Positions 1-64,000 of a DNA stretch of 64,000 nt are shown here, in pieces. Within the stretch, counting starts at the first letter, position 1. Each line of letters begins with the position of its first letter. Under the pieces are notes generated by a model. The model was not told the DNA's origin. It saw only the letters and a program-made list of their open reading frames with translations, and searched no databases. The position numbers and the translations under genes were made by a program. This DNA is from Auricularia sp. M13 (Eukaryota > Basidiomycota > Agaricomycetes > Auriculariales > Auriculariaceae): the NCBI GenBank assembly GCA_037042915.1, contig CM073193.1:4030001-4094000 (forward strand), written 5' to 3'.

Positions 1-433
1 ACCTCGTTCAAGAAGGACGCGCTGAAGTGAGTAGCGTTCGCTCGCTCATATGATAAGAATCTGAACAATCTGCAGCATGTGCGTTACCAATGAATTTGTA
101 GGGCACCAATATCTGACCGTGGCTTCAGAATTCAAGAGAAAGACTGCTTGAACAAGGAGGCATTCAGGTCGGCTTGTTGAATAGACGATGCGGGCACCAG
201 TTTCTGACAACCCGCATAGATTATACCACGAGAACACCTCGTCCTTTGCCGCATTAGCAGCACAGACCGCAACACTATCCCAAAGCAAGTCCGCCCTCTT
301 CGACCGCGACCATCCATCGCTCGTCGGCAAGGGACGTGACAGCGTCATTTTCAAGGAAGTGTCGCAGCAAGAGCTCGCGCAAGCCAGAAAAGCGCTGGGT
401 CTCAGCGAGTGGAACCTGGAAGAGTTCTCCTAG
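1..433 (+). CDS. 3' end of an unidentified gene (partial)
   Basis: The window opens inside an exon that ends at base 26 with a GTGAGT donor at 27-32. A terminal exon can start after the AG at 218-219; the phase fits (AA + A gives Lys, then Leu-Tyr-His-Glu-Asn). It runs to a TAG at 431-433 and encodes about 70 residues ending in GLSEWNLEEFS. A 193-nt intron would be long for this genome, so a short exon may lie inside it; an alternative acceptor sits near 76. The C-terminus is hydrophilic with no membrane segment. I do not recognise the family. It converges on VIP1, leaving 168 bp between the two stop codons. Confidence 0.5.
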
Positions 434-601
434 ACTGATCTTGACAACCTGCTGTATTTGTACGTGTCTATCATGGTCCGCAATGAGATGGGTAACTGCA
501 AACTACTGATACAAATGTGTGATGCAAAGCATGCAAACGTTGAGATTAGAAATGCGTAGCGTAACCTATATCTAAGCCATGCCCGTCCTCACGAGAGGCC
601 A

Positions 602-3600
602 TCACATGGGCGGGGTGCTGTTTATGACACTCTCGCTCGTCGTGCTAGCACTGAGTGGCGAGGTCATGAGCGGGATGGCCGTTTCCTCCTCAGATGCGTC
701 GTCCTGCAACTTCGTCAAAATTAGGGAGTTACCAACTGGATGACACTCACATCGGTGGCGGGTACACGGTGGAAATGCTTCGAAAGCTTTTCGATAACAA
801 GGCTATAGCTCAGGTGCTGCGTCAAATTACTTCTTGCCGCGTCAGCGAGGACGCGCAGATTGGAGAACAGAGAGCTAACCGCTTCGGCTGCACATTCAAT
901 GAATGTCTCGCATCAATGCCGAATCGAGTACGTTGGACGAGTGTGCACCCTCGCTGAGCGAAAGTTTGATTGAGTACTCTTTGTCTGATTTACCCCGACC
1001 GCCGTTCCTTTCGTAAAGCTCGAAAGTGATGTGCGACTAGTAGGTGGTGTTCAGTGTTGTACAGGGGTCGCCTATTGCGCGATACTCACAGCATAGTCCA
1101 GTTCTGGTATACGCGGTGTCACCAGTGGCAGCCCACTCAACAGCACGAGGTTGACGAGCGTGTGTATGTGGCTCTCCTTGGTGAAATATAACGTCAGGCT
1201 GCTCTGCTCGTTGTTGCGTGCCGCCTCGAGGTCCTCGACCACTTTACGAAGCAGCGGCAATGATGTTAGAATACCAATCTCCTCCCTACCAGATCATCAT
1301 TAGCGTCCGATGACCAAAGATAAGGTGTTTCGTACTTCTCTGCAGGTTCGATTCCGTACTCTTGAGGAGCGACCAAGTCGAACAGTGCTTTGGCCCGCGC
1401 GTACAGCTCGTGCAGTTGACGGTCTTTAGAAGGATCGGTGTTGCCATCCGGACTGAAGATAGCGAACAAGAAAGTGCGGTGGTGCAAGGCACAGTACTTG
1501 ATGGTGTCGTAGAGCTCGGACACCTGCATTGATTCCAGTTAGAGTATATTCGCACCCGATAACTTACGATTCGCACCCTGGACGGATCGAACTTCTCTTG
1601 CTTGACGTCGCAAAACTCCTCGAAGAGCTTCTCCCACCGTTCCCTGAAGAGGAACGGCTCATCGTCGCAGCACCATCGTTGTTGGATGGCATTGACGTCC
1701 AGCGTCTCGTAATTTCGGCGCATGATATCCCTGAAGGAACGCAGAAGTTCGATGACCTCCTACGGATCCGCGTTATCCCTCGAGCTCATTGCAAAGAGGA
1801 CGAGCAAACCTTCACAACTTCGACGGGTTCCTTCTTCATGCTCTTCGGCCAAGTTAGCTCTGGCCTCTTCTCGCTCTCTCCAGGGCGCAGCAGGATTTTG
1901 AGGCGCTTTTGACATCGTCCATAAGATCCTTAGCGGCGTTGGAGTCGTCGAGTAAATCCTTGCGAATGATGAGGTGGACCTGCTGCGCCTCGACGGGCGG
2001 GCGTACGAAGCCCGACATGCTGGCTGGCGACGAGCCCGCAGTGCCATTAGACATCATATCAGACGCGCGCGATGAGCGCGAGCCTGATGAGTTCGTCTCC
2101 ATTAACGCTGCAGCAAAATTTCCGCAGACGCCGTCACACGACGTTCTGAAGATGTGTAAATCTGCGCGATAATTAGCGGCGGACATCGCAACCAGTACAA
2201 GAATCTGCTGACCTTGACGTTATTCAAGACGTTCCTATCTGTGGTTTGATTGAGCAAAGACATGACTATATTTTGGATGCCAGACGCACTCATAATGGAT
2301 ATATCCTTCTTCATATTCTCGCCAAGGTCGCGTGACTGATATCGAGCCGCGTGCGTGAACTATACAAGTCAGCGAGGTTATGCATCTTGTATGAGGTATG
2401 CTCACCTCGCCGCCCCACTTGAATACCAGCTGCAGCTTGACCAATTGCCTCGTCCCGCCTCCTGGCGATCGCTTGTACGCTGGCTTCAGCTGCGCTTTTG
2501 TACCAGGCAAGTCTATCTTGTTGAAGAGGGCGGTGCTCAATTGCGAGAGCTTTCCGAGGTCCTCGCCGGTCGCGCCAAGCTCTTTCGCCTCTTCCACAGC
2601 TTCTGCTATACGTTGCAGTTGGGAGCGTTCGCGGAGAATGATCTCTTCGCGTTCTCCGTTCAGAATGCGCACGAATGGCTGCGTCCATTGCTCTGCAACG
2701 GGAAAGTTGTACTTGAGTTTTTGCTTCGGCGTGCGGTCTGCGTGTCGGAATACTGGGGATGATGAGCGAGTGCCGTCAATTGTGGCGGCGAGAATGCTCA
2801 CCGGTGACGTTGGCCTTCAGCTTCCATGTCGACTCTTCGACGATGGTTGCTGGCGGGATTTTGGCATTGCGAACTTGGAAGCAGAGCTGAGCCAGGATCT
2901 CTGCGGCCTTGTCTGTTCTTCCATGAGCACCGCTGGCCATCGAGACAAAGGCGCTCGGCTAGCCGCGCAGTGACTCACCGTAATACTGCTCATTGCCCTT
3001 CACAAAGCTCCAGCCATTGACGTCAATCACCATGCTCTTCGCTCCTCCCGCAGTGCGCAAGACGTCGAATCCACATATCCTCTGACCAAACGCCTGACAA
3101 ATTTTGCAGCGTACGTCTTTTCCTCCTCGTTGAGATTCGTGATAAAGCTGAGCGGAGTAAACAAGAGCACAGCCGTCAGTCAGGGTCCTGGTCGTGTGCG
3201 CAGAATTAGAGATGTCATGACGTACCGGATCTCCTTGCCCTCGGTGTTGCGGCGCACGACGCCGTCTACCACAGGCGACTTGCGGGTCTCCGCGTGCGTG
3301 AACTTGCTGCCTATGGTGTACACCTTTATGTCCTCTGCTGTGGAAGAATATGTGAGCGGGTGCCCGCGAGCAAGACGGGACGCACGCGCACAATTGTCCA
3401 CATCTACAAAAGCCTCGTAAATGTAGGATCCGTCCATGCGCGGTTCGTTCAGAGTCGGGTCCATCTCGCTTGACTTGTTGCCGACCTGGTACAGGAGGAG
3501 ATGTGAGACCGTGTGCCAGGCGAGGGTAGGTTTAACTCACCTTTCGGAACAGCCGCCTGCCTCCGCCACCTTTGAAGTAGATGAAGATGTTGTGATCCTC

Positions 3601-4327
3601 GCCGCTCACGGGCTTCTCGACGAATGGTTTCTCGAGCACCATGCCGTCTATGATGATGGCCTCGCCGTCTTCACGCATCCGCACGTTAGGCGCGGGCCTG
3701 TGTCCGCCGAGCACGAGGCCGATGCGGTCAAAGACGCTTTTCTTGAGCTCGTCCGACACCGGCGGTCCGCCGTCTCGCGAGACCTCTATGCGGGTAGGTG
3801 TAGGGATGTTGAGGTGGTCGAGGACGGCGCCGACGAGACGACGGTCCCACAGAAGTTCTTGGAGCGGGAGGTCGTTGACGCACAGCGGTTGGCGCAGTTT
3901 GACATACTGAACCGCCTTGGCCAGTGGGAAGTCTGTGCTGAAGAACGAGATGAGAATGTCGCAGCGGGGCCATGCCTCGACGTCTGGGCTGGGGTCAGCA
4001 TTGAGGCTGGCGAGATCGGGGTGATCGCGTGCCTTCGTCGAGGATGACCTTGTCGCCAAAGATCTTGACCTCGATTGCGCCGTCGCCCAGTTGGACAATG
4101 CGGGTGAGGATCTCGCGCATGGCCCTCGAGCGTGCCTTGACGTCCATCGCGCACACGCCGAGAATGGCCTTCTTCATCTGGCCGTACTGAGTCGAGCCGT
4201 AGCGGGCGCCGTCGGGCGACGGCGAGCCCGAGCGCGTGGAGAAGGCGGACGCCGGGCGGGAGCGCTCTGCAGTGAGTATGCGGGTCTTGCTCGGCGGGCT
4301 GTCGTTGAAGATGAGGAGCGAGTCCAT
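602..4327 (-). CDS. VIP1: Inositol hexakisphosphate / diphosphoinositol-pentakisphosphate kinase (PPIP5K, Vip1/Asp1)
   Basis: Bifunctional cytosolic enzyme making and breaking inositol pyrophosphates (IP7/IP8), signals for phosphate, growth polarity and cell wall. The start at 4327 opens an N-terminal region leading to the pre-ATP-grasp segment ([18 protein letters not shown]). The ATP-grasp kinase domain follows ([70 protein letters not shown] in order). The histidine-acid-phosphatase domain then starts with [10 protein letters not shown] near 2735 and includes [14 protein letters not shown]. The last exons, below 1090, were joined by phase: [11 protein letters not shown] after a GTGAGT intron, then a segment ending NVQPKR, then [15 protein letters not shown], and a Ser/Thr-rich tail ending at 602. 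Near 912-916 the frame jumps by one base (TTGAT where TTGGAT restores the conserved line). At least eight introns. Divergent from the transketolase gene. Confidence 0.93.
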
Positions 4328-4742
4328 CGCGAGTGCTCAGCCCGGGTTCAAGATTCGCACTCGGGCGTGCATGCGGCGTGGGATTTAGGTACGACCAAAC
4401 ATGCGCACACAGGCGTCCACACAGGCCCCTATCTCGGTATCCGATCCGTGAACGTGCGTTCTGCGGTGGCAAGCAACCAGCGTTAGCCACAGCCCAAGGA
4501 GGCAATCAGAGAACTGGGATATTGTATCGATGGTAGAGCCGTCAAATAGCATTTACTTGATAGGCTGCAGAAGTAGCAATGGCGGGTGAGAGCAATGCTA
4601 TCGATTTGAGCAAGGGACACACGCGGGGGCTTTGTCTGCGACGCGGCTCGGCTCGATCGAGGCCCGTGGGGCAGGGGCTTTATAACGCGCTGTCGGGAAG
4701 CAACCCCGACCCAGGATCTCACCCAGCTCCATCCACCTCACC
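4328..4742. promoter_or_regulatory. Shared upstream region of VIP1 and the transketolase-like gene
   Basis: 415 bp between two divergent start codons, with no supported coding sequence. A TATA-like CTTTATAAC lies at about 4678-4686, roughly 60 bp upstream of the transketolase ATG at 4743, in a spacing that suits a strongly expressed enzyme gene. No comparable box is obvious for VIP1. Promoter function is inferred from position only. Confidence 0.4.
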
Positions 4743-7092
4743 ATGGCCGAAAAGTTTCCCATTGACCTTTCCAAATACGCGACGTGAGTCCCCCGCCGCC
4801 GTCGCCGCCGTCGTCGAACGCACCCTGCTCATCGCCGCATACAGCGTCTCGCTGGACTTCAACAACGCCCAGCTTCCTGCTGAGCAGAAGAAGGCGTTGC
4901 TGAACAACATCCAGATTGCACGAGATTCCATCGTGCTCTTCACCGCGTCCGGTGCGCAACCCAGCATACATGCCGCCCGCAATCGCTGATGATCTATCCG
5001 ATGCTGCTTACCCAGGCGCCGCCCGCGGCGTGTCTGGTCACACTGGCGGCCCGTACGACACTGCGCCCGAGCTCTGCATCCTCGATTCGCTCTTCCGCAC
5101 CCACAAGGACAAGTTCGTGCCCATTGCCTTCGACGAAGCCGGTGCGTGCAATCACGAATTACTCTATGGACTGATCGCTTATCTCGTCCCTCTCAGGCCA
5201 CCGTGTCGCGTCCCAGTATTTCCTCTCGGCCCTCCATGGTCACATTGCCCCGGAACAGCTGCTGCACTATCGCGAGGCCCACTCCAAGCTCCCCGGCCAT
5301 CCCGAGCTGGGTCTCACGCCTGGTGTCGCGTTTTCCTCGGGCCGGCTGGGTCACCTTTGGCCGATGGTCAACGGTGTTGCAATGGCCAACCCGGACAAGA
5401 TCGTCTTCTGTCTTGGCTCGGACGGCTCCCAGCAGGAGGGTGACGACGCCGAGGCTGCCCGCCTCGCCGTTGCCAAGGGTCTCAACGTCAAGCTCATCCT
5501 CGATGACAACGACGTGACCATTGCCGGACACCCGTCTCAGTATCTCCCCGGCTACGATCTTGGCAAGACGCTTGAAGGTCATGGTCTGACCATCTTCCGT
5601 TGCGAGGGAGAGAACCTTGACTCGCTCTGGGCCGCCGTCAGCGCATCCATCCAGCACAAGGGCCCGACAGCCGGTAAGCTCTCTCCGTGTAACAGCCTGC
5701 GGGCGTCAGCCACTGACCAGGAGTAAACAGTGATCGTTAAGCGTGTTATGGCGCCTGGCATCAAGTCCATCCAAGGCTCCCCTCACGGCCACGATGTTAT
5801 TCCGGTCAAGTCTGCCATCGAGTACCTCGAGGGCAAGGGCATCAAGGCGGGCGTCGAAATTCTCCAGAGCATCAAGGCCAGCTCCATCCCCTACGTGTTC
5901 CTCGGTTCTAGCAAGGAGAAGGAGGCCAATCGTGTTCAATTCGGCGAGGCTGTCTCTCGGGTGCTGGACGGGATCCCGAAGGAAGAGGCTGCCAGGAAGG
6001 TCATGGTCATCGACTGTCAGTGGCAGTGTGGATCGGCAGGGCTCGCAGCTAATGCCGCATCGCAGCCGACCTCGAGGGCTCGACGGGTCTTAAGGTCATC
6101 CACCAGAAGCACCCGCATGTCTTCGTGTCCTCTGGTATCATGGAGCGTGGCAACTTTTCGGCCGCGGCTGGTTTCGGTTTCGACCCGGAGAAGTTCGGTG
6201 CGCCCATCGCAAAGGCGCGCGTTGGTCTTGCTGACCCATCGTATCAGGTGTTTTCAGCACATTCAGCGCGTTCCTTGGTATGTCACTAAGCGCCATAGGT
6301 TCTCTTACGACGACTAATGAGCGCATCATGCAGAGATGATTATCTCGGAATTGACGATGGCGCGGTTGAACAACTGCAATGTCCTGTCGCACTTCTCCCA
6401 CTCTGGCGTCGACGAAATCGCCGACAACACCTGTCACTTCGGCATAAACTCGATGTTCGCGGACAACGGCCTCTCCGACGTGCACTCGTGGTTGTACTTC
6501 CCCGCGGACGCGGCGCAGATGGAGGCGGTCGTGCAGAAGGTGTTCTTCCAGCGCGGCGTCCGCTTCATCTTCTCGACGCGGTCCAAACTTCCGTGGATCC
6601 TCAAGGAGGACGGCAGCAAGTTCTTCGGCGGCGACTACAAGTTCGAGCCGGGCAAGGACGATGTCATCCTTGAGGGCACTGACGGCTACGTCGTCTCCTT
6701 CGGTGACATGCTCCACCGCTCGTACGACGCTGTGCTCCGCGTCCGCCAGAAGGGCCTCAACGTCGGTCTCATCAACAAGTCGACGCTGAACGTCGTCGAC
6801 GAGGACGTGCTCCGGAAGATCGGCTCGACCAAGTTCGTGCTCGTCGCGGAGTCGTTCAACCAGAAGACTGGCCTTGGCTCCAAGCTCGGCACCTGGCTGC
6901 TCGAGCGCGGCCTTACACCCAAGTACGCCTACATGGGCACGACCAAGGAGGGCTGCGGCGGTCTCGCCGAGCAGATCTACCACCAAGGTCTTGACCCTGA
7001 GAGTCAGTCCCTTCTCTTCGTCCATTCAAAGGTTGCGTCTTACTGACATCCCATCAGGCATCATCTCTAAGATCTCCAGGCTCGCTCAGTAG
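4743..7092 (+). CDS. Transketolase-family thiamine-diphosphate enzyme
   Basis: A full-length transketolase-type protein from about eight exons. It moves two-carbon ketol units between sugar phosphates if it acts like the family. Exon 1 (MAEKFPIDLSKYAT) ends at a GTGAGT donor near 4784 and joins in phase to VSLDFNNAQLPAEQKK. The N-terminal ThDP domain holds ARGVSGHTGGPYDTAPE and GRLGHLWPMVNG. The cofactor motif reads GSDGSQQEGDDAEAARLA...LDDNDVTIAGHPS. The central pyrimidine-binding domain carries ERGNFSAAAGFGF, KFGVFSTFSAFL and LSHFSHSGVDEIADNTCHFG. The C-terminal domain ends SIISKISRLAQ. No frame break is needed to join the exons. It lacks a C-terminal SKL-type signal, so it is more likely cytosolic than a peroxisomal dihydroxyacetone synthase. 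The exact donor/acceptor pair cannot be read from sequence. Confidence 0.88.
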
Positions 7093-7475
7093 ATGCGAAT
7101 TATCGGGGTTTGTACGCTGAGGTAGAAAGGAGCTGTGTAATGAAAACGCAATGACATCCTGTGTATTCAATATCGCGTCCATTGGACTGGAGCGACAAAG
7201 GGTCAAAAAGCCGCTCTCTGATGTCAATCCCACCGAGTCCAATGAACGAGGGGCGGGTCTATTACTTAAGTAAAGACATTAAACTTGGGCATAACCTACG
7301 TTAATAACATCCAACATCCAAAAGACTCAGGTCGTGCAGAATAAATATCAAGTAAACATGTCATCAGACAGCACGGCCTACCGTGTCTGCAGCATCAGTC
7401 TTTTCATGCGTCGGGACGTCCTCAGTCAAGGCTTCGGCCTTGACAGATAGCGGGCTGGAGATGACAGAAGCAACG
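7093..7475. other. Intergenic, convergent 3' ends
   Basis: 383 bp between the stop codons of the transketolase-like gene (+) and the membrane-protein gene (-). AT-richer than the flanks, for example around 7260-7360. I see no gene or RNA in it; it probably holds both 3' UTRs. Confidence 0.6.
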
Positions 7476-8542
7476 CTAGGCTGGTGCTTGAGACCGTCCA
7501 CAGCGCCTCCCTCCGCTGTGGGCAACGGCGGGGTCGGCGTCAGCTGGCAGATTGATAGCTGGGGGAGGGCCGCGCGCAGACGAGCGACGCCGGCGTTTTG
7601 GTTTCTTCTGAGAGGGCGGCGGCGGGGTCATGAAGTATGACTGTTCGAATTTGCTGACGCGCTTGGACTTCTTCGATGCCTTCATCTCGACAGTGACGGG
7701 CAGAGGATGCTTGCGTCGATACGCGCGATGGAGGAAATACGCGGCGAAGGTCAGGCTAATGACGCCGGCAGCCACGCCGAAGGCAATACCGCCTATCACT
7801 CTCCTGGGGAGGTGCCCGGGGGTGTCCTTGGGAGTGAAATCGAAATCCGGCAGAGTCTCAATGGGCACTGCAGCACTGGAGGTCGTCTCGCTCGTCTCTG
7901 CACGTTTCACGTTTCCTGTGTCGTAGCTGGGGCTATCAGATGCGGCAATTGAAGGGCGGAATCGCTCACATAAAAGAATGTGGCTGAAGAGATACTGACG
8001 GCGAACGCGGGTTAACGTTATTGCCGTCGAGAAGAGTGACAAGAACCGTATGCCTCCCAGGCTGAAGCAATGGACTGGCGTAGGCAACCTCGCAGCCGGG
8101 CACTGCGGTGTAATTGCGATCGGCTTGGGGAACACCATCCAGAGTAACAGCGAATCGTCCGTGGTCAGCGCGTGGCTCCATGACAAGTTTCAATGAAACA
8201 CCTTGAGAGATGACGCGTGAGATTATGTACAGGGGCGGATGGCATGGAACGTACCGTCGAACGAAAAGCTCAGCGCGTCGCCACTGTTGCTTGTCGAGGG
8301 ACCCTCGTTGATGGCCGTGCATTTCCGAGGTGCGAATCTTATCCGGGAGGCCACGTTACGCTGAGACCAACCAGCTCCAATATACGTTACAGCTGAATCA
8401 TGGGCTGGGACCACAATCTCCTCGGCAGCACACGCGAGCAGTAAACCTGTTGAGCAGGGCTTATTGGTTAGGCAAACGTTGGCTTGAAGGACGACTCACC
8501 TAACCATATGAACAGGCAGCTCACAGGAGAGATTATGGACAT
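7476..8542 (-). CDS. Secreted-type single-pass membrane protein, fungal hypothetical
   Basis: Type I membrane protein of a layout common in Agaricomycetes. Exon 1 begins at 8542 (MSIISPVSCLFIWL) and joins in phase across a GTGAGT intron to GLLLACAAEEIVVPAHDS, giving a signal peptide. The ectodomain has the pattern T-Y-I-G-A-G-W ... ALSFSFDG ... VTLDGVPQADRNYT ... LQPGRHTVLVTLLDG, which resembles the beta-sandwich, galactose-binding-like ectodomains of many fungal membrane proteins. A membrane segment follows (IGGIAFGVAAGVISLTFAAY), then a basic Pro/Arg-rich tail of about 90 residues with QKKPKRRRR. The junction before the SSAAVPIETLPDF exon was not settled, because no donor/acceptor pair I tried kept the phase. 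No function is known. Confidence 0.65.
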
Positions 8543-8969
8543 TGTGGAAGCTGGGAGGCAAGCTTGACAGAACAGTCGGACATCTGAAATGGGATCGGAG
8601 CAACTTGTGGGATCTGCGGGACCGGTGACATCTCATCATTACTGATACTTACAGTAATCCGGCACGACTATCCCGGATCAGTGGCTGTGATGCAGGACAC
8701 CGACCTTCTTGGTTCTTCTGAGCCTTGTCGTCGCTGAATACCCGACTTCTGCTAACTCTTTTCACCCATGGCAATTCTGCAGCTCGCCTTAGCGAAATTC
8801 GCGACATTGCCACTTATCTGCTCATTCGCCAGTTGCACGCAATGATGTATCAGGAATATCAATCTGCCTTCCATGCTTGCATGCCGGAAGCGACTGTCAT
8901 GGACATTGAACGGTGCATGCGAGAACTTGGGGGAAAGCTTGTGTCCATGTTGAAACTCTGGGCGTTCAC
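8543..8969. other. Intergenic, upstream of the membrane-protein gene
   Basis: 427 bp between the start of the membrane-protein gene and the stop of the FAD oxidoreductase gene, both on the minus strand. An open frame on the plus strand (8725-9099) runs antisense over the oxidoreductase 3' exon and looks like a shadow. Nothing else is supported here. Confidence 0.5.
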
Positions 8970-10730
8970 CTACGAGTCCAGCGCACTTTCACGTTTTGCG
9001 CGTTGCGCGGCTTCGCGCCCTGCAATTCGCCCGAACACGGCGCCTGCTACCAGCCCGCTACCTGAAGTAATCATGATCAGCAAACCATTGCGCGGCTAGT
9101 AAGCAGCATATTCACCGCCAGGATAGTTGTTCCACCACAAGTCGCCCAGCATCTCGCCAGTGCAGTAAAGTCCTTCGATGGGCTTTCCATCCTTATCAGC
9201 CAGAACGCCTGCTGTATCTGCATCGACGGCGAGGCCGCCGAAGGTGAATGTGATGCCACAGGTGACCTTGACCGCCATAAAGGGCGGTTTGTTGAGAGGC
9301 AACGCCCAGTTGGTCTTTGGAGGCGCGAGTCCTTGCGTGCTCAGACCGTCCTTTACTGCAGGATTGAACGCCGCGGTGTCGACAGAGAGGAGCGAAGCAT
9401 TGTATGTGTCTATGGTTTCGATGAAGTGTTGGGGCGATGCGAGGCCTTCTTGCCTGAGCGCTTCTGCGAGCTCAGGGATGGTGTCTGCGGAGATCTTGCG
9501 CACGACGTCGTCGCCATATTCCTCCTTGCGCAGGAGTGGGATGGTCTTCCCGTCCCACACCTGGAACGCATACCCGCCTGGCTGGTCTAGAATCGCACGA
9601 CCATACTTGGCATACGTCTATGCGCCGCCACGGTCAGCCGATAAGTAAGATGAACCAATGTCCAGTCGCACCATATTGCGGAAGTCTGCTCCCTCGTCAA
9701 CAAAGCGTTCTCCGTTCGCATTGAGCATGAGGCCGATGGGGTAGCCTGACTTGGTATACTGGTTCGTCAGGTCGCGGTCTCCTTCAGGCGCGTGGGCATC
9801 CCAGCAAGTCGCGTGGCACCCCGCCCAATCGCCCGCTGCGCGCGCCCCCGCGTCACGAATGGCAAAGTTCAACGCGTCTCCCTCGTTGTATGGCGTCCCG
9901 CGCACCTAAAGAATTAGCCACCTGCGATTAGATGTGCATAAGAGCGTACGAGTGCAGGGGCCCACTGCGGTCCTAGATGCTTAGCGCGCATATCGCGCGA
10001 CGCACTGAAACCGCCCGCAGCAAGCACCACTCCTCCTCGCGCGCGGATCTCCTTCTCGCCTGCGTGGGTGCGCACTTTGACGCCGATCACGGCACCACGC
10101 TCATCCAGGACGAGACCAGTCGCCGGACAGTCGTAGCGAACCTCAATTCCGCGCTCCTTGCAAATATCCATCCAGTTCTGGATAAGGCCCTTTCCTCCAT
10201 CTGCGCAAGGTGAGAAATCCAACAGTAGTTATGGGAGTAGCAAAGCACGCACCCTTCGTCATGAGCGCAAGCCCGCCCCAAAACACAAAGCGCGGCGGGT
10301 TACCGACCTCGTACGCCTGTCGGTTGAATGAAAGCACAAACTTCACCCCCAAGCCCGCCATCCAGCGCGCGATATCGTGGCTCCCATGGACCAGCTTATC
10401 CACCAGCCGGGGATCCGCACGTCCTTGCCCATCCAGCCTGCGTATATCCTCCGCGAACTGCTCGGGGGTATACGCGTCCAGCTCGACGCGTTCCGTTGGG
10501 CACTCGGGATCGAGAATGCCGCTGTCGCGTAAATCCGCGAGGCCGCCATGCGCGATCCGGAACGCGCCAGCGGTGTAGAACGTGTCGCCGCCGCCCAGCG
10601 CGGCGCTCGGCGCCTTTTCGACAACGAGCACGCGCGATGCACCGTTCTCCCGGGCCGACACTGCCGCCGCGAATGCAGCATTCCCGCCACCCACAACGCA
10701 CACATCGTACTCGACGTCCATCGCAGTCAT
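8970..10730 (-). CDS. FAD-dependent oxidoreductase of the fumarate reductase / tricarballylate dehydrogenase group
   Basis: Begins with MTAMDVEYDVCVVGGGNAAF, a dinucleotide-binding GxGxxN-type motif about 10 residues in, followed by VEKAPSAALGGG and FYTAGAFRI, the FAD_binding_2 signature. The middle contains GGVVLAAGGFSAS and the C-terminal part GITFTFGGLAVD...GLYCTGEMLGDLWWNNYPGG. The last exon was joined by phase across an intron at about 9060-9106 and adds SGLVAGAVFGRIAGREAAQRAKRE to a TAG at 8970-8972. Family members oxidise or reduce C-C bonds next to carboxylates or ketones (tricarballylate, fumarate, ketosteroids); the substrate cannot be chosen from sequence. No signal peptide or membrane segment is seen, so it is probably cytosolic. 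Confidence 0.85.
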
Positions 10731-11137
10731 GGGAGGGAGATGTCACGGGCAAGACTCGTGACTCGGGTTTAGTAGAAATAGTAGGCGCATTCGGAAGGAT
10801 GTCCGATTCGGCGCATCGGATGCCGCAGAGGACTGACGACCAAGTCATAATTTGCCATGAGCGCGTGCAACTAGTTAGGAGCAATTATATTGCAGAGGTG
10901 GTGGGTACACAGGCTGTTGAAATACCTGATAATGCTGTTGAAACATCGATGCAGTCTGGAGCAAATAATGATAATTGCAGTATTCGTATCCGTGTTGAAC
11001 AGTTGACCTCCCCGATGAACCGAGGCGCCTAATGGCTATAATCGTATCTGCGACAGAGATCAGCATTCGTCCTTTCGTCCTCATGAAATGAACAGAATAT
11101 ACTTCTTGTAGAAAGTCTCCGAGTCGGTGGGAACGTT
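10731..11137. other. Intergenic
   Basis: 407 bp, AT-rich in the middle (about 10850-11060), between the FAD oxidoreductase start and the CAF16 stop, both on the minus strand. It presumably holds the oxidoreductase promoter and the CAF16 3' UTR. No gene or RNA seen. Confidence 0.5.
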
Positions 11138-12399
11138 CTATCGATCCAGAAATATGTCAGAAATGTATAGATTTAACGATAGGTAGTTCACACGCACTGT
11201 GGCACGAGCGCCACGCGTCTTCTGCTTCTCGCCCCTGGCCTCTTGCTCGCGGCGAACTTGACGATCCTCCTTCAGCCATTCAAGCGCGACCCTGTGCAGT
11301 GAGAGCCCGGGTTGTGCGAGTACGGACTGCTTCCATTCTTGCGTCCATTCTTGCGGCTCGGCAACAAAGCGGCCGTCGCGCATGTGGGCGATGTGCGTGG
11401 GAAAGTCGTTCAGGCCGTCGAAGATGTGGGTTGCGTAGACGATGGTCGCGCCGCGTTCCTCGGATTCTTGTTTCAGGAAGGCGAGCAAGTCGTCGCGCAC
11501 CAAGACGTCCAGGTCTACGGTGACCTAACGTTGCAAGGGTCAGATAAAGGCGAGCCACGGGGGTGCATGCATGAGACGGTGGTCAAGTAACCGGTTACAC
11601 GGTCTGCCGATAGCCATGTGTGGAAATAGCCACATGCAACCCGCGCAGTTGCGGCGAGGACTGCGACTCGGGGCACAGCGTGGCTGAGGGTATATCGCAG
11701 AGGGTGGCATCGTACCTCATCGAGCAGGAGCACGTCCCAGGGGACCATGAGGCCCATGCAGAGCTGCACGCGGCGGCGCTCGCCATCTGAGATCTGGTGC
11801 ATGTGCCCTGAATTGGATTTGCATCAGTCGGCGGCAGGACGGAGGCAATGCAGAGACGCACAGTCGAGGTCGATGTCGAGGATGTCGAGCAGGCGGTCTC
11901 TGCGGTCCTTGTGCCTGTAGCCGCCGACGGAGTCCAGGAAATGCGAGACGACGATGTCGCTGCGGACGACCGGGTTCATGGCCCTGGAACACGCGTCAGC
12001 ACGCGTCCGCAATCGGTGATTGTGCTTGCACCGACCACTCAGTGCCCAGGAAGGTCACGCCCTGCGGCTCTGTTGTCAGCGGGGCTGCGTGGCTCGGGGG
12101 GCAAGCGCGAGTGCCTGCCTTTGGGGTCTGCATGAAGACCTCCTTGTCCAGGATGCGGGCGCTGCCCTGGCTGATCATGCGCTTTCCCGCCAGCAGCTGC
12201 AGAAGAGTGCTCTTGCCGGCTGTACAAGTCGCATAAGACAGGCTGAGAGCGCCAGCGACGCGAGTAACCCACCGCCGTTGGCGCCGACGAGGAGAACGCG
12301 GGCGCCGTGGCCGAGCTGCAGCGACAGATCGTGCAGGGCGACCGCGCCGTCCTTGTGGGCGAAGGTGAGGTGCTGGACGTCGACGGCGGCGGCTGGCAT
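11138..12399 (-). CDS. CAF16: Soluble ABC-type ATPase, CCR4-NOT associated factor Caf16
   Basis: Single ABC ATPase domain without membrane segments, as in yeast Caf16, which associates with the CCR4-NOT complex and transcription mediator. The start at 12399 gives [19 protein letters not shown]. Walker A is split by an intron: GANG | [13 protein letters not shown], joined in phase. Then follow FLGTEWSVQ, the signature [15 protein letters not shown] with Walker B WDVLLLDE, and the H-loop exon [20 protein letters not shown], which is diagnostic for the Caf16 family. The C-terminal tail is charged ([18 protein letters not shown]) and the frame stays open to 11138, although a GTGCGT near 11195 could be a last donor. 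Divergent from OPY2 with 136 bp between starts. Confidence 0.9.
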
Positions 12400-12535
12400 G
12401 CGTGCAGGCACGGCGATAAAACGGGCGGAGCGCGCAGATTGAAATGGCGCTCCCCTCTCCTCGTCTCCGGTCCCGAGTCCCCTTCCCTTCCCGTCCCGTC
12501 CCCTCCGCTCCTTACTCTCGTTCCGACTCCGCGGC

Positions 12536-14265
12536 ATGCTGCTGGACCGCCGCCAGGACTGTATTTCGCTCGACGCCTGCGCGAAGCCGGAATGCCACTG
12601 CAACACGGCCATCGAGACTTGTAGTTTTACGACCGGGTGCGTGAGCCTGGGCCAGCCACACCGCCCGCGCAGTCCTGCTGACGCCCGGCCAGGGACTGCC
12701 AGCAGTGCCCGGTCGCCATCTGCACGCCCAACGCCCAGTCCACGGCCAAGGGCCCCAGCACGGGCGCGCTCGCAGGCGCAGTGATTGGCGTCGTCATGTT
12801 CGCCGTGCTCTGCGCCCTCGGCTTCTTCTGGTGGCGCAGGCGCACGGCCAGCAGCGGCGCCGAGGTCAAGAGCCTCAAGGTCATGCCCAAGGACGTGCCC
12901 GCCAACCCGGATGCTGTCCTCTCCCGCCCCGACCCCCAGGAGAAGCACTATTCCACAGTGCCCACCATCGCGACCACCCACCCCCCGCCGTCGATGGTCG
13001 CGTCCGACCCGTTCTCGGACCATGCCTCCATCCAGACTGCCTCCGCCCGCACTCACTCGCCCAACGTCATCACCATCGGCCTCATCCCCCCGCCAGACTC
13101 GCTCCAGCCCATGCCCCGCAGGCCACAGCGCGCCCCAGACCTTGTGCTGCGCGCCCCGGAGCCGTACGAGGGCGACTCACTGCACCCGCCCAACACACGC
13201 TTCGCCAAGCGCAACTCGACAGGCACCGCCATCACAGACGCCTCAGTCGCCTCCTCGGCCTTCTCAACGGCCAGCTCGACCATGGACATTCTCACAGAAA
13301 CACCCCAGATCGTCAGCCCAGCCGTGCGCCAGGTTCTGGGTATTTCCAAGGCCGAGGTAGTCCACGTTTCAAATGGCTCGGCCGCATCTAGTCCAACAAG
13401 CACCCTGCACCCGATCAAGACAGCCCGCTCGCCATTGGCCCAGTCCTCATTCACGCCCGAGGATGTCAAGGACGATGGCAATCCATTCGACGACGAGAAC
13501 ATGGGCGGCATGTCGTCCGCATCGTCCATCAGGTCCACATCAACCTTCGGTCAGCGCACTCCCACGCACTGGGCGTTCCCGCCCTCGTCTGCCTATCCCG
13601 ACAGCCGGCCTACCAGCATGCAGTCGACCGCTGGGACCATCATCGCCCAGGTCGGGAGCGCGACAAGAGTGGTGTTTGGCGTCCAGTCGCCCCATATGGC
13701 CAGCGCCAGTGCTCCCGCTCCGCCACAGCCTGCGCCCATCGCAACAAGTGGCACGCTGCTTTCCGTTCCCGGTGGCCGCGCAAGCTCCAACCCGCCGTCT
13801 CCCAAAGCCGGCGACGACGACGATAGCGTCCGGCGCATGTCGCATGCTTCCGAGGTTTCCGTTGCCTCATCGCGCGCCGAATCCATCCTCGACGCGTTCC
13901 CCTTTGTACCGCCTTCGCCGATCGCAGCCCGCCCGCCGCGTTCGCCCCTAGGCGTGACATTTACCCCTCCGTCCCCTGCAAAGTCTGCACAGACGTTTGC
14001 TGCAGCACAGCAACAGCAAGCATCGCAGCGTAATGTCCGCGGTCTGTCAACGATGAGCGCGTCGTCGGGTCTGAGCGGCCTCGGCGACTTCACGTTCAAG
14101 TTCCCGGGCTCGGATGACGCGCCGCCGCTGCCGCAGAATGGCAAGCGGGCGAGCCTCGACACTATCGCGCTGAGCCGCGACGTTGAGGCATTCCCGCTGT
14201 CGTCGTACGACGACCCTCTGCATCCCGGCCGCCCGGACAGCTTTGCCCCTTCGACCAAGTCCTAG
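12536..14265 (+). CDS. OPY2: Opy2-like membrane anchor
   Basis: Two exons: 12536-12636 and 12693-14265, joined in phase. The short extracellular N-terminus has the Opy2 cysteine pattern (DCISLDACAKPECHC, then IETCSFTTGDCQQC and AICTP). A membrane segment follows (GAVIGVVMFAVLCALGFFWW) and a Ser/Pro-rich cytoplasmic tail of about 470 residues. The tail contains the fungal Opy2-type SPNVITIGLIPPP stretch and an acidic NPFDDENM motif. In yeast, Opy2 tethers the adaptor Ste50 at the plasma membrane for HOG osmostress signalling; the same role here is inference. The start at 12536 lacks a classic signal peptide, so either the protein is type III or a small upstream exon is missed. The family call rests on cysteine spacing and the tail motif. 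Confidence 0.72.
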
Positions 14266-15142
14266 ACCTCTAGACTAGGGCTTCATTCGCGAGAGATTCG
14301 CAACGACTGCGCCCGTTCTGCCTTGCCCTCACGCCTATTTTTTTTCCCGTCTCGCCCCACACTCTCCGCCATCCAAGTGACTGGACTCTTATTGGATCTC
14401 GAAGGCGCACAGGGCCCGACCGTCACAGGGTATTTAATCTAGGTGTATACCAAGCTTGCTCCTGATCTTTTGTTTCCTGCTTCGTCTCGCCGTCCATGCG
14501 GATCTCTCGAGTCCGAGTCTCCATCTTTGCTGTCTTTTTTCGGTCATTTGCCACCCTTGTCTCTTCTTCTTTCTCCCTGACACCCCCCACCGCCGTCACC
14601 CACTTTTACCCTTCTCTGCTGACCTGCTTTTAGAAGCGGGTTCGCTGCCTTATTTGCTTGCTCGCTTGCTCAGAATCCAATATTCCCTTTGGGCCTCATG
14701 TGTAATCCCACCCATGGCATCGTTGCATCATCCGTACGAGCCGATCCCCTGTTGTGACTACTAACTCCTGTCTCAATGAATAGGAGTGTCTCGACTAACG
14801 ATATCATAGAAAACTAGTTGGCGGCTTTCGCGAGGCAAGGTTTCGCAGTGGATAGCTGATATCGCTATTGGTGTTCCTCATATGAGTAGCTATCATGCGA
14901 TATGCTTTTGAGGCTTTTGAGTATCACATTCGCAGACATATATTGCATGTCTTGGATCTTGAGATCTTTTGACCTATCAGTCTTTCGTACGAAGATTTGC
15001 ACATTTCTTGACGGCAGCTGGTACATTCACGCGTGCACGACGCTGAAATAAGGTCGTTCACGTCATAAAAGTACTTACACTCCGTCCTCTACCACCATAC
15101 ACATCTCCGAACATACAGTTCCCCGAATGCGCTCGAACGAAA
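14266..15142. other. Intergenic, convergent 3' ends
   Basis: 877 bp between the stop codons of OPY2 (+) and the CFEM gene (-). The first half is pyrimidine-rich on the plus strand, which opens a spurious frame at 14456-14764. The second half, up to about 15050, is AT-rich. I see no conserved coding signal, tRNA or repeat. Confidence 0.5.
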
Positions 15143-15685
15143 TTATGCCAATAGAATCGCGCCAAGGGTCGTTGCGCCCGCGGCGAGCCACGCCGCGCCG
15201 GCGATGGCACTACCAACTGCACTGTTGGTACCATCACCATTTAGCAGGCTGTTCAGTTTGGCATCGCTGATGTCTGCAAGTCATTCGTTCAGCACATGCT
15301 AACGAGGATCGATGGACAGGAGAACGCATACCGCATCCCTGATTGGCTATGTTATCCTTGAATTGCAGCTGCTCATTGCATGTCGTGAACATGCAGTAGT
15401 GGATGGCGCCCTGGAGCATCTTGGACTCGCAGACACAGCGGAAGATCTTAGCGCTGTGTCACATATGTATCAGCGTCGAGCTGCAAAACTCCTGCCTGAA
15501 TTATGGAACGCTCACTTGTCCTCCTGAGACACGCATTGGATGTCCGACTCGGAGAGGCCGGGGATGCTGTCGTTCTTTGCGGCGGGCGCCTGACGCGCGC
15601 ACTTGAAGTAGCACGCGGTATCTTCCTCCGTGGCTGCGGCGAGGGTGGCGGCGAACACGACGAGGGAGACGACTTGCAGGCGCAT
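15143..15685 (-). CDS. CFEM-domain GPI-anchored protein
   Basis: Three exons. The signal peptide is MRLQVVSLVVFAATLAAA. It is followed by a CFEM-type domain with eight cysteines: CYFKCARQ, SDIQC, FRCVCESK, CMFTTC and NQGC in order. The introns start at about 15513 and 15336 and keep phase. A Ser/Asn linker (LLNGDGTNSAVG) and a hydrophobic C-terminal tail (SAIAGAAWLAAGATTLGAILLA) then end at 15143, as expected for GPI attachment. CFEM proteins are cell-wall or secreted proteins; several ascomycete members bind haem and others act in adhesion. About 130 residues, typical for a one-domain member. Which ligand it binds cannot be read here. Confidence 0.85.
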
Positions 15686-16125
15686 AGTGTATGTGCTTAT
15701 CTGGGCGTGCGGCTGCGACTGGCATTCGCGTGCTGCTTTTATCGGACGAGGCGCGATTCCTACGAGATTCCCGACTGAGACGGATCTCCCTGCTGGATCG
15801 CAACCGTGTCGTGCTCTGCAGATTTGCATCGCGTAGGTATCATTGCCTTGCATGACTTGATGGAAGCACTTGCTGCACCTCGCTGCGGATTCCGGTGAGC
15901 TTGATGAATGCTGAACAGCGCAATAAATGATGATACAGTAATACCGCATTGACTTACGCACTGTATCCGCGACCCGCTGCAGGACTACTCACTCACAGTG
16001 CTGGTATCAAGACATAAGAGGCCTGCGCGGCTGGTCTCGAGGGCACGGGCGCGCAAGACGCACCGGCTGCTGGCAAGGAGGTGCATCCGTATCGGGCGCA
16101 CCGAGACTGAGCATATCGGAGCCGC
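15686..16125. other. Intergenic
   Basis: 440 bp upstream of the CFEM start with no supported gene. The CFEM promoter must lie here. Plus-strand frames at 15503-15836 run antisense to the CFEM 5' exon and its leader and show no family features. Confidence 0.4.
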
Positions 16126-16978
16126 TTATCGTCCGGGCGGATTCGTCTGAACGTGCTTCACGATGTCGTAGAGTTTGTGAGCGGCCATCTCGTCTGGGAC
16201 GTTAATCTCGACTGCACATGGCGCATTCGCTGCTCAGCGGCAGCGGGCGCGACCGACGAGCTGAACGGCTGGTCGGTTTGGGGCAGGAGCGGTGGGTGAC
16301 GCCGTCAAGATATCAGGCGAGTAAGTATAATGCAGAGGGCGGCGATCTGGAGTGCTGAACACCTGGTGGGGGGAGAAAGCATTCTCTTGCAAATAGTTCC
16401 AGGACATAGACTAGAAATCAATTAGCACGGGTTACAAGGACTCGCAGCAGAGCTACACGTGCCAGATGGTCGAGTCACAGCCAATACTGTCAAAAATCCT
16501 CGAAGAACACTCTTCAGAATATGTAGTGAATTTGCATCACGAAGAGCTCCGCGTGGCGCGCGACGGACATACTGTATAACAAATTTCAACTGTGCGTAGC
16601 AAGCGACTGGCGATGAAAACGGCCGGAAAAGAATGGCGCCCAGCTATAGCGCGAGACCCATAAATACTGCCTAGATACCCGAGACGAACTCTGACGACCA
16701 AGAGTCAACTTGAAACTTTGAAGAAGACCTGGAGGTTGACCTGGGTGCCTGCCCACACCGGTTCGTTCGCAAAGTCGATTTTCAGATTGCGAAGCGCCAC
16801 TGCTGTCGTGTGGGGCTCCATATGTTCATATCCCAGGTCCATCGGGTTTGCAGTGACCAGTCGGCTAGAGACCCCCAGAGTTCCCACGCCAGAGAATAAC
16901 AGGAAGATTGTATTCGTCGAATACCAGCGCATCCGCTGAACAGGCAGTAAGCAAGAGAACCGATGCCACGAGCGTCAT
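16126..16978 (-). CDS. Candidate small secreted protein gene with an in-frame TGA
   Basis: Weak gene model. An exon at the upstream end reads MTLVASVLLLTACSADALVF from 16978, a convincing signal peptide. Further on, a 16407-16126 frame starts MSWNYLQENAF and runs 57 codons to a TGA at 16234-16236. It then continues in the same frame for another 36 codons (AANAPCAVEINVPDEM ... VKHVQTNPPGR) to a TAA. It is preceded by a textbook branch site and acceptor (gCTAATtgatttctag). Exons between the two ends could not be joined with confidence, and I do not recognise the product. It could be two things, a decayed gene, or one gene with a base error at the TGA. The E2-type gene starts 337 bp away on the other strand. 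Confidence 0.3.
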
Positions 16979-17315
16979 AGTGCACGGGTATAGGAAAAGT
17001 CATGGTTGCGAGCAGCTCGCAGTTGCAGGCAGAGCCGGAGCGGACTCCGCGGAATTGTCCGAACTCGGGCTTGACCAGCTTTTCGCATCCAGGGTTCAAT
17101 TCGATAGAAGAATGGTCAGCGAGGACGAAGTACGGCAGCTCGTAGAGATGGTGTGCAACCTCGTACTTGCTGCTGTATATAGCTCTGCTAAATCGCGCTC
17201 GATCTCAGGGCGCCACCGCGGCCCAGGCTCGCATTGCGTTGCGCCGCTGCAGGGACTTCGCGGATGCTGCAGAACTGTTTTCTCCGGCGCGCTGGACGGC
17301 GTGGAAGACGAGCCT

Positions 17316-20300
17316 ATGGCTGAGGCTTCTACGTCGGCAGCCTCGGGTCGCAAGGCCGCGCGAATGGTTGTGCGTGCGTTTGCCTAGGCTCAATTCCATG
17401 GCTAACAGTCTTGTAGACCCCGGAAGAAGACGATCCTGAGGTTGCGGATGACGACGACGACGACGGTGCCATGATGGAGGACGACGATGACGGTAGGCCG
17501 TGTCATGTCCTTTCAAATGCTCGCCATTGAACGAGCTTGCCACAGAGGATGCGTATGTTGACTATGATTCGGATTACGAGACGCGTCAAGAGACCGCTAG
17601 GCAGGGTGCTAGCAATGCAGACCCATACGCAGGTGCGGGTCCATTGCTCCCAACCTGCTGTGGCAACTTAAGGAAGACTGACTTCGTCATCTCGCAAAGG
17701 CATCTTCTTTTCCAAGGACCGTAAGGAAGAAGTCATCGAGGTCGTCGAAGATGAACCAGAGCAAGTCTGGATTTCGTCGCTTGGACAGTCACTCCCAATC
17801 ATGAGTCAAGGCGAATGGATGAAAGGTTGCCCCGAAGGCGGCGAGCAGTCCTTTCTCTTCAGCCTCTACAACTTTCTCAGCAACGAGAAAGGCGCTTGTC
17901 CGCAAGGTTGCGGTTATTCTGTTCAACGCAAGAAGAGCGACTTTTTCACCATCTACGTACGTTTATTTCACTTCGCTTGCTTCGTCAATCGACTGAATCA
18001 CTCTGTATAGCCGGATTTTGCGAGCTATATCGATGCGCTGCGCAAGACAGTAACACACAGATGTCCTACATGCGCGACCGAGTTCTGCCTTGCCTGCGGC
18101 GATCCAGTCACTCGGGACAAAGTTCACCGCCCGTCCGCCGCCAACGACAACAATCCCTTATTTCATTGCTCCAATTTGCAAGGAGTAATTCTCGGAGTCG
18201 GATTATCAATGCTCGAGCACTCCTACGCGGAGTCACACGTTGTTAACGTGTCGAACTCCGAGGCCAAAGAAGGGAAAGAACGTGCAAAGAAGAAGCGCAA
18301 AATTGAGAACGAAGGCACGCCGGACGCTGAAGACGAGGAGGATTACTATGGCAGCGGTCCCAAGGGAAAGAAGCCAAAAGGCGGCATTGGTTATGCTGGT
18401 GCTGTGAAGGAGGATGTAAGTCACCTCGCTCGGGACGAGCTGTTCGCTGACGGGCTTCAGATGAGCGGTCACTTGGAAGCACTCGCCGCGCAGAAGATTA
18501 AGGATCAGAAGATTGGCGGCATGCTAAAAGAGATCCGCGTTTATCTGCCATCATTGCGCCGGCCAGGTGGAGGACAAACGAGTGACTACCTCCCGCATCC
18601 CACAGCGCTGGCTCACCTGCGACGACGATTCAATCATGTCAGTAGTGCACTGCTGCGGAACGACTCGTTGTCCGACATGTCTGATCGCTCGGTTCTGTAT
18701 TTTGAGTTGTTCGAGTGGCTCGAGGTTTGTTCCTGCTACTGAGTACACGGCTCTGTTTCTAACGTCATTCGTCCCGTTTAGACGATCTCTAATCACGAGG
18801 TGAGCACGATTCTCTCAAAGTAAAGCGACTGTTGGCTTAACATCTTGCAGTCTTTGGCATCCATGATGGCGATGCCTTGCATGGTCGTAACGTCCGTAAA
18901 GCCGGTCAAGAAGCCTGCGCGAGGCAAACCGAGCACTCGGGAGCGAATTGTCACATACGAGGGCAGCTCTGGCCCGCGTGAGCTGCTGGAAGCCGTCGTC
19001 ATCCAGGCGCAAGCGGCCATCAAGGGTCTGGAAGGGTTCAAGGAACCCGAAAAGGGGCCCGATGAGATGACTGAAGAGGAGAAGCGCATGAACGTCGAGG
19101 ATATCAAGGGCAAGCTGAAGGAGACTGACCTCCAGTCGGAGGAGAACAGCAAGTTGCTGAAGTTCTGGTATCGTCTTTACTACGTGCATTTCGTAATCGT
19201 GATAACACCATTTTCAGTGAACGCATCCTTGCCACAGCGGCTGCCATTGATCGCTCGCTCCGTCAGACGAAGGGGGACGCCTTCGTTCAACGTTTGCATG
19301 CTAGTCTGCCCCGTATACCTTCCTCGTCTGTGGAAGAAAAGGCTGCACCCGTCGGAAACGCGAGCGAGGAGGAGGTGCGACGCGCCTACATCGATTGGGC
19401 TACTCGCGTCCGCTTCGAATACTGCGATCTTACGCTCGAGGGCGCAACAAGTGAAACACTGACCTTCAAGCATGCGTACAATGGCGAAGCGCGTATGCTG
19501 GCCAACGCGGATTTGCCCAAGCGGTCACTTGCGATTGCAAAGGAGGTCAGCGGTATGCCAGATCCTCGCGGCTTCAAACTAACCCCTTTGAAGCTTGCGG
19601 TCCTGACAACAAATCTCCCCGTTGCATGGGATTCATCGGTGTTCCTGCGGGTCGACGAGACGAGAGTGGACGTCATCAAGGCCTTGATCACCGGCCCCGA
19701 AGGCACGCCCTATTACAATGGATGGTGCGGCTTGCATCTGGCTATGAACGTCACTGATGCCCATATCAGTTATTGCTTCGACATTTTCCTTGGCTCCTCG
19801 TACAACCAAACGCCGCCGCAAGTGAAGTACATGACTGTAAGCCAACTCTCCTACCGCTTGAACCTCGCTCGCTGATGCGTTCGTAGACCAACAACGGCAA
19901 ATACAGGTTCAATCCAAACCTCTATGCTGTGCGTGAATATGAATACAAAATTTCTCTTTCTCATTTTGCCGTCAGGATGGAAAAGTTTGCCTATCATTAT
20001 TGGGAACCTGGTCCGGCCCCGGTTGGATTGCGGGCAAGAGCACCCTGCTTCAGGTTTGCTCAATATATCGGCATCGGTAGTAAGCTAAAACAGTCGCAGG
20101 TGCTGATCTCAATCCAAAGCATGATCTTGTGTGAGGAGCCATACTTGAATGAACCAGGATGGGCTTCCCAGTCTGGTACTCCTGCGTCTGCTGCCTGTGA
20201 GTTCCAACTCGCTCGTGATTGATATTGCGCATTTCCTGACTTTTTTAGACTCGGCGAACGTACGACGGATGGTGGTCAACACGGCGATGCTCGGCCAGTT

Positions 20301-20523
20301 GAAAAACCCTCCAGACGTCTTCGCGGACGTCATTCGCACGCATTTCCGCCTCAAGGCCAAAAGCATCGTGCAACAATTGGACAAGTGGGTTGAGATGGAC
20401 GATGGGAAGCCTACCATTAGCGATGGCGGCGGCGCTGCCCCGGGTGCGAGCAATGTCGGCGGGTCAAACTCGCAGTTCTTGAAGGACGTGGCCGAGTTGA
20501 AGAAACTGATTGCGGCCCTCTGA
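17316..20523 (+). CDS. Large ubiquitin-conjugating (UBC) protein with an IBR-like cysteine cluster
   Basis: About 860 residues over many exons. The start at 17316 (MAEASTSAASGRKAARM) leads into an acidic stretch (DDDDDDGAMMEDDDDE). A Cys cluster follows: KGACPQGCGYSV ... HRCPTCATEFCLACGDPV ... LFHCSNL, spaced like an IBR/RING-type zinc fold. Then come a lysine-rich linker (ERAKKKRKIENEG) and helical regions. The C-terminal UBC domain carries [43 protein letters not shown] and [19 protein letters not shown]. The catalytic Cys is encoded at 19988-19990 in [11 protein letters not shown], so the E2 core is intact. It resembles the UBC domains of BIRC6/UBE2O-type large E2 proteins. E2/E3 hybrid activity is inference from the domain pair. 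No frame break was needed in the parts I joined. Confidence 0.82.
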
Positions 20524-20732
20524 GCCTGTGTTAAAATACAAGATCAATTGGCTGTTTGTACCTAACCTAGTACTGGAATGATAATCCGCCCATTTTTCGT
20601 TGCATAGTGACGCGCAGTGAGCATCGGTATCTAGCGCATGTGATTGACCGGGCATGTACATAGCGCGTCGGGCCACAATACGAACTTGACACTCGGCTGG
20701 AATCTCCTCAACGACGTTGAAGCGCATACATC

Positions 20733-22074
20733 ATGTCGTCTGACTCTCTCATTCACGCTGTCGCCGGTGCTGGCGGTGGATGCTTGCTATGACCATAACC
20801 TAGTGGGTCGTATACCTGCGTCGGCGAACGCGTTCGCGCTGAACGCGGTACCAGCCCGCTAGTCACACTCTCGACGCGTGCGGCTGTCGAGACGCGCAAC
20901 GATGAGCGCTCCATCAAGGAAGTCGTGCTGGACATCGTCAAGCGCGAGGGAATTGCTGGCCTTTATGGTGGCGTTAACTCGTCGCTCTTGGGAATCGCGG
21001 TTACCAATGGGTGAGTGGTTGCGCCTATCAACATTAGCCCTGCTCAATGTTATATCCAGCGTGTACTACTACTTCTATGAGCGTACACGCGCTGGGATCC
21101 TCTCAACACGGTTCGTTACATGTTGCATAATGCCAGTGCAGTCAGGCTGAATTCGACTCAGGGCTGGAGGCAGCAAGGCTTTGAGCACACTGGAGTCCAT
21201 CCTCACGGGCCTCATTGCTGGAAAGCCTTTTGCAGTTTCCGTAGAAAGTGTATTAACTCTGCCTCAGGAAGCGCGACAACGATAATTAGCAACCCCATCT
21301 GGGTTGTGCAAACCACGCAGGCAGTCCGAGGCGTGTCCACGACGGGCGACGCTGCAGATGCAACGCCGCCAAAGCATCTCTCTGTGGTGGAGACTATCCA
21401 GCATATTGTCCGCAAGGACGGGATTGGCGCGTTCTGGCGCGGCATCGGTCCTGCCCTTGCACTGGTCGTCAATCCCATTATTCAAGTGAGCGGTCTACGA
21501 TGAACGATGCCAAGTCATTCTGACACGAACTTGCAGTACACAGTGTTCGAGCAGCTGAAGAACTTGGTCGTGAGGAGACGCGCCGCTCGCATGACGTCTG
21601 GATCGGCAGCAGCAGCGAGCCTATCCGATCTCGACTACTTCCTGCTCGGCGCTCTCTCGAAGCTCGTAGCTACGTCCTCGACTTATCCGTACATGTACGT
21701 GCGTGGCGTTTGAGAACTGCAGTTAATCTCTATGCAGTGTGATCAAGAGCCGCATGCAGGCTGGTCAGGCGTCGGCTCTCAAGTACAAGTCTTCGATTGA
21801 CGGTCTTTTGACCGTCCTCAAGGAGGAGGGCGTTGCGGGGCTCTACAAAGGCGTTGCATCCAAGCTGCTGCAGTCCGTGCTCACGGCTGCTATTCTCTTT
21901 GCGAGCCAACGCAGGTGGGTTTGGGCACAAATTCTACTTTAGGTGCTGACCTGTCTGCCAGACTGTACGAGGTTACGAAGAAGGTGAGTTCATGCATCTT
22001 CTTCATTGTCCTGGGACTGACCTTTCGCAAGGCTCTAGCCCCTGCTATCAAAGCTTGACGGACGCAGGCAGTAG
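20733..22074 (+). CDS. Mitochondrial-carrier family protein, peroxisomal PMP47/SLC25A17-like
   Basis: SLC25-type carrier with three repeats and six expected helices. The start MSSDSLIHAVAGAGGG is followed by YPLVTLSTRAAVETR, the first P-x-[DE]-x-x-[KR]-like loop. The next exon holds KREGIAGLYGGVNSSLLG and VYYYFYERTRAGIL. Repeat 2 contains SNPIWVVQTTQAVRG and DGIGAFWRGIGPALALVVNP; repeat 3 contains YPYVIKSRMQAG, EEGVAGLYKGVASKLLQSV and a last exon ending at 22074. The YYYFYE and NPIWVV wording fits peroxisomal adenine-nucleotide/CoA carriers. Two oddities: near 20785 one base is missing (TTGCTATG where TTGGCTATG keeps frame), and the intron after TGLIAG starts with GA rather than GT (21221-21267). 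It converges on the CSC1 gene. Confidence 0.82.
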
Positions 22075-22322
22075 GAGCAACTTGCATGCAACGCTGCTTA
22101 TCCAGCCACGTTCTCTGACGGTTCATCCCATGACGTTGAGGCCGTCCCAGGAGTACAGATCATTCTGTGTAAATGTACTGCTATTACGAGAGTTTATCAT
22201 ACTACATACATGATGCGATTACTATGTACCTAACTAACTGTGTTCGATCTGAAAAGGCGATGGACAAGCAGCCTTTCAGAAAACTGCGTCCGTGAAGTAG
22301 AGGGCAACTGCATAAAATGTCC

Positions 22323-24990
22323 TTATGCCTGCTCCTTGACGGGTGCAGGAGCAGCCTTTTCGTCGTACCACGGCTATCGCAGAGGTCAAATTCCGTATAC
22401 TGAGTGAGAACATAGAGGCATACCTCATCAGGCGGACCACGGTTGACTACTGTCTTGCCGTCTTCACCCATTGCTGCTCCCTGGGTGCTCGTGGCCACGC
22501 CCATACCGCTGATGCGCGCTGCCTCCGCGCGTCCGATACCGAGGGCATCGTCCGCAATCCATACGACAGGTGCATCGCGCCATGCAGCAGGATTATCGAA
22601 CGCGTGCACGCCAGCGTCCGCAGACAGAGGGCGAGGCGGTGGCGGGTTCAGATTCTCGGTACTCTCGCCGGCAATAGCACCAGAGCCGGCGCCGAGGAAC
22701 GTAGCAGTCCGACGCGTGCGGCGGTCAATCCAGAACTGGAAGACGGCGGTGAGAACAAGCATGGCGATCTGCGTCAAACGAGTCAGCAACGTCAAGGTAG
22801 GAAATGCAGATGGGATACTGACCATAATGCCGCCAAAAGCGTAGCCAATAGCAGTTTTGCGGAGGATGAAGAGTGCGGCGAGGAAGATCTCCTCGACGTA
22901 CAGACCCGCGAAGACAGCGCCAAGAGCGTAAGGGTAGTAGAACCCATTCGTCTCGAGGTGAATCGGCTGCTCGCACACCCAGAGGAGCATGTACTTGTAC
23001 GTCAGGTAAAGCCTGTCCCAAACCGTTAGTACTTCAAATGACGACAGTTATCAAGACCGCATACAAGAAAAATCCAACGCAGGCGAAGCCCACAACAACC
23101 GGCTGCGCAACGGTGTATACAATTGCGATAACCGCTAGCAGAGCAACGGGAGGCCATGTGGTCGCGAGAGGAATGGCACTCATGCCATAATCGTACTTGA
23201 ATGCCTTGCGCGGTGCGTTGTTGCGAAGAATAAACGCGAGCTTTGTCATGACGAAGGGAACCGCACGCGAGAATGTCTTGGTCGCACCGCCAAGTGTAGT
23301 GGTCAAGATGAATGTCAAGACTGAAACTCAACGTCAGCCAGGATCGAGAACAGTTGATGGGGAACGCACAGAAGATGCTCGACTTGGGGAGCTTAGTGGC
23401 GAGCATCTTGGGCAATTGACCAGCCTCCTTGTCGATGTTTTTGAGGGCGGGAAGAATACCGCTCGCAAGGGCAATGATGAGGAAACCGTGGATGATCTGG
23501 AAAAGCCAGAAGCGGTTCCAAAGCTTGCGTTCGACGATGCTATGGCGCGGCTCGCCCTGGAGCTTGACGAGAATCCGAAGGTAGATGGGCAACACCATGA
23601 AAAGCACCGCGAGTAGCGCCGGCGGGAGAATACCTTGGATGATGCCCACGACTGCAGTAGGAAGCTTGCATATCCAGTTGAGGAACGAGACGGAGGAGCA
23701 GACGGTCGAGATATTGCTGACGACACCGACGAATGCGACCAGCGGCGCCCAAACGATGATGAGGCCAATCGTACCCGCCCAGCTAATGGCTGTGCGAATC
23801 ATTCGCTCCGCTGGCGACATGGCGAGGTTGTGCCAGATGACATCCTCAGCTACGACATCGGTGGTCACGCTGACGGTGCGTTTGCCTGAGTGGCCACGAA
23901 CGCCACTGGCAAACGCATGTGCGTCAGTGTGCTGAGGGAAACGCAGGAACGCGGAATTGGCCAGTGGGTACTTGGAAAGGTTGCTACGCTCGCGAGCAAG
24001 TTCCTCGGAATTCTTCTGGATGAGATCGGGGGTGTACTCGAGCGTGTCGACCTTCTTTCCGAGAAGACCAAGTGGCCCGAGACGATGCGTAGGGCGCTTT
24101 TTGACGGGGATATAGCGCGAAATGACGTCGTCGCTCTCGCGATCGGCACCGGGAGGCGTGGTCCCCTTCTTGACGTTCTTCGCAGCGAGAGTCTGCACCT
24201 TGGCCTCGGCGCCCTCGAGCTTGTAGACGGCCTTTTCACGGTTGTCGAAGAGCTTTCGAGCGCCTTGACCTTGCGTACGAACCAGACGTGCTCGACAGGG
24301 GATGCGACGAAGCCCGCGGCCTGGCGAATGCTGTCTTCTGTCTCCCAGTCCTTCGGAAGATTGGTGACCATGACGGAGCGGGAGCGCGGATCCGCTGCGT
24401 AGGCGGCGCTGGACAGGTAGCCAAGACGGACGCGCGCGAAGTGGTTGAACTCGCGCCACAACACGAACAGCGTCCAGAGGATAAGCGTGATGGCGACCAG
24501 CAAATGCGCGACGAGCCGCTTCTCGACGGCGACGTTGCCGATGGTGAAAATATCGAGGCCATTTGTATCCGCAGTCGTTGGTGGAACGGCGGCCACGGGC
24601 ATGAGAACAGCCCAACTCAGGAGCCAGGTCGGGAGCAGCAGGAAGACCATGGCGCGGATGAAGCGCACGAAGAAGTAGGCATCGACGCCGTTGACCTCTG
24701 CGACGCGGATGTCTGGTTCTCGCACGATGCCCGCGAACCAGCCGAAAAAGCTGGTCGGAAGGGCGCGGACGCGTTTCCTGTCTGCGAGTCAGTGTCGTCG
24801 GACGCGGAGATAGGGGGCCCGCGTACTCTGGGGCGCCGAGATAGGTCCTGGGCTGGAAAACCTTCTGGTCTCTGGCGTGCAGCGCGTAGAACAGGGTCAC
24901 GTAGACGCCGCCGATGACGAGACCGGTGATGAGGGCGGAGACAAACGTGCCCGTGTTGGCGACGGTGGTGTCTTGCCCGGTGGTGGCCAT
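22323..24990 (-). CDS. CSC1/OSCA/TMEM63-type mechano- or osmosensitive cation channel (DUF221)
   Basis: Multi-pass membrane protein with the three family blocks. The N-terminal membrane block starts MATTGQDTTVANTG, with helix TFVSALITGLVIGGVYVTLFYAL, and continues with KRVRALPTSFFGWFAGI and VNGVDAYFFVRFI. The cytosolic PHM7-type domain contains SVMVTNLPKDWETEDSIRQ, VEHVWFVRKVKALE and KLEGAEAKVQ. The C-terminal seven-helix block contains AEDVIWHNLAMSP, LIIVWAPLVAFVGVVSNIS, LRILVKLQGEPRHS and VCEQPIHLETNGFYYPYALG. The tail ends AAPAPVKEQA. At about 24253-24255 the conserved line changes frame (GAAAGC where GAAAAGC restores ALEKLFDNREKAV). About 860 residues, normal for the family. Likely in the plasma membrane or an endomembrane; calcium permeability is known for yeast Csc1 only. 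Confidence 0.9.
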
Positions 24991-25678
24991 GGTGGGAAAG
25001 ATGGGGCTGCTGGCGGTCGAGGGGCTGGGTCTGGCGTGTAAATAGGCTTGCCATTTCCTTCCGGACGGCCTTGGGTACTAAAATGACGTACTTTACGCGT
25101 CGCGGATCCCTAGCCCAGAACCGTATCGGACCCGAAGATAGCCAGAAATCGCATACACCGCCGTCGGGAGTGCCCAGCCAGCCCAGCCAGTAGGTACTAG
25201 ATACTGAGGTTGTGCGGTCAAGAAGCCTCCAGATGCAGTGCCGGGACAGCACGTGCGGGACGCGCAAAGCAGCGAGCTCAGGGGTAGACGTCGGTACGTA
25301 GCGCTCCCCGAGGCACACGACGTCACGCGTTCTATAGGCATGCAGAAGATCCAAAGCAGATCTCCCCGAAATGAGGGCAGCTCATTCACCCGGGTACCGT
25401 CAACCTCGAAGACGCAGGAACCATGTGCAGTACTCCAGCGGCCAGGGACCCTTCGCGATCGCAATACCCAGCTGAACGCGATCGACTAATAGGTCTCGGA
25501 GAGTGCGTGCACCCGCAACGGGCTAGACGGCGATACAAAGTGTAATACAGAAATGGGGCCCGGGTCTGAGAGTGAGAGTGACAAGTCGCGCGTCATGCGG
25601 ATCCAACCGTAAATTTCGCTTTCAAGAGGAAATAATACGCTACGCTGTGTACACGCTAACGTTGAAACCCCTTCAACG
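24991..25678. other. Intergenic, upstream of the CSC1-type gene
   Basis: 688 bp between the channel start codon and tRNA-Tyr. Open frames on both strands here overlap each other and show no family features or codon bias. It should hold the channel promoter. No TATA-like box or repeat stands out. Confidence 0.45.
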
Positions 25679-25763
25679 CCTCCGATAGCTCAGCTGGAAG
25701 AGCACGAGACTGTAACGTTAATATCATATCTCGGGGTCACCTGTTCGAGCCAGGTTCGGAGGA
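25679..25763 (+). tRNA. tRNA-Tyr (anticodon GUA) with a 12-nt intron
   Basis: A complete cloverleaf folds by eye: acceptor stem CCTCCGA/TCGGAGG with discriminator A; D arm GCTC-AGCTGGAA-GAGC; anticodon stem CGAGA/TCTCG with loop C-T-G-T-A-A; T arm ACCTG-TTCGAGC-CAGGT. The anticodon GTA is followed, one base 3', by the intron cgttaatatcat, the canonical position for nuclear tRNA introns, which tRNA-Tyr almost always has. A pol III terminator, TTTTT, lies at about 25768-25772. The internal A and B boxes look normal. Confidence 0.95.
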
Positions 25764-25907
25764 TAGCTTTTTCTACTCTCTCTGAGTTCCGTTCAGATGC
25801 GAGTTAACGAAGTAACGCGTCTATTCGAACGATTGCTTTTCATTCTTAGAGGTTTGTTGGAATAGGATGTAGTTAGCTTCATTTTACATTACAGCAATTT
25901 GCAACGG

Positions 25908-26729
25908 TTACACAGATATTCGTGTGGTACATATACACAAGTCAAACTCAAAGTTCCTATTAACATGCAGAGCATCAACTTCCTCGCGAGACCAGGCCAC
26001 GTCTGCGATTCCTAGTGCAAGATTGTAATCTTCATTAGCGGCAGATGCTGGCGTCGCGCTGTGGGCAGAGCCAGGAGACGATATCCGGGGTGGCGAAGGC
26101 AGCGCGATGAGAACAGCGACGCTAACTGAGCTGCCCGGTTGAACTGCTGTCGGCGCTGCAGCCGGCTCCTGCACCCGCACCGTCCTACGCAATGCACGAT
26201 GTATAAATGGTGGGCGGGGTGGGGCGTTGGGCAGCAATGCGGGAGGACTTGAAGCATCTGACTCATCGTCGTCTAACTGCACGCTAAGCGGCTGAGCGAG
26301 GCGTTAGACCGTGCTAGAAGGTGCTATGGTGCGGCAACGTACAAGGATACCGTCCCAGTAGGGCGCTGTCCACGCACTGGGCGATATCCAGGCCTCATGC
26401 ATCTCTGGGCGCTTGACGTCTACCACCTCGTGCGCCGGCGCGCTTGGTGTGAGGTCGGCGCCGTGCCGTCGTAATCGCAGGCTAGGTCCAAAGCATCGTA
26501 TCATAATGGACGCTATCAAGAACAGGAATACCAGCCCGACTGGCATACGAGAGCGGCGAATCAGCCTTTGTCATATATGGCAAAAGCAACAGCAACAGCA
26601 GAGCGCACCGGCGGGGAGGATGAACGTCGCTATGCCCAGGAACGTGCCAGAGTCGGGTGACGAGCCCCCACCGCCGCTGGGGTCCGCTCTGGGCGCCATC
26701 GGAGCGTGCATGGTGGTTCTGGGAGACAT
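25908..26729 (-). CDS. Small single-pass membrane protein, hypothetical
   Basis: Three exons join in phase. The start at 26729 (MSPRTTMHAPMAPRADP) opens a short Gly/Ser-rich N-terminus. A membrane helix follows that is split by an intron (GTFLGIATFILPA | VGLVFLFLIASIMIRCFG), then a basic stop-transfer stretch (LRLRRHG). The cytoplasmic tail contains DVKRPEMHEAWI, APYWDGIL | PLSVQLDDDESDASSPP and a Pro-rich region ending at 25908. The protein has no signal peptide, so it is probably type III. An upstream start at 26852 in the same frame is possible. No family function known to me; two neighbours carry a similar TFIL-P helix motif. Confidence 0.55.
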
Positions 26730-27354
26730 GGGCCCCGGGTCATCGCTGCGAAGCGCGGCACAAGTTGTCGTTATATTTACAGATCCTCGGCCGGTTCGGA
26801 GACGGAGCAGCATCCCGCTGTTTATCATCCTTTGTGTCAGCCTGGTCTTCAACTTCCGACTGGTCCTGTCGCCGACGCTCCTTGCGAGTGTTCAATGCCC
26901 CTGCAATGTTGTCCATGTTGCTCCCGTTGCCTGCTGCACGACGACATGAACTGAACAATGACGGGACTGGTGTTCTGTTTCCAATATTTCGTGTCTCACG
27001 CATCGCGGTCCCGCGGACCTCTCATCGTTGGACTGTGTTGGCCACCATGCACGAGTCTGCACGATATGCCCCTCCTTCGGTCGAATGGCTGCACGACATT
27101 CCTGTTCGCCAGTGAACACGATTGCCACGAGAGTACACAACCGGAATGCAACCGTTTCCAGACTGCGCGCACATACGTATGGAGACCCCTCTCAAAAATT
27201 CATTTACCAACTTGCTGCGCGACTGCAAGACCGATCCGACTTATATGGTGAGAATACGCAGAGTACGATACTGCTCACTGCGACTCGTCGTCGAGGGCTC
27301 GGGGACAGTGGTCCAGGTCAAATTATACAAATATTAAACCCTAATATGCATAAC

Positions 27355-27663
27355 TTAGGGTGCTTGTGTACATGTAGTCTCCGGTTTGATAATAGCATGT
27401 GCAACTCCAAGAGCAAGTTCGGTTCGTGCCCCGGCTATTCTTGCAGTGTTCGGTGCCTTGGGTAGTAAGATAAATGTTGCGACCAAAACTGTTTCCGCAT
27501 TACTGAAGGCGTCGTTAGTTGTGGTTGGTATGATATTCGAGCTCGTCGCGTTGCGGCGCCATAGTCTGAATCTAGGCGCGGACGTTTCGGCTCGGTTGTC
27601 CGTCGCAGTGCTGTGACTGTCTGCGGCGCGGGTTGATGCGCGCCCTTGCTCTCCGTCCACCAT
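27355..27663 (-). CDS. Candidate small membrane protein, possibly a partial relative of its neighbour
   Basis: A 102-codon frame starting MVDGEQGRASTRAAD, rich in Ser/Thr/Asn, then AETVLVATFILLPKAP. The VATFILLPK stretch resembles the IATFILPA that opens the membrane helix of the 25908-26729 gene, but the second half of the helix is missing in this frame and no good intron restores it. It may be a truncated copy or a shadow. Weak support. Confidence 0.25.
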   Translation of the reverse strand: MVDGEQGRASTRAADSHSTATDNRAETSAPRFRLWRRNATSSNIIPTTTNDAFSNAETVLVATFILLPKAPNTARIAGARTELALGVAHAIIKPETTCTQAP

Positions 27664-27683
27664 CCACCTGCGGACTGTTACTG

Positions 27684-28063
27684 CTATAGGCTATTGGTAC
27701 GGATTTCAATGAGCATGACTGTCGTTCGACTGCCCCATTCTATGCGAACCTGCAGGGTTGACCAGGACCAGGACTTGACACCGTCCTCGAGGCGCGCTTC
27801 GCTGAGTTCGGGTCGCAGTGTCAAGCTGGCAGCCTCCTCTGGCAGCTCTTGCGCACGCATCCGATTGCTTGCGCGCAGCTGCCGATGGTATCGTGCGCGT
27901 ATAGCAGTGTTGCAAAGGAAGACCAGCGCGACGACCACTGTGTCCTGCTCAGTGAGTGGCTGCAGGAGCCGTTCGAAACCGTGAACTTGCCAGGAGGTAT
28001 CACGAACACCACGATTGATATCGCGGTGTGCGCAAACGTCTGGTTCATCGTCGCCTCGCTCAT
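27684..28063 (-). CDS. Candidate small membrane protein with an unresolved intron
   Basis: One frame starts at 28063 (MSEATMNQTFAHTAISIVVFVIPPG) and a second frame continues DTVVVALVFLCNTAIRARYHRQLRAS to 27684. Together they would form one membrane helix with a basic stop-transfer end, interrupted after VFVIPP much as in the 25908-26729 gene. No donor I tried keeps the phase: GCAAGT after PPG gives the wrong frame and GTTTCG gives a 34-nt intron. Either another base error or a wrong model. No other features. Confidence 0.3.
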
Positions 28064-28303
28064 GGTCGAAGAATAGACGGGCCCTCCGGCGACGTTTGTT
28101 GCCCATGCTCAGCACAGGACCCGAGCGCTTCCGCGACCTGCATATAGCTTGCATGCATGGTGGATCCTTTTGCTATCAACGCGTCCTTCTGAAGCTGAGA
28201 TGAGAGCGCGACACGGGAACATGATCTACGCGTATATATTCTCCGACCTATCTTTGTCCTGCCGCCACATCCCCACTTTGCCATTCCTTGCACCTTCAAT
28301 CCC

Positions 28304-31300
28304 ATGGAGGCACAGGATTCCGTGGATGACCATATGGACGTTCTTCCTGACACTGCCCAAGGTTCGCATTACTTTCTTCATGCGAACCATTGCTGACCGT
28401 GCGGTTCGACCTAGGCGACCAGAAGAACAAAGGCGACTCACAGGTTCCCGCTGAAACCACCGCTGGTAGCAAGCCCGAAAACGCGGAAAACTTCAAAGGT
28501 GATATCTGACCGATTTTTTGCAATATCTGGTCGTTGACCCAGTCATTCAGATTCGACTTCGACATCGCCTCCCGAAGTCACAGACACCATGCAGTTAGAC
28601 GATGAAGCCACGTCCAAGATACCAGCTGAGCAACCAAGTTCAGACGTTGCTCTTGTCGACAAGGCCGATGCGCCTGCAGCGAAGACAGCCACCGGACAAA
28701 GGAGTAAGTGTCACACGCTTCAACGTTTCGTCCTGAGAGCTCATGCAATGCCACAGGAGGCTCAGATTCAGCCAACACCTCAAGTCCTGATCAGGAATCG
28801 GAAGCGTCTATGGTAATCGACATCTCCGACGACGAGTCCGATGCCCACGGTTATGAAACCCCGAAGGGCAAATGTAAATATTTCCTATCTCTCGACGACC
28901 CCGCTTACCCCTCATCATCCGATCAGTCAATTTCTACGATTCTGGCGCCGAAGAGCCTGCCTCTGGTCGTCAGTCAAGGATGGACGTCGACAAGTACGAC
29001 AGCGTTGACTCAACGCCACCGACGGATACGATCTCGAACCACAAAGCGACGCAAGACCTTGTTCACAAGATTGAAGGCATGTATAGGCTTCTCGATCTCA
29101 TCTCCGAGGAAGGTTCGACGGGACTCGTGGAGAAGGTGACCATGGACGCCGAGGGACTGAAGACTTTCATGGAGACGCTCTATCCTGGCGCCTACAAGTC
29201 GATGAACCGCGTAGACTTCCGGGCCCTTGACACAGTCCCTTTACATCCCGTTGGAGTCTACGGTAGCAAGGACGAAATTGTCCGATTCTTGAAAGCTGGC
29301 GGGAAGATTGACGAAGCGACGTGCGTGCAGTGCTGTCTCTCATTCGTGTAGGTACTGATATCATGCAGCACGGCTTTGCTTCTCAAGGACCATTCCGACG
29401 ATAGCATAGACCAGTCTGTGCTTCGTTCCGGTCTTTACGTCGTCAATTCGACTGCAAGTGGGCCAGAGGGCACTCTCATCTACGTGATCTATTGGCCAGA
29501 GGATACAACCTGGGACGACAATGCGGGACCCACTGTGAAGCGCAACAGAGTGACGTTTATGCGGTTCGTCCTTAGGACAGCGATTTCCTAGACTCATCTA
29601 ATACATCACATATTCCAGCTACCTCACAAAGCTTTGCGCCCAACTTATCGCATTCATATCGCCTGAGCATGGCTCCAAGTTGGTGTGGGACCGACGACTC
29701 TGACGACGAGAACGACGACGAGATGGAAGACATCGAAGATAATAGTCGAGTCTTCTCGTTCCAAGTGAAGAAGACGTCTGAGCAAGAAGACAGCGTGGAG
29801 GCACTTTCAGGCTTTAAGGTGGGCATCGCGTTCTCTGTCATGCGCGCCGGCTGAAAAGCTTCGTAGTTCCGTGACACAGTTCTACAAAGCGCACAAATGC
29901 CTACCCACGTCAATGATCTTGCTGAAACTACGATCCCAAGGTCGTCGCGGGCGAAATGCAGCAGGCAGTCATGACTGCGCGATTTATACCGGGAACCGTG
30001 ATAAGGCGCTCGATCCAGAAGGAAGTCTGGAATGCAATCCGCCTTGCTTCGGAAATCAAGTTTGTCACGTACTTGTTCGCGCCTCATACTCTGTGATTGA
30101 TCGTATCCCCTAAACCAGGTCCGCGCGTCGTCTCAAAATTAATGACACCATCGACGACGACGGTATCCGCGCGCTGCTTCGCTGTGGCCTTCGCAGCATC
30201 GCGCCAGACGCTTCTGGCCGTTGGGAGACCGCGACGAAGGAGATCAACGACTCGCGCAACAAGGAGGTTTCCGAAAGGACCAAACATGAACGCGGTCGAA
30301 GCGACGAATTTCGTTTGCGCATTGTAGCTGCGCTGCAGATCGAGGCTGTTGAGTTTCTGAGGAAACATCACGAGTAGGTTGCAGAATTCTTATAAAGGCG
30401 GATGCTTATGCTCTTGAAGCGCAACTTTATCCGCTCTGGTCTTCGAACAGCTGAACAAGAAGTTGGCCGAGAAGACGGGCAAGAAGAAGCCGTCCCCTAG
30501 TTTCGCATCGGTCGTGGCTGACCGAGTTCATGTTTCGGACACTGAAATCTCTGGGACGGCTACAAAGGAAACGGCGCCTCTGGAGGACATGGCGTCTACC
30601 TCGGCGCCTTTGTCATTCGAGAAAGAGAGGGAGATCGTTTCCGGTGAGTTAATGGTCCTTGTTAGATGTTCTCCTAACTAACGCGACCCAAGCAAATTGG
30701 GACGAGTTGGTCGATCTCCTCCCGGACCTCCAAAGCTTCATGCGCGAGCTTCGCCACTCTGACTGGGAGGATCTTCTGCGGCGGAAATCCGCGTACTCGG
30801 ATCTCAAAGCTCGATTTACCGCTGGTGTCGCTTATGCAGCAACTACTGAGGATTTAGACGACTCGGATAAGGTCGTGCTCGCTTCGATGATCACCACTGG
30901 CAAAGGCCCGAAGCTTGGCGCAAAGTACGATGAACGCAAAGGTGTCTGGGGCCTCTTCAAAAGCACTGTGAAGAATTTGTTCAGCCTCGACGTGAAAGCC
31001 GACCCGAAGGATATGTCAGGTGCCGACTTCATTGCGTTCGTCAACGAAAGCGCTTCTCGTGCCGACTGGTTGGAGCCCGTCGCCACCGCCGCACTGGATG
31101 AATGTGCAAAGATCTGGGCTCAGATCATCACAGATCGCGTCAAAATGCTTTCTCACAGAGCGTCGTCCTCAGCTGAGCGTGGCAGGATCGAGCAGGTCAA
31201 GCGTGAAGTAGATATCTCAGCCGAGCGTCGTCTCGACCACGCCCGTCGCACTTTCCTGCGGGAAATTGAACCAAATGTTCCCAACGAGAATGGGCAGTGA

Positions 31301-34300
31301 GTAACAACCCATTCACATGTTGGATGCATTCTGATCAGCCTATAGATGCCTGGTACTGTATCGAGTCAAAGATACGGCATCTGGCAGGGTCTATGGGCAT
31401 TCCTCCGACCGGCTCGAAGTCGAAGCTCAGATAGAAACACCTCGCGAGCCGACCGTCGAGTATACTCTTCACTATGTAGCCCTCACGCCTTACGACCAGG
31501 CATCGATAAGAAGTGACAACGCGTTCACGCCTTCGCCACGCCTGGTACCTGGGGGCACCAATAGCTTTGAGTTACCTCTCAAGACGAAAATCAAGTGCGC
31601 CATCTTTCATGACGGAATATTTATTCCGACGATTGTTGCAGACACATCCAGCTTACGGACGACAAAGTCATCTTAATCACCGAGGATGCCGTCCAGATGT
31701 CGATTTTCGTGGAGAAGCGCATGACCCTGCGCAGCGCAGTCGAGCAACATCGCCCGAAGAAGACTTTTAGACGGGAAAAGCTCAATCCTGAAGCTTTGGT
31801 TTCGTATGACGAGACCAGCCACCTACTGGTCGTTCTATCCGCCGAACCAGTGCGTTTCCACTTCAACTATTAGGTGTTTAACTTACCAGAGCAGGACCGC
31901 TGCCTCCTGCACGCCTATGTGGTCGATGACAAGGACTGTTCTATCCGAGCGCGTGGAAGTCCTGTGGACATCTTCCGCTGGTTTGAGACCACGCCGTCTA
32001 TCGCTCATATCTGCTTCGTCTCTTGTTCTGCGCAGGAAGAAATCTGTATCATTGAAACCTCGGGAAGGACGCGCATATTTTCTCTCGTGACCGAGCAGTG
32101 CCGGTCGGTCCATCATCTAATCACGCTGGCCATAAACGGCTAATGACACTCAACAGGCCAGCGATTATGCAATTGCCCTCCGTTCCTGTTCGAGTCCTTT
32201 CAGCACCTGACGGTTCGTGCTTCCTTGCGATTTATTCCGACGGTACTGCCGTGGCATATCATTGGGATAGATTTGGGTCATCGGAAGGCTTCGCTCTTGA
32301 ACTCCCAGATATTGTGCGCTTTCAACCGGCGGTGCTTACCTCCCTCGTCACGCGTACTTGCGTTCATTTTGTGACGGTTGATCTGGCGCACAACGCACTA
32401 ATATCTAATCGTCTCCGGATTCAAAGGAGAGCATCAGAGTTCCATCTGAGGAAGGAGAAAACGACGCGCACTACGAGCACACCAGTCCTCGGCGAACACA
32501 ACTGCCTTGTGGAATGCTTGTCAGAGGTTTGGACACGCTTTCCGGTCGTTCCGGCGATTGGACAAGACGCTCTATCAATTGGCCACGCCCAATCGCGCAT
32601 TGTATACGTGTCGGAGCATCATCAGGACCGATTCCAGGCTCACTTTGGTGCAATGGTTCGCAAGTTCGAGAGAACCACTCGCAAGCCGACCCAACGGGTG
32701 CTTGACAAGATATCCATTGACGCTACCAATTTCGACACGCTGATTTCCGTTGGCATCACGTGGCCCGTGTCTTCTGTGCGTGCGGGCGAATGGATCATTC
32801 AGAGTATTTGTCTGGTGCCTTTGCAGATCGCAATTGCGCGCGATAACAGTAAGCATACCCTTACGCCGTCCTTTCAGATTAATATACCATGCCATTGCAG
32901 GGTTTCTTCCTTTGAAGGATGGCTTATGGTCATCCTCTCTTGAACAGCAAACCCTCGGATCGTCTGTCATGCAGGTTGCTAACAATATCACGTTTGGTGC
33001 GTAATTTACCTCAACATTCCATGCACGTTTTGATTTTTGGTAGGCTGGTATGAATCAATCTTCACTCATTATGACAAGGTACTTTATATCATATCTACTG
33101 AATATTGATGCCGGGAAGCTCATGCATCGAATAAGCCCGTCAAAGTTGTGTCCTCGATGGGTAAGCTTTCGCTATTGGTGCCTATACGCAGGAACTCAAT
33201 TTCATGATAGGCGAACAGTCAACTGGTAACTTTCGAGCACAATTTTCTGCGAGCAGCTAATCTCCTGCAGGTAAATCGTTCATGTTGGCACACCTTGCGG
33301 ATACGAGCTTTGCTGGTCCGTGGCACAAAGTTCTCGATGTTCCTTAACTTAAGACAAACAGGCTCTGCAATGCGCTGCACCGAGGGTCAGCATCCCGCTT
33401 ATATCCGAATCCGATCTAATCGAATACAACATCAGGTGTCTGGATGTGTGTCACGCCCACCAAGGATACGCTCTTTGTGGCCCTGGATTTTGAGGGTCGG
33501 TTATCATGTTCGATGTTGTACAACATTAAGCGCTACCATAGGTGTGCACTCCCTCGAGCGCAGTGTGCAAGAAGACGCATTGTTGGTGCTTTTCAATGCT
33601 GCGATATCGAACATGGTATGGGTGCGATGAAGCCATCGTATAGATAGAGCTAACATAGTCCTCAGATCCTCTTCCGCAACAACTTCGCAATCTCTCGCAA
33701 TATCGCGGGCATGTTTACAGTGCGTTTTGCACGTTTGACAGTTGCAGCATGCTAACTATTGTTCAGAGTTTCCAATCTTCATCCAGTTTGTTCGATCCTG
33801 AGGCGAACCCGACTTTATTCCAATCATGTTTGGTGATCATCATCAAGGCGAATCGCGCCAGATTTTTCAACTTCAACGGTCTTTTTCTGACGCGTCATAA
33901 CAGGATGTCGTCGATGCGGACACCGACGGGATTGTACAAGAGTCCGTGTTGACTGCATCGCACAAATGCACATTGACGCTAGATCAGATTTGAGGACAAA
34001 TTCCAGCGTATAGTGGCCGACGAACAGGTAAGGAACATACTGCTTACCCAGCGCACCTCTAACTACATATCTTAGGAGGCAAACTTCCTAACAAAACTGC
34101 ACCGGGGACAACTCAGAATTGTTCCTTGGCCCGTCATCGAGTCTAAGAAGTACTACACGGCGTACAACCGGTTGAAGCATGAGTTATTCAAGTATGTGAA
34201 TAGCGTAACAGGTGCTTTTGCCACTCAAAGAGTCTCAGCCAACCAATCTCGCACCAACGTGCCGGCGCATTCCTCCACACGATGAAGACTCTGATGGCAA

Positions 34301-37300
34301 AGATCAAGGTATGACATTACTCGGCTTAATTAAGTACACTATTCACTGTCGAAGGCTTGCGACTGGGGTGCTCTTGACCGTAAGTACTACGTTTCGATGC
34401 GGACGTGCATAATAAATCGCACCGCAGAAAATCTGGCTGCCCATAGAGCTGACCAAGTGCGCGCCTCCTTGCGCAACGCCCTGATCACTGGCACAGATGA
34501 AAGTGGTGAACCGCTGAAGGTAACGCCCTTTTTGTGTCTTTTGGCTTTCATTCATTGTGGCATAGGATCTCGATAGTGGAATCTCCGTACCCCACGGCGA
34601 CACCTTGGCAGTTTTCTACTTGGCTAGCCCTGCTTTCGATCTCGCCGAAAATCCGGATTTACGTGAAGCCACCCTTTCAGAACTCTGTGCAGCTACCGGT
34701 CTGCATTCATCTCGCCAGGATCTACCGGATCTCGAATGGCTTGCTCTTGTGCGCACACATCTGGAGAACCTGGTCGATGCGCGGATAGCCCATGTCCGCG
34801 ATTGGGCCGCTGTCAACACCGCACGCTTCGAGGGGCACGCTGATATACAACAGTTTACTCGGATACTCGATGTTGGCGCTGTCGAACTGAGGGACGGCAT
34901 TGCTATCTGTGGCGCTAAGTGCGGCGAGTGCCAACTGCTGTGTACAGCGAGCAAGCGGCACCTAGGTTCACATAGCTGCAACACGGCCCATATCTGCAAG
35001 CACACATGCTCATTCGCTGAAGAGCATGGTGCAGACTTGATTGCCTGTGGACTATCGTACGCGAGCTTCGAAAGCGACGCATTACAAAAAGCGCTTACAC
35101 ACTGCAGGGCGGGTCATGCGGGAAATCATATGTGTGCATCTATCAAGTGCATATGACACTGTCTGAGTTCTCTACGTTCTAGGTGCGAAGTTGGCAGACA
35201 CCTTTGCGGCAAAACCTGCGCGCTAGAGGGAAAGCCTGGTTGCCTCGGAGCGTGCATGAAGGTTAGTCAGTACGCCATATGCTACGCACTACGACTGATT
35301 TTTCCAGGCTGCTGATCATGCTGACGATGGCCACGCATGCTCCGCGCGTATACACGGCTGCGGTGAGCTGTGCGCCCTTGCCGGTAACGGCTGTTCAGAG
35401 CGTTGCGCGGTACCATGGTGGGCAGAAAAATATGTGCCACCAATGCAACTGCTGATAGTAAAAAAAAGCGATGAACCTCATTCTGTCCATGATTGCAAAT
35501 CGAAGGGATGCCCGCATGCGTGCGAGCTATGCAAAAGGCTCTGCTCGTCCTCGGACCATTTTCACGGACATGGTCAAACAGTCCTCCATCTCTGCGGGTA
35601 AGGATTCCGGATTGTAGCTATCGGCTCGCTGACGGCGTCGATGATTTAGGCAAGAACATCCATGCAATCAAACGTGCTCGTCCGACGGATGGTGCGAGGT
35701 ATGTCATCATGCGACTCTCCGAAGCTCGAAATTCTCAGTGCAAGCAGATCACCACCGATCCCATCGCAGTCGAAACTACCTTTACCGGTCGCCACGACAC
35801 ATTTCAATTCACCAAGGTTTGCTCAATTTACGGGTGTCTGTCGTTAGTTTTCTGACGCATGTGTGCTTAAGTATTCTCAAAGCGTGAAGAAGCACATTTG
35901 CGCAGTACCCATACCCGCTGGGAAGAAGGCGCATCGCGGACCGCACGTGCACGACGTCTCTGCCAAGCCATTCCATTATTGCCAGTCTAGGTCTGACCAG
36001 AATAGTGGATTATACGTGTGACGTACTGACGGCCTTCGAGGTGCCCCTCATGTGGTTATGTTTGCCACCTTCCATATGGTACATATGCATCTCAATATTG
36101 GGAGCGGTCACTGATAACGATTGCAAAGGCCATACGCAAAGGGAACATGAAACAGCGCACGGCTCAATGAGCAATACCGAATGGGGTCCGTTGAGGAAGT
36201 TTATTCACTACTTGTTATGCTGAATGAGTCCATGTAGCGGTCGAAGATCCAGACGCAGCATTTGAAGTTGCAGGTGAGTTAATCGCCGTAGTTTATGTTA
36301 GGGGATATATATACGATCCTTTATCAGGACATCGCTTTGGTTCAAGAGACAGCGGGGCCCCCATGCTTTGCTCCGTTTATTGCAGCGCGCTTGGGCGTCA
36401 TGCGCATATCGATTATTGCAAGACACCAGCAGATGCGTATTGCGCTGGCCAGGAATACGAGCACATACCCGGACGCTTGAATCCTTATGTATGTTGCTAA
36501 TCGCTGATCTATCGCACTTGTCTAATGCCGCTCCAGCCACAGAAAGCAAAGGATTACATCACGCATGCACTATTCTGGAGGCGATCGGGTGAGCCAACTT
36601 GTAGCTGTTGAAACACGATCTCACATCAATCCCTTGTAGGCTTCAAAGGTATTGTCGCAGCATTGGCGTTTAGATGGCTGTAATGATCACATCATTAGAT
36701 CCTTATTCGAGGGAGGAACAGGCCGCATTCGCACAGTGCGACGCTATGTGTGCTGGCAAGTACTTTTGCTTACACACACTTCCCTGGTCTCATTAGTCTC
36801 ATCCATTTAATTCACAATAATAGCACCAGAGCACCAGGCTTCAGACGCCAATGCCGCGCAACCATCCTTCTGCACTTTGCCGATTTTCCATGCACCCCAA
36901 CCTCTCGTGCCGGCGCCTGCCAATGGTTACATTTCTAACGATGGTCATGCATTTCTGTGCGCGAATCCTGCTGTCACCAACCAGGCTTACCACATGTGAG
37001 TCCAATGTCTGGCGTTCGCACGACATTCACTGAGCATCATGGACAGTATCTTCGTTGGCGATAAATCAGGGTCCATGAGTTATACCGACAAAATGCCACT
37101 GGCTGGTACACCTGTAACGAATCTCATCATGCGACACGCCCCCAATCGCCTCGGGGCAGTTTTTTCTGCAGTTCATGGGTTATGGATGGCGCGACAGGGC
37201 ACTGGCAATGCGCTGCGTCGCGACGCATATTCCGTTATTTTGTTCGACCACTATGCGACTACATACGTTGCGAATGACCTGACAAGCACGCCCGAAGCTC

Positions 37301-37897
37301 TTCTCAACACTATCGTTCCAGCTCGTGCTTCAGGAGGGACGAATTTCGACCTCGCATTGGAGCACGCGCGAACACTCATGGAAACACACTGGAGCAATGA
37401 CCGGTACGGAGGTATTCAAATGGACCCGTTCTCTCATCTTAAGACTATTATACTGTATGCCAGGTCCCCGGTGATCATTTTCCTGTCGGACGGCGAATGC
37501 GGTATCACGGACAACTTTGTCATCGACCTTTGTCGTCGCGCGACGGTGCTCGGGTATGCTATCTTCTGTTAAATCTGTTGCAGGGCACTGCTAACTTGCA
37601 TAGAAAACCGCTTGCGTTCCACGCCGTATCTTTTGGTACAGACGCATACGCGGGTAACCTCAACCGCATGGCCACGCTCGCTCGCGACGTCTACCGCAAC
37701 GCACCCGGTGCAGGCGGCAACGCTGACGCTCAGTGCACGTTCACCAGTGCACTCGATACGGTACGCCTTTTCATGCCCATTATAGACCTGTTCGACTCAT
37801 TTTCGAGCCACGAAAGGTCCGCCTCGCCGAAACGTTCATCGGTATTGCGGATAGCCTGAAGAAGCCGCGCGCCGCCCTCATCAAGTCTGGAAAGTGA
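28304..37897 (+). CDS. Giant GBP/VLIG-like GTPase with Cys/His-rich region and C-terminal vWA domain
   Basis: One gene of about 9.6 kb and some 40 exons. In order: an acidic, disordered N-terminus from 28304 (MEAQDSVDDHMDVLPD); alpha-helical regions (about 29000-31300); a beta-rich region (31350-32900, e.g. SVPVRVLSAPDGSCFLAIYSDG); and a large-GTPase domain with P-loop GEQSTGKS, switch Thr in MRCTEGVWM, G3 VALDFEG, ERSVQEDALLVLFNAAISNM and IIIKDVVDADTDG (33120-33960). A helical region (34020-34900) precedes a long Cys/His-rich segment (34900-36500: CGAKCGECQLLC, HICKHTC, GRHLCGKTC, CGELC, DCKSKGCPHACELC). The vWA domain ends the protein, with MIDAS motif FVGDKSGSMSY and IIFLSDGECG, and the last exon finishes ALIKSGK. 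Frame jumps lie near 29691, 29894 and 29935. One-gene status rests on phase-compatible introns and on the family layout. Confidence 0.72.
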
Positions 37898-38085
37898 TTT
37901 CGCATGAACATGTAGCGTTTGACATCTTGTCGAAGCCTTTGACACACGAATCGCAATAGTACTTTTTCTAGCTTGCACAATTCCTGACATGGCGGAAGAG
38001 TGAGATGCTGGGGAAGCCTGCTGGCGAAGGATGAATCGTCTTACTCGTCAAAGACATGAGGTTACACTAGATGATACAAACACAT

Positions 38086-40200
38086 TTAAGCTGCAGGTGC
38101 GGCTACAGATACGTTCGCCACACCCTCCGCCACCTCGTCTATCGTCGACGTCTCGATGAGCTTGGTGACCTACCCCCAATAGTCAGCCAGGACTCTCAAG
38201 GGGAAAGGGCGCGACCTACTCGTCCGATAGCAATCGTCTTGCCCTCGTCGCGCAGCGTGAACCGCCCCAACTGCGCGTAGTCGCTGAAGCGCTCGACGCA
38301 GATGGGCTGGGCGGCCTCGATGAGCGCGACGATGCGCTGGCCGCGCTTCGCGAACTGCGGCGGCTTCTTGGACTTGCGGTTCGTCTTCTTGTCAAAGTAG
38401 TGCAGCAGCGCGGAGAGCGTGACCTCCTCGGCGAGCGTGTGGACGTGCATGACGGCCTGGTACCCGGCGCAGATGATGTTCTTGTGCTCGAGGATGGCGA
38501 GCTGCGCCTCGAACTGGCGCACGGCGTGCACGGGCCGGTTCGGGCTCGTCAGCACGAAGCCGGGGCTGATGTCCTCGTCGTCGACGCCGCGCAGCCGTAT
38601 GCGCACGTTGTCGCCGCACACCGCGCTCGACACCTCCTCCTCCAGTTCGTTGTAGATCGCCGCGACCTCGACCGATGTCCGGTTCGGCATGAGCAGCAGC
38701 GTATCGTTCTTGCGCAGGCGGCCGGACTCGATCTTGCCCACGACGATGGTGCCCATGTCTTTGTACTTTTCGGACACGGGGATCATCAACGGCGCGCGGA
38801 TCTTGCGGTCGACCATGGGCATGTTGTCGAGGTGCTCAAGCAGCGACGGACCACTGAAATAGAGATGAGAACCAGAACGCTTGCAGGCAAATCGATTGGC
38901 GAGTGGACCGATACAGTCCGCCGTGAAGGTGGATTGTGCTCGACGATGGACAATCCATTCCGAAGACTTCGCCAATGAACCGGAAAGCGAGAATCACATA
39001 CCTCCACCATGGTGCAATGTCCTTGCTGACACGCTCCTTGAGGTTCTGGCCTGCATACGCAGACAAAGGAAGGAACGTGACGTCCGTCTTGGGGTTGAAG
39101 CCGGCGGACTTGATGAACGGTGTGAGCTTGCCGATAATCTCGTCGTAGCGGTCCTTGCCCCAGTCGACGGTCGCGTCGTCCATCTTGTTGATGGCGACGA
39201 CGAGCTTGGAGACGCCGGCGGTCTTGACGAGCATGATGTGCTCGCGCGTCTGGCCGCCGCGCTCGAAGCCGGTCTCGAACTCGCCCTTGCGCGCGGAGAT
39301 GACGAGCACGGCGACGTCCGCCTGCGCCGCGCCGGAGATCATCGACGGCACGTACGTCTTGTGGCCCGGCGCGTCGAGGATGGTGTAGCGTCGCTTCTCC
39401 GTCTCGAAATATGCGCGCCCGACCTCGACCGTTTTGCCCTGGATGACATTGAGCGATCCGGTTAAGGCCTCAACGAGCGCGCGCGGACGACGGACGGACC
39501 TTGGCGCGCTCCTGGGGCGTCGAGTCCAGTGCCCAAGAGAGATACCAGCTGTCGCGGCCGGCCTCCTTGGCCTCCTTCTCGTACTTCTCCATCGTGCGCT
39601 TGTCGACCATGCCGCTTAGATAAAGAATGTTGCCCCCATGGTGGACTTGCCGGCGTCGACGTGGCCGATGAAGACAATGTTGAGGTGCTGCTTGACTGCG
39701 CGCGCGCGGTGAGTAAGACGCAGGCAGATCGCGGGCGATCAGCTTGCAGCGTGCGCACCGTTTTCGTCCTCGGGCTCCTCCTTGCCGTACAGCTCCTCGA
39801 GCGTCTCCTGGTCCGCGACGGCCTGCGCCTCGCGCGCAATGGCCTCGGCGTCCAGCGCGGCCCGCTCCAGCGTGAAGGCGTCCGTCTTGGGCGCTCGCGA
39901 TGGGGTTGCAGCCCCGTCGGGGGCTGGTGACGCGGGCCGCGACTGCTTTTGGGCCTGCACGATGGCCGGCGCGGCCTTGGGCTGCGGCGGGTGCGCCGGG
40001 GCTGAGGCGGGTGCTGGTGCGGGGGCTGGGGCTGGCGCAGGTGGTCGCGCGCCGCCAATGTTGAGCGAGATTGACGGTGCTGGCGGCGGCGCCGGCGCGT
40101 CGTCTGCTGGACGCGGCGGTGGCGGCTGGGCGGCTGCTGCTGGCAGGCCGAAACGGGGCACAAACTCGAACGCGTTGACGTTGAGCTTTTGCGGGTTCAT
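38086..40200 (-). CDS. SUP35: Translation termination factor eRF3 (Sup35)
   Basis: GTPase partner of eRF1 in stop-codon recognition. The start at 40200 gives MNPQKLNVNAFEFVPRFG, a PAM2-like motif that in other eRF3s binds poly(A)-binding protein. A Pro/Ala-rich N domain and an acidic/charged M-like region follow (EELYGKEEPEDEN). The G domain shows IGHVDAGKSTMG, DAPGHKTYV (D-x-x-G) and AINKMDD (NKxD). The EF-Tu-like domains 2 and 3 are complete (GTIVVGKIESGRL, GYQAVMHVHTLAEEV, GQRIVALIEAAQPICVERF, GRFTLRDEGKTIAIGRV), and the last exon ends ANVSVAAPAA. After KSTMG one G is missing in a C-run at 39633-39637 on the plus strand, breaking frame before GNILYLSG. The yeast-type Q/N-rich prion domain is absent. 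Confidence 0.95.
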
Positions 40201-40298
40201 GACGGACGCCGATGAATGGAAGCGGGAGACAAGTGCAAGTGTATGTGCGGACTCCGAGTCTAGTATTACACACGCGCTATATAGATCCTCAGAGTCAT

Positions 40299-41049
40299 CT
40301 ATCTGCGCCCGGGCTTGTACAGCTGCTGACAGCGCTCCTCGAAGGCGCGTATCATCAGCTTGGAGACCTGGCCGAAGAATGCGGCGGAGACCTGCGCGTG
40401 CAGCGGATGCGCGAAGGCGTAGGTCAGATCTATGGACACCAGCGTCGGCCCAAGCGCGTCTGGCGGCCGCCCGGCCTGTGGGAGGCCGCCCGCCGTCGGG
40501 TGCGGCGATGAGCTGGATGCTGGCTGGAAGCGCCAGGTCGTGACGAGCGTGTCGAACAGCGGCGTCGAGGAAGCGGCGGTGGCCTGCAGGTGGCAAGATC
40601 AGTGTCCGGGTCCAATCGCCACCTCACGGACACGCACCTGGACGGACTCGTACGGCTTGCAGACGACCGTGCTCACGTAGCTCTCGGACAGGCCCATGAA
40701 TCCGACGCTCAGCTCTGCTTCTAGCCGCTGGCGTCGGCATCGCTTGCGCGCGGCAGCCGGGTCAGGACGCGCGACGCGGTGCAGAACGGCAGGAAGCGAT
40801 GATAGTCGTCCACGTTCGCCACGACGTCGTACATCTGCCGCTGCGAGTACCTGCAACGCGCGTGTCAGGCCAGCATGGATTGTTATGCGAGCGTGCGCAC
40901 GGTAATATCTTGCGCTCATGGAACGTCTGGCTCTCGCTCTCCGGTTGGTGAAACGAGGCCAGGTCCGGGAACGAAAAGAACGTCCGGCGCGAGCAGTGCG
41001 ACGCGGACGCGCGCACATACAGGCTGCGGGCGGCGAGCAGGGCGGCCAT
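40299..41049 (-). CDS. COQ10: Coenzyme Q-binding protein Coq10, mitochondrial
   Basis: START-like lipid-binding protein that chaperones ubiquinone for respiration. The start at 41049 gives a basic, Ser-rich presequence (MAALLAARSLYVRASASHC). Then follow FHERKILP | YSQRQMYDVVANVDDYHRFLPFC, the family's hallmark opening, AELSVGFMGLSESYVSTV, CKPYESVQ and a C-terminal helix (QVSAAFFGQVSKLMIRAFEERCQQLY). An insert with PHPTAGGLPQAGRPPDALG lies between the last strands. Near 40724 one base is missing (GGCTAGAA where GGCCTAGAA keeps frame). About 200 residues, normal for the family. It lies head-to-tail after SUP35 on the same strand, with 98 bp between. Confidence 0.88.
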
Positions 41050-41578
41050 GGCGAACAGTACTCAGTAGACAGACAACACTCGCGGTTTGTTCCCGATCTC
41101 GAGTCAGCATTTTGTCCTGCCGAAGTCCCGCCAGGTTTACCACCAAGGCCGCTGGCCGGGCTGGACTGCGCTGCACGGGGCGGGACAGTCACATTTTGGC
41201 GCTGCGTCCCGCATTCCAGTGCCTCGCTCCAGATCCTCCGCCACTAACAGCAATGGGCCAGATTGGGACGAATGAATGGATTACGGGCGGCTATGCAGGG
41301 CTCGTAGGGGGGCCCCATTATACGTACATGCAGAGCGCAGAGCAGCAGCGAGCAGGCGAAAGCAGCCGGCGCTTACCCGAAACGCGGTGGGCCAGGGCGA
41401 CTGTGCGGGCGGCGGGATCGGCACGGAGTCCGAGAAGCTTGGCCGGATCGGGAGGCTGGCGACTGGCCGGGCGCAGGCGAGGCGGTATATGTACCCGTCC
41501 CGCGAGCCAGCCACGCCCCCTGTAATAAAAAAAAGGCCCGACCGCCCACGCACGACCCGTTCGACGACCCCTTCCCCA
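41050..41578. other. Divergent upstream region of COQ10 and the Cys-rich gene
   Basis: 529 bp with no supported exon. Frames crossing it on both strands (40875-41525, 41281-41854) overlap and lack family features. An A-run (taataaaaaaaaggc, about 41523-41537) lies some 45 bp upstream of the Cys-rich ORF. Promoter function is inferred from position. Confidence 0.4.
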
Positions 41579-41848
41579 ATGTGCATCCAGCACTTCGTCC
41601 GCTTCTCCTGCGGCTGCGAGCGCAACACCGAGTTCGCCCAGTGCAACGCCGGCCGCCGCCTCTCGCACCCCGCCCACACCCCGTACCCGACGCCCGCCCA
41701 GCGCACCCACATCCGCACAGGCTCCGTCAAGTGCGTCCCCACGCGCGAGGGCCAGCGCGAGAACGGGCCCTGCCCCTGCCACGCCACCGCCGTCGACTTT
41801 GGCGCAGCCTTCGGCTCCGACGACGACGCCAAGTCCAACGAGGACTAA
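41579..41848 (+). CDS. Small Cys-rich protein, hypothetical
   Basis: Intron-free frame of 89 codons starting MCIQHFVRFSCGCERNTEF and ending DDDAKSNED. Cysteines at about residues 2, 11, 13, 21, 51, 64 and 66 (FSCGCER, FAQCNAG, VKCVP, GPCPCH) suggest metal binding. I recall many fungal short proteins that open in a similar MC...CGC way, but I know no function. The longer frame with an upstream ATG at 41276 has no support. Moderate confidence that it is real, because of its codon use and the compact promoter region before it. Confidence 0.55.
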   Translation: MCIQHFVRFSCGCERNTEFAQCNAGRRLSHPAHTPYPTPAQRTHIRTGSVKCVPTREGQRENGPCPCHATAVDFGAAFGSDDDAKSNED

Positions 41849-42722
41849 ATGCACTCACGAGCCCCGCTGTGTAGCCACTGTGCGTCCCTCGGCCCCGCCC
41901 AGCGCGCCTTGAATGCCGCCTGACCCGCGTCCTGCAGAGCACAAGACGTCACGATATCCCGGCCCCTCACCGTTTGAAGCTTACACCCATACCATGTCGC
42001 CCTCGATAATGTTGTCCGAGTCACGTACTGTACTGCCCACGATGTAATTCATGCCCGCTGCTCGATGTAATCGACGACCGCCGGCCAGCCTGCCCTTGGC
42101 ATCGCTCACACACACTTTGTCGCCATGACGTGCCAGCCCAGTTTGACGCCCAAGCGCGCTTAATGCAATTTGCACGACGACCACGACGCTAAGTCGCGAG
42201 GCTGAGTTTTAGCGTCAGCACAGGTCCAGACGCAACGGGCAGACTAGAAAGGTTAAAAATGAGGGTATGTGTGTATGTGTAGGGAGCACCAGCCCGTCGC
42301 TCTTCGTGCGAAAGGCGAAGAAAAAAACTGGGCATTGAGACCTCCCGTCGATATAAGCGCCACTTCGGCTCGTCTGCATGTAGGAAAGGGTATGCACGCA
42401 GACGGAATTTGACATGGGCGCTGAGAGAATGCGACACGCGATCGCCAGGAGCGGGAGTGCTAAAACATAAAGCGCGAAAAAACTCACACGAGTTAGGAAC
42501 TTAGGGGCTCTCGAGGGCGAGCGCCGGCACATAGAGCTTGCCAAGGACCGACGAGTAGGTTGTGGGCAACGTCGGTCACCGTCTGCGATGAAGACTGCGA
42601 AAAAAGAAAATCAGGATGTCAAGTGTTGGTTCCGCTTCCGTGATCACTCCGAACGTGAACAAGGTTTCAGGACATCCAGCACGCGGTGTTACAATTATAT
42701 TGGAAGCACTGTAAAGCATTAA
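41849..42722. other. Intergenic with an unconfirmed minus-strand frame
   Basis: 874 bp between the Cys-rich ORF and the stop of the BCKDH E1-alpha gene. A minus-strand frame at 41981-42184 ends ...VRDSDNIIEGDMVWV and could be a terminal exon. The frames upstream of it (42189-42544) give no coherent protein. Nothing else seen. Confidence 0.35.
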
Positions 42723-44468
42723 TCACTCTGTGAATTCCTTCCCGCCGTTCTCGAACTTGGCCAGCTCGTTCTTCCACGGCTCCCAAGAATTGCCGTATTT
42801 CTTCAGCAACCGCGAGAGTTCTGCCCTCTGCTCCTTCTGCGCTCGCGCGCGTCAGCAATGTAGAGCAGCATTCGTCCATGCAACGCACGATATTCCACGG
42901 CTCCTCGCCGGCATAGAGGTCGCCGAAGAGCTCGCGCAGTGGATACCGCTTGATCTTCTCGGCGCGCTTGAACGCGTTGAGGACGTCCTGCTTCAGGCGC
43001 GACTTGAGCTCCTCGTCCTCCTCGGCCGTCCACCAGCCGCGCTCCTGCAGGAACATGCGCAGGCGCACGTGCGGGTTGTCGATCTTCTTCCTGTCCTCGA
43101 CCTCCGCGCGCGAGCGGTATGCGAACGAGTCGTCCGACGTCGAGTGGTGGCCCACCCTTGTAGCGCGTCAGTATGAGTGCATATAGATGGAGAGCCAGAC
43201 TGACCGGTATGTCATGGCCTCGACGAGTACCGCGCGGCCCTGCTCGAGACAGCGCCGCCGCGCCTCCTTGACGGCGGCATATACCGCGAGAACGTCGTTC
43301 CCGTCGACGCGAATGGTGTCGATGCCATAGCCGGGGCCGCGGCTCGCGATGCCGTCGCCGTGGTACTGCTCCGCGGCCGGCGTCGAGATCGCGAAGCCGT
43401 TGTTGCGCGCGAAGAAGAGCGTCGGGGACGGGATCGTCGACGCGAGCAGCAGCCCCGCGTGGAAGTCGCCCTCGGACGCCGCGCCCTCGCCGAAATAGCA
43501 CACGGCGACCTGCGGTGGGAGCGGGTTGTCGCGCCGCGTCGCCGCGCGTTTGAGCGCGTACCCTACCCCCGCTGCTTGTGGGATCTGCGTGGCCAGCGGG
43601 GAGGAGATTGTCATGAAGTGGTGGGCTGGAGAACCAAATGCTAACGCGGAGAGGTCATTTGGACGGAGAGGTTGGAAGAACATGTCTGCGTACCACGGGC
43701 ATCTGTCGACCTTTCGTCGAGGTATCTTCGCTATTCCCCAGGCACTGCGCCATCACCGACTCGAGCGTAAAGTCGCGCCAGAGAAGGACACCGACTTCGC
43801 GGTACTGGCCAAGCACCCTAGATTTGACTGAACGGATGTCCGAGGAACCACACGACTGGAGACTTACTCGTCGGCCCCATCCAACGCTGCAGCCGATCCT
43901 ATTATGGATGCCTCTTCGCCATGCTACGCGAAATGAGATTGCGAAACCTTCGCAAGGATGCATAACCTCACCGATGTCATCTAAAGGGAATGAGCCACAG
44001 CCGACACGAGGACATATAGGGTACTGACATAGAAAGATATCTTGCCCTGCCGTTGCACGTTGTACAGTAGGTTGTCCAGGGCAGGAAGGAGCATCATCTT
44101 CTCGTATCTGCAAACCCTTCAGCAGACAGCGAATGAGCAGGATACAACGCACAATCTGCGTCCAAAGTCCCTGTCGATCTCAACACCGGACATAGCTGTG
44201 AGATCGCATGCTGGTGGCAGGGCACAGGGGAGCGCACCTCTGGCGCTTCTGCGCCGTCAATGACGCGCCCCTCTCCATCCAGAACGCGGAACGTTGGGAT
44301 AGGACCAGATGCCACGGAGTTGAAGAATTCGAGCTTCGGAGTGAGTGGCAAGCCCGTGTGCGGCAGACTCCCCAGCGAGTGAATGCTTCGTGCTCTTGCT
44401 GATGCAAGCGAGGAAGCAAGCACGCGCTGGCTGGCGCGTCGCAATGCTGTTGAGCTCAATGAAGCCAT
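42723..44468 (-). CDS. Branched-chain 2-oxoacid dehydrogenase E1 alpha subunit, mitochondrial
   Basis: ThDP-dependent decarboxylase subunit for Leu/Ile/Val breakdown. The start at 44468 gives a mitochondrial presequence ([20 protein letters not shown]). The mature part contains [85 protein letters not shown], the cofactor region [17 protein letters not shown] ... [31 protein letters not shown] and the phosphorylation-loop signature [14 protein letters not shown]. The last exon ends [12 protein letters not shown] at 42723. One T appears to be missing in an A-run at 43636-43638 (plus strand), breaking frame between QMPV and FGSPAHHFM. The junction after GAEAPE was not fully resolved. The E1-beta partner is not in this window. 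Confidence 0.92.
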
Positions 44469-44898
44469 CGGGATACTAGCCGGCAATCCGGGGAAAACAA
44501 CGCAAGTCCGGTCGATATTTCGGTTGAATGCACACGCAGACAGGCAGCTCCTCTGGATGCCTAGAGATACCAAAGGCGCGTTGGGTGGTCGCAGAGGCGG
44601 AAGGAGCTTGGCAGCTGGCGGAGTCTTTGCGCGCCCAAGTTTTGGCTCACATGACGTTCACAACTTGTCCAAGTTCCGCCAGGACGCGCCGAAATCCCGC
44701 AGCTATGAGCACTGGTTGTATGTATGCGCACTATCACCTTGCCGTGCAATCGCTTTTCCCGTACCACAGCCCTGTCGTCGAGCCGGCTGCCACCATGCCT
44801 ACTAAAGAGCGCCGAAGTGACAGGCGTCAATATTAAACACCACGAAGGCCCTTGTTCTTCCCGGCCCACCACCACCGCCTGCGCTGCGACAAGTACAT
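44469..44898. promoter_or_regulatory. Divergent upstream region of BCKDH E1-alpha and the SH3-RBR gene
   Basis: 430 bp between two divergent starts with no supported exon. Frames on both strands are mutual shadows. It should hold both promoters. No TATA-like element is evident. Confidence 0.4.
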
Positions 44899-47193
44899 AT
44901 GGCGACGCTGGCCATCGCCGTCCTGCGCGCGCTCTGGGACTTTGAGCCGGAGACGAGCACTGAGGTCCACTTGCACGAGGGCCAGATCCTCTTCCTGCTC
45001 GAACGCGAGGACGGAAAGTACGCATGCAGTGTCGCTATGCCGCCGGCCGATCGTATGTCGTTTACGCGCGTCGTACAGCCCATGGTGGACGGTCAAGGTC
45101 AACAACGGCGATCAGGACGAGGTCGGACTCGTGCCGGCTTCCTTTGTCGAAGAGGTGCGTGCCTGAGCCTCGTGGGCGACCTCGACACTGCTAACGACAG
45201 TCTCTAGGTCGCACCATCAGCCACAGTGTATGCCCAGGTCGACTTCGACAGCTTCCACGCGACAGAGCTGACCGTCAAGCGCGGCGAGGCCCTCTATCTA
45301 TTCGATGTGGAAGTGGACGGCTGGTGGCTGGCTCGCCGCGCCAGTCTTCGCGGCGGTATAGGCTACATACCGCGCCATGTTGTGGGCCCGTCTCCCCCGA
45401 CGCCCGTGGTGGGTGAACGCGCGGAACTGCTGCCCGATCCCCAGGTTCTGCACGACGAGCATGAACCTCGCATGATCGGCGCTTGGCCTGAGGTCTGTCC
45501 CGTTTGTGCGTCTGCTTTGATAGCGACCGACTGAGGTCTTTCTTGCAGGACTCACAGGGACGCTTGGGAAGCTATGATACACTGCTCGGTGGATGGCTCG
45601 TGGATCAGGATGACTCTGGTACCTCTCAGAAGAACGGCCGCGAAAGATTGGGCAGCTACGATACTCTGCTCGGTGGGTGGCTCGTAGATCAAGCTACCTC
45701 TGGAACCTCCTCCAAGCGACCCTCCGCGAACCGCTCCACTCCGGCGCCAACAGAAACAGTCTCCAAACCTGCCCGTAATGAACCATACGAACACCATGGT
45801 GCGCTCTCAGGAGAAGCAATGCCTGATGGTGAGGCGCTAGAAACACCACTAGACCTCGATTTCTAATAAATTTCAGCCGCAGATTCTCGTTTTGCATCGT
45901 CCCTTGAACGCCCATCATCGTCTCGTAAGGGGAAGGGACGGGAAATACGGGAAGTGAGCTCATTTGAAGACGACGACGATCCCGTGCCGACACTGTCACG
46001 AACTTCGAGATTCTCAGGGACCTTCTCTCCCACAGATGGGCCTGTCCCGTCTGGATCCAAGTTGAGGAAAGTCACACCAAAGAAGCTCTTTACCAAGATG
46101 GCCTCGCGCTTCGGGAAAGCCGGGTCACCCATCGCGTCCTCTTCAACTTCTTCGCCGATCGCACTGGACTCTGCGGAAAATGCACGGAAACGACGTGCAC
46201 AGGAAGACCAAGACCTCCAGCTTGCGCTGCTTATGCAGTCTCTTGATTCCGAGGGTGTCGATTATGTTGAAGACAATCTCGACCCGGACGTCATCAAAAG
46301 CTGGGTCGAGGACGGCACACTTGCGACACCCAACGGCCAGCGCCCCGTCGAGATCGATAATCGTCCGTTCGACTGCGGTATTGCTTGGAAACATGCCCAT
46401 ATGATGCTGTTTGTGCCATGCAGACTTGCACGCATAAAGTCTGCCGGGATTGTATGCGCGGCCACATTGTCTCTTCGCTCGAGCAGCGCAAGTACCCGAT
46501 CGTGTGCGCCATCTGCGCAGCCGACAGAAATGTCCGCGAGCCTTCAGGTGGGTGTTCCTTCCACGCCGTAACTGCTTACAAGCGGCTGATTGGTGCTGGT
46601 GCAGTCGTCTCGGAGTTGGATGTCGAGCTGGCCGGGCTCAGCGCGAAGCAGCTCAAAGTGTGGACGGATCTGCAGATGGCGGAAGTGAGCATTGAGATGA
46701 AATGCGCGAAGTAGGTCTTTTGTGTTTGCCGCTCTTTTTTCGTTTATTCAATTGTGTCGCAGATGCAAGAAGTCTATGAATGTCGACAGGGACGACTACA
46801 TGGCGATGAACGTCATCACCTGTCCTATGCGCAAGTGTCAGTATACGTGGTGCAAACGCTGTTTGCGCAAGGTGTGTTGTACGACTGCCCTTTCGATGCT
46901 CGAGCTCATACGGTCTGTGCCAAAGGTCGTGCCTGGTGTAGACCATACTTGCGGACAGGCGGAGCTGCAGAAGCTCATGAGCAGTAAGGGTTACCAATTC
47001 TGCCCTGGGTGTCTGACTCCCTGCGGTATGGATGGGTTTCTCTCCTTCTTTCATGAGACTCAACGAATGTGCAGAGAAAATATCTGGATGCAACCACATC
47101 ACCTGCAAAGTCCCCGGATGTCGTACTGAATTCTGCTACGCGTGCGGGAAGTCCACGTGTCGCGGCTGCAACTGGAAGCGGTTGCGAGCGTGA
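44899..47193 (+). CDS. SH3-SH3-RBR (RING-between-RING) E3 ubiquitin ligase
   Basis: One gene: two N-terminal SH3 domains (ALWDFEPETSTEV ... WWTVKV ... GLVPASFVEE; AQVDFDSFHATEL ... GWWLARRA ... GIGYIPRHVV), a linker with a 28-residue tandem repeat, an acidic/basic linker, then an RBR module. The SH3 and RBR parts join in phase by a GTGAGG...TTTCAG intron (about 45830-45879). RING1 reads CGICLETCPYDAV ... THKVCRDCMRGH ... CAIC. The IBR part has CAKCKKSMNVDRDDY, CPMRKCQYTWCKRC. RING2 reads FCPGCLTPC-EKISGCNHITC ... FCYACGKSTCRGC with the expected acceptor Cys in SGCNH. A one-base loss near 46381 (ATTGC for ATTTGC) breaks RING1. It lies 273 bp upstream of SLA1, same strand, and its SH3 pair resembles SLA1's. 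Ligase activity and targets are inferred. Confidence 0.83.
45564..45731 (+). repeat. Two-copy 84-bp tandem repeat inside the SH3-RBR gene
   Basis: Copies begin at about 45564 and 45648, 84 bp (28 codons) apart. Each encodes LGSYDTLLGGWLVDQ followed by a Ser/Thr-rich spacer with SGTS. The core peptide is identical in both copies while the DNA differs at third positions, so the duplication is old enough for silent drift and the peptide looks constrained. Confidence 0.85.
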
Positions 47194-47466
47194 GCTCAAA
47201 CAAAAACTCCAGACCGCTGCAAGAGCTGGTGCCTATTTTTGTCCGCAATATATGTCCTGACGCGATTTCTGGAAAGAAGAAACTTAGGATACTTGTGTGT
47301 ATAACTAGAAATAACCAGTGCGGAGTCGTTTAGCGCTAGGTGTATGTATTATTTTCCCATCGTGCAGAGCTAGGAGGGACCAGGCACATGTGCCATCAAT
47401 GTTCGTGCGGACAGTCTGTTTGCGGATGTATTTCGTGTGACGCCGACCTTCGACCTCTGCCTGACG

Positions 47467-50400
47467 ATGACCGCGACCACCGAGTACCTTGCTGTGCTCA
47501 AAGCGTCGTACGACTACGAGCCTCAGTCCGAGGATGAAGTCGCTATCAAGGAGGACCAGATCGTCTTCCTCGTAGAGAGAACGGACGACGAGTAAGGCGG
47601 CTGGCACAGCACATTGCGCGCTCTGTCTAATGGACTGTAGATGGTGGAAGGTCAAGGTCAAGCAGGATGGATTGGAGGACAAGGGCCCCATTGGGCTCGT
47701 CCCTGCTAGCTATCTGGAGGACGTACGTGTGCACGTTGCGCGTGATCCCAGTGCTCAGCCGTGCACAGGCAACGCCTATCTCCACCGTCAAAGCCTTATA
47801 CGACTACGAGGCAGCGGCTCCCGGAGAGCTTGCTATTCAGGAGGACGAGGAACTGCTAGTGTACGAGAAGGAGGACGAATGGATCCTTGTCAAGAAGACG
47901 ACGCAAGATAAAGTGGGCTATGTCCCCGCGAACTACTGCGACGAGGTACGTGTCTGCTGTCCATTCTTCGCTATGCATTCTCATTGTTATATTCCAGCCA
48001 GGCGCATCAGGCCAAGCGCAAGACGACGAGGAGGACGAGCCTTCCACGGTGCGCATCACCACATGCTGTAGCTGTGATGATGTTGACGGCGACCATAGCC
48101 TCCTCGACCCGTCAGCAACTATGTCGCTCCAGAGGCATTGGTTGCTGCAACTTCTCCAGCGAAGGGCAAAGGCGATGACGTCCAGACCTGGACCGTCTCA
48201 GAGGTCGATGCTAAGAACAAGAAGAAGAAAGGCACTCTCGGTGTTGCCAAAGGATCTGTTTTCTTCGCGAGCGAGAGCGACAAGGTAACGTCTTACCGTG
48301 CGGTTGGTTGTATGCTCGAGTCACCGACAACGCACATCAGACTCCCGTCCAGAAGTGGGACACGAAGGATATAAGATCTGTGAAGACCGAAAAGTCGAAA
48401 CATATTCACATCGAGATCGAGGGCGACAAGGCCGCGTCTCTTCATTTCCACGCCTCTTCTTCTAAGGACGCCGATGCGATCGTGAAGAAGTTAGAGTTGT
48501 CTAAGGCTCTGTCTATCACGCTCTCTCCTCCTACAAGTCCGACTGTTGAACGTCCTGCCGTCGTACGCTCACTACCCCACCACTGGCAGTCGATATACCC
48601 GAGCAGAAGCCAAAGATCGTGCACTTCAAAGATTCCCCGAATTCCATTATCCCCCCACCCGAGGATACACTTGAAGGCAGCGATGCCGGTGGTGACCAAG
48701 ACGAAGAGGGCGAGGCCGCCTCCGCTTTATACGACTTTGCTGCCGATGGCGAGGACGAACTGAGCGTCCGCGAGGGCGAAAAGCTGCGCGTCTTGGATCG
48801 CACGAACGAGGAGTGGTGGAAATGCCGCAACGTCTACGGAGCAGAAGGTGTGGTGCCTGCATCGTATATTGAGGTTGGTGCCGCTGTTCTGGCATTATTT
48901 CTTGCGCTGATCCGGATGCTAGTTGGAGGCCGGCGAGAGTTCTGCGGCGGCAGTGCGTGCGGAGGACGAGGACGAGGAAGCTCAACATGCAGCAGAAGCA
49001 GAGGCAGAGGCGCAGGCCGCTCGCGAGGCAGAAGAACGCGCCGAGCAAGAGCGTCAAGAAAAGGAGCGGAAGAGGAAAGAGGAAGCCGAGCGCAAAGCCA
49101 AAGCAGCAGCGGCGGCAGCGGCGGCAGAGCGCCAACGGAAGGCAGAGGAGGAGAAGGCTCGTCAAGAGAAGGCTCGTCGTGAGGCGCAGGCCAAGGCACG
49201 GCGAGACGAGTGAGCTGTCATGGTTGCAATGGCTTTGTTGATGGACACTTACAAACCACAGGCAGGAAGCAGAAGAACGAGAAGAAAGAGAGGAACGAGA
49301 GGAACGAGCACGGCGCGCGGCTGCCGCTGCCGCCGCAAAGAAGGCTCCTGTCCCGGAGTCGCGGCCGTCAACAAGCAGCGCAGGCTCTTCGAAGCGTCAA
49401 TCGAGGCCCTCCGAGGAGAAGCGCAGAAGCAAGTCTCTTTTTTTTTTCTTCCGGATCGCAAATCCTGATGTTCAGCAGAACCGTCGCCTTCCAAAGTGCG
49501 GACATGGCACGACCGTACTGGGCAGTTCCAGGTCGACGCAGAGTTCCTTGGATTCAACAACGGCCTGTTGCGACTTCACAAGACTAACGGCGTCATCATC
49601 GAAGTTCCTTCGGACAAGATGTCTGCGGAGGACATGCAGTTTATCGATCGGCAACGTCGCAAAGCTGCTGCTGCTGCACAGCAGGCCAAAGATGATGACG
49701 ACCTTCCGCTTGGTGCCCTCCCGGCCGCGCAGGGGAAACCGAAGCCCGCGCCAGCACAGTCCAAATCTCTTCCACAACCGAAGAAGGGGCCATCAACGGA
49801 TTGGTTCGAATTCTTCCTCAATGCGGGCTGCGACATCGATGATTGCACTCGCTATGCAGCATCATTCGAGCGTGACAAGATTGACGAGGCGATTTTGCCG
49901 GACATCAAGGAGTCGACCCTGCGCTCACTTGGTCTGCGTGAAGGCGATATTATCCGAGTGACCAAGGTCATCGAGCAGCGACGGGCGCAGAACCGTCAGA
50001 CTACCAAGCCCGAGGTTGCGCAACAGTTGCGCAGCGATGAAGAGCTCGCTCGCCATTTACAGGCGGAAGAGGATGCTGGGATTGCGGCGTCCGCCGTGGT
50101 TGCGAAGCGAAGCAACACGACCAGCCCGGCTCCAAATCTGTTTGCTGGCCCCGACGGCGTGCTGAAAGCAGCGCGTCGTGGAAGGCCGCCTACCAGCAAG
50201 ACTGCTCCGCCGTCGAGTGTTGATGTCGCAGCGATCGGCAATGGCAACGCGCCTGAACCTTCGCCCTCACCCGCGCTTTCGCCCCCTCCGCGCATCACGA
50301 CTTCCCCTTCTCCCGTGGTACCTCCCAAGACCGTTGGCGGCTTCGACGACGACGCTTGGACTGTGCGCCCGTCAAAGTCGCCCGCGCCACCTGCTGCTCA

Positions 50401-51448
50401 ACCGCAAGCTCCGGCTGCCCCACCAGCGCCCACGCCTCCTCCCGCTCCTCCGGCTCCGGCGCCGCCCGCGCCTTCTACACTCTCTGCTCCTGCTTCTACG
50501 AATCCTACAGGGTCTTCTCAAGATGAGATCACTATGCGCCTACTTGCCAAGATTGATTCTTATCGTCCTCCTTCTGCGCCTACACCTGCGACGACTCAGC
50601 CGTTGGCGACATCTCCGCCCCCATCCATCCTCACACCCCCGGTCAGCTACCAATCTGGCTTGGGCATGGGTTCGTCACCGGTGCCCATCGGCCAACATTT
50701 GCAGCAGCAGCAGACCGGCTTCTTGCCCAGTGTCAGCCCACGAGGGCCTCTCGCGCCCGTTCCCCAGAACCAGGGTTTGTTGCAGCCGCTCGTGCCAACG
50801 ACAACGGGTTTCAATGGCTTCGTTCCTGCGCGGCCTGCAAGCAACCCACCTCCTTCATTCCAGTCGTCGTCGCCTTTCCAGTCGCAGTCGCCGTTCCAGA
50901 CGAGTCCGTTCCAGAATCCGTCGGGATTCAACTCGCAACCGCTCCTGCCGCAAGCAACGGGTTACATGAGTGCAAGCCCGATGCAGTTCCAGCAGACTGG
51001 TATGCCTCAAAGTGGACTCAACAGCTTTGGGTCTACATCATCCTTCGGCTCGCCGTTCGCGGGTGGTGTCCAGACCAGTATGTCGGCCACTTATTCCCCC
51101 CACTGCCACTGACATTGTATAGACCCGACGGGCTTTAATCCGTCCTTCAATACCGGGTTCTCCGCCCCACCTCCAGTCCCCCCGCTCCCAACGTCCGTAT
51201 CGCCCGCCAATGCTGCCCCTGCCAACATCTTTGCGGCCATGAAAGCGGGCACATTCGCATCTGAGGACAACGGGTCGCAAACTGCCGGTTCGTGGATTTT
51301 GCTGAAGAAACATTTCTTCTCGTTAACTCGCTCTGTAGACTACGATGCGCTGCGACAGCCCATGGGTATGGCCGCACAGCCAACTGGATATCCAGTGAAC
51401 GGGTATCAGACCAATGGATTCCAGACTTATGGCTTCCAGCAACGTTGA
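47467..51448 (+). CDS. SLA1: Actin cytoskeleton-regulatory / endocytic adaptor Sla1
   Basis: Clathrin-coat adaptor that links cargo, actin nucleation and the Pan1-End3 complex at endocytic patches. Domain order matches Sla1. SH3-1 (MTATTEYLAVLKASYDYEPQ ... EWWKVKV ... GLVPASYLED) and SH3-2 (VKALYDYEAAAPGE ... VGYVPANYCDE) come first. A PH-like part follows (DVQTWTVSEVDAKNKKKKG ... KWDTKDIRSVKTEKS), then SH3-3 (ASALYDFAADGEDEL ... GVVPASYIE) and a long charged coiled coil. SHD1 (VRTWHDRTGQFQVDAEFLG) and SHD2 (STDWFEFFLNAGCDID ... IIRVTKVIEQR) follow. The Pro-rich tail carries LxxQxTG-type motifs (LLPQATGYM, QQQQTGFLP). It ends FQTYGFQQR at 51448. The intron before SHD1 (49429-49475) is GC-AG. 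No frame break noted in the parts joined. Confidence 0.93.
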
Positions 51449-51572
51449 TGTTGAGCGCGGTTGAGAACACTCGTTAGGGATATTCTTGGATTCCACCCGT
51501 TCCTTGCCTTCTCCGATTGATGGCTTAGCTTTACACTCAATATATATGTGTACAATGCCAAAAGCAACAAAT

Positions 51573-54500
51573 CTAAGCGACAGCAATACCTTTCGCAACA
51601 CCGACCCGGGTAAACACAGATCTCAACGACTCCCGGATGTCCTTCGTCATATCCCTCGCCATCAGGTCCGTGGCGAGGGGATAGATTGCAGGGAGGTAAC
51701 GCGTAAACTATCCCATACGATCAGAAACGCCGCGTTGTAGGCGAGACGGCTCACCGTTTGGTCATCGAAATCGTTGAAGCCACGTAATAACTCTGCAACC
51801 ACGGGTGACCAGGCGGCAATGTTCTTCCCCTGCGAATCGATTTTGAGCTTGTTGAAGTCCTGGATAACGCCTTGCCCAAGTCTGCGATGCATGGGTGAGT
51901 GGCACTCGAATATGCAAGGATGCACGCACGGTAGCAAGCGATCTGCAACAGGTTGCCGCAAGGATACGTAGTCTGGCCGCGTATCGTTGTACATCCGCAG
52001 ATATATTGTCACGAGAGTCGCGGCGCTACTCGACTCCTGCTTGAGAAGATTGGGCAAATGCTTCATGAATCCTATTCTCCGGTTAGATCCAATGAAAAGA
52101 GACCGATATCCCGATTACTGACCAACTTTCCAAAGCCCTGTGCGGAGCTCCTTATCATCGTTGAACGCCCGCGCAAATTGGTAAGAATGTTCAAGAACAG
52201 AGAGGAGGCGCAGCAATAGTTGCGGTGGGATGTTGCGGTAGACATCATGATTCTGGAGCAGATCGCGGACTGTCTCGATGAGCAGGAGTTGCAGGACGCA
52301 TTTTACAATGATCTGCTTGAAAATTCTCTTCCGGTTGGTGATAGCGCCACCCTCGGGGGTCTCATCCATCGTGATGGGCGACAATGGCGCAGGCAGGATC
52401 ATAGGATACTGTTGTTCTGCACGCGACAGTCAAACAAGGCAAGGGAATATTATTGGCTGTCGTACCGCTTTCCGCCTGTTCAGGCTCTGATATGTCCGCA
52501 CGGAGTTTTTCATCGTAGAGTTGATGAGGTGTGGTCAACTTGAACAGGCCGATGAGAGTCTTGATGACGCGCTCCCACTTTTCGTCGCTGAGTTTCGCGG
52601 CATTCTTTTCCAGAAGTTGCTGTAAACAAGACGTCCCTATGCGCGCTAGGTATCGTTCTCTGCGATAAGTGAGTACGACAGCTCGCGGGTGGACATGCGG
52701 GGACGGACCTTGCAATATGCAAGTGCTCAAGAGGTCCAGAAGACCATCCAAGAAGCGTTCCATGGTGTCGAAGAAGAAAGTATAGAGGTCTATCAAATCA
52801 CGGAGCGCTTGAATCATGGTCGTGGATAACCAAACGCTCATATCGCCCTCGGTGCTGAAGCGCGAGAAGTCTTTTTTCGACTTCAATACGGCGAAGATAG
52901 GGAATAGAATTTCGCGGCAGATACTGTCCCAGAATTCGACGGGGAAGGTCGGACCGTGTTCCTTCAAGGTGCTGAACAAGGAGTCCAGCGCGCTGCACGG
53001 TATTCAGCATTTGTGGAAGAAGAATGGCAAATGTGACCCACAGTCTCCGAACTTCTATATCTTCGCCGTTCATGATGATATCGTAAAAAGCGAATAAAAT
53101 GGGGAACCAAAATTTGATCATAGGATCATCGCTACCATTCGGTTCCTGTGCTGCGCTAATGGCGCACTCTGGCGAGGCGAGCATAGTCGGAACGACGGTC
53201 CTCAGCATGTTCATGGCAGATAAGCTGATCTTCTGGAATTTGCTGGCTTTGCAGAATTCTCCCATGCAGACGGTCAAATCTGCAAAAGAACCGTGCCGCA
53301 CAACGTCGGAGAAGTGTTCATGGTATAAGCGCGTCACAATTTCGAACGCAGACGTCGGGATTCGCTCTTAGTTCTGCATTAGAAGTTGAAATGATGAGAT
53401 TCGAGGACGCGCACCTGTCACGACCTTCGCGGATGCGGAAAATACACCGAACATCGTCCTCCAACCAGATCGCATATTATGTACGCGCGACTGTATCATC
53501 TGGTGTAGACATTGCAAGACCTGGGGCGACGTCTTTAGCTAATTGCTTCGAAGGTCCCGCACATTCATACCATATCACGGACGTCTGGATTTGCGTTGTT
53601 GATCATCGTATACTCGAAAGGCTTCAGGAAGTCTTTCTGGAACTTGAAGTGCGGCAATTCCTCCTTCTCCAAAAATCGCATAGCCAGTTGTCTCAAGGCA
53701 TCTAACGCGAAGAAGGCGACATGCACGTTGGAATGCGTGCATACCTGAAGCATGCATGAGTAAGGTGGTCATCATCGCGAAACCACGAACCTGGTTGAAA
53801 TGCTCCCCAAGAATGACCCACATATTCGACCATTCCAAGCGAATGCGGTTCATGTTGTAATACGAAATTTCGACAAGCTTCTGCAAGCTGAACATGCGTG
53901 GTTGTTGAGACATCCCCGATGACTGGATCTCCTCCCAAGAGACGTCGCTTAATGCTTGCACGAAGTCCACGATCGCTGTCTGCGAAACCGTGAGCACTGA
54001 TGAAGCGCACCGCGTAGAGTTCCTTACCCCGGAGAGATAATGGCTGAGTGAAAACACCATATCCGCGGCAACAGTAATATGTGTTGACCGACTTTCGTTG
54101 GCGAGCTCCTCTTTGAGCTGCTTGCGAGACGGGCTGAAAGTACACATGAGTATCTTTTGTGAAGGATTGTGGATAGGACATACACTTTGCGAGCTGAGTC
54201 GCCTACGTCAACACCGCTGCTAATGAGCTGCATGCGCTCCAGCTGGCTGACACAGGTAAGAACTTCGTGCCACGAGCCCTTCAGTTGGTTGCCATCGGTG
54301 ACTGCGATATCCAAGAGCGTCTTGATGGCCTCCATGTTCTTCGACTTCATCTCTCCCAAGTTGTTCAAGAACGTGAATTTAGCAAGAGTCGTGACGAAAG
54401 CGTTGCGCTCCAGCTCGAGGTCGAAGAAGCATACGATGCGGATGGCGTTCTTGAAGCCGTCGAGGCAGAGCTCAACGATCTCGAGGTCGTCTGTGTCTTG

Positions 54501-57500
54501 AAGGGGTCCGGATATGCCGGCGAGTACGGGCATCCAAGCAACCTCGAACATCGGCTTGACGTGTACGAAGTGCGAAGCGCTGAAGTACTGGTCGCTCTTG
54601 GAGCCTTTCTTCTGGGCGCGCATCATGGTGCGGAAGAGTTGCTAATTCGCAAGATCGTGAGTTACAACTCAGGGTGAGTCGCTGAAAGCGGACCTCTGTC
54701 TTGTTAGCCATGCCACTTGATTGCAATGCATAGGCCTCCTTCTGCAAGTCGCGTCCCAGTGAAAGAGCGCCGAGACCGGCACCAGGCACAACCTTGCCGG
54801 TCATTGCCTCGACCTCGTCCTTCATGCGGAATCTCATTGTGGACGATATCATCGTAGATTTCGTTCAAGAAGTCCTCTGGAAGGTCGGTGCCATCGTTGA
54901 TACCCCTGTTATTCTTCAAGAAGTCGGTCTTGGTCATGCGCTTCTTGACTTGTGGATTGTGCGCATCCGTGTTGAGCAATATAACCGAATATGAAAGAAC
55001 ATAGGCCGCGTCTACCACATGTCATAAGCCACATGTTTCGCTGCGGTGCTCTCGAACTCACCAGCATTCTTGAATGGAGTGGTTGTCTTGCATTCCATAA
55101 AGCGCGCGGCGAATTTCAATACGTAGCGATCGATTTTCTGCGCCTCGCCGGGAAGTCGGAAAGATTGCAACAATAAGCGCAAAGACTCCAAGAAATTGAG
55201 CTCTGTGAAGTCCAGCATGTCGATGAATGCGTGCATGACGGCGACATTCAGGTCGTCTCTGCGACCATTAATGATACAGTAGTTTTATGCACTACCAAGA
55301 CTCACGCTTCGCCCATATATTCGCCGATGGCTGCCTTGCTGAGACCCTCCGTCTCCAAAAGGAACTTTGCAATATCATGCGGAGTATTACTCGGGATGAA
55401 GCCTGTGGCCAAAAGAATTCGATGCCCTAGAAACTGAGTCAATATCTCTAGACAGGCCAGCATCCAACGGAACATACCTTCTTCGGCTTGAAGTTAAACT
55501 TCTTGATGCCTTCGTTGAGCGTCGTCTTCATTTGCTTTGCGCTCTCGAACTTGCCAGGGTCGTCGATGAGATCAGGCGTCGATACACGAGCAAGCGAGTC
55601 CGACATAGACATGCGGTCCGCCAGGTTCGGCTCGCTCACAGACGCATCGAAACTGGGTCGCGAGCGCGTTTGTGTTTGCGGGTCGACGGATGGGTCGGTA
55701 ACGGTGCGACCGGCGGTTGTGCCCCACGCAACGAGCGATCGCAGAACGAAGACGAGGCATTCGAGGCTCAGTCGTCGCAGGTTCGCTTCGTTCTGATAAG
55801 CGCCGTCCTTCGCTTCTGGTTGGTGTCCCATCGCCGTAGTGCTCAGACTTGGAGGCACAGCCGAATTCTTCGCATGCGAATGCGTAGCTGCCACAGGACT
55901 GGCGGGATCCGGTCCGCCTTTGTGCTGAACTGGCGTATGCGTGCCAATCTTTGAGATGACATTCATGAGCCTGCAAATTGACTTAGAACACTCAGACGTG
56001 AATAATAGGCGATGCTCTACCGTTCGTAGATGTTGTCGATGGCATCCTTGTCGCAATCATAGTTGAGATAAATCTCGACAAGTGCTTGCGGATCCTGGCA
56101 CAGCCGCGAGAGCATGTTGAGAAGTACGCCCTTCTGCTTAGCCGTCGCATTGCGCATTTCCAAAATTGGGATGAAAATCTCGTTGAGTAGCACCTCAATT
56201 TCGCGCTGCACAGAGATTATTAGCATATGCTTTCTGGAGCGGCTTGGGGTGACGGCGCACCTTGAGTTGTTTGCGCATGCCCGACAGAACGCGCCAGAAG
56301 ATCTCTACGCTGATTTCAAACACCTGCGGCACTGGGCTGACGGCGTTGCGACTCAAGGCGAGACATAAGTACTGCTTCGTCGCCTGAATAAACGGTGTGC
56401 TTTCGCGCGAGGACGAAGAGTAAATGTACGACGAAGGGCTGACGAAGATGTTCATGTGGGTGTTCAAGATAGTCTGCACGAGGTGCAGCGACAAAAGCTT
56501 GGAGCGCATCGCGTGCGACTTCAAGTCCCGCTCGCTAATGGAACCATTAGAAGACGATCCGCTCTTGTGGAGCATAGCAACATACCTCTCGGTATTGAGG
56601 GGCTTCATCGTCAACTTGCACAATGCACGGAATACCAAGAATGCATCCTTCAAGAAGAGATCGTGGTCGGAAATGGCACGCGGCTCCTCCGGCTCGTGCT
56701 CGGGCACTTCATCATTCGGGTTTGGTTTCTCGAAGGTGTCGCTATGCAAGTGGTTAGACGAAATTCGCGCAGCACGATAGAAAAGCCTACAGTGATATGA
56801 CAGGCGGGTGGGGAGAGGTCGCACTCTCCGGTGGACCTTGCTTCAGGTCCACGGCGGAGCCGTTTGCGTGAGCTAACCCATTCGCAGCAGAACCATTCGC
56901 CACGGACGTCTTGTCGACCTCGGTAGTACCATCCTCGGTTGATACAGGTTCGGAGACCATGGGCGTGTCCGGTTCAACCAATGTGTCGTTGATCGTGTCC
57001 ACAGCAGTAGATGTCGTAGAGGTGCGTCTCAGGGACGATGATGGTCGCGCCGACTCGGGATACGGGGAAGTCGCACGAGACGATACAGATGTCCTCGGAA
57101 GACCGTCCGGCCCAGATGCACCTGAACCCCCTGGGACCGCAGACTCTGGTGCACCATTCGCTGTGCCCGCGTTACATCGAGCGAAGACGTGGTTGACAAT
57201 TTGCGTCAAGCCTCCTTGTGCCACTACCTGATTGACAGGGTCCTGACTGAGAAGGAAGACGTTGTAGACGGTGCGGACGGCCTTGAGCAGTGACGAATGA
57301 TGCACGTGCATGACTGGCGAAAGCACCAGTGCGAGGAGCGCCTTGACGATCTGTAGCGAGACCGCGTCCGGGGTAGACTCCGTATAACAAGAAGTGATAG
57401 TATGCGTGACCAGGTCGACGAGGGGTAGAGTCGCGGGTTGTGCGGGCGCGCTCGATGTCGTGGGAGAGGCTGGCGGAGAGTGGTAGTCTTCGCGCGCAGC

Positions 57501-58229
57501 ACCGTCTTCAACGAGGAACGAATAAGAAATGAGTTTCGATATGCAGTCCAGACTGGCGATCATGAGTTTCTCATTCCGCGTCTCGCAGGCAAGTCGGAGG
57601 GGCTCGAATATCTCGCGCGGTTTGTCGCCTCCCAGACCCGCCTTGATCATATCGAGGGCGCGCTGGCAGCTGTCACGCAAGGGCGCGGAGCGACGTGCCT
57701 CCTTTGATGCAGCAATAGTTTCCAGTGCGGTCGAAATGAGGACCACAGAGACTGAGTGGCCGTGCGCAAGCGCGACAGAACGATGCTGAGCGTGCTGGGG
57801 ACCAGGGTGGGTGGCCTGCAGCTTTGGAGTGGCTGGAGGACTGGTCGTTGATTTCCTGGGTAGGGGAGGCAGCTGTGGTGACTGTGGAGTAGCGTGGTGG
57901 CCGTTCGCTGTTCCATTAGTAGACACCACCTGCTCGCTGGGTGTCGACGCGTCAGGCTGCACTGGCGCGTCATCCCGGGTTTGCTCGGCGGCGTCTGTGG
58001 GTACGGATATGGATATAGATGGCCCTATACGAGGCTTGCCCGACTCTGTGCGCTCGAACGTGGGCGGTGCTGGAGCATTGTCGGGCTCAGGTTGAGCCGC
58101 AGTCTGAGGCTGGTCCTCGCGTTCTGCGGGCTCTTCGTTCGTATCTTGGGCCGGCGCAGGGGCCTCGTGGTACTCTGGCGGCGGGCCCTGGGCCAGAGGC
58201 GACGCTGGAGCTGAGCCAGTGTCGGCCAT
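51573..58229 (-). CDS. SEC7: Arf guanine-nucleotide exchange factor Sec7 (BIG family)
   Basis: Large trans-Golgi Arf-GEF of about 1,900 residues. The start at 58229 (MADTGSAPASPLAQGPP) opens a disordered Pro-rich N-terminus, then the DCB domain (SVSVVLISTALETIAASKEA, VDLVTHTITSC) and HUS domain with LMIISVQREIEVLLNEIFIPIL and IYLNYDCD. The catalytic Sec7 domain follows, with FNFKPKK, the Glu-finger loop GLSKAAIGEYMGE (about 55317-55355), FTELNFLESLRLLLQSFRLPGEAQKIDR and SYSVILLNTDAHNPQVKKRMTK. Downstream HDS repeats run to the C-terminus (KLKIDSQGKNIAAWSPVV), and the last exon ends VGVAKGIAVA at 51573. The exchange Glu is present, so the enzyme should be active. The first exon is long (about 1.4 kb); the rest is split by many introns. 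Divergent from DYS1 with only 58 bp between starts. Confidence 0.93.
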
Positions 58230-58287
58230 GACACGGGTGGATGGGAAAGTGAAACGGGAGCAAACACGTTATAACTTGGCACCAAAA
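58230..58287. promoter_or_regulatory. Very short divergent intergenic region, SEC7 / DYS1
   Basis: Only 58 bp separate the two start codons. GC-poor compared with the flanks, with no obvious TATA element. Each gene's 5' UTR and core promoter must overlap the other's leader or coding start, or use a downstream in-frame ATG. Confidence 0.7.
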
Positions 58288-59627
58288 ATGTCTTCAGCAG
58301 TGCCCGCCGCCGCGTCCGCGGCCGTCCTTGTGCAGTCCGAGCCCTTGCCGGACGACGCGGTCACTGTCCAAGGGCCCAACTTTGATGTGCCGCTCGGGCT
58401 GCAAGAATTTTTGCGCAGCTACGAGCGCATCGGGTTCCAAGCCACCAGCCTCGGACGCGCGATCGACATCGTGAACAAAATGGTGTGCATCGCCAGACCC
58501 GTCCTCCATCTGCATATATAACGATGCGAAAGCGCAGCGTAAATGGCGTCTGAGTGACGAGGCGCTCGATCCAGACGAGCCTGAGCCCTACAACGATCCT
58601 CAAGTGCGCGCTCAGACGCGTTGCACCGTCATGCTGGGCTACACGTCCAATCTGATTTCCTCGGGCTTGAGAGAGGTCATTCTGCATCTCGTCAAGCACA
58701 ATCACGTCTCGGCTCTAGTCACGACGGCTGGCGGGATCGAGGAGGATTTCATCAAGTGCCTCGGCAAGACCTATCTTGCCGACTTCAGCCTCGATGGCGC
58801 ATCGCTACGTAGAAAAGGTCTCAATCGTATCGGCAACCTACTCGTCCCCAACGATAATTACTGTAAATTCGAAGACTGGGTGATCCCCATCCTAGACAAG
58901 ATGCTCGAGGAACAGACCGCCCAGGGCACCGTTTGGACACCAAGTTCTGTCATTCGCCGTCTCGGCCAGGAGATCAACAACGAGGAATCGGTGTATTATT
59001 GGGCATATAAGGTACGCCTCCTTTCTCATTTACCCAACTTCTCCACTGACCGGTGATGCAGAACAACATTCCTGTATTCTGCCCTGCGCTGACAGATGGC
59101 TCGCTGGGAGACATGATTTACTTTCATTCCTTCCGTAACCCGGGGCTCATCATTGACATTGTCCGCGACATTCGTGCGCTGAACGACATTGCCCTCAACT
59201 CGAAGAAGGCTGGCATGATTATCCTGGGCGGAGGCGTCTGCAAGCACCAGATAGCCAACGCAATGCTCATGGCGAGTCAACCACAGTATATTCACGCCAT
59301 CTAACTTGAAACAGCGCAATGGAGCAGATTATTCAGTCTATATCGTGAGTCGCGTCATGCCAGCGCTTATTTCCACACCTCATGGGAAACGATCATAGAA
59401 TACAGGACAGGAGTTTGATGGCTCAGATTCGGGTGCCCGCCCAGACGAAGCCGTATCATGGGGCAAGATTCGCGCAGGGGCTGAAGCCGTCAAGGTATGT
59501 TCTACGCCTCTGGATCATCAGTTCTGAACGTTTTCGACCTTGGTCATAGGTCTTCGCGGACGCCACATTGGTCTTCCCGCTGTTGGTGGCTGCAACGTAT
59601 GGCGCCGACTCTTCTGCGATTCCCTAG
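58288..59627 (+). CDS. DYS1: Deoxyhypusine synthase
   Basis: NAD-dependent enzyme that moves the aminobutyl group of spermidine to a lysine of eIF5A, the first step of hypusination. The start at 58288 gives [18 protein letters not shown]. The family line follows: [32 protein letters not shown]-type wording ([15 protein letters not shown]), [102 protein letters not shown] | [24 protein letters not shown]. The catalytic Lys is in SWGKI and is intact. The last exon ends [12 protein letters not shown] at 59627. One intron (59272-59314) is GC-AG with donor GCGAGT. About 370 residues, normal. eIF5A is not in the window. Confidence 0.96.
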
Positions 59628-59874
59628 GGCTGCCGATCGTGACTATACAACATCTAACCAAGATTATCTTTCCTGCGGTTATGAATTGGTGCTTTGTTCG
59701 AGACGAGAGTTTCCTTTACAGTATTCTCCCTCTAGTCGGTTACGTCTTCAACATGCGCGGCTTGGACGATATGCTTCGACTCCTTCTGGGATTCTTTGTC
59801 CTCCGCCTGCTTTCGTGCATTTACCGCGCTGCACCATCCACGTTGGCAGGTCTGGCGCTCATGACTAGATGCTC

Positions 59875-62851
59875 TCACCTCAAGTGCTCAATCGACAGCT
59901 GCGCGATGTATCAGCATTATTGGGACCAAGCTCATTGCGCCTTACCTGTGGACCCTTGTACGTCTTCCTCGCGTGTAAGCCGAAAAAGATTGCAGCCAGC
60001 GCAAGCGGACCGCCCCAGACAGCCACCGCCCTTGTGCAGCTTCAGCTCTCCGTCTTTCCGATGACGAACTAAAACCTTCGCACCAGTTCATGTTCTTCGC
60101 AGTGAGGTTCGCTCCACGTGCAGCAGGGAAGCACAACAAGGGCAACATGAGCGCCACATATGCGCACGCATACATCCCGACAGGTTTGCCCCATCGTCCT
60201 AGATTCCATGGTCCAGGTCGCCAACGATCCCCCGCACAAAAACAGCGCTATGAGTACATGCTGAGTGAACTGTCTCCCTCCGCAGACGCATAGCTCACCA
60301 GAACGATGGGCATGGTAAACGCGAAACTGGGAGTTCAGTCAGACTGTCTCGGAGCACCTCTTGGAGAGAGACGCGAAACACACTACGCCCCAACCGCAGC
60401 CACTGAGAATATCGCGTTGATGGCAATGGGCCCTGCGAAGATGAGGCAGAGCATCGCGGTATTGATGATAAAGTTGAAAATGCAGGCGTTGACGGGGGTG
60501 TGTGTCTGGTGCGCGATCTCCAGGTCATGTTTCAGGAGTTCACGTTTAGCGGGCGACTTACGAGAGGATTCACGGTAGAGACAACCCTACTGGCTGGAAG
60601 CAGACCGTCGCGCGCATAAGCAAACGCCAGACGGGAGCACGAGATGGCGCATCCTTGAGCGCAGAAAACCCCACAGATGACTGCGCAAGTCAAGTGAGAA
60701 ATTGGAACCTTTATTATATATGCTCCCTGACCGGTGATGATTCCGAATGCCGTTGCAGTGTTGCGCGAAGTCACCTATGACTTATCAATACGGGACATCC
60801 TCTCAGACACCAATTTTCGGCTATGTGGCTACCTGGGCAAGAACTGCGATGAATGGTTGGCCCAGTGGTGAGGCATTGATGGCTGAGATGTCTGCAATCT
60901 GAATCATTGAACCCAAGTTGAGCCTTCTCAGAAAGAATGTCTGTTGCAGCGGCGCACCAAATACGCCTGCAAGTAAGTATGATGCCTCGATCAGTGTCAC
61001 GTGCTCCCATAGAGTGACCGAAAGCTCACCAAAACAAGCACCAAGAACCTGTTGGAGTCTTTGGATTGAGCACACACCAAAGATAAAACGTGGTAACATC
61101 ACCATCCAAAGATTCCCCCGAAAGCTGCGGTGGCCACGATCGCACGAGGTGTAGCAATTTGGGAATTGCTGCACTCCTCAGACAAGTGGAAGGCCGCATC
61201 ATACCCACTCAAAGTCCTTCATATATATATCTAGTTCAGAATTTTGCCACCCCTTGTAGGTGACGCAGACGTTACCAAATGGCTGTGAGGAACGATAGCA
61301 GAATTGCTGGGTATGGTCAAAATGTGCAGAAACGCGTGCGAATTTCAATACTCCAGCTTACCGATGCCATCAGGCCAATCCTTTAAGAAGAATTGAGTCA
61401 ATTAGGTCTCAGGCTTAAGGATATTCTTCATACGGTCCCATTGGAAACACTGGAGTGCCAGTTGCTTAGCCCAAGGCCCTGGTGAACCCTTGTCAAAGAT
61501 ACGCACGTTCCCCAGACCTCACTACTAGGTCTAAACCCTTGAAACATGGCTGAGAATAGAGGCAGAACAGGATACAATGGACATACTTGGACGGTCGTCG
61601 CTGCCACAGGGAGCCCGATGAGTACGATGATCAATCCTGCCGTCTGAAACCATGTCATTGCACTGTTGAGTCGCGCAATCCACCGCGTTGGAAGCGTGGC
61701 ACAGAGAAAGCATAAGAATGTGAGTGATAAGGTGATGCCGCTACAAGACAATGCTCAGCGAAATATCACCCCTTGGAGCCATCTGCAACACACAAAGTTT
61801 TGGCGTTGGTAACTCGAAATTCGGGATTGTTCAGTTTGATCAGAGCAACGATCATTGAAGCATTGCCTATGCGAGATGAGGTCGGGGAGGACTTGCACTG
61901 AGGTCACTGCACCGTAGTTGACTGATGGATTTCCTAGAAAGCGGCGTTAGCAGGTGGCAACGTTCAACGACCGGTTTTGAATCAGGTACCGCTCGATGAT
62001 CCCAACCAGTTTGACCTTGAACAGTGCTTAGGAGTCTTACCAGGGCCCGGTTGTTAACGCACCAGCCTGTTAGATACGCCAGAAAGGGTCCCCACCCGGG
62101 AGGCGCCTGCTGTCGGTAAACAACTGAGGACAGAAATGCCGTGAGTGTGGACTCACGAGTACTCCCACTGTGTAATATACTTTGCAACAAAGACCGTGAG
62201 AGACGTGTAGTGATACTGGGAAAAGACTCACAACCGCCGCTTGTGGGCATTGAACTTGCGAGTTCTGCCATTGAGGCAGCAACACATTGTATGCCAGTAC
62301 ACGCCTTGGGACAGCTCTACTTTCAGAGATAAATTAAAGAGACAGGGATAAGCGTACAATTATCCATCCCCTGCGACAAGTCAACATTCGTTACTGGGGT
62401 TTCAAGTCTCTCACCATGTCAACCCAGCGGTGCCAGAATCTTGTGCAGATCGTTTGCGTCAGCGCGGCGCTTTCTCCGTGAAAAGTGCTCTCGTACACCC
62501 CAAACTGACTGGGGAAACACGGCCGTGAGTTAGCGCCGTGGAGAGTGGGAGAGTCAATGGACACGTTAAGACCCACACGTTAAAGTCGCTGCAATGCTCG
62601 GGAGGATGCCCAGCACGGAGAACGACACGCTGAAAGTAGAGAATAACGATAATTCCCTGCGGCGCAATGAGATAAATATGCTGTTGACAGCAGGAGGACG
62701 AACCTCTTGAACTCTTGCTCGTATCCGCACGCACGCAGCGCCGCCTCGTCCGTCGCGTCAACGGAACCAATTCAGCCGATTCACTGGCAGTTATGTTCTT
62801 TCCAGGCCATTTCTCGCAGGACGAGTCCGCTGTCCATGCTCGCGCGCTCAT
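59875..62851 (-). CDS. Amino-acid/GABA/choline-type permease (APC superfamily), 5' end uncertain
   Basis: Plasma-membrane permease of about 12 helices, cut by many small introns. Recognisable pieces in order: ATDEAALRACGYEQEFKR | ELSLFSTFSVSFSVLGILPSIAATL, the classic N-terminal opening; WGWII; GIQCVAASMAELASSMPTSGG; APPGWGPFLAYLTGW; LNSAMTWFQTAGLIIVLIGLP; GWMVMLPRFIFGVC region; STVNPLVS; VGMYACAYVALMLPLLCFPAARG. The C-terminal exons join in phase: NMNW | AVAVWGGPLALAAIFFGLHARKTYKGPQ | LSIEHLR, ending at 59875. The start is not fixed: the frame with M at 62851 (MSARAWTADSSC) shifts by one base near 62760-62775 before the conserved opening. Substrate cannot be told from sequence. Confidence 0.75.
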
Positions 62852-63424
62852 GATGGTGGAGAGGACAAGGAATGAGACGCGGCGCCTGGGCAGGTGCCGT
62901 CGTATCCTGAGACCACAAGCATGACGTTTCTAATCCGGCATGACGGGCGTGTCCGCAAGATAAGCCAGTTGTATCCGTCCAGCCGTGTCTGGGGCATTGC
63001 ATGTGTAGGTACAACGCGGGGAGCCGGCCTCAGGGATACTAAAGCTCCCACACAACTGCCCTTTACGATGATGCATGAGACATTTCAGGAACAAAGAATG
63101 ATCCTCTCATCTTGGATAACGGGGCCAGTAAGATACATGCGAAGCTCGCAATATAAGCTGCGTTTGATACGGTGCCGGATATCCACTTGGATCGCAGAGC
63201 AAGGCGTCTCTTCCATTCCCAGACCGGGCTGCGCCGTGGCAAGCGCTGAGACCGACTCGAAAACGCAATTGCGCGTGTGCAGGGGACCATTGGGCTCTGG
63301 CGGTGGCGCAGGATACACCAACCTCGCGCCACAGGGAGCGTGGAACCGTGCCCGGGATTCACGCAAAGTCGAGCGTAGCCGGAGGCGGCCGCTCTCCGCT
63401 TCCGCGTCCGAGCTTCGCACGCAG

Positions 63425-63646
63425 TCAGCCCCATAAAACAGGTCTCCCACCCCGATAAAGACGCACCATAGGCAGCCAACACCCAATAGAGCTATTCATG
63501 GCGCAGTACACCGCGCAGGAAACGAGGAACACGCTCGCGAGCCCTAACAGTGCGACGCCGCGCCAGGTTTGGTGTAGCTGCTCAGAGTCCTCGACGTCCA
63601 GGTCTCCGTGCTCGACGTCATCAGCGCGGGATTTGGCGTCCCCCAT
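63425..63646 (-). CDS. Unidentified N-terminal ORF with one membrane segment
   Basis: Frame starting MGDAKSRADDVEHGDLDVED, acidic and hydrophilic, then a hydrophobic stretch GVALLGLASVFLVSCAVYCA. It could be the first exon of a gene continuing toward 63000, where two long minus-strand frames (63063-63486) overlap without family features. It might instead belong to the permease or to a separate small membrane protein. The rest of 62852-64000 shows nothing I can support. Confidence 0.3.
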   Translation of the reverse strand: MGDAKSRADDVEHGDLDVEDSEQLHQTWRGVALLGLASVFLVSCAVYCAMNSSIGCWLPMVRLYRGGRPVLWG

Positions 63647-64000
63647 GCGGGCGTGGATGGAGAGTATATCTCAGCCGGCCCAGCTCAAAACTGCTGGACC
63701 GTTTATAAGTCATTGACGAGATAGGCCCGGGCCAGCAGAGACAGAAGAAGCGTGGGATATTTGCAGTGTCCCAGTGACAGCCTGAACGAGTGAGCCAATT
63801 CTCCGAGCACATTGTACAGGAGCCGTTACCCCGGGCGACGCAGCAGAATCTGAACGTGGCGGCGCAAGGAAACTCGAGCAGGCCTGGCCAGGTGTCGCCA
63901 GCACGCAGAAGAGAGAAGAGGAGGAGCGAAGCGGATGCATTGCACGAGCGGTGGTTGCGTAGACATTCTAAGAATGCAGAAAATGCGAGTGTAGGTACGT

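Follow-up and report, generated by a model that had tools for sequence, protein, structure and literature searches.

A predicted gene joining Sla1-like SH3 sequence to an RBR module directly upstream of SLA1 in Auricularia sp. M13, with a frame break in RING1

The window analysed here is a stretch of 64,000 nucleotides (C1:4030001-4094000) from a genome of 52.1 Mb assembled in 14 contigs, in which two neighbouring genes share SH3 domains at their N-termini. The short introns and the gene content are in keeping with a filamentous fungus, probably a basidiomycete. The upstream one, hereafter the SH3-RBR gene (44899-47193, +), encodes two SH3 domains, a linker of about 300 residues and an RBR module (RING1-IBR-RING2), in this order. 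Its exons were placed by eye and by following the reading frame, and they fall into two coding pieces separated by a frame break. The first piece comprises the exons 44899-45017, 45079-45154, 45208-45492, 45549-45828 and 45877-46382 (+), and the second, past the break, the exons 46382-46547, 46605-46710, 46763-46871, 46926-47025 and 47075-47193 (+); the latter was read from 46382, meaning that one base is common to both pieces and none was added. The eight introns of this model, placed in the same way, are all GT-AG and measure 48-61 bp. Two stretches of the protein match Pfam SH3_1 (4.5e-19), in agreement with the two SH3 domains that an earlier note on this DNA had read there. The stop codon (47191-47193) and the ATG of SLA1 (47467) are separated by 273 bp, and the head-to-tail order of the two genes at that distance, also described in the earlier note, is confirmed. 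SLA1 itself (47467-51448, +) contains SH3-1, SH3-2, SH3-3, an SHD1 domain and a SAM-like region, the last of these with a match just below the cut-off. Its SHD1 match (3.3e-29) is the only one in the genome, and this hallmark of Sla1 is consequently absent from the SH3-RBR gene.

The SH3 half and the RBR half are linked by a 48-bp phase-1 intron (45829-45876, +) with GT and AG ends and in-frame stops, containing a CTAAT that we take to be a branch-like site. From this gene model we infer that both halves are carried in a single transcript. The model could also have joined wrongly two separate genes, one for an SH3-SH3 protein and another for an RBR protein starting within the exon at 45877. 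Indeed, with the 48-bp intron retained, in-frame stops keep the two open stretches apart; in addition, an in-frame ATG is present 5' of RING1, and the seven other IBR-matching loci have no detected SH3. Nevertheless, the intron has the expected ends and the branch-like site, its size is like that of the other seven (48-61 bp), and the intron phases are consistent across the exons of the model, making two genes an unlikely arrangement. When the N part of the single-gene model (422 residues) was searched against the genome, it returned itself alone.

The first SH3 domain of the SH3-RBR gene (SH3-1; 44917-45154, +) was compared with the other SH3 domains of this genome, for which there are at least 32 matches; domains cut by introns were spliced by a profile-guided search. 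Two matches were left out, C11:2036805, whose translation equals that of C11:423035 over the stretch shown, and C9:2272363, with an unresolved splice. The SH3-1 of the SH3-RBR gene, absent from the list of genome matches, was added, giving 31 domains for scoring and for the trees. Among these 31, the SH3-1 domains of the two neighbouring genes are reciprocal best matches, with a score of 146, the next best being 102 for the SH3-RBR domain and 116 for the SLA1 domain. The maximum in 1000 shuffles was 49, and the common wording of the two domains, already pointed out in the earlier note, is thus far over chance. Both domains also branch as sisters in two trees, with an ultrafast bootstrap of 82 and an SH-aLRT of 88.5 in the first and of 82 and 87.8 in the second (59 columns), which is moderate support from trees that use overlapping data and are not independent. 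A closer relationship of these SH3 domains to another family, which would have spoken against a Sla1 origin, is not what the trees recover for SH3-1: within this genome, it groups with the SH3-1 of SLA1. Relative to the SH3 set collected from this genome, the SH3-1 of the SH3-RBR gene is therefore of the Sla1 type. The SH3-1 of yeast Sla1 branches beside the pair with weak support (48/78), and its grouping with the SH3-1 of SLA1 alone is not rejected (p 0.314); therefore, the trees do not date the duplication.

The introns of the two SH3-1 domains are in line with this relationship. In the SH3-RBR gene, a phase-2 intron lies inside SH3-1 (45018-45078) and a phase-0 intron directly after it (45155-45207); in SLA1, the corresponding introns are at 47592-47640 (phase 2) and 47723-47768 (phase 0), all on the forward strand. 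From the common AVL up to the phase-2 intron, the first exons of both genes are co-linear and gap-free, while after this intron the SH3-RBR domain has one residue more and then, in a later loop, three residues fewer than that of SLA1. The linker between SH3-1 and SH3-2 has the same length in both genes. The phase-0 intron directly behind SH3-1 was found in both genes, as previously claimed. The claim of a common phase-2 intron just before the WW holds when counted from the 5' side, where the codon is the same, but the position is one codon off when counted from the 3' side, because one extra residue places the intron of the SH3-RBR gene one codon further from the WW (N-P-W-W vs E-W-W). None of the eight other SH3 domains of the genome with a placed internal intron shares both the site and the phase of the phase-2 intron. 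Still, the codon immediately 5' of the WW is also interrupted, in phase 1, by an intron of a myosin-I-like SH3 (C1:9075147-9075233), and a position near the WW is therefore not proof by itself.

One could argue from this myosin-I-like intron, from the shortness of SH3 domains and from the 59 columns of the tree that the two SH3-1 domains resemble each other through convergence, or merely as any SH3 domains do, and that their neighbourhood is accidental. We consider this very improbable in view of the wide margin of the reciprocal best match, the equal codon and phase of the internal intron, the equal boundary intron, the equal spacing between the SH3 domains and the adjacency of the genes. A duplication of the first SH3 of SLA1 as the source of the SH3-1 of the SH3-RBR gene is well supported, because the two are reciprocal best matches and sisters in two trees and have the phase-2 and phase-0 introns in common.

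The second SH3 domain is more divergent (45232-45372, +, the span of the Pfam match). It scores 65 against the SH3-2 of SLA1, which ranks only sixth among the 31 domains, the closest being C9:2483836 at 92, and in this set neither of the two SH3-2 domains has the other as its best match. Its place in the trees is not secure, and a grouping with the SH3-2 of SLA1 is not rejected (AU p = 0.365). According to the alignment, valine occupies two of the positions that we take to be the usual groove aromatics. Therefore, of the tandem duplication of the SLA1 5' end proposed in the earlier note, the part covering SH3-1 stands, on the reciprocal best match, the trees, the introns and the adjacency, whereas for SH3-2 it is neither demonstrated nor contradicted. 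With a sixth-ranking score and no secure tree place for SH3-2, the duplication of the whole SH3 pair is plausible from position alone.

In the RBR half, Pfam IBR_1 matches two stretches (1.2e-6; 28.7 bits over the piece as a whole, the cut-off being 27), confirming the presence of an RBR part, with a match only 1.7 bits above the cut-off and its best stretch over RING2. The linker between RING1 and IBR, together with the IBR, spans 46605-46952 (+), where the C6HC set of the IBR could be read by eye in the spliced piece. RING2 (47001-47193, +, with an intron at 47026-47074) has the catalytic cysteine and the Cys-Asn-His form of the Cys-x-His pattern (CPGC...GCNHITC), followed by a short C-terminus after CRGC. 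Its closest solved structures are those of parkin and ARIH1 (best 6.8e-6), and the chains of the two best structure alignments are named parkin and SD01679p. A helix before RING1 (DLQLALLMQS) resembles a UIM; since Pfam lists no UIM match at E up to 1, we do not claim this motif.

The nearest RBR kin in the genome is located at C1:4353430-4354191 (minus strand), at a distance of 276 kb on this contig, and its identity to the SH3-RBR gene is 39% in RING1, 40% in IBR and 63% in RING2. In both genes, the first cysteine pair of the IBR is interrupted by an intron in phase 2 (46711-46762 in the SH3-RBR gene). A phase-0 intron three residues past an IBR cysteine pair (46872-46925) is probably common to them as well, as the match requires a GC donor in the kin, whose alternative GT donor would put the intron five residues further along, likewise in phase 0. 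The introns of RING2 differ between the two genes, and for the intron after RING1 no counterpart could be placed in the kin. Seven other IBR-matching loci of 4.5-7 kb, including that of the nearest kin, were scanned for SH3 and none was found (best E 0.88), using the same profile scan that detects the split halves of SH3-1 within the window (E 3.7e-08 to 4.4e-05). The resident RBR family is the most likely source of the RBR half, acquired as genomic DNA, as suggested by the shared intron site(s) and by the identity to the kin 276 kb away.

The earlier note had called the RBR module complete, which is not the case in the assembled sequence. Within the coding stretch of RING1 (46374-46516, +), a frame break at 46382/46383 separates the first zinc cysteine from the second, and although all eight zinc ligands of RING1 are readable, they are distributed over two frames. 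To find an intron across the break, GT and GC donors at 46200-46383 were combined with AG acceptors up to 46500 for lengths below 400 bp. Forty candidates rejoin the frames, each of them deleting at least the stretch of the second cysteine, and the interval 46361-46382, in which the acceptor of an intron leaving RING1 whole would need to lie, contains no AG. The broken stretch is single-copy in the assembly; therefore, no second copy can arbitrate. Two readings of the break remain, a one-base assembly or sequencing error and a real lesion, and in the sequenced strain the SH3-RBR gene is functional only if the break is a sequencing error. A frame change in SLA1 near 48,560 was followed up as a possible second break and rejected as such, since a 44-bp phase-0 intron (48563-48606, GTACGC...GAGCAG) rejoins the frames. 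As far as this one frame change in SLA1 indicates, there is no sign of a generally poor local assembly.

These observations bear on whether the SH3-RBR gene could be a recent pseudogene, that is, a chimera that formerly coded for a ligase and was lost by this strain or species through the break in RING1. The failure of every tested GT/GC-AG intron to bridge the break without loss of RING1, the single copy of the broken stretch and the lack of a generally poor local assembly, as far as the SLA1 frame change indicates, would agree with such a loss. However, the loss of one base is a common assembly error, no other stop occurs in the two coding pieces (1266 and 600 bases), the ligands of IBR and RING2 are kept, and the change between the copies of a repeat in the linker is mostly silent, although this last evidence concerns the past. 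We therefore regard the pseudogene as a real but rather unlikely outcome.

The linker repeat is a 16-residue motif, RLGSYDTLLGGWLVDQ, present in two copies (45561-45608 and 45645-45692, +) that lie 84 bp apart. The copies differ at eight bases and at no amino acid, and the protein was kept in 1 of 200,000 random placements of eight base changes. As this 16-codon window had been picked after the identity was seen, the test was rerun on the whole 84-bp unit, aligned gap-free, which has 25 base differences and 7 amino-acid differences over 28 residues. Under a uniform random model without transition or codon bias, equally few amino-acid changes were obtained in 1 of 100,000 placements, and an equally long silent run in 2 of 100,000. 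An exact pattern search with the 11-residue core of the motif retrieved no other site in the genome. The eight silent differences without any amino-acid difference show that the reading of the linker was under selection once the repeat had arisen; this is evidence of past constraint rather than of constraint in the present strain.

Considering the two halves together, we lean towards the idea that the SH3-RBR gene is a chimera of a copy of the SLA1 5' end and a resident RBR module, whose product is likely an adaptor-guided RBR ligase. In such a scenario, a copy of the SLA1 5' end, containing SH3-1 with its intron and probably SH3-2, would have been placed immediately 5' of SLA1, where it was fused, at the level of genomic DNA with its introns, to an RBR module akin to the resident RBR genes. 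The SH3-1 of the SH3-RBR gene retains the aromatic groove (ALWDF, WW, VPASF), and this apparently intact groove may bind a proline-rich partner of the Sla1 kind (WASP/Las17 type); the genome has one WH1 (WASP-type) match. RBR ligases use a two-step reaction (PMC4276913). By analogy with them, RING1 would take E2~Ub, and the RING2 cysteine would receive the ubiquitin thioester and pass the ubiquitin to the SH3-1 partner or to a neighbour of it. Both the E3 activity and the targets of the SH3-RBR protein, WASP and actin patches, are putative. The fuller proposal, that an SH3-guided RBR ligase evolved by fusion, docks where Sla1 does, on WASP or further proteins of the actin patch, and attaches ubiquitin to these independently of Rsp5, is tentative, and we consider it possible but short of probable.

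If true, a targeting domain would have been copied from a component of a pathway and fused to an enzyme while its parent gene remained adjacent, and RBR chemistry would be directly linked to clathrin-actin endocytosis, bypassing Rsp5. The fusion predicts that the two neighbouring SH3-1 domains have ligands in common. If the break in RING1 is real, the locus would instead be the record of a chimeric ligase retained for a while and later lost. Among the matches listed in the open-licence literature, we found no paper on an SH3-RBR ligase, on a fungal RBR or on RBR-SH3 in endocytosis. NCBIfam gave no match, and a scan of viral_contigs with the RBR piece gave no pattern match. In a scan of genome_contigs with the SLA1 SH3 pair, 33 stretches matched a pattern and none of the 33 was confirmed.

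Compared with Sla1, the SH3-RBR gene has two N-terminal SH3 domains at equal spacing, and the wording of SH3-1, its intron site and phase and its boundary intron match those of the neighbouring SLA1. In contrast, it lacks the third SH3, SHD1, SAM and the C-terminal part, and has an RBR module instead. With the RBR ligases parkin and ARIH1/HHARI it shares the IBR and a RING2 with the catalytic Cys-x-His, and it differs from them in its N-terminal SH3 pair, its short end past RING2 and a RING1 that is frame-broken as assembled. The idea of a ubiquitin ligase guided by SH3 domains recalls SH3RF/POSH, ligases with RING and SH3 domains, but these have a single RING rather than an RBR, and their SH3 domains come after it, so both the order and the RING type differ. 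In yeast endocytosis, ubiquitin acts mainly through the HECT ligase Rsp5. Yeast Sla1 is described as one of the SH3 proteins interacting with Las17 and as a negative regulator of Las17 (PMC3620054), and it also interacts with ubiquitin (PMC4276913). Yeast Lsb1/Lsb2 are Las17-binding SH3 proteins of the actin patch and substrates of Rsp5 (PMC3620054); they are SH3 proteins tied to ubiquitin, a likeness to the SH3-RBR gene. Nevertheless, the ligase of that yeast system is a separate enzyme, Rsp5, with the SH3 proteins as its substrates, whereas a ligase with SH3 domains of its own, as predicted for the SH3-RBR protein, would be another arrangement.

The linker of the SH3-RBR gene, between its two SH3 domains and its RBR module, contains a 16-residue motif in repeat, RLGSYDTLLGGWLVDQ (window 45561-45692), whose copies (45561-45608 and 45645-45692) differ by silent changes only and which is possibly a short binding motif. 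Upstream, and divergent from this gene, a gene with a dehydrogenase E1 domain is located on the minus strand (43171-44468; E1_dh, 1.3e-41). Its likely start, placed by eye at about 44468, is ~430 bp from that of the SH3-RBR gene, and the two could possibly have a promoter region in common.

Elsewhere in the window, the minus strand encodes a calcium-dependent channel/CSC1-like gene (22205-25077; RSN1_7TM and PHM7 domains) and a gene with a Mon2/Sec7/BIG1-like DCB domain (56790-58268; 2e-20), the latter being a further trafficking gene close to SLA1.

In the same genome, two SH3 matches on contig C11 (C11:423035 and C11:2036805) have an identical translation across the stretch compared; either this stretch was duplicated recently or the assembly contains it twice by error. 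Regarding the RBR half, its nearest relative in this genome is an RBR gene with RING1, IBR, and RING2 (L045; C1:4353430-4354191, on the contig of the window), one of whose IBR introns possibly begins with a GC donor.
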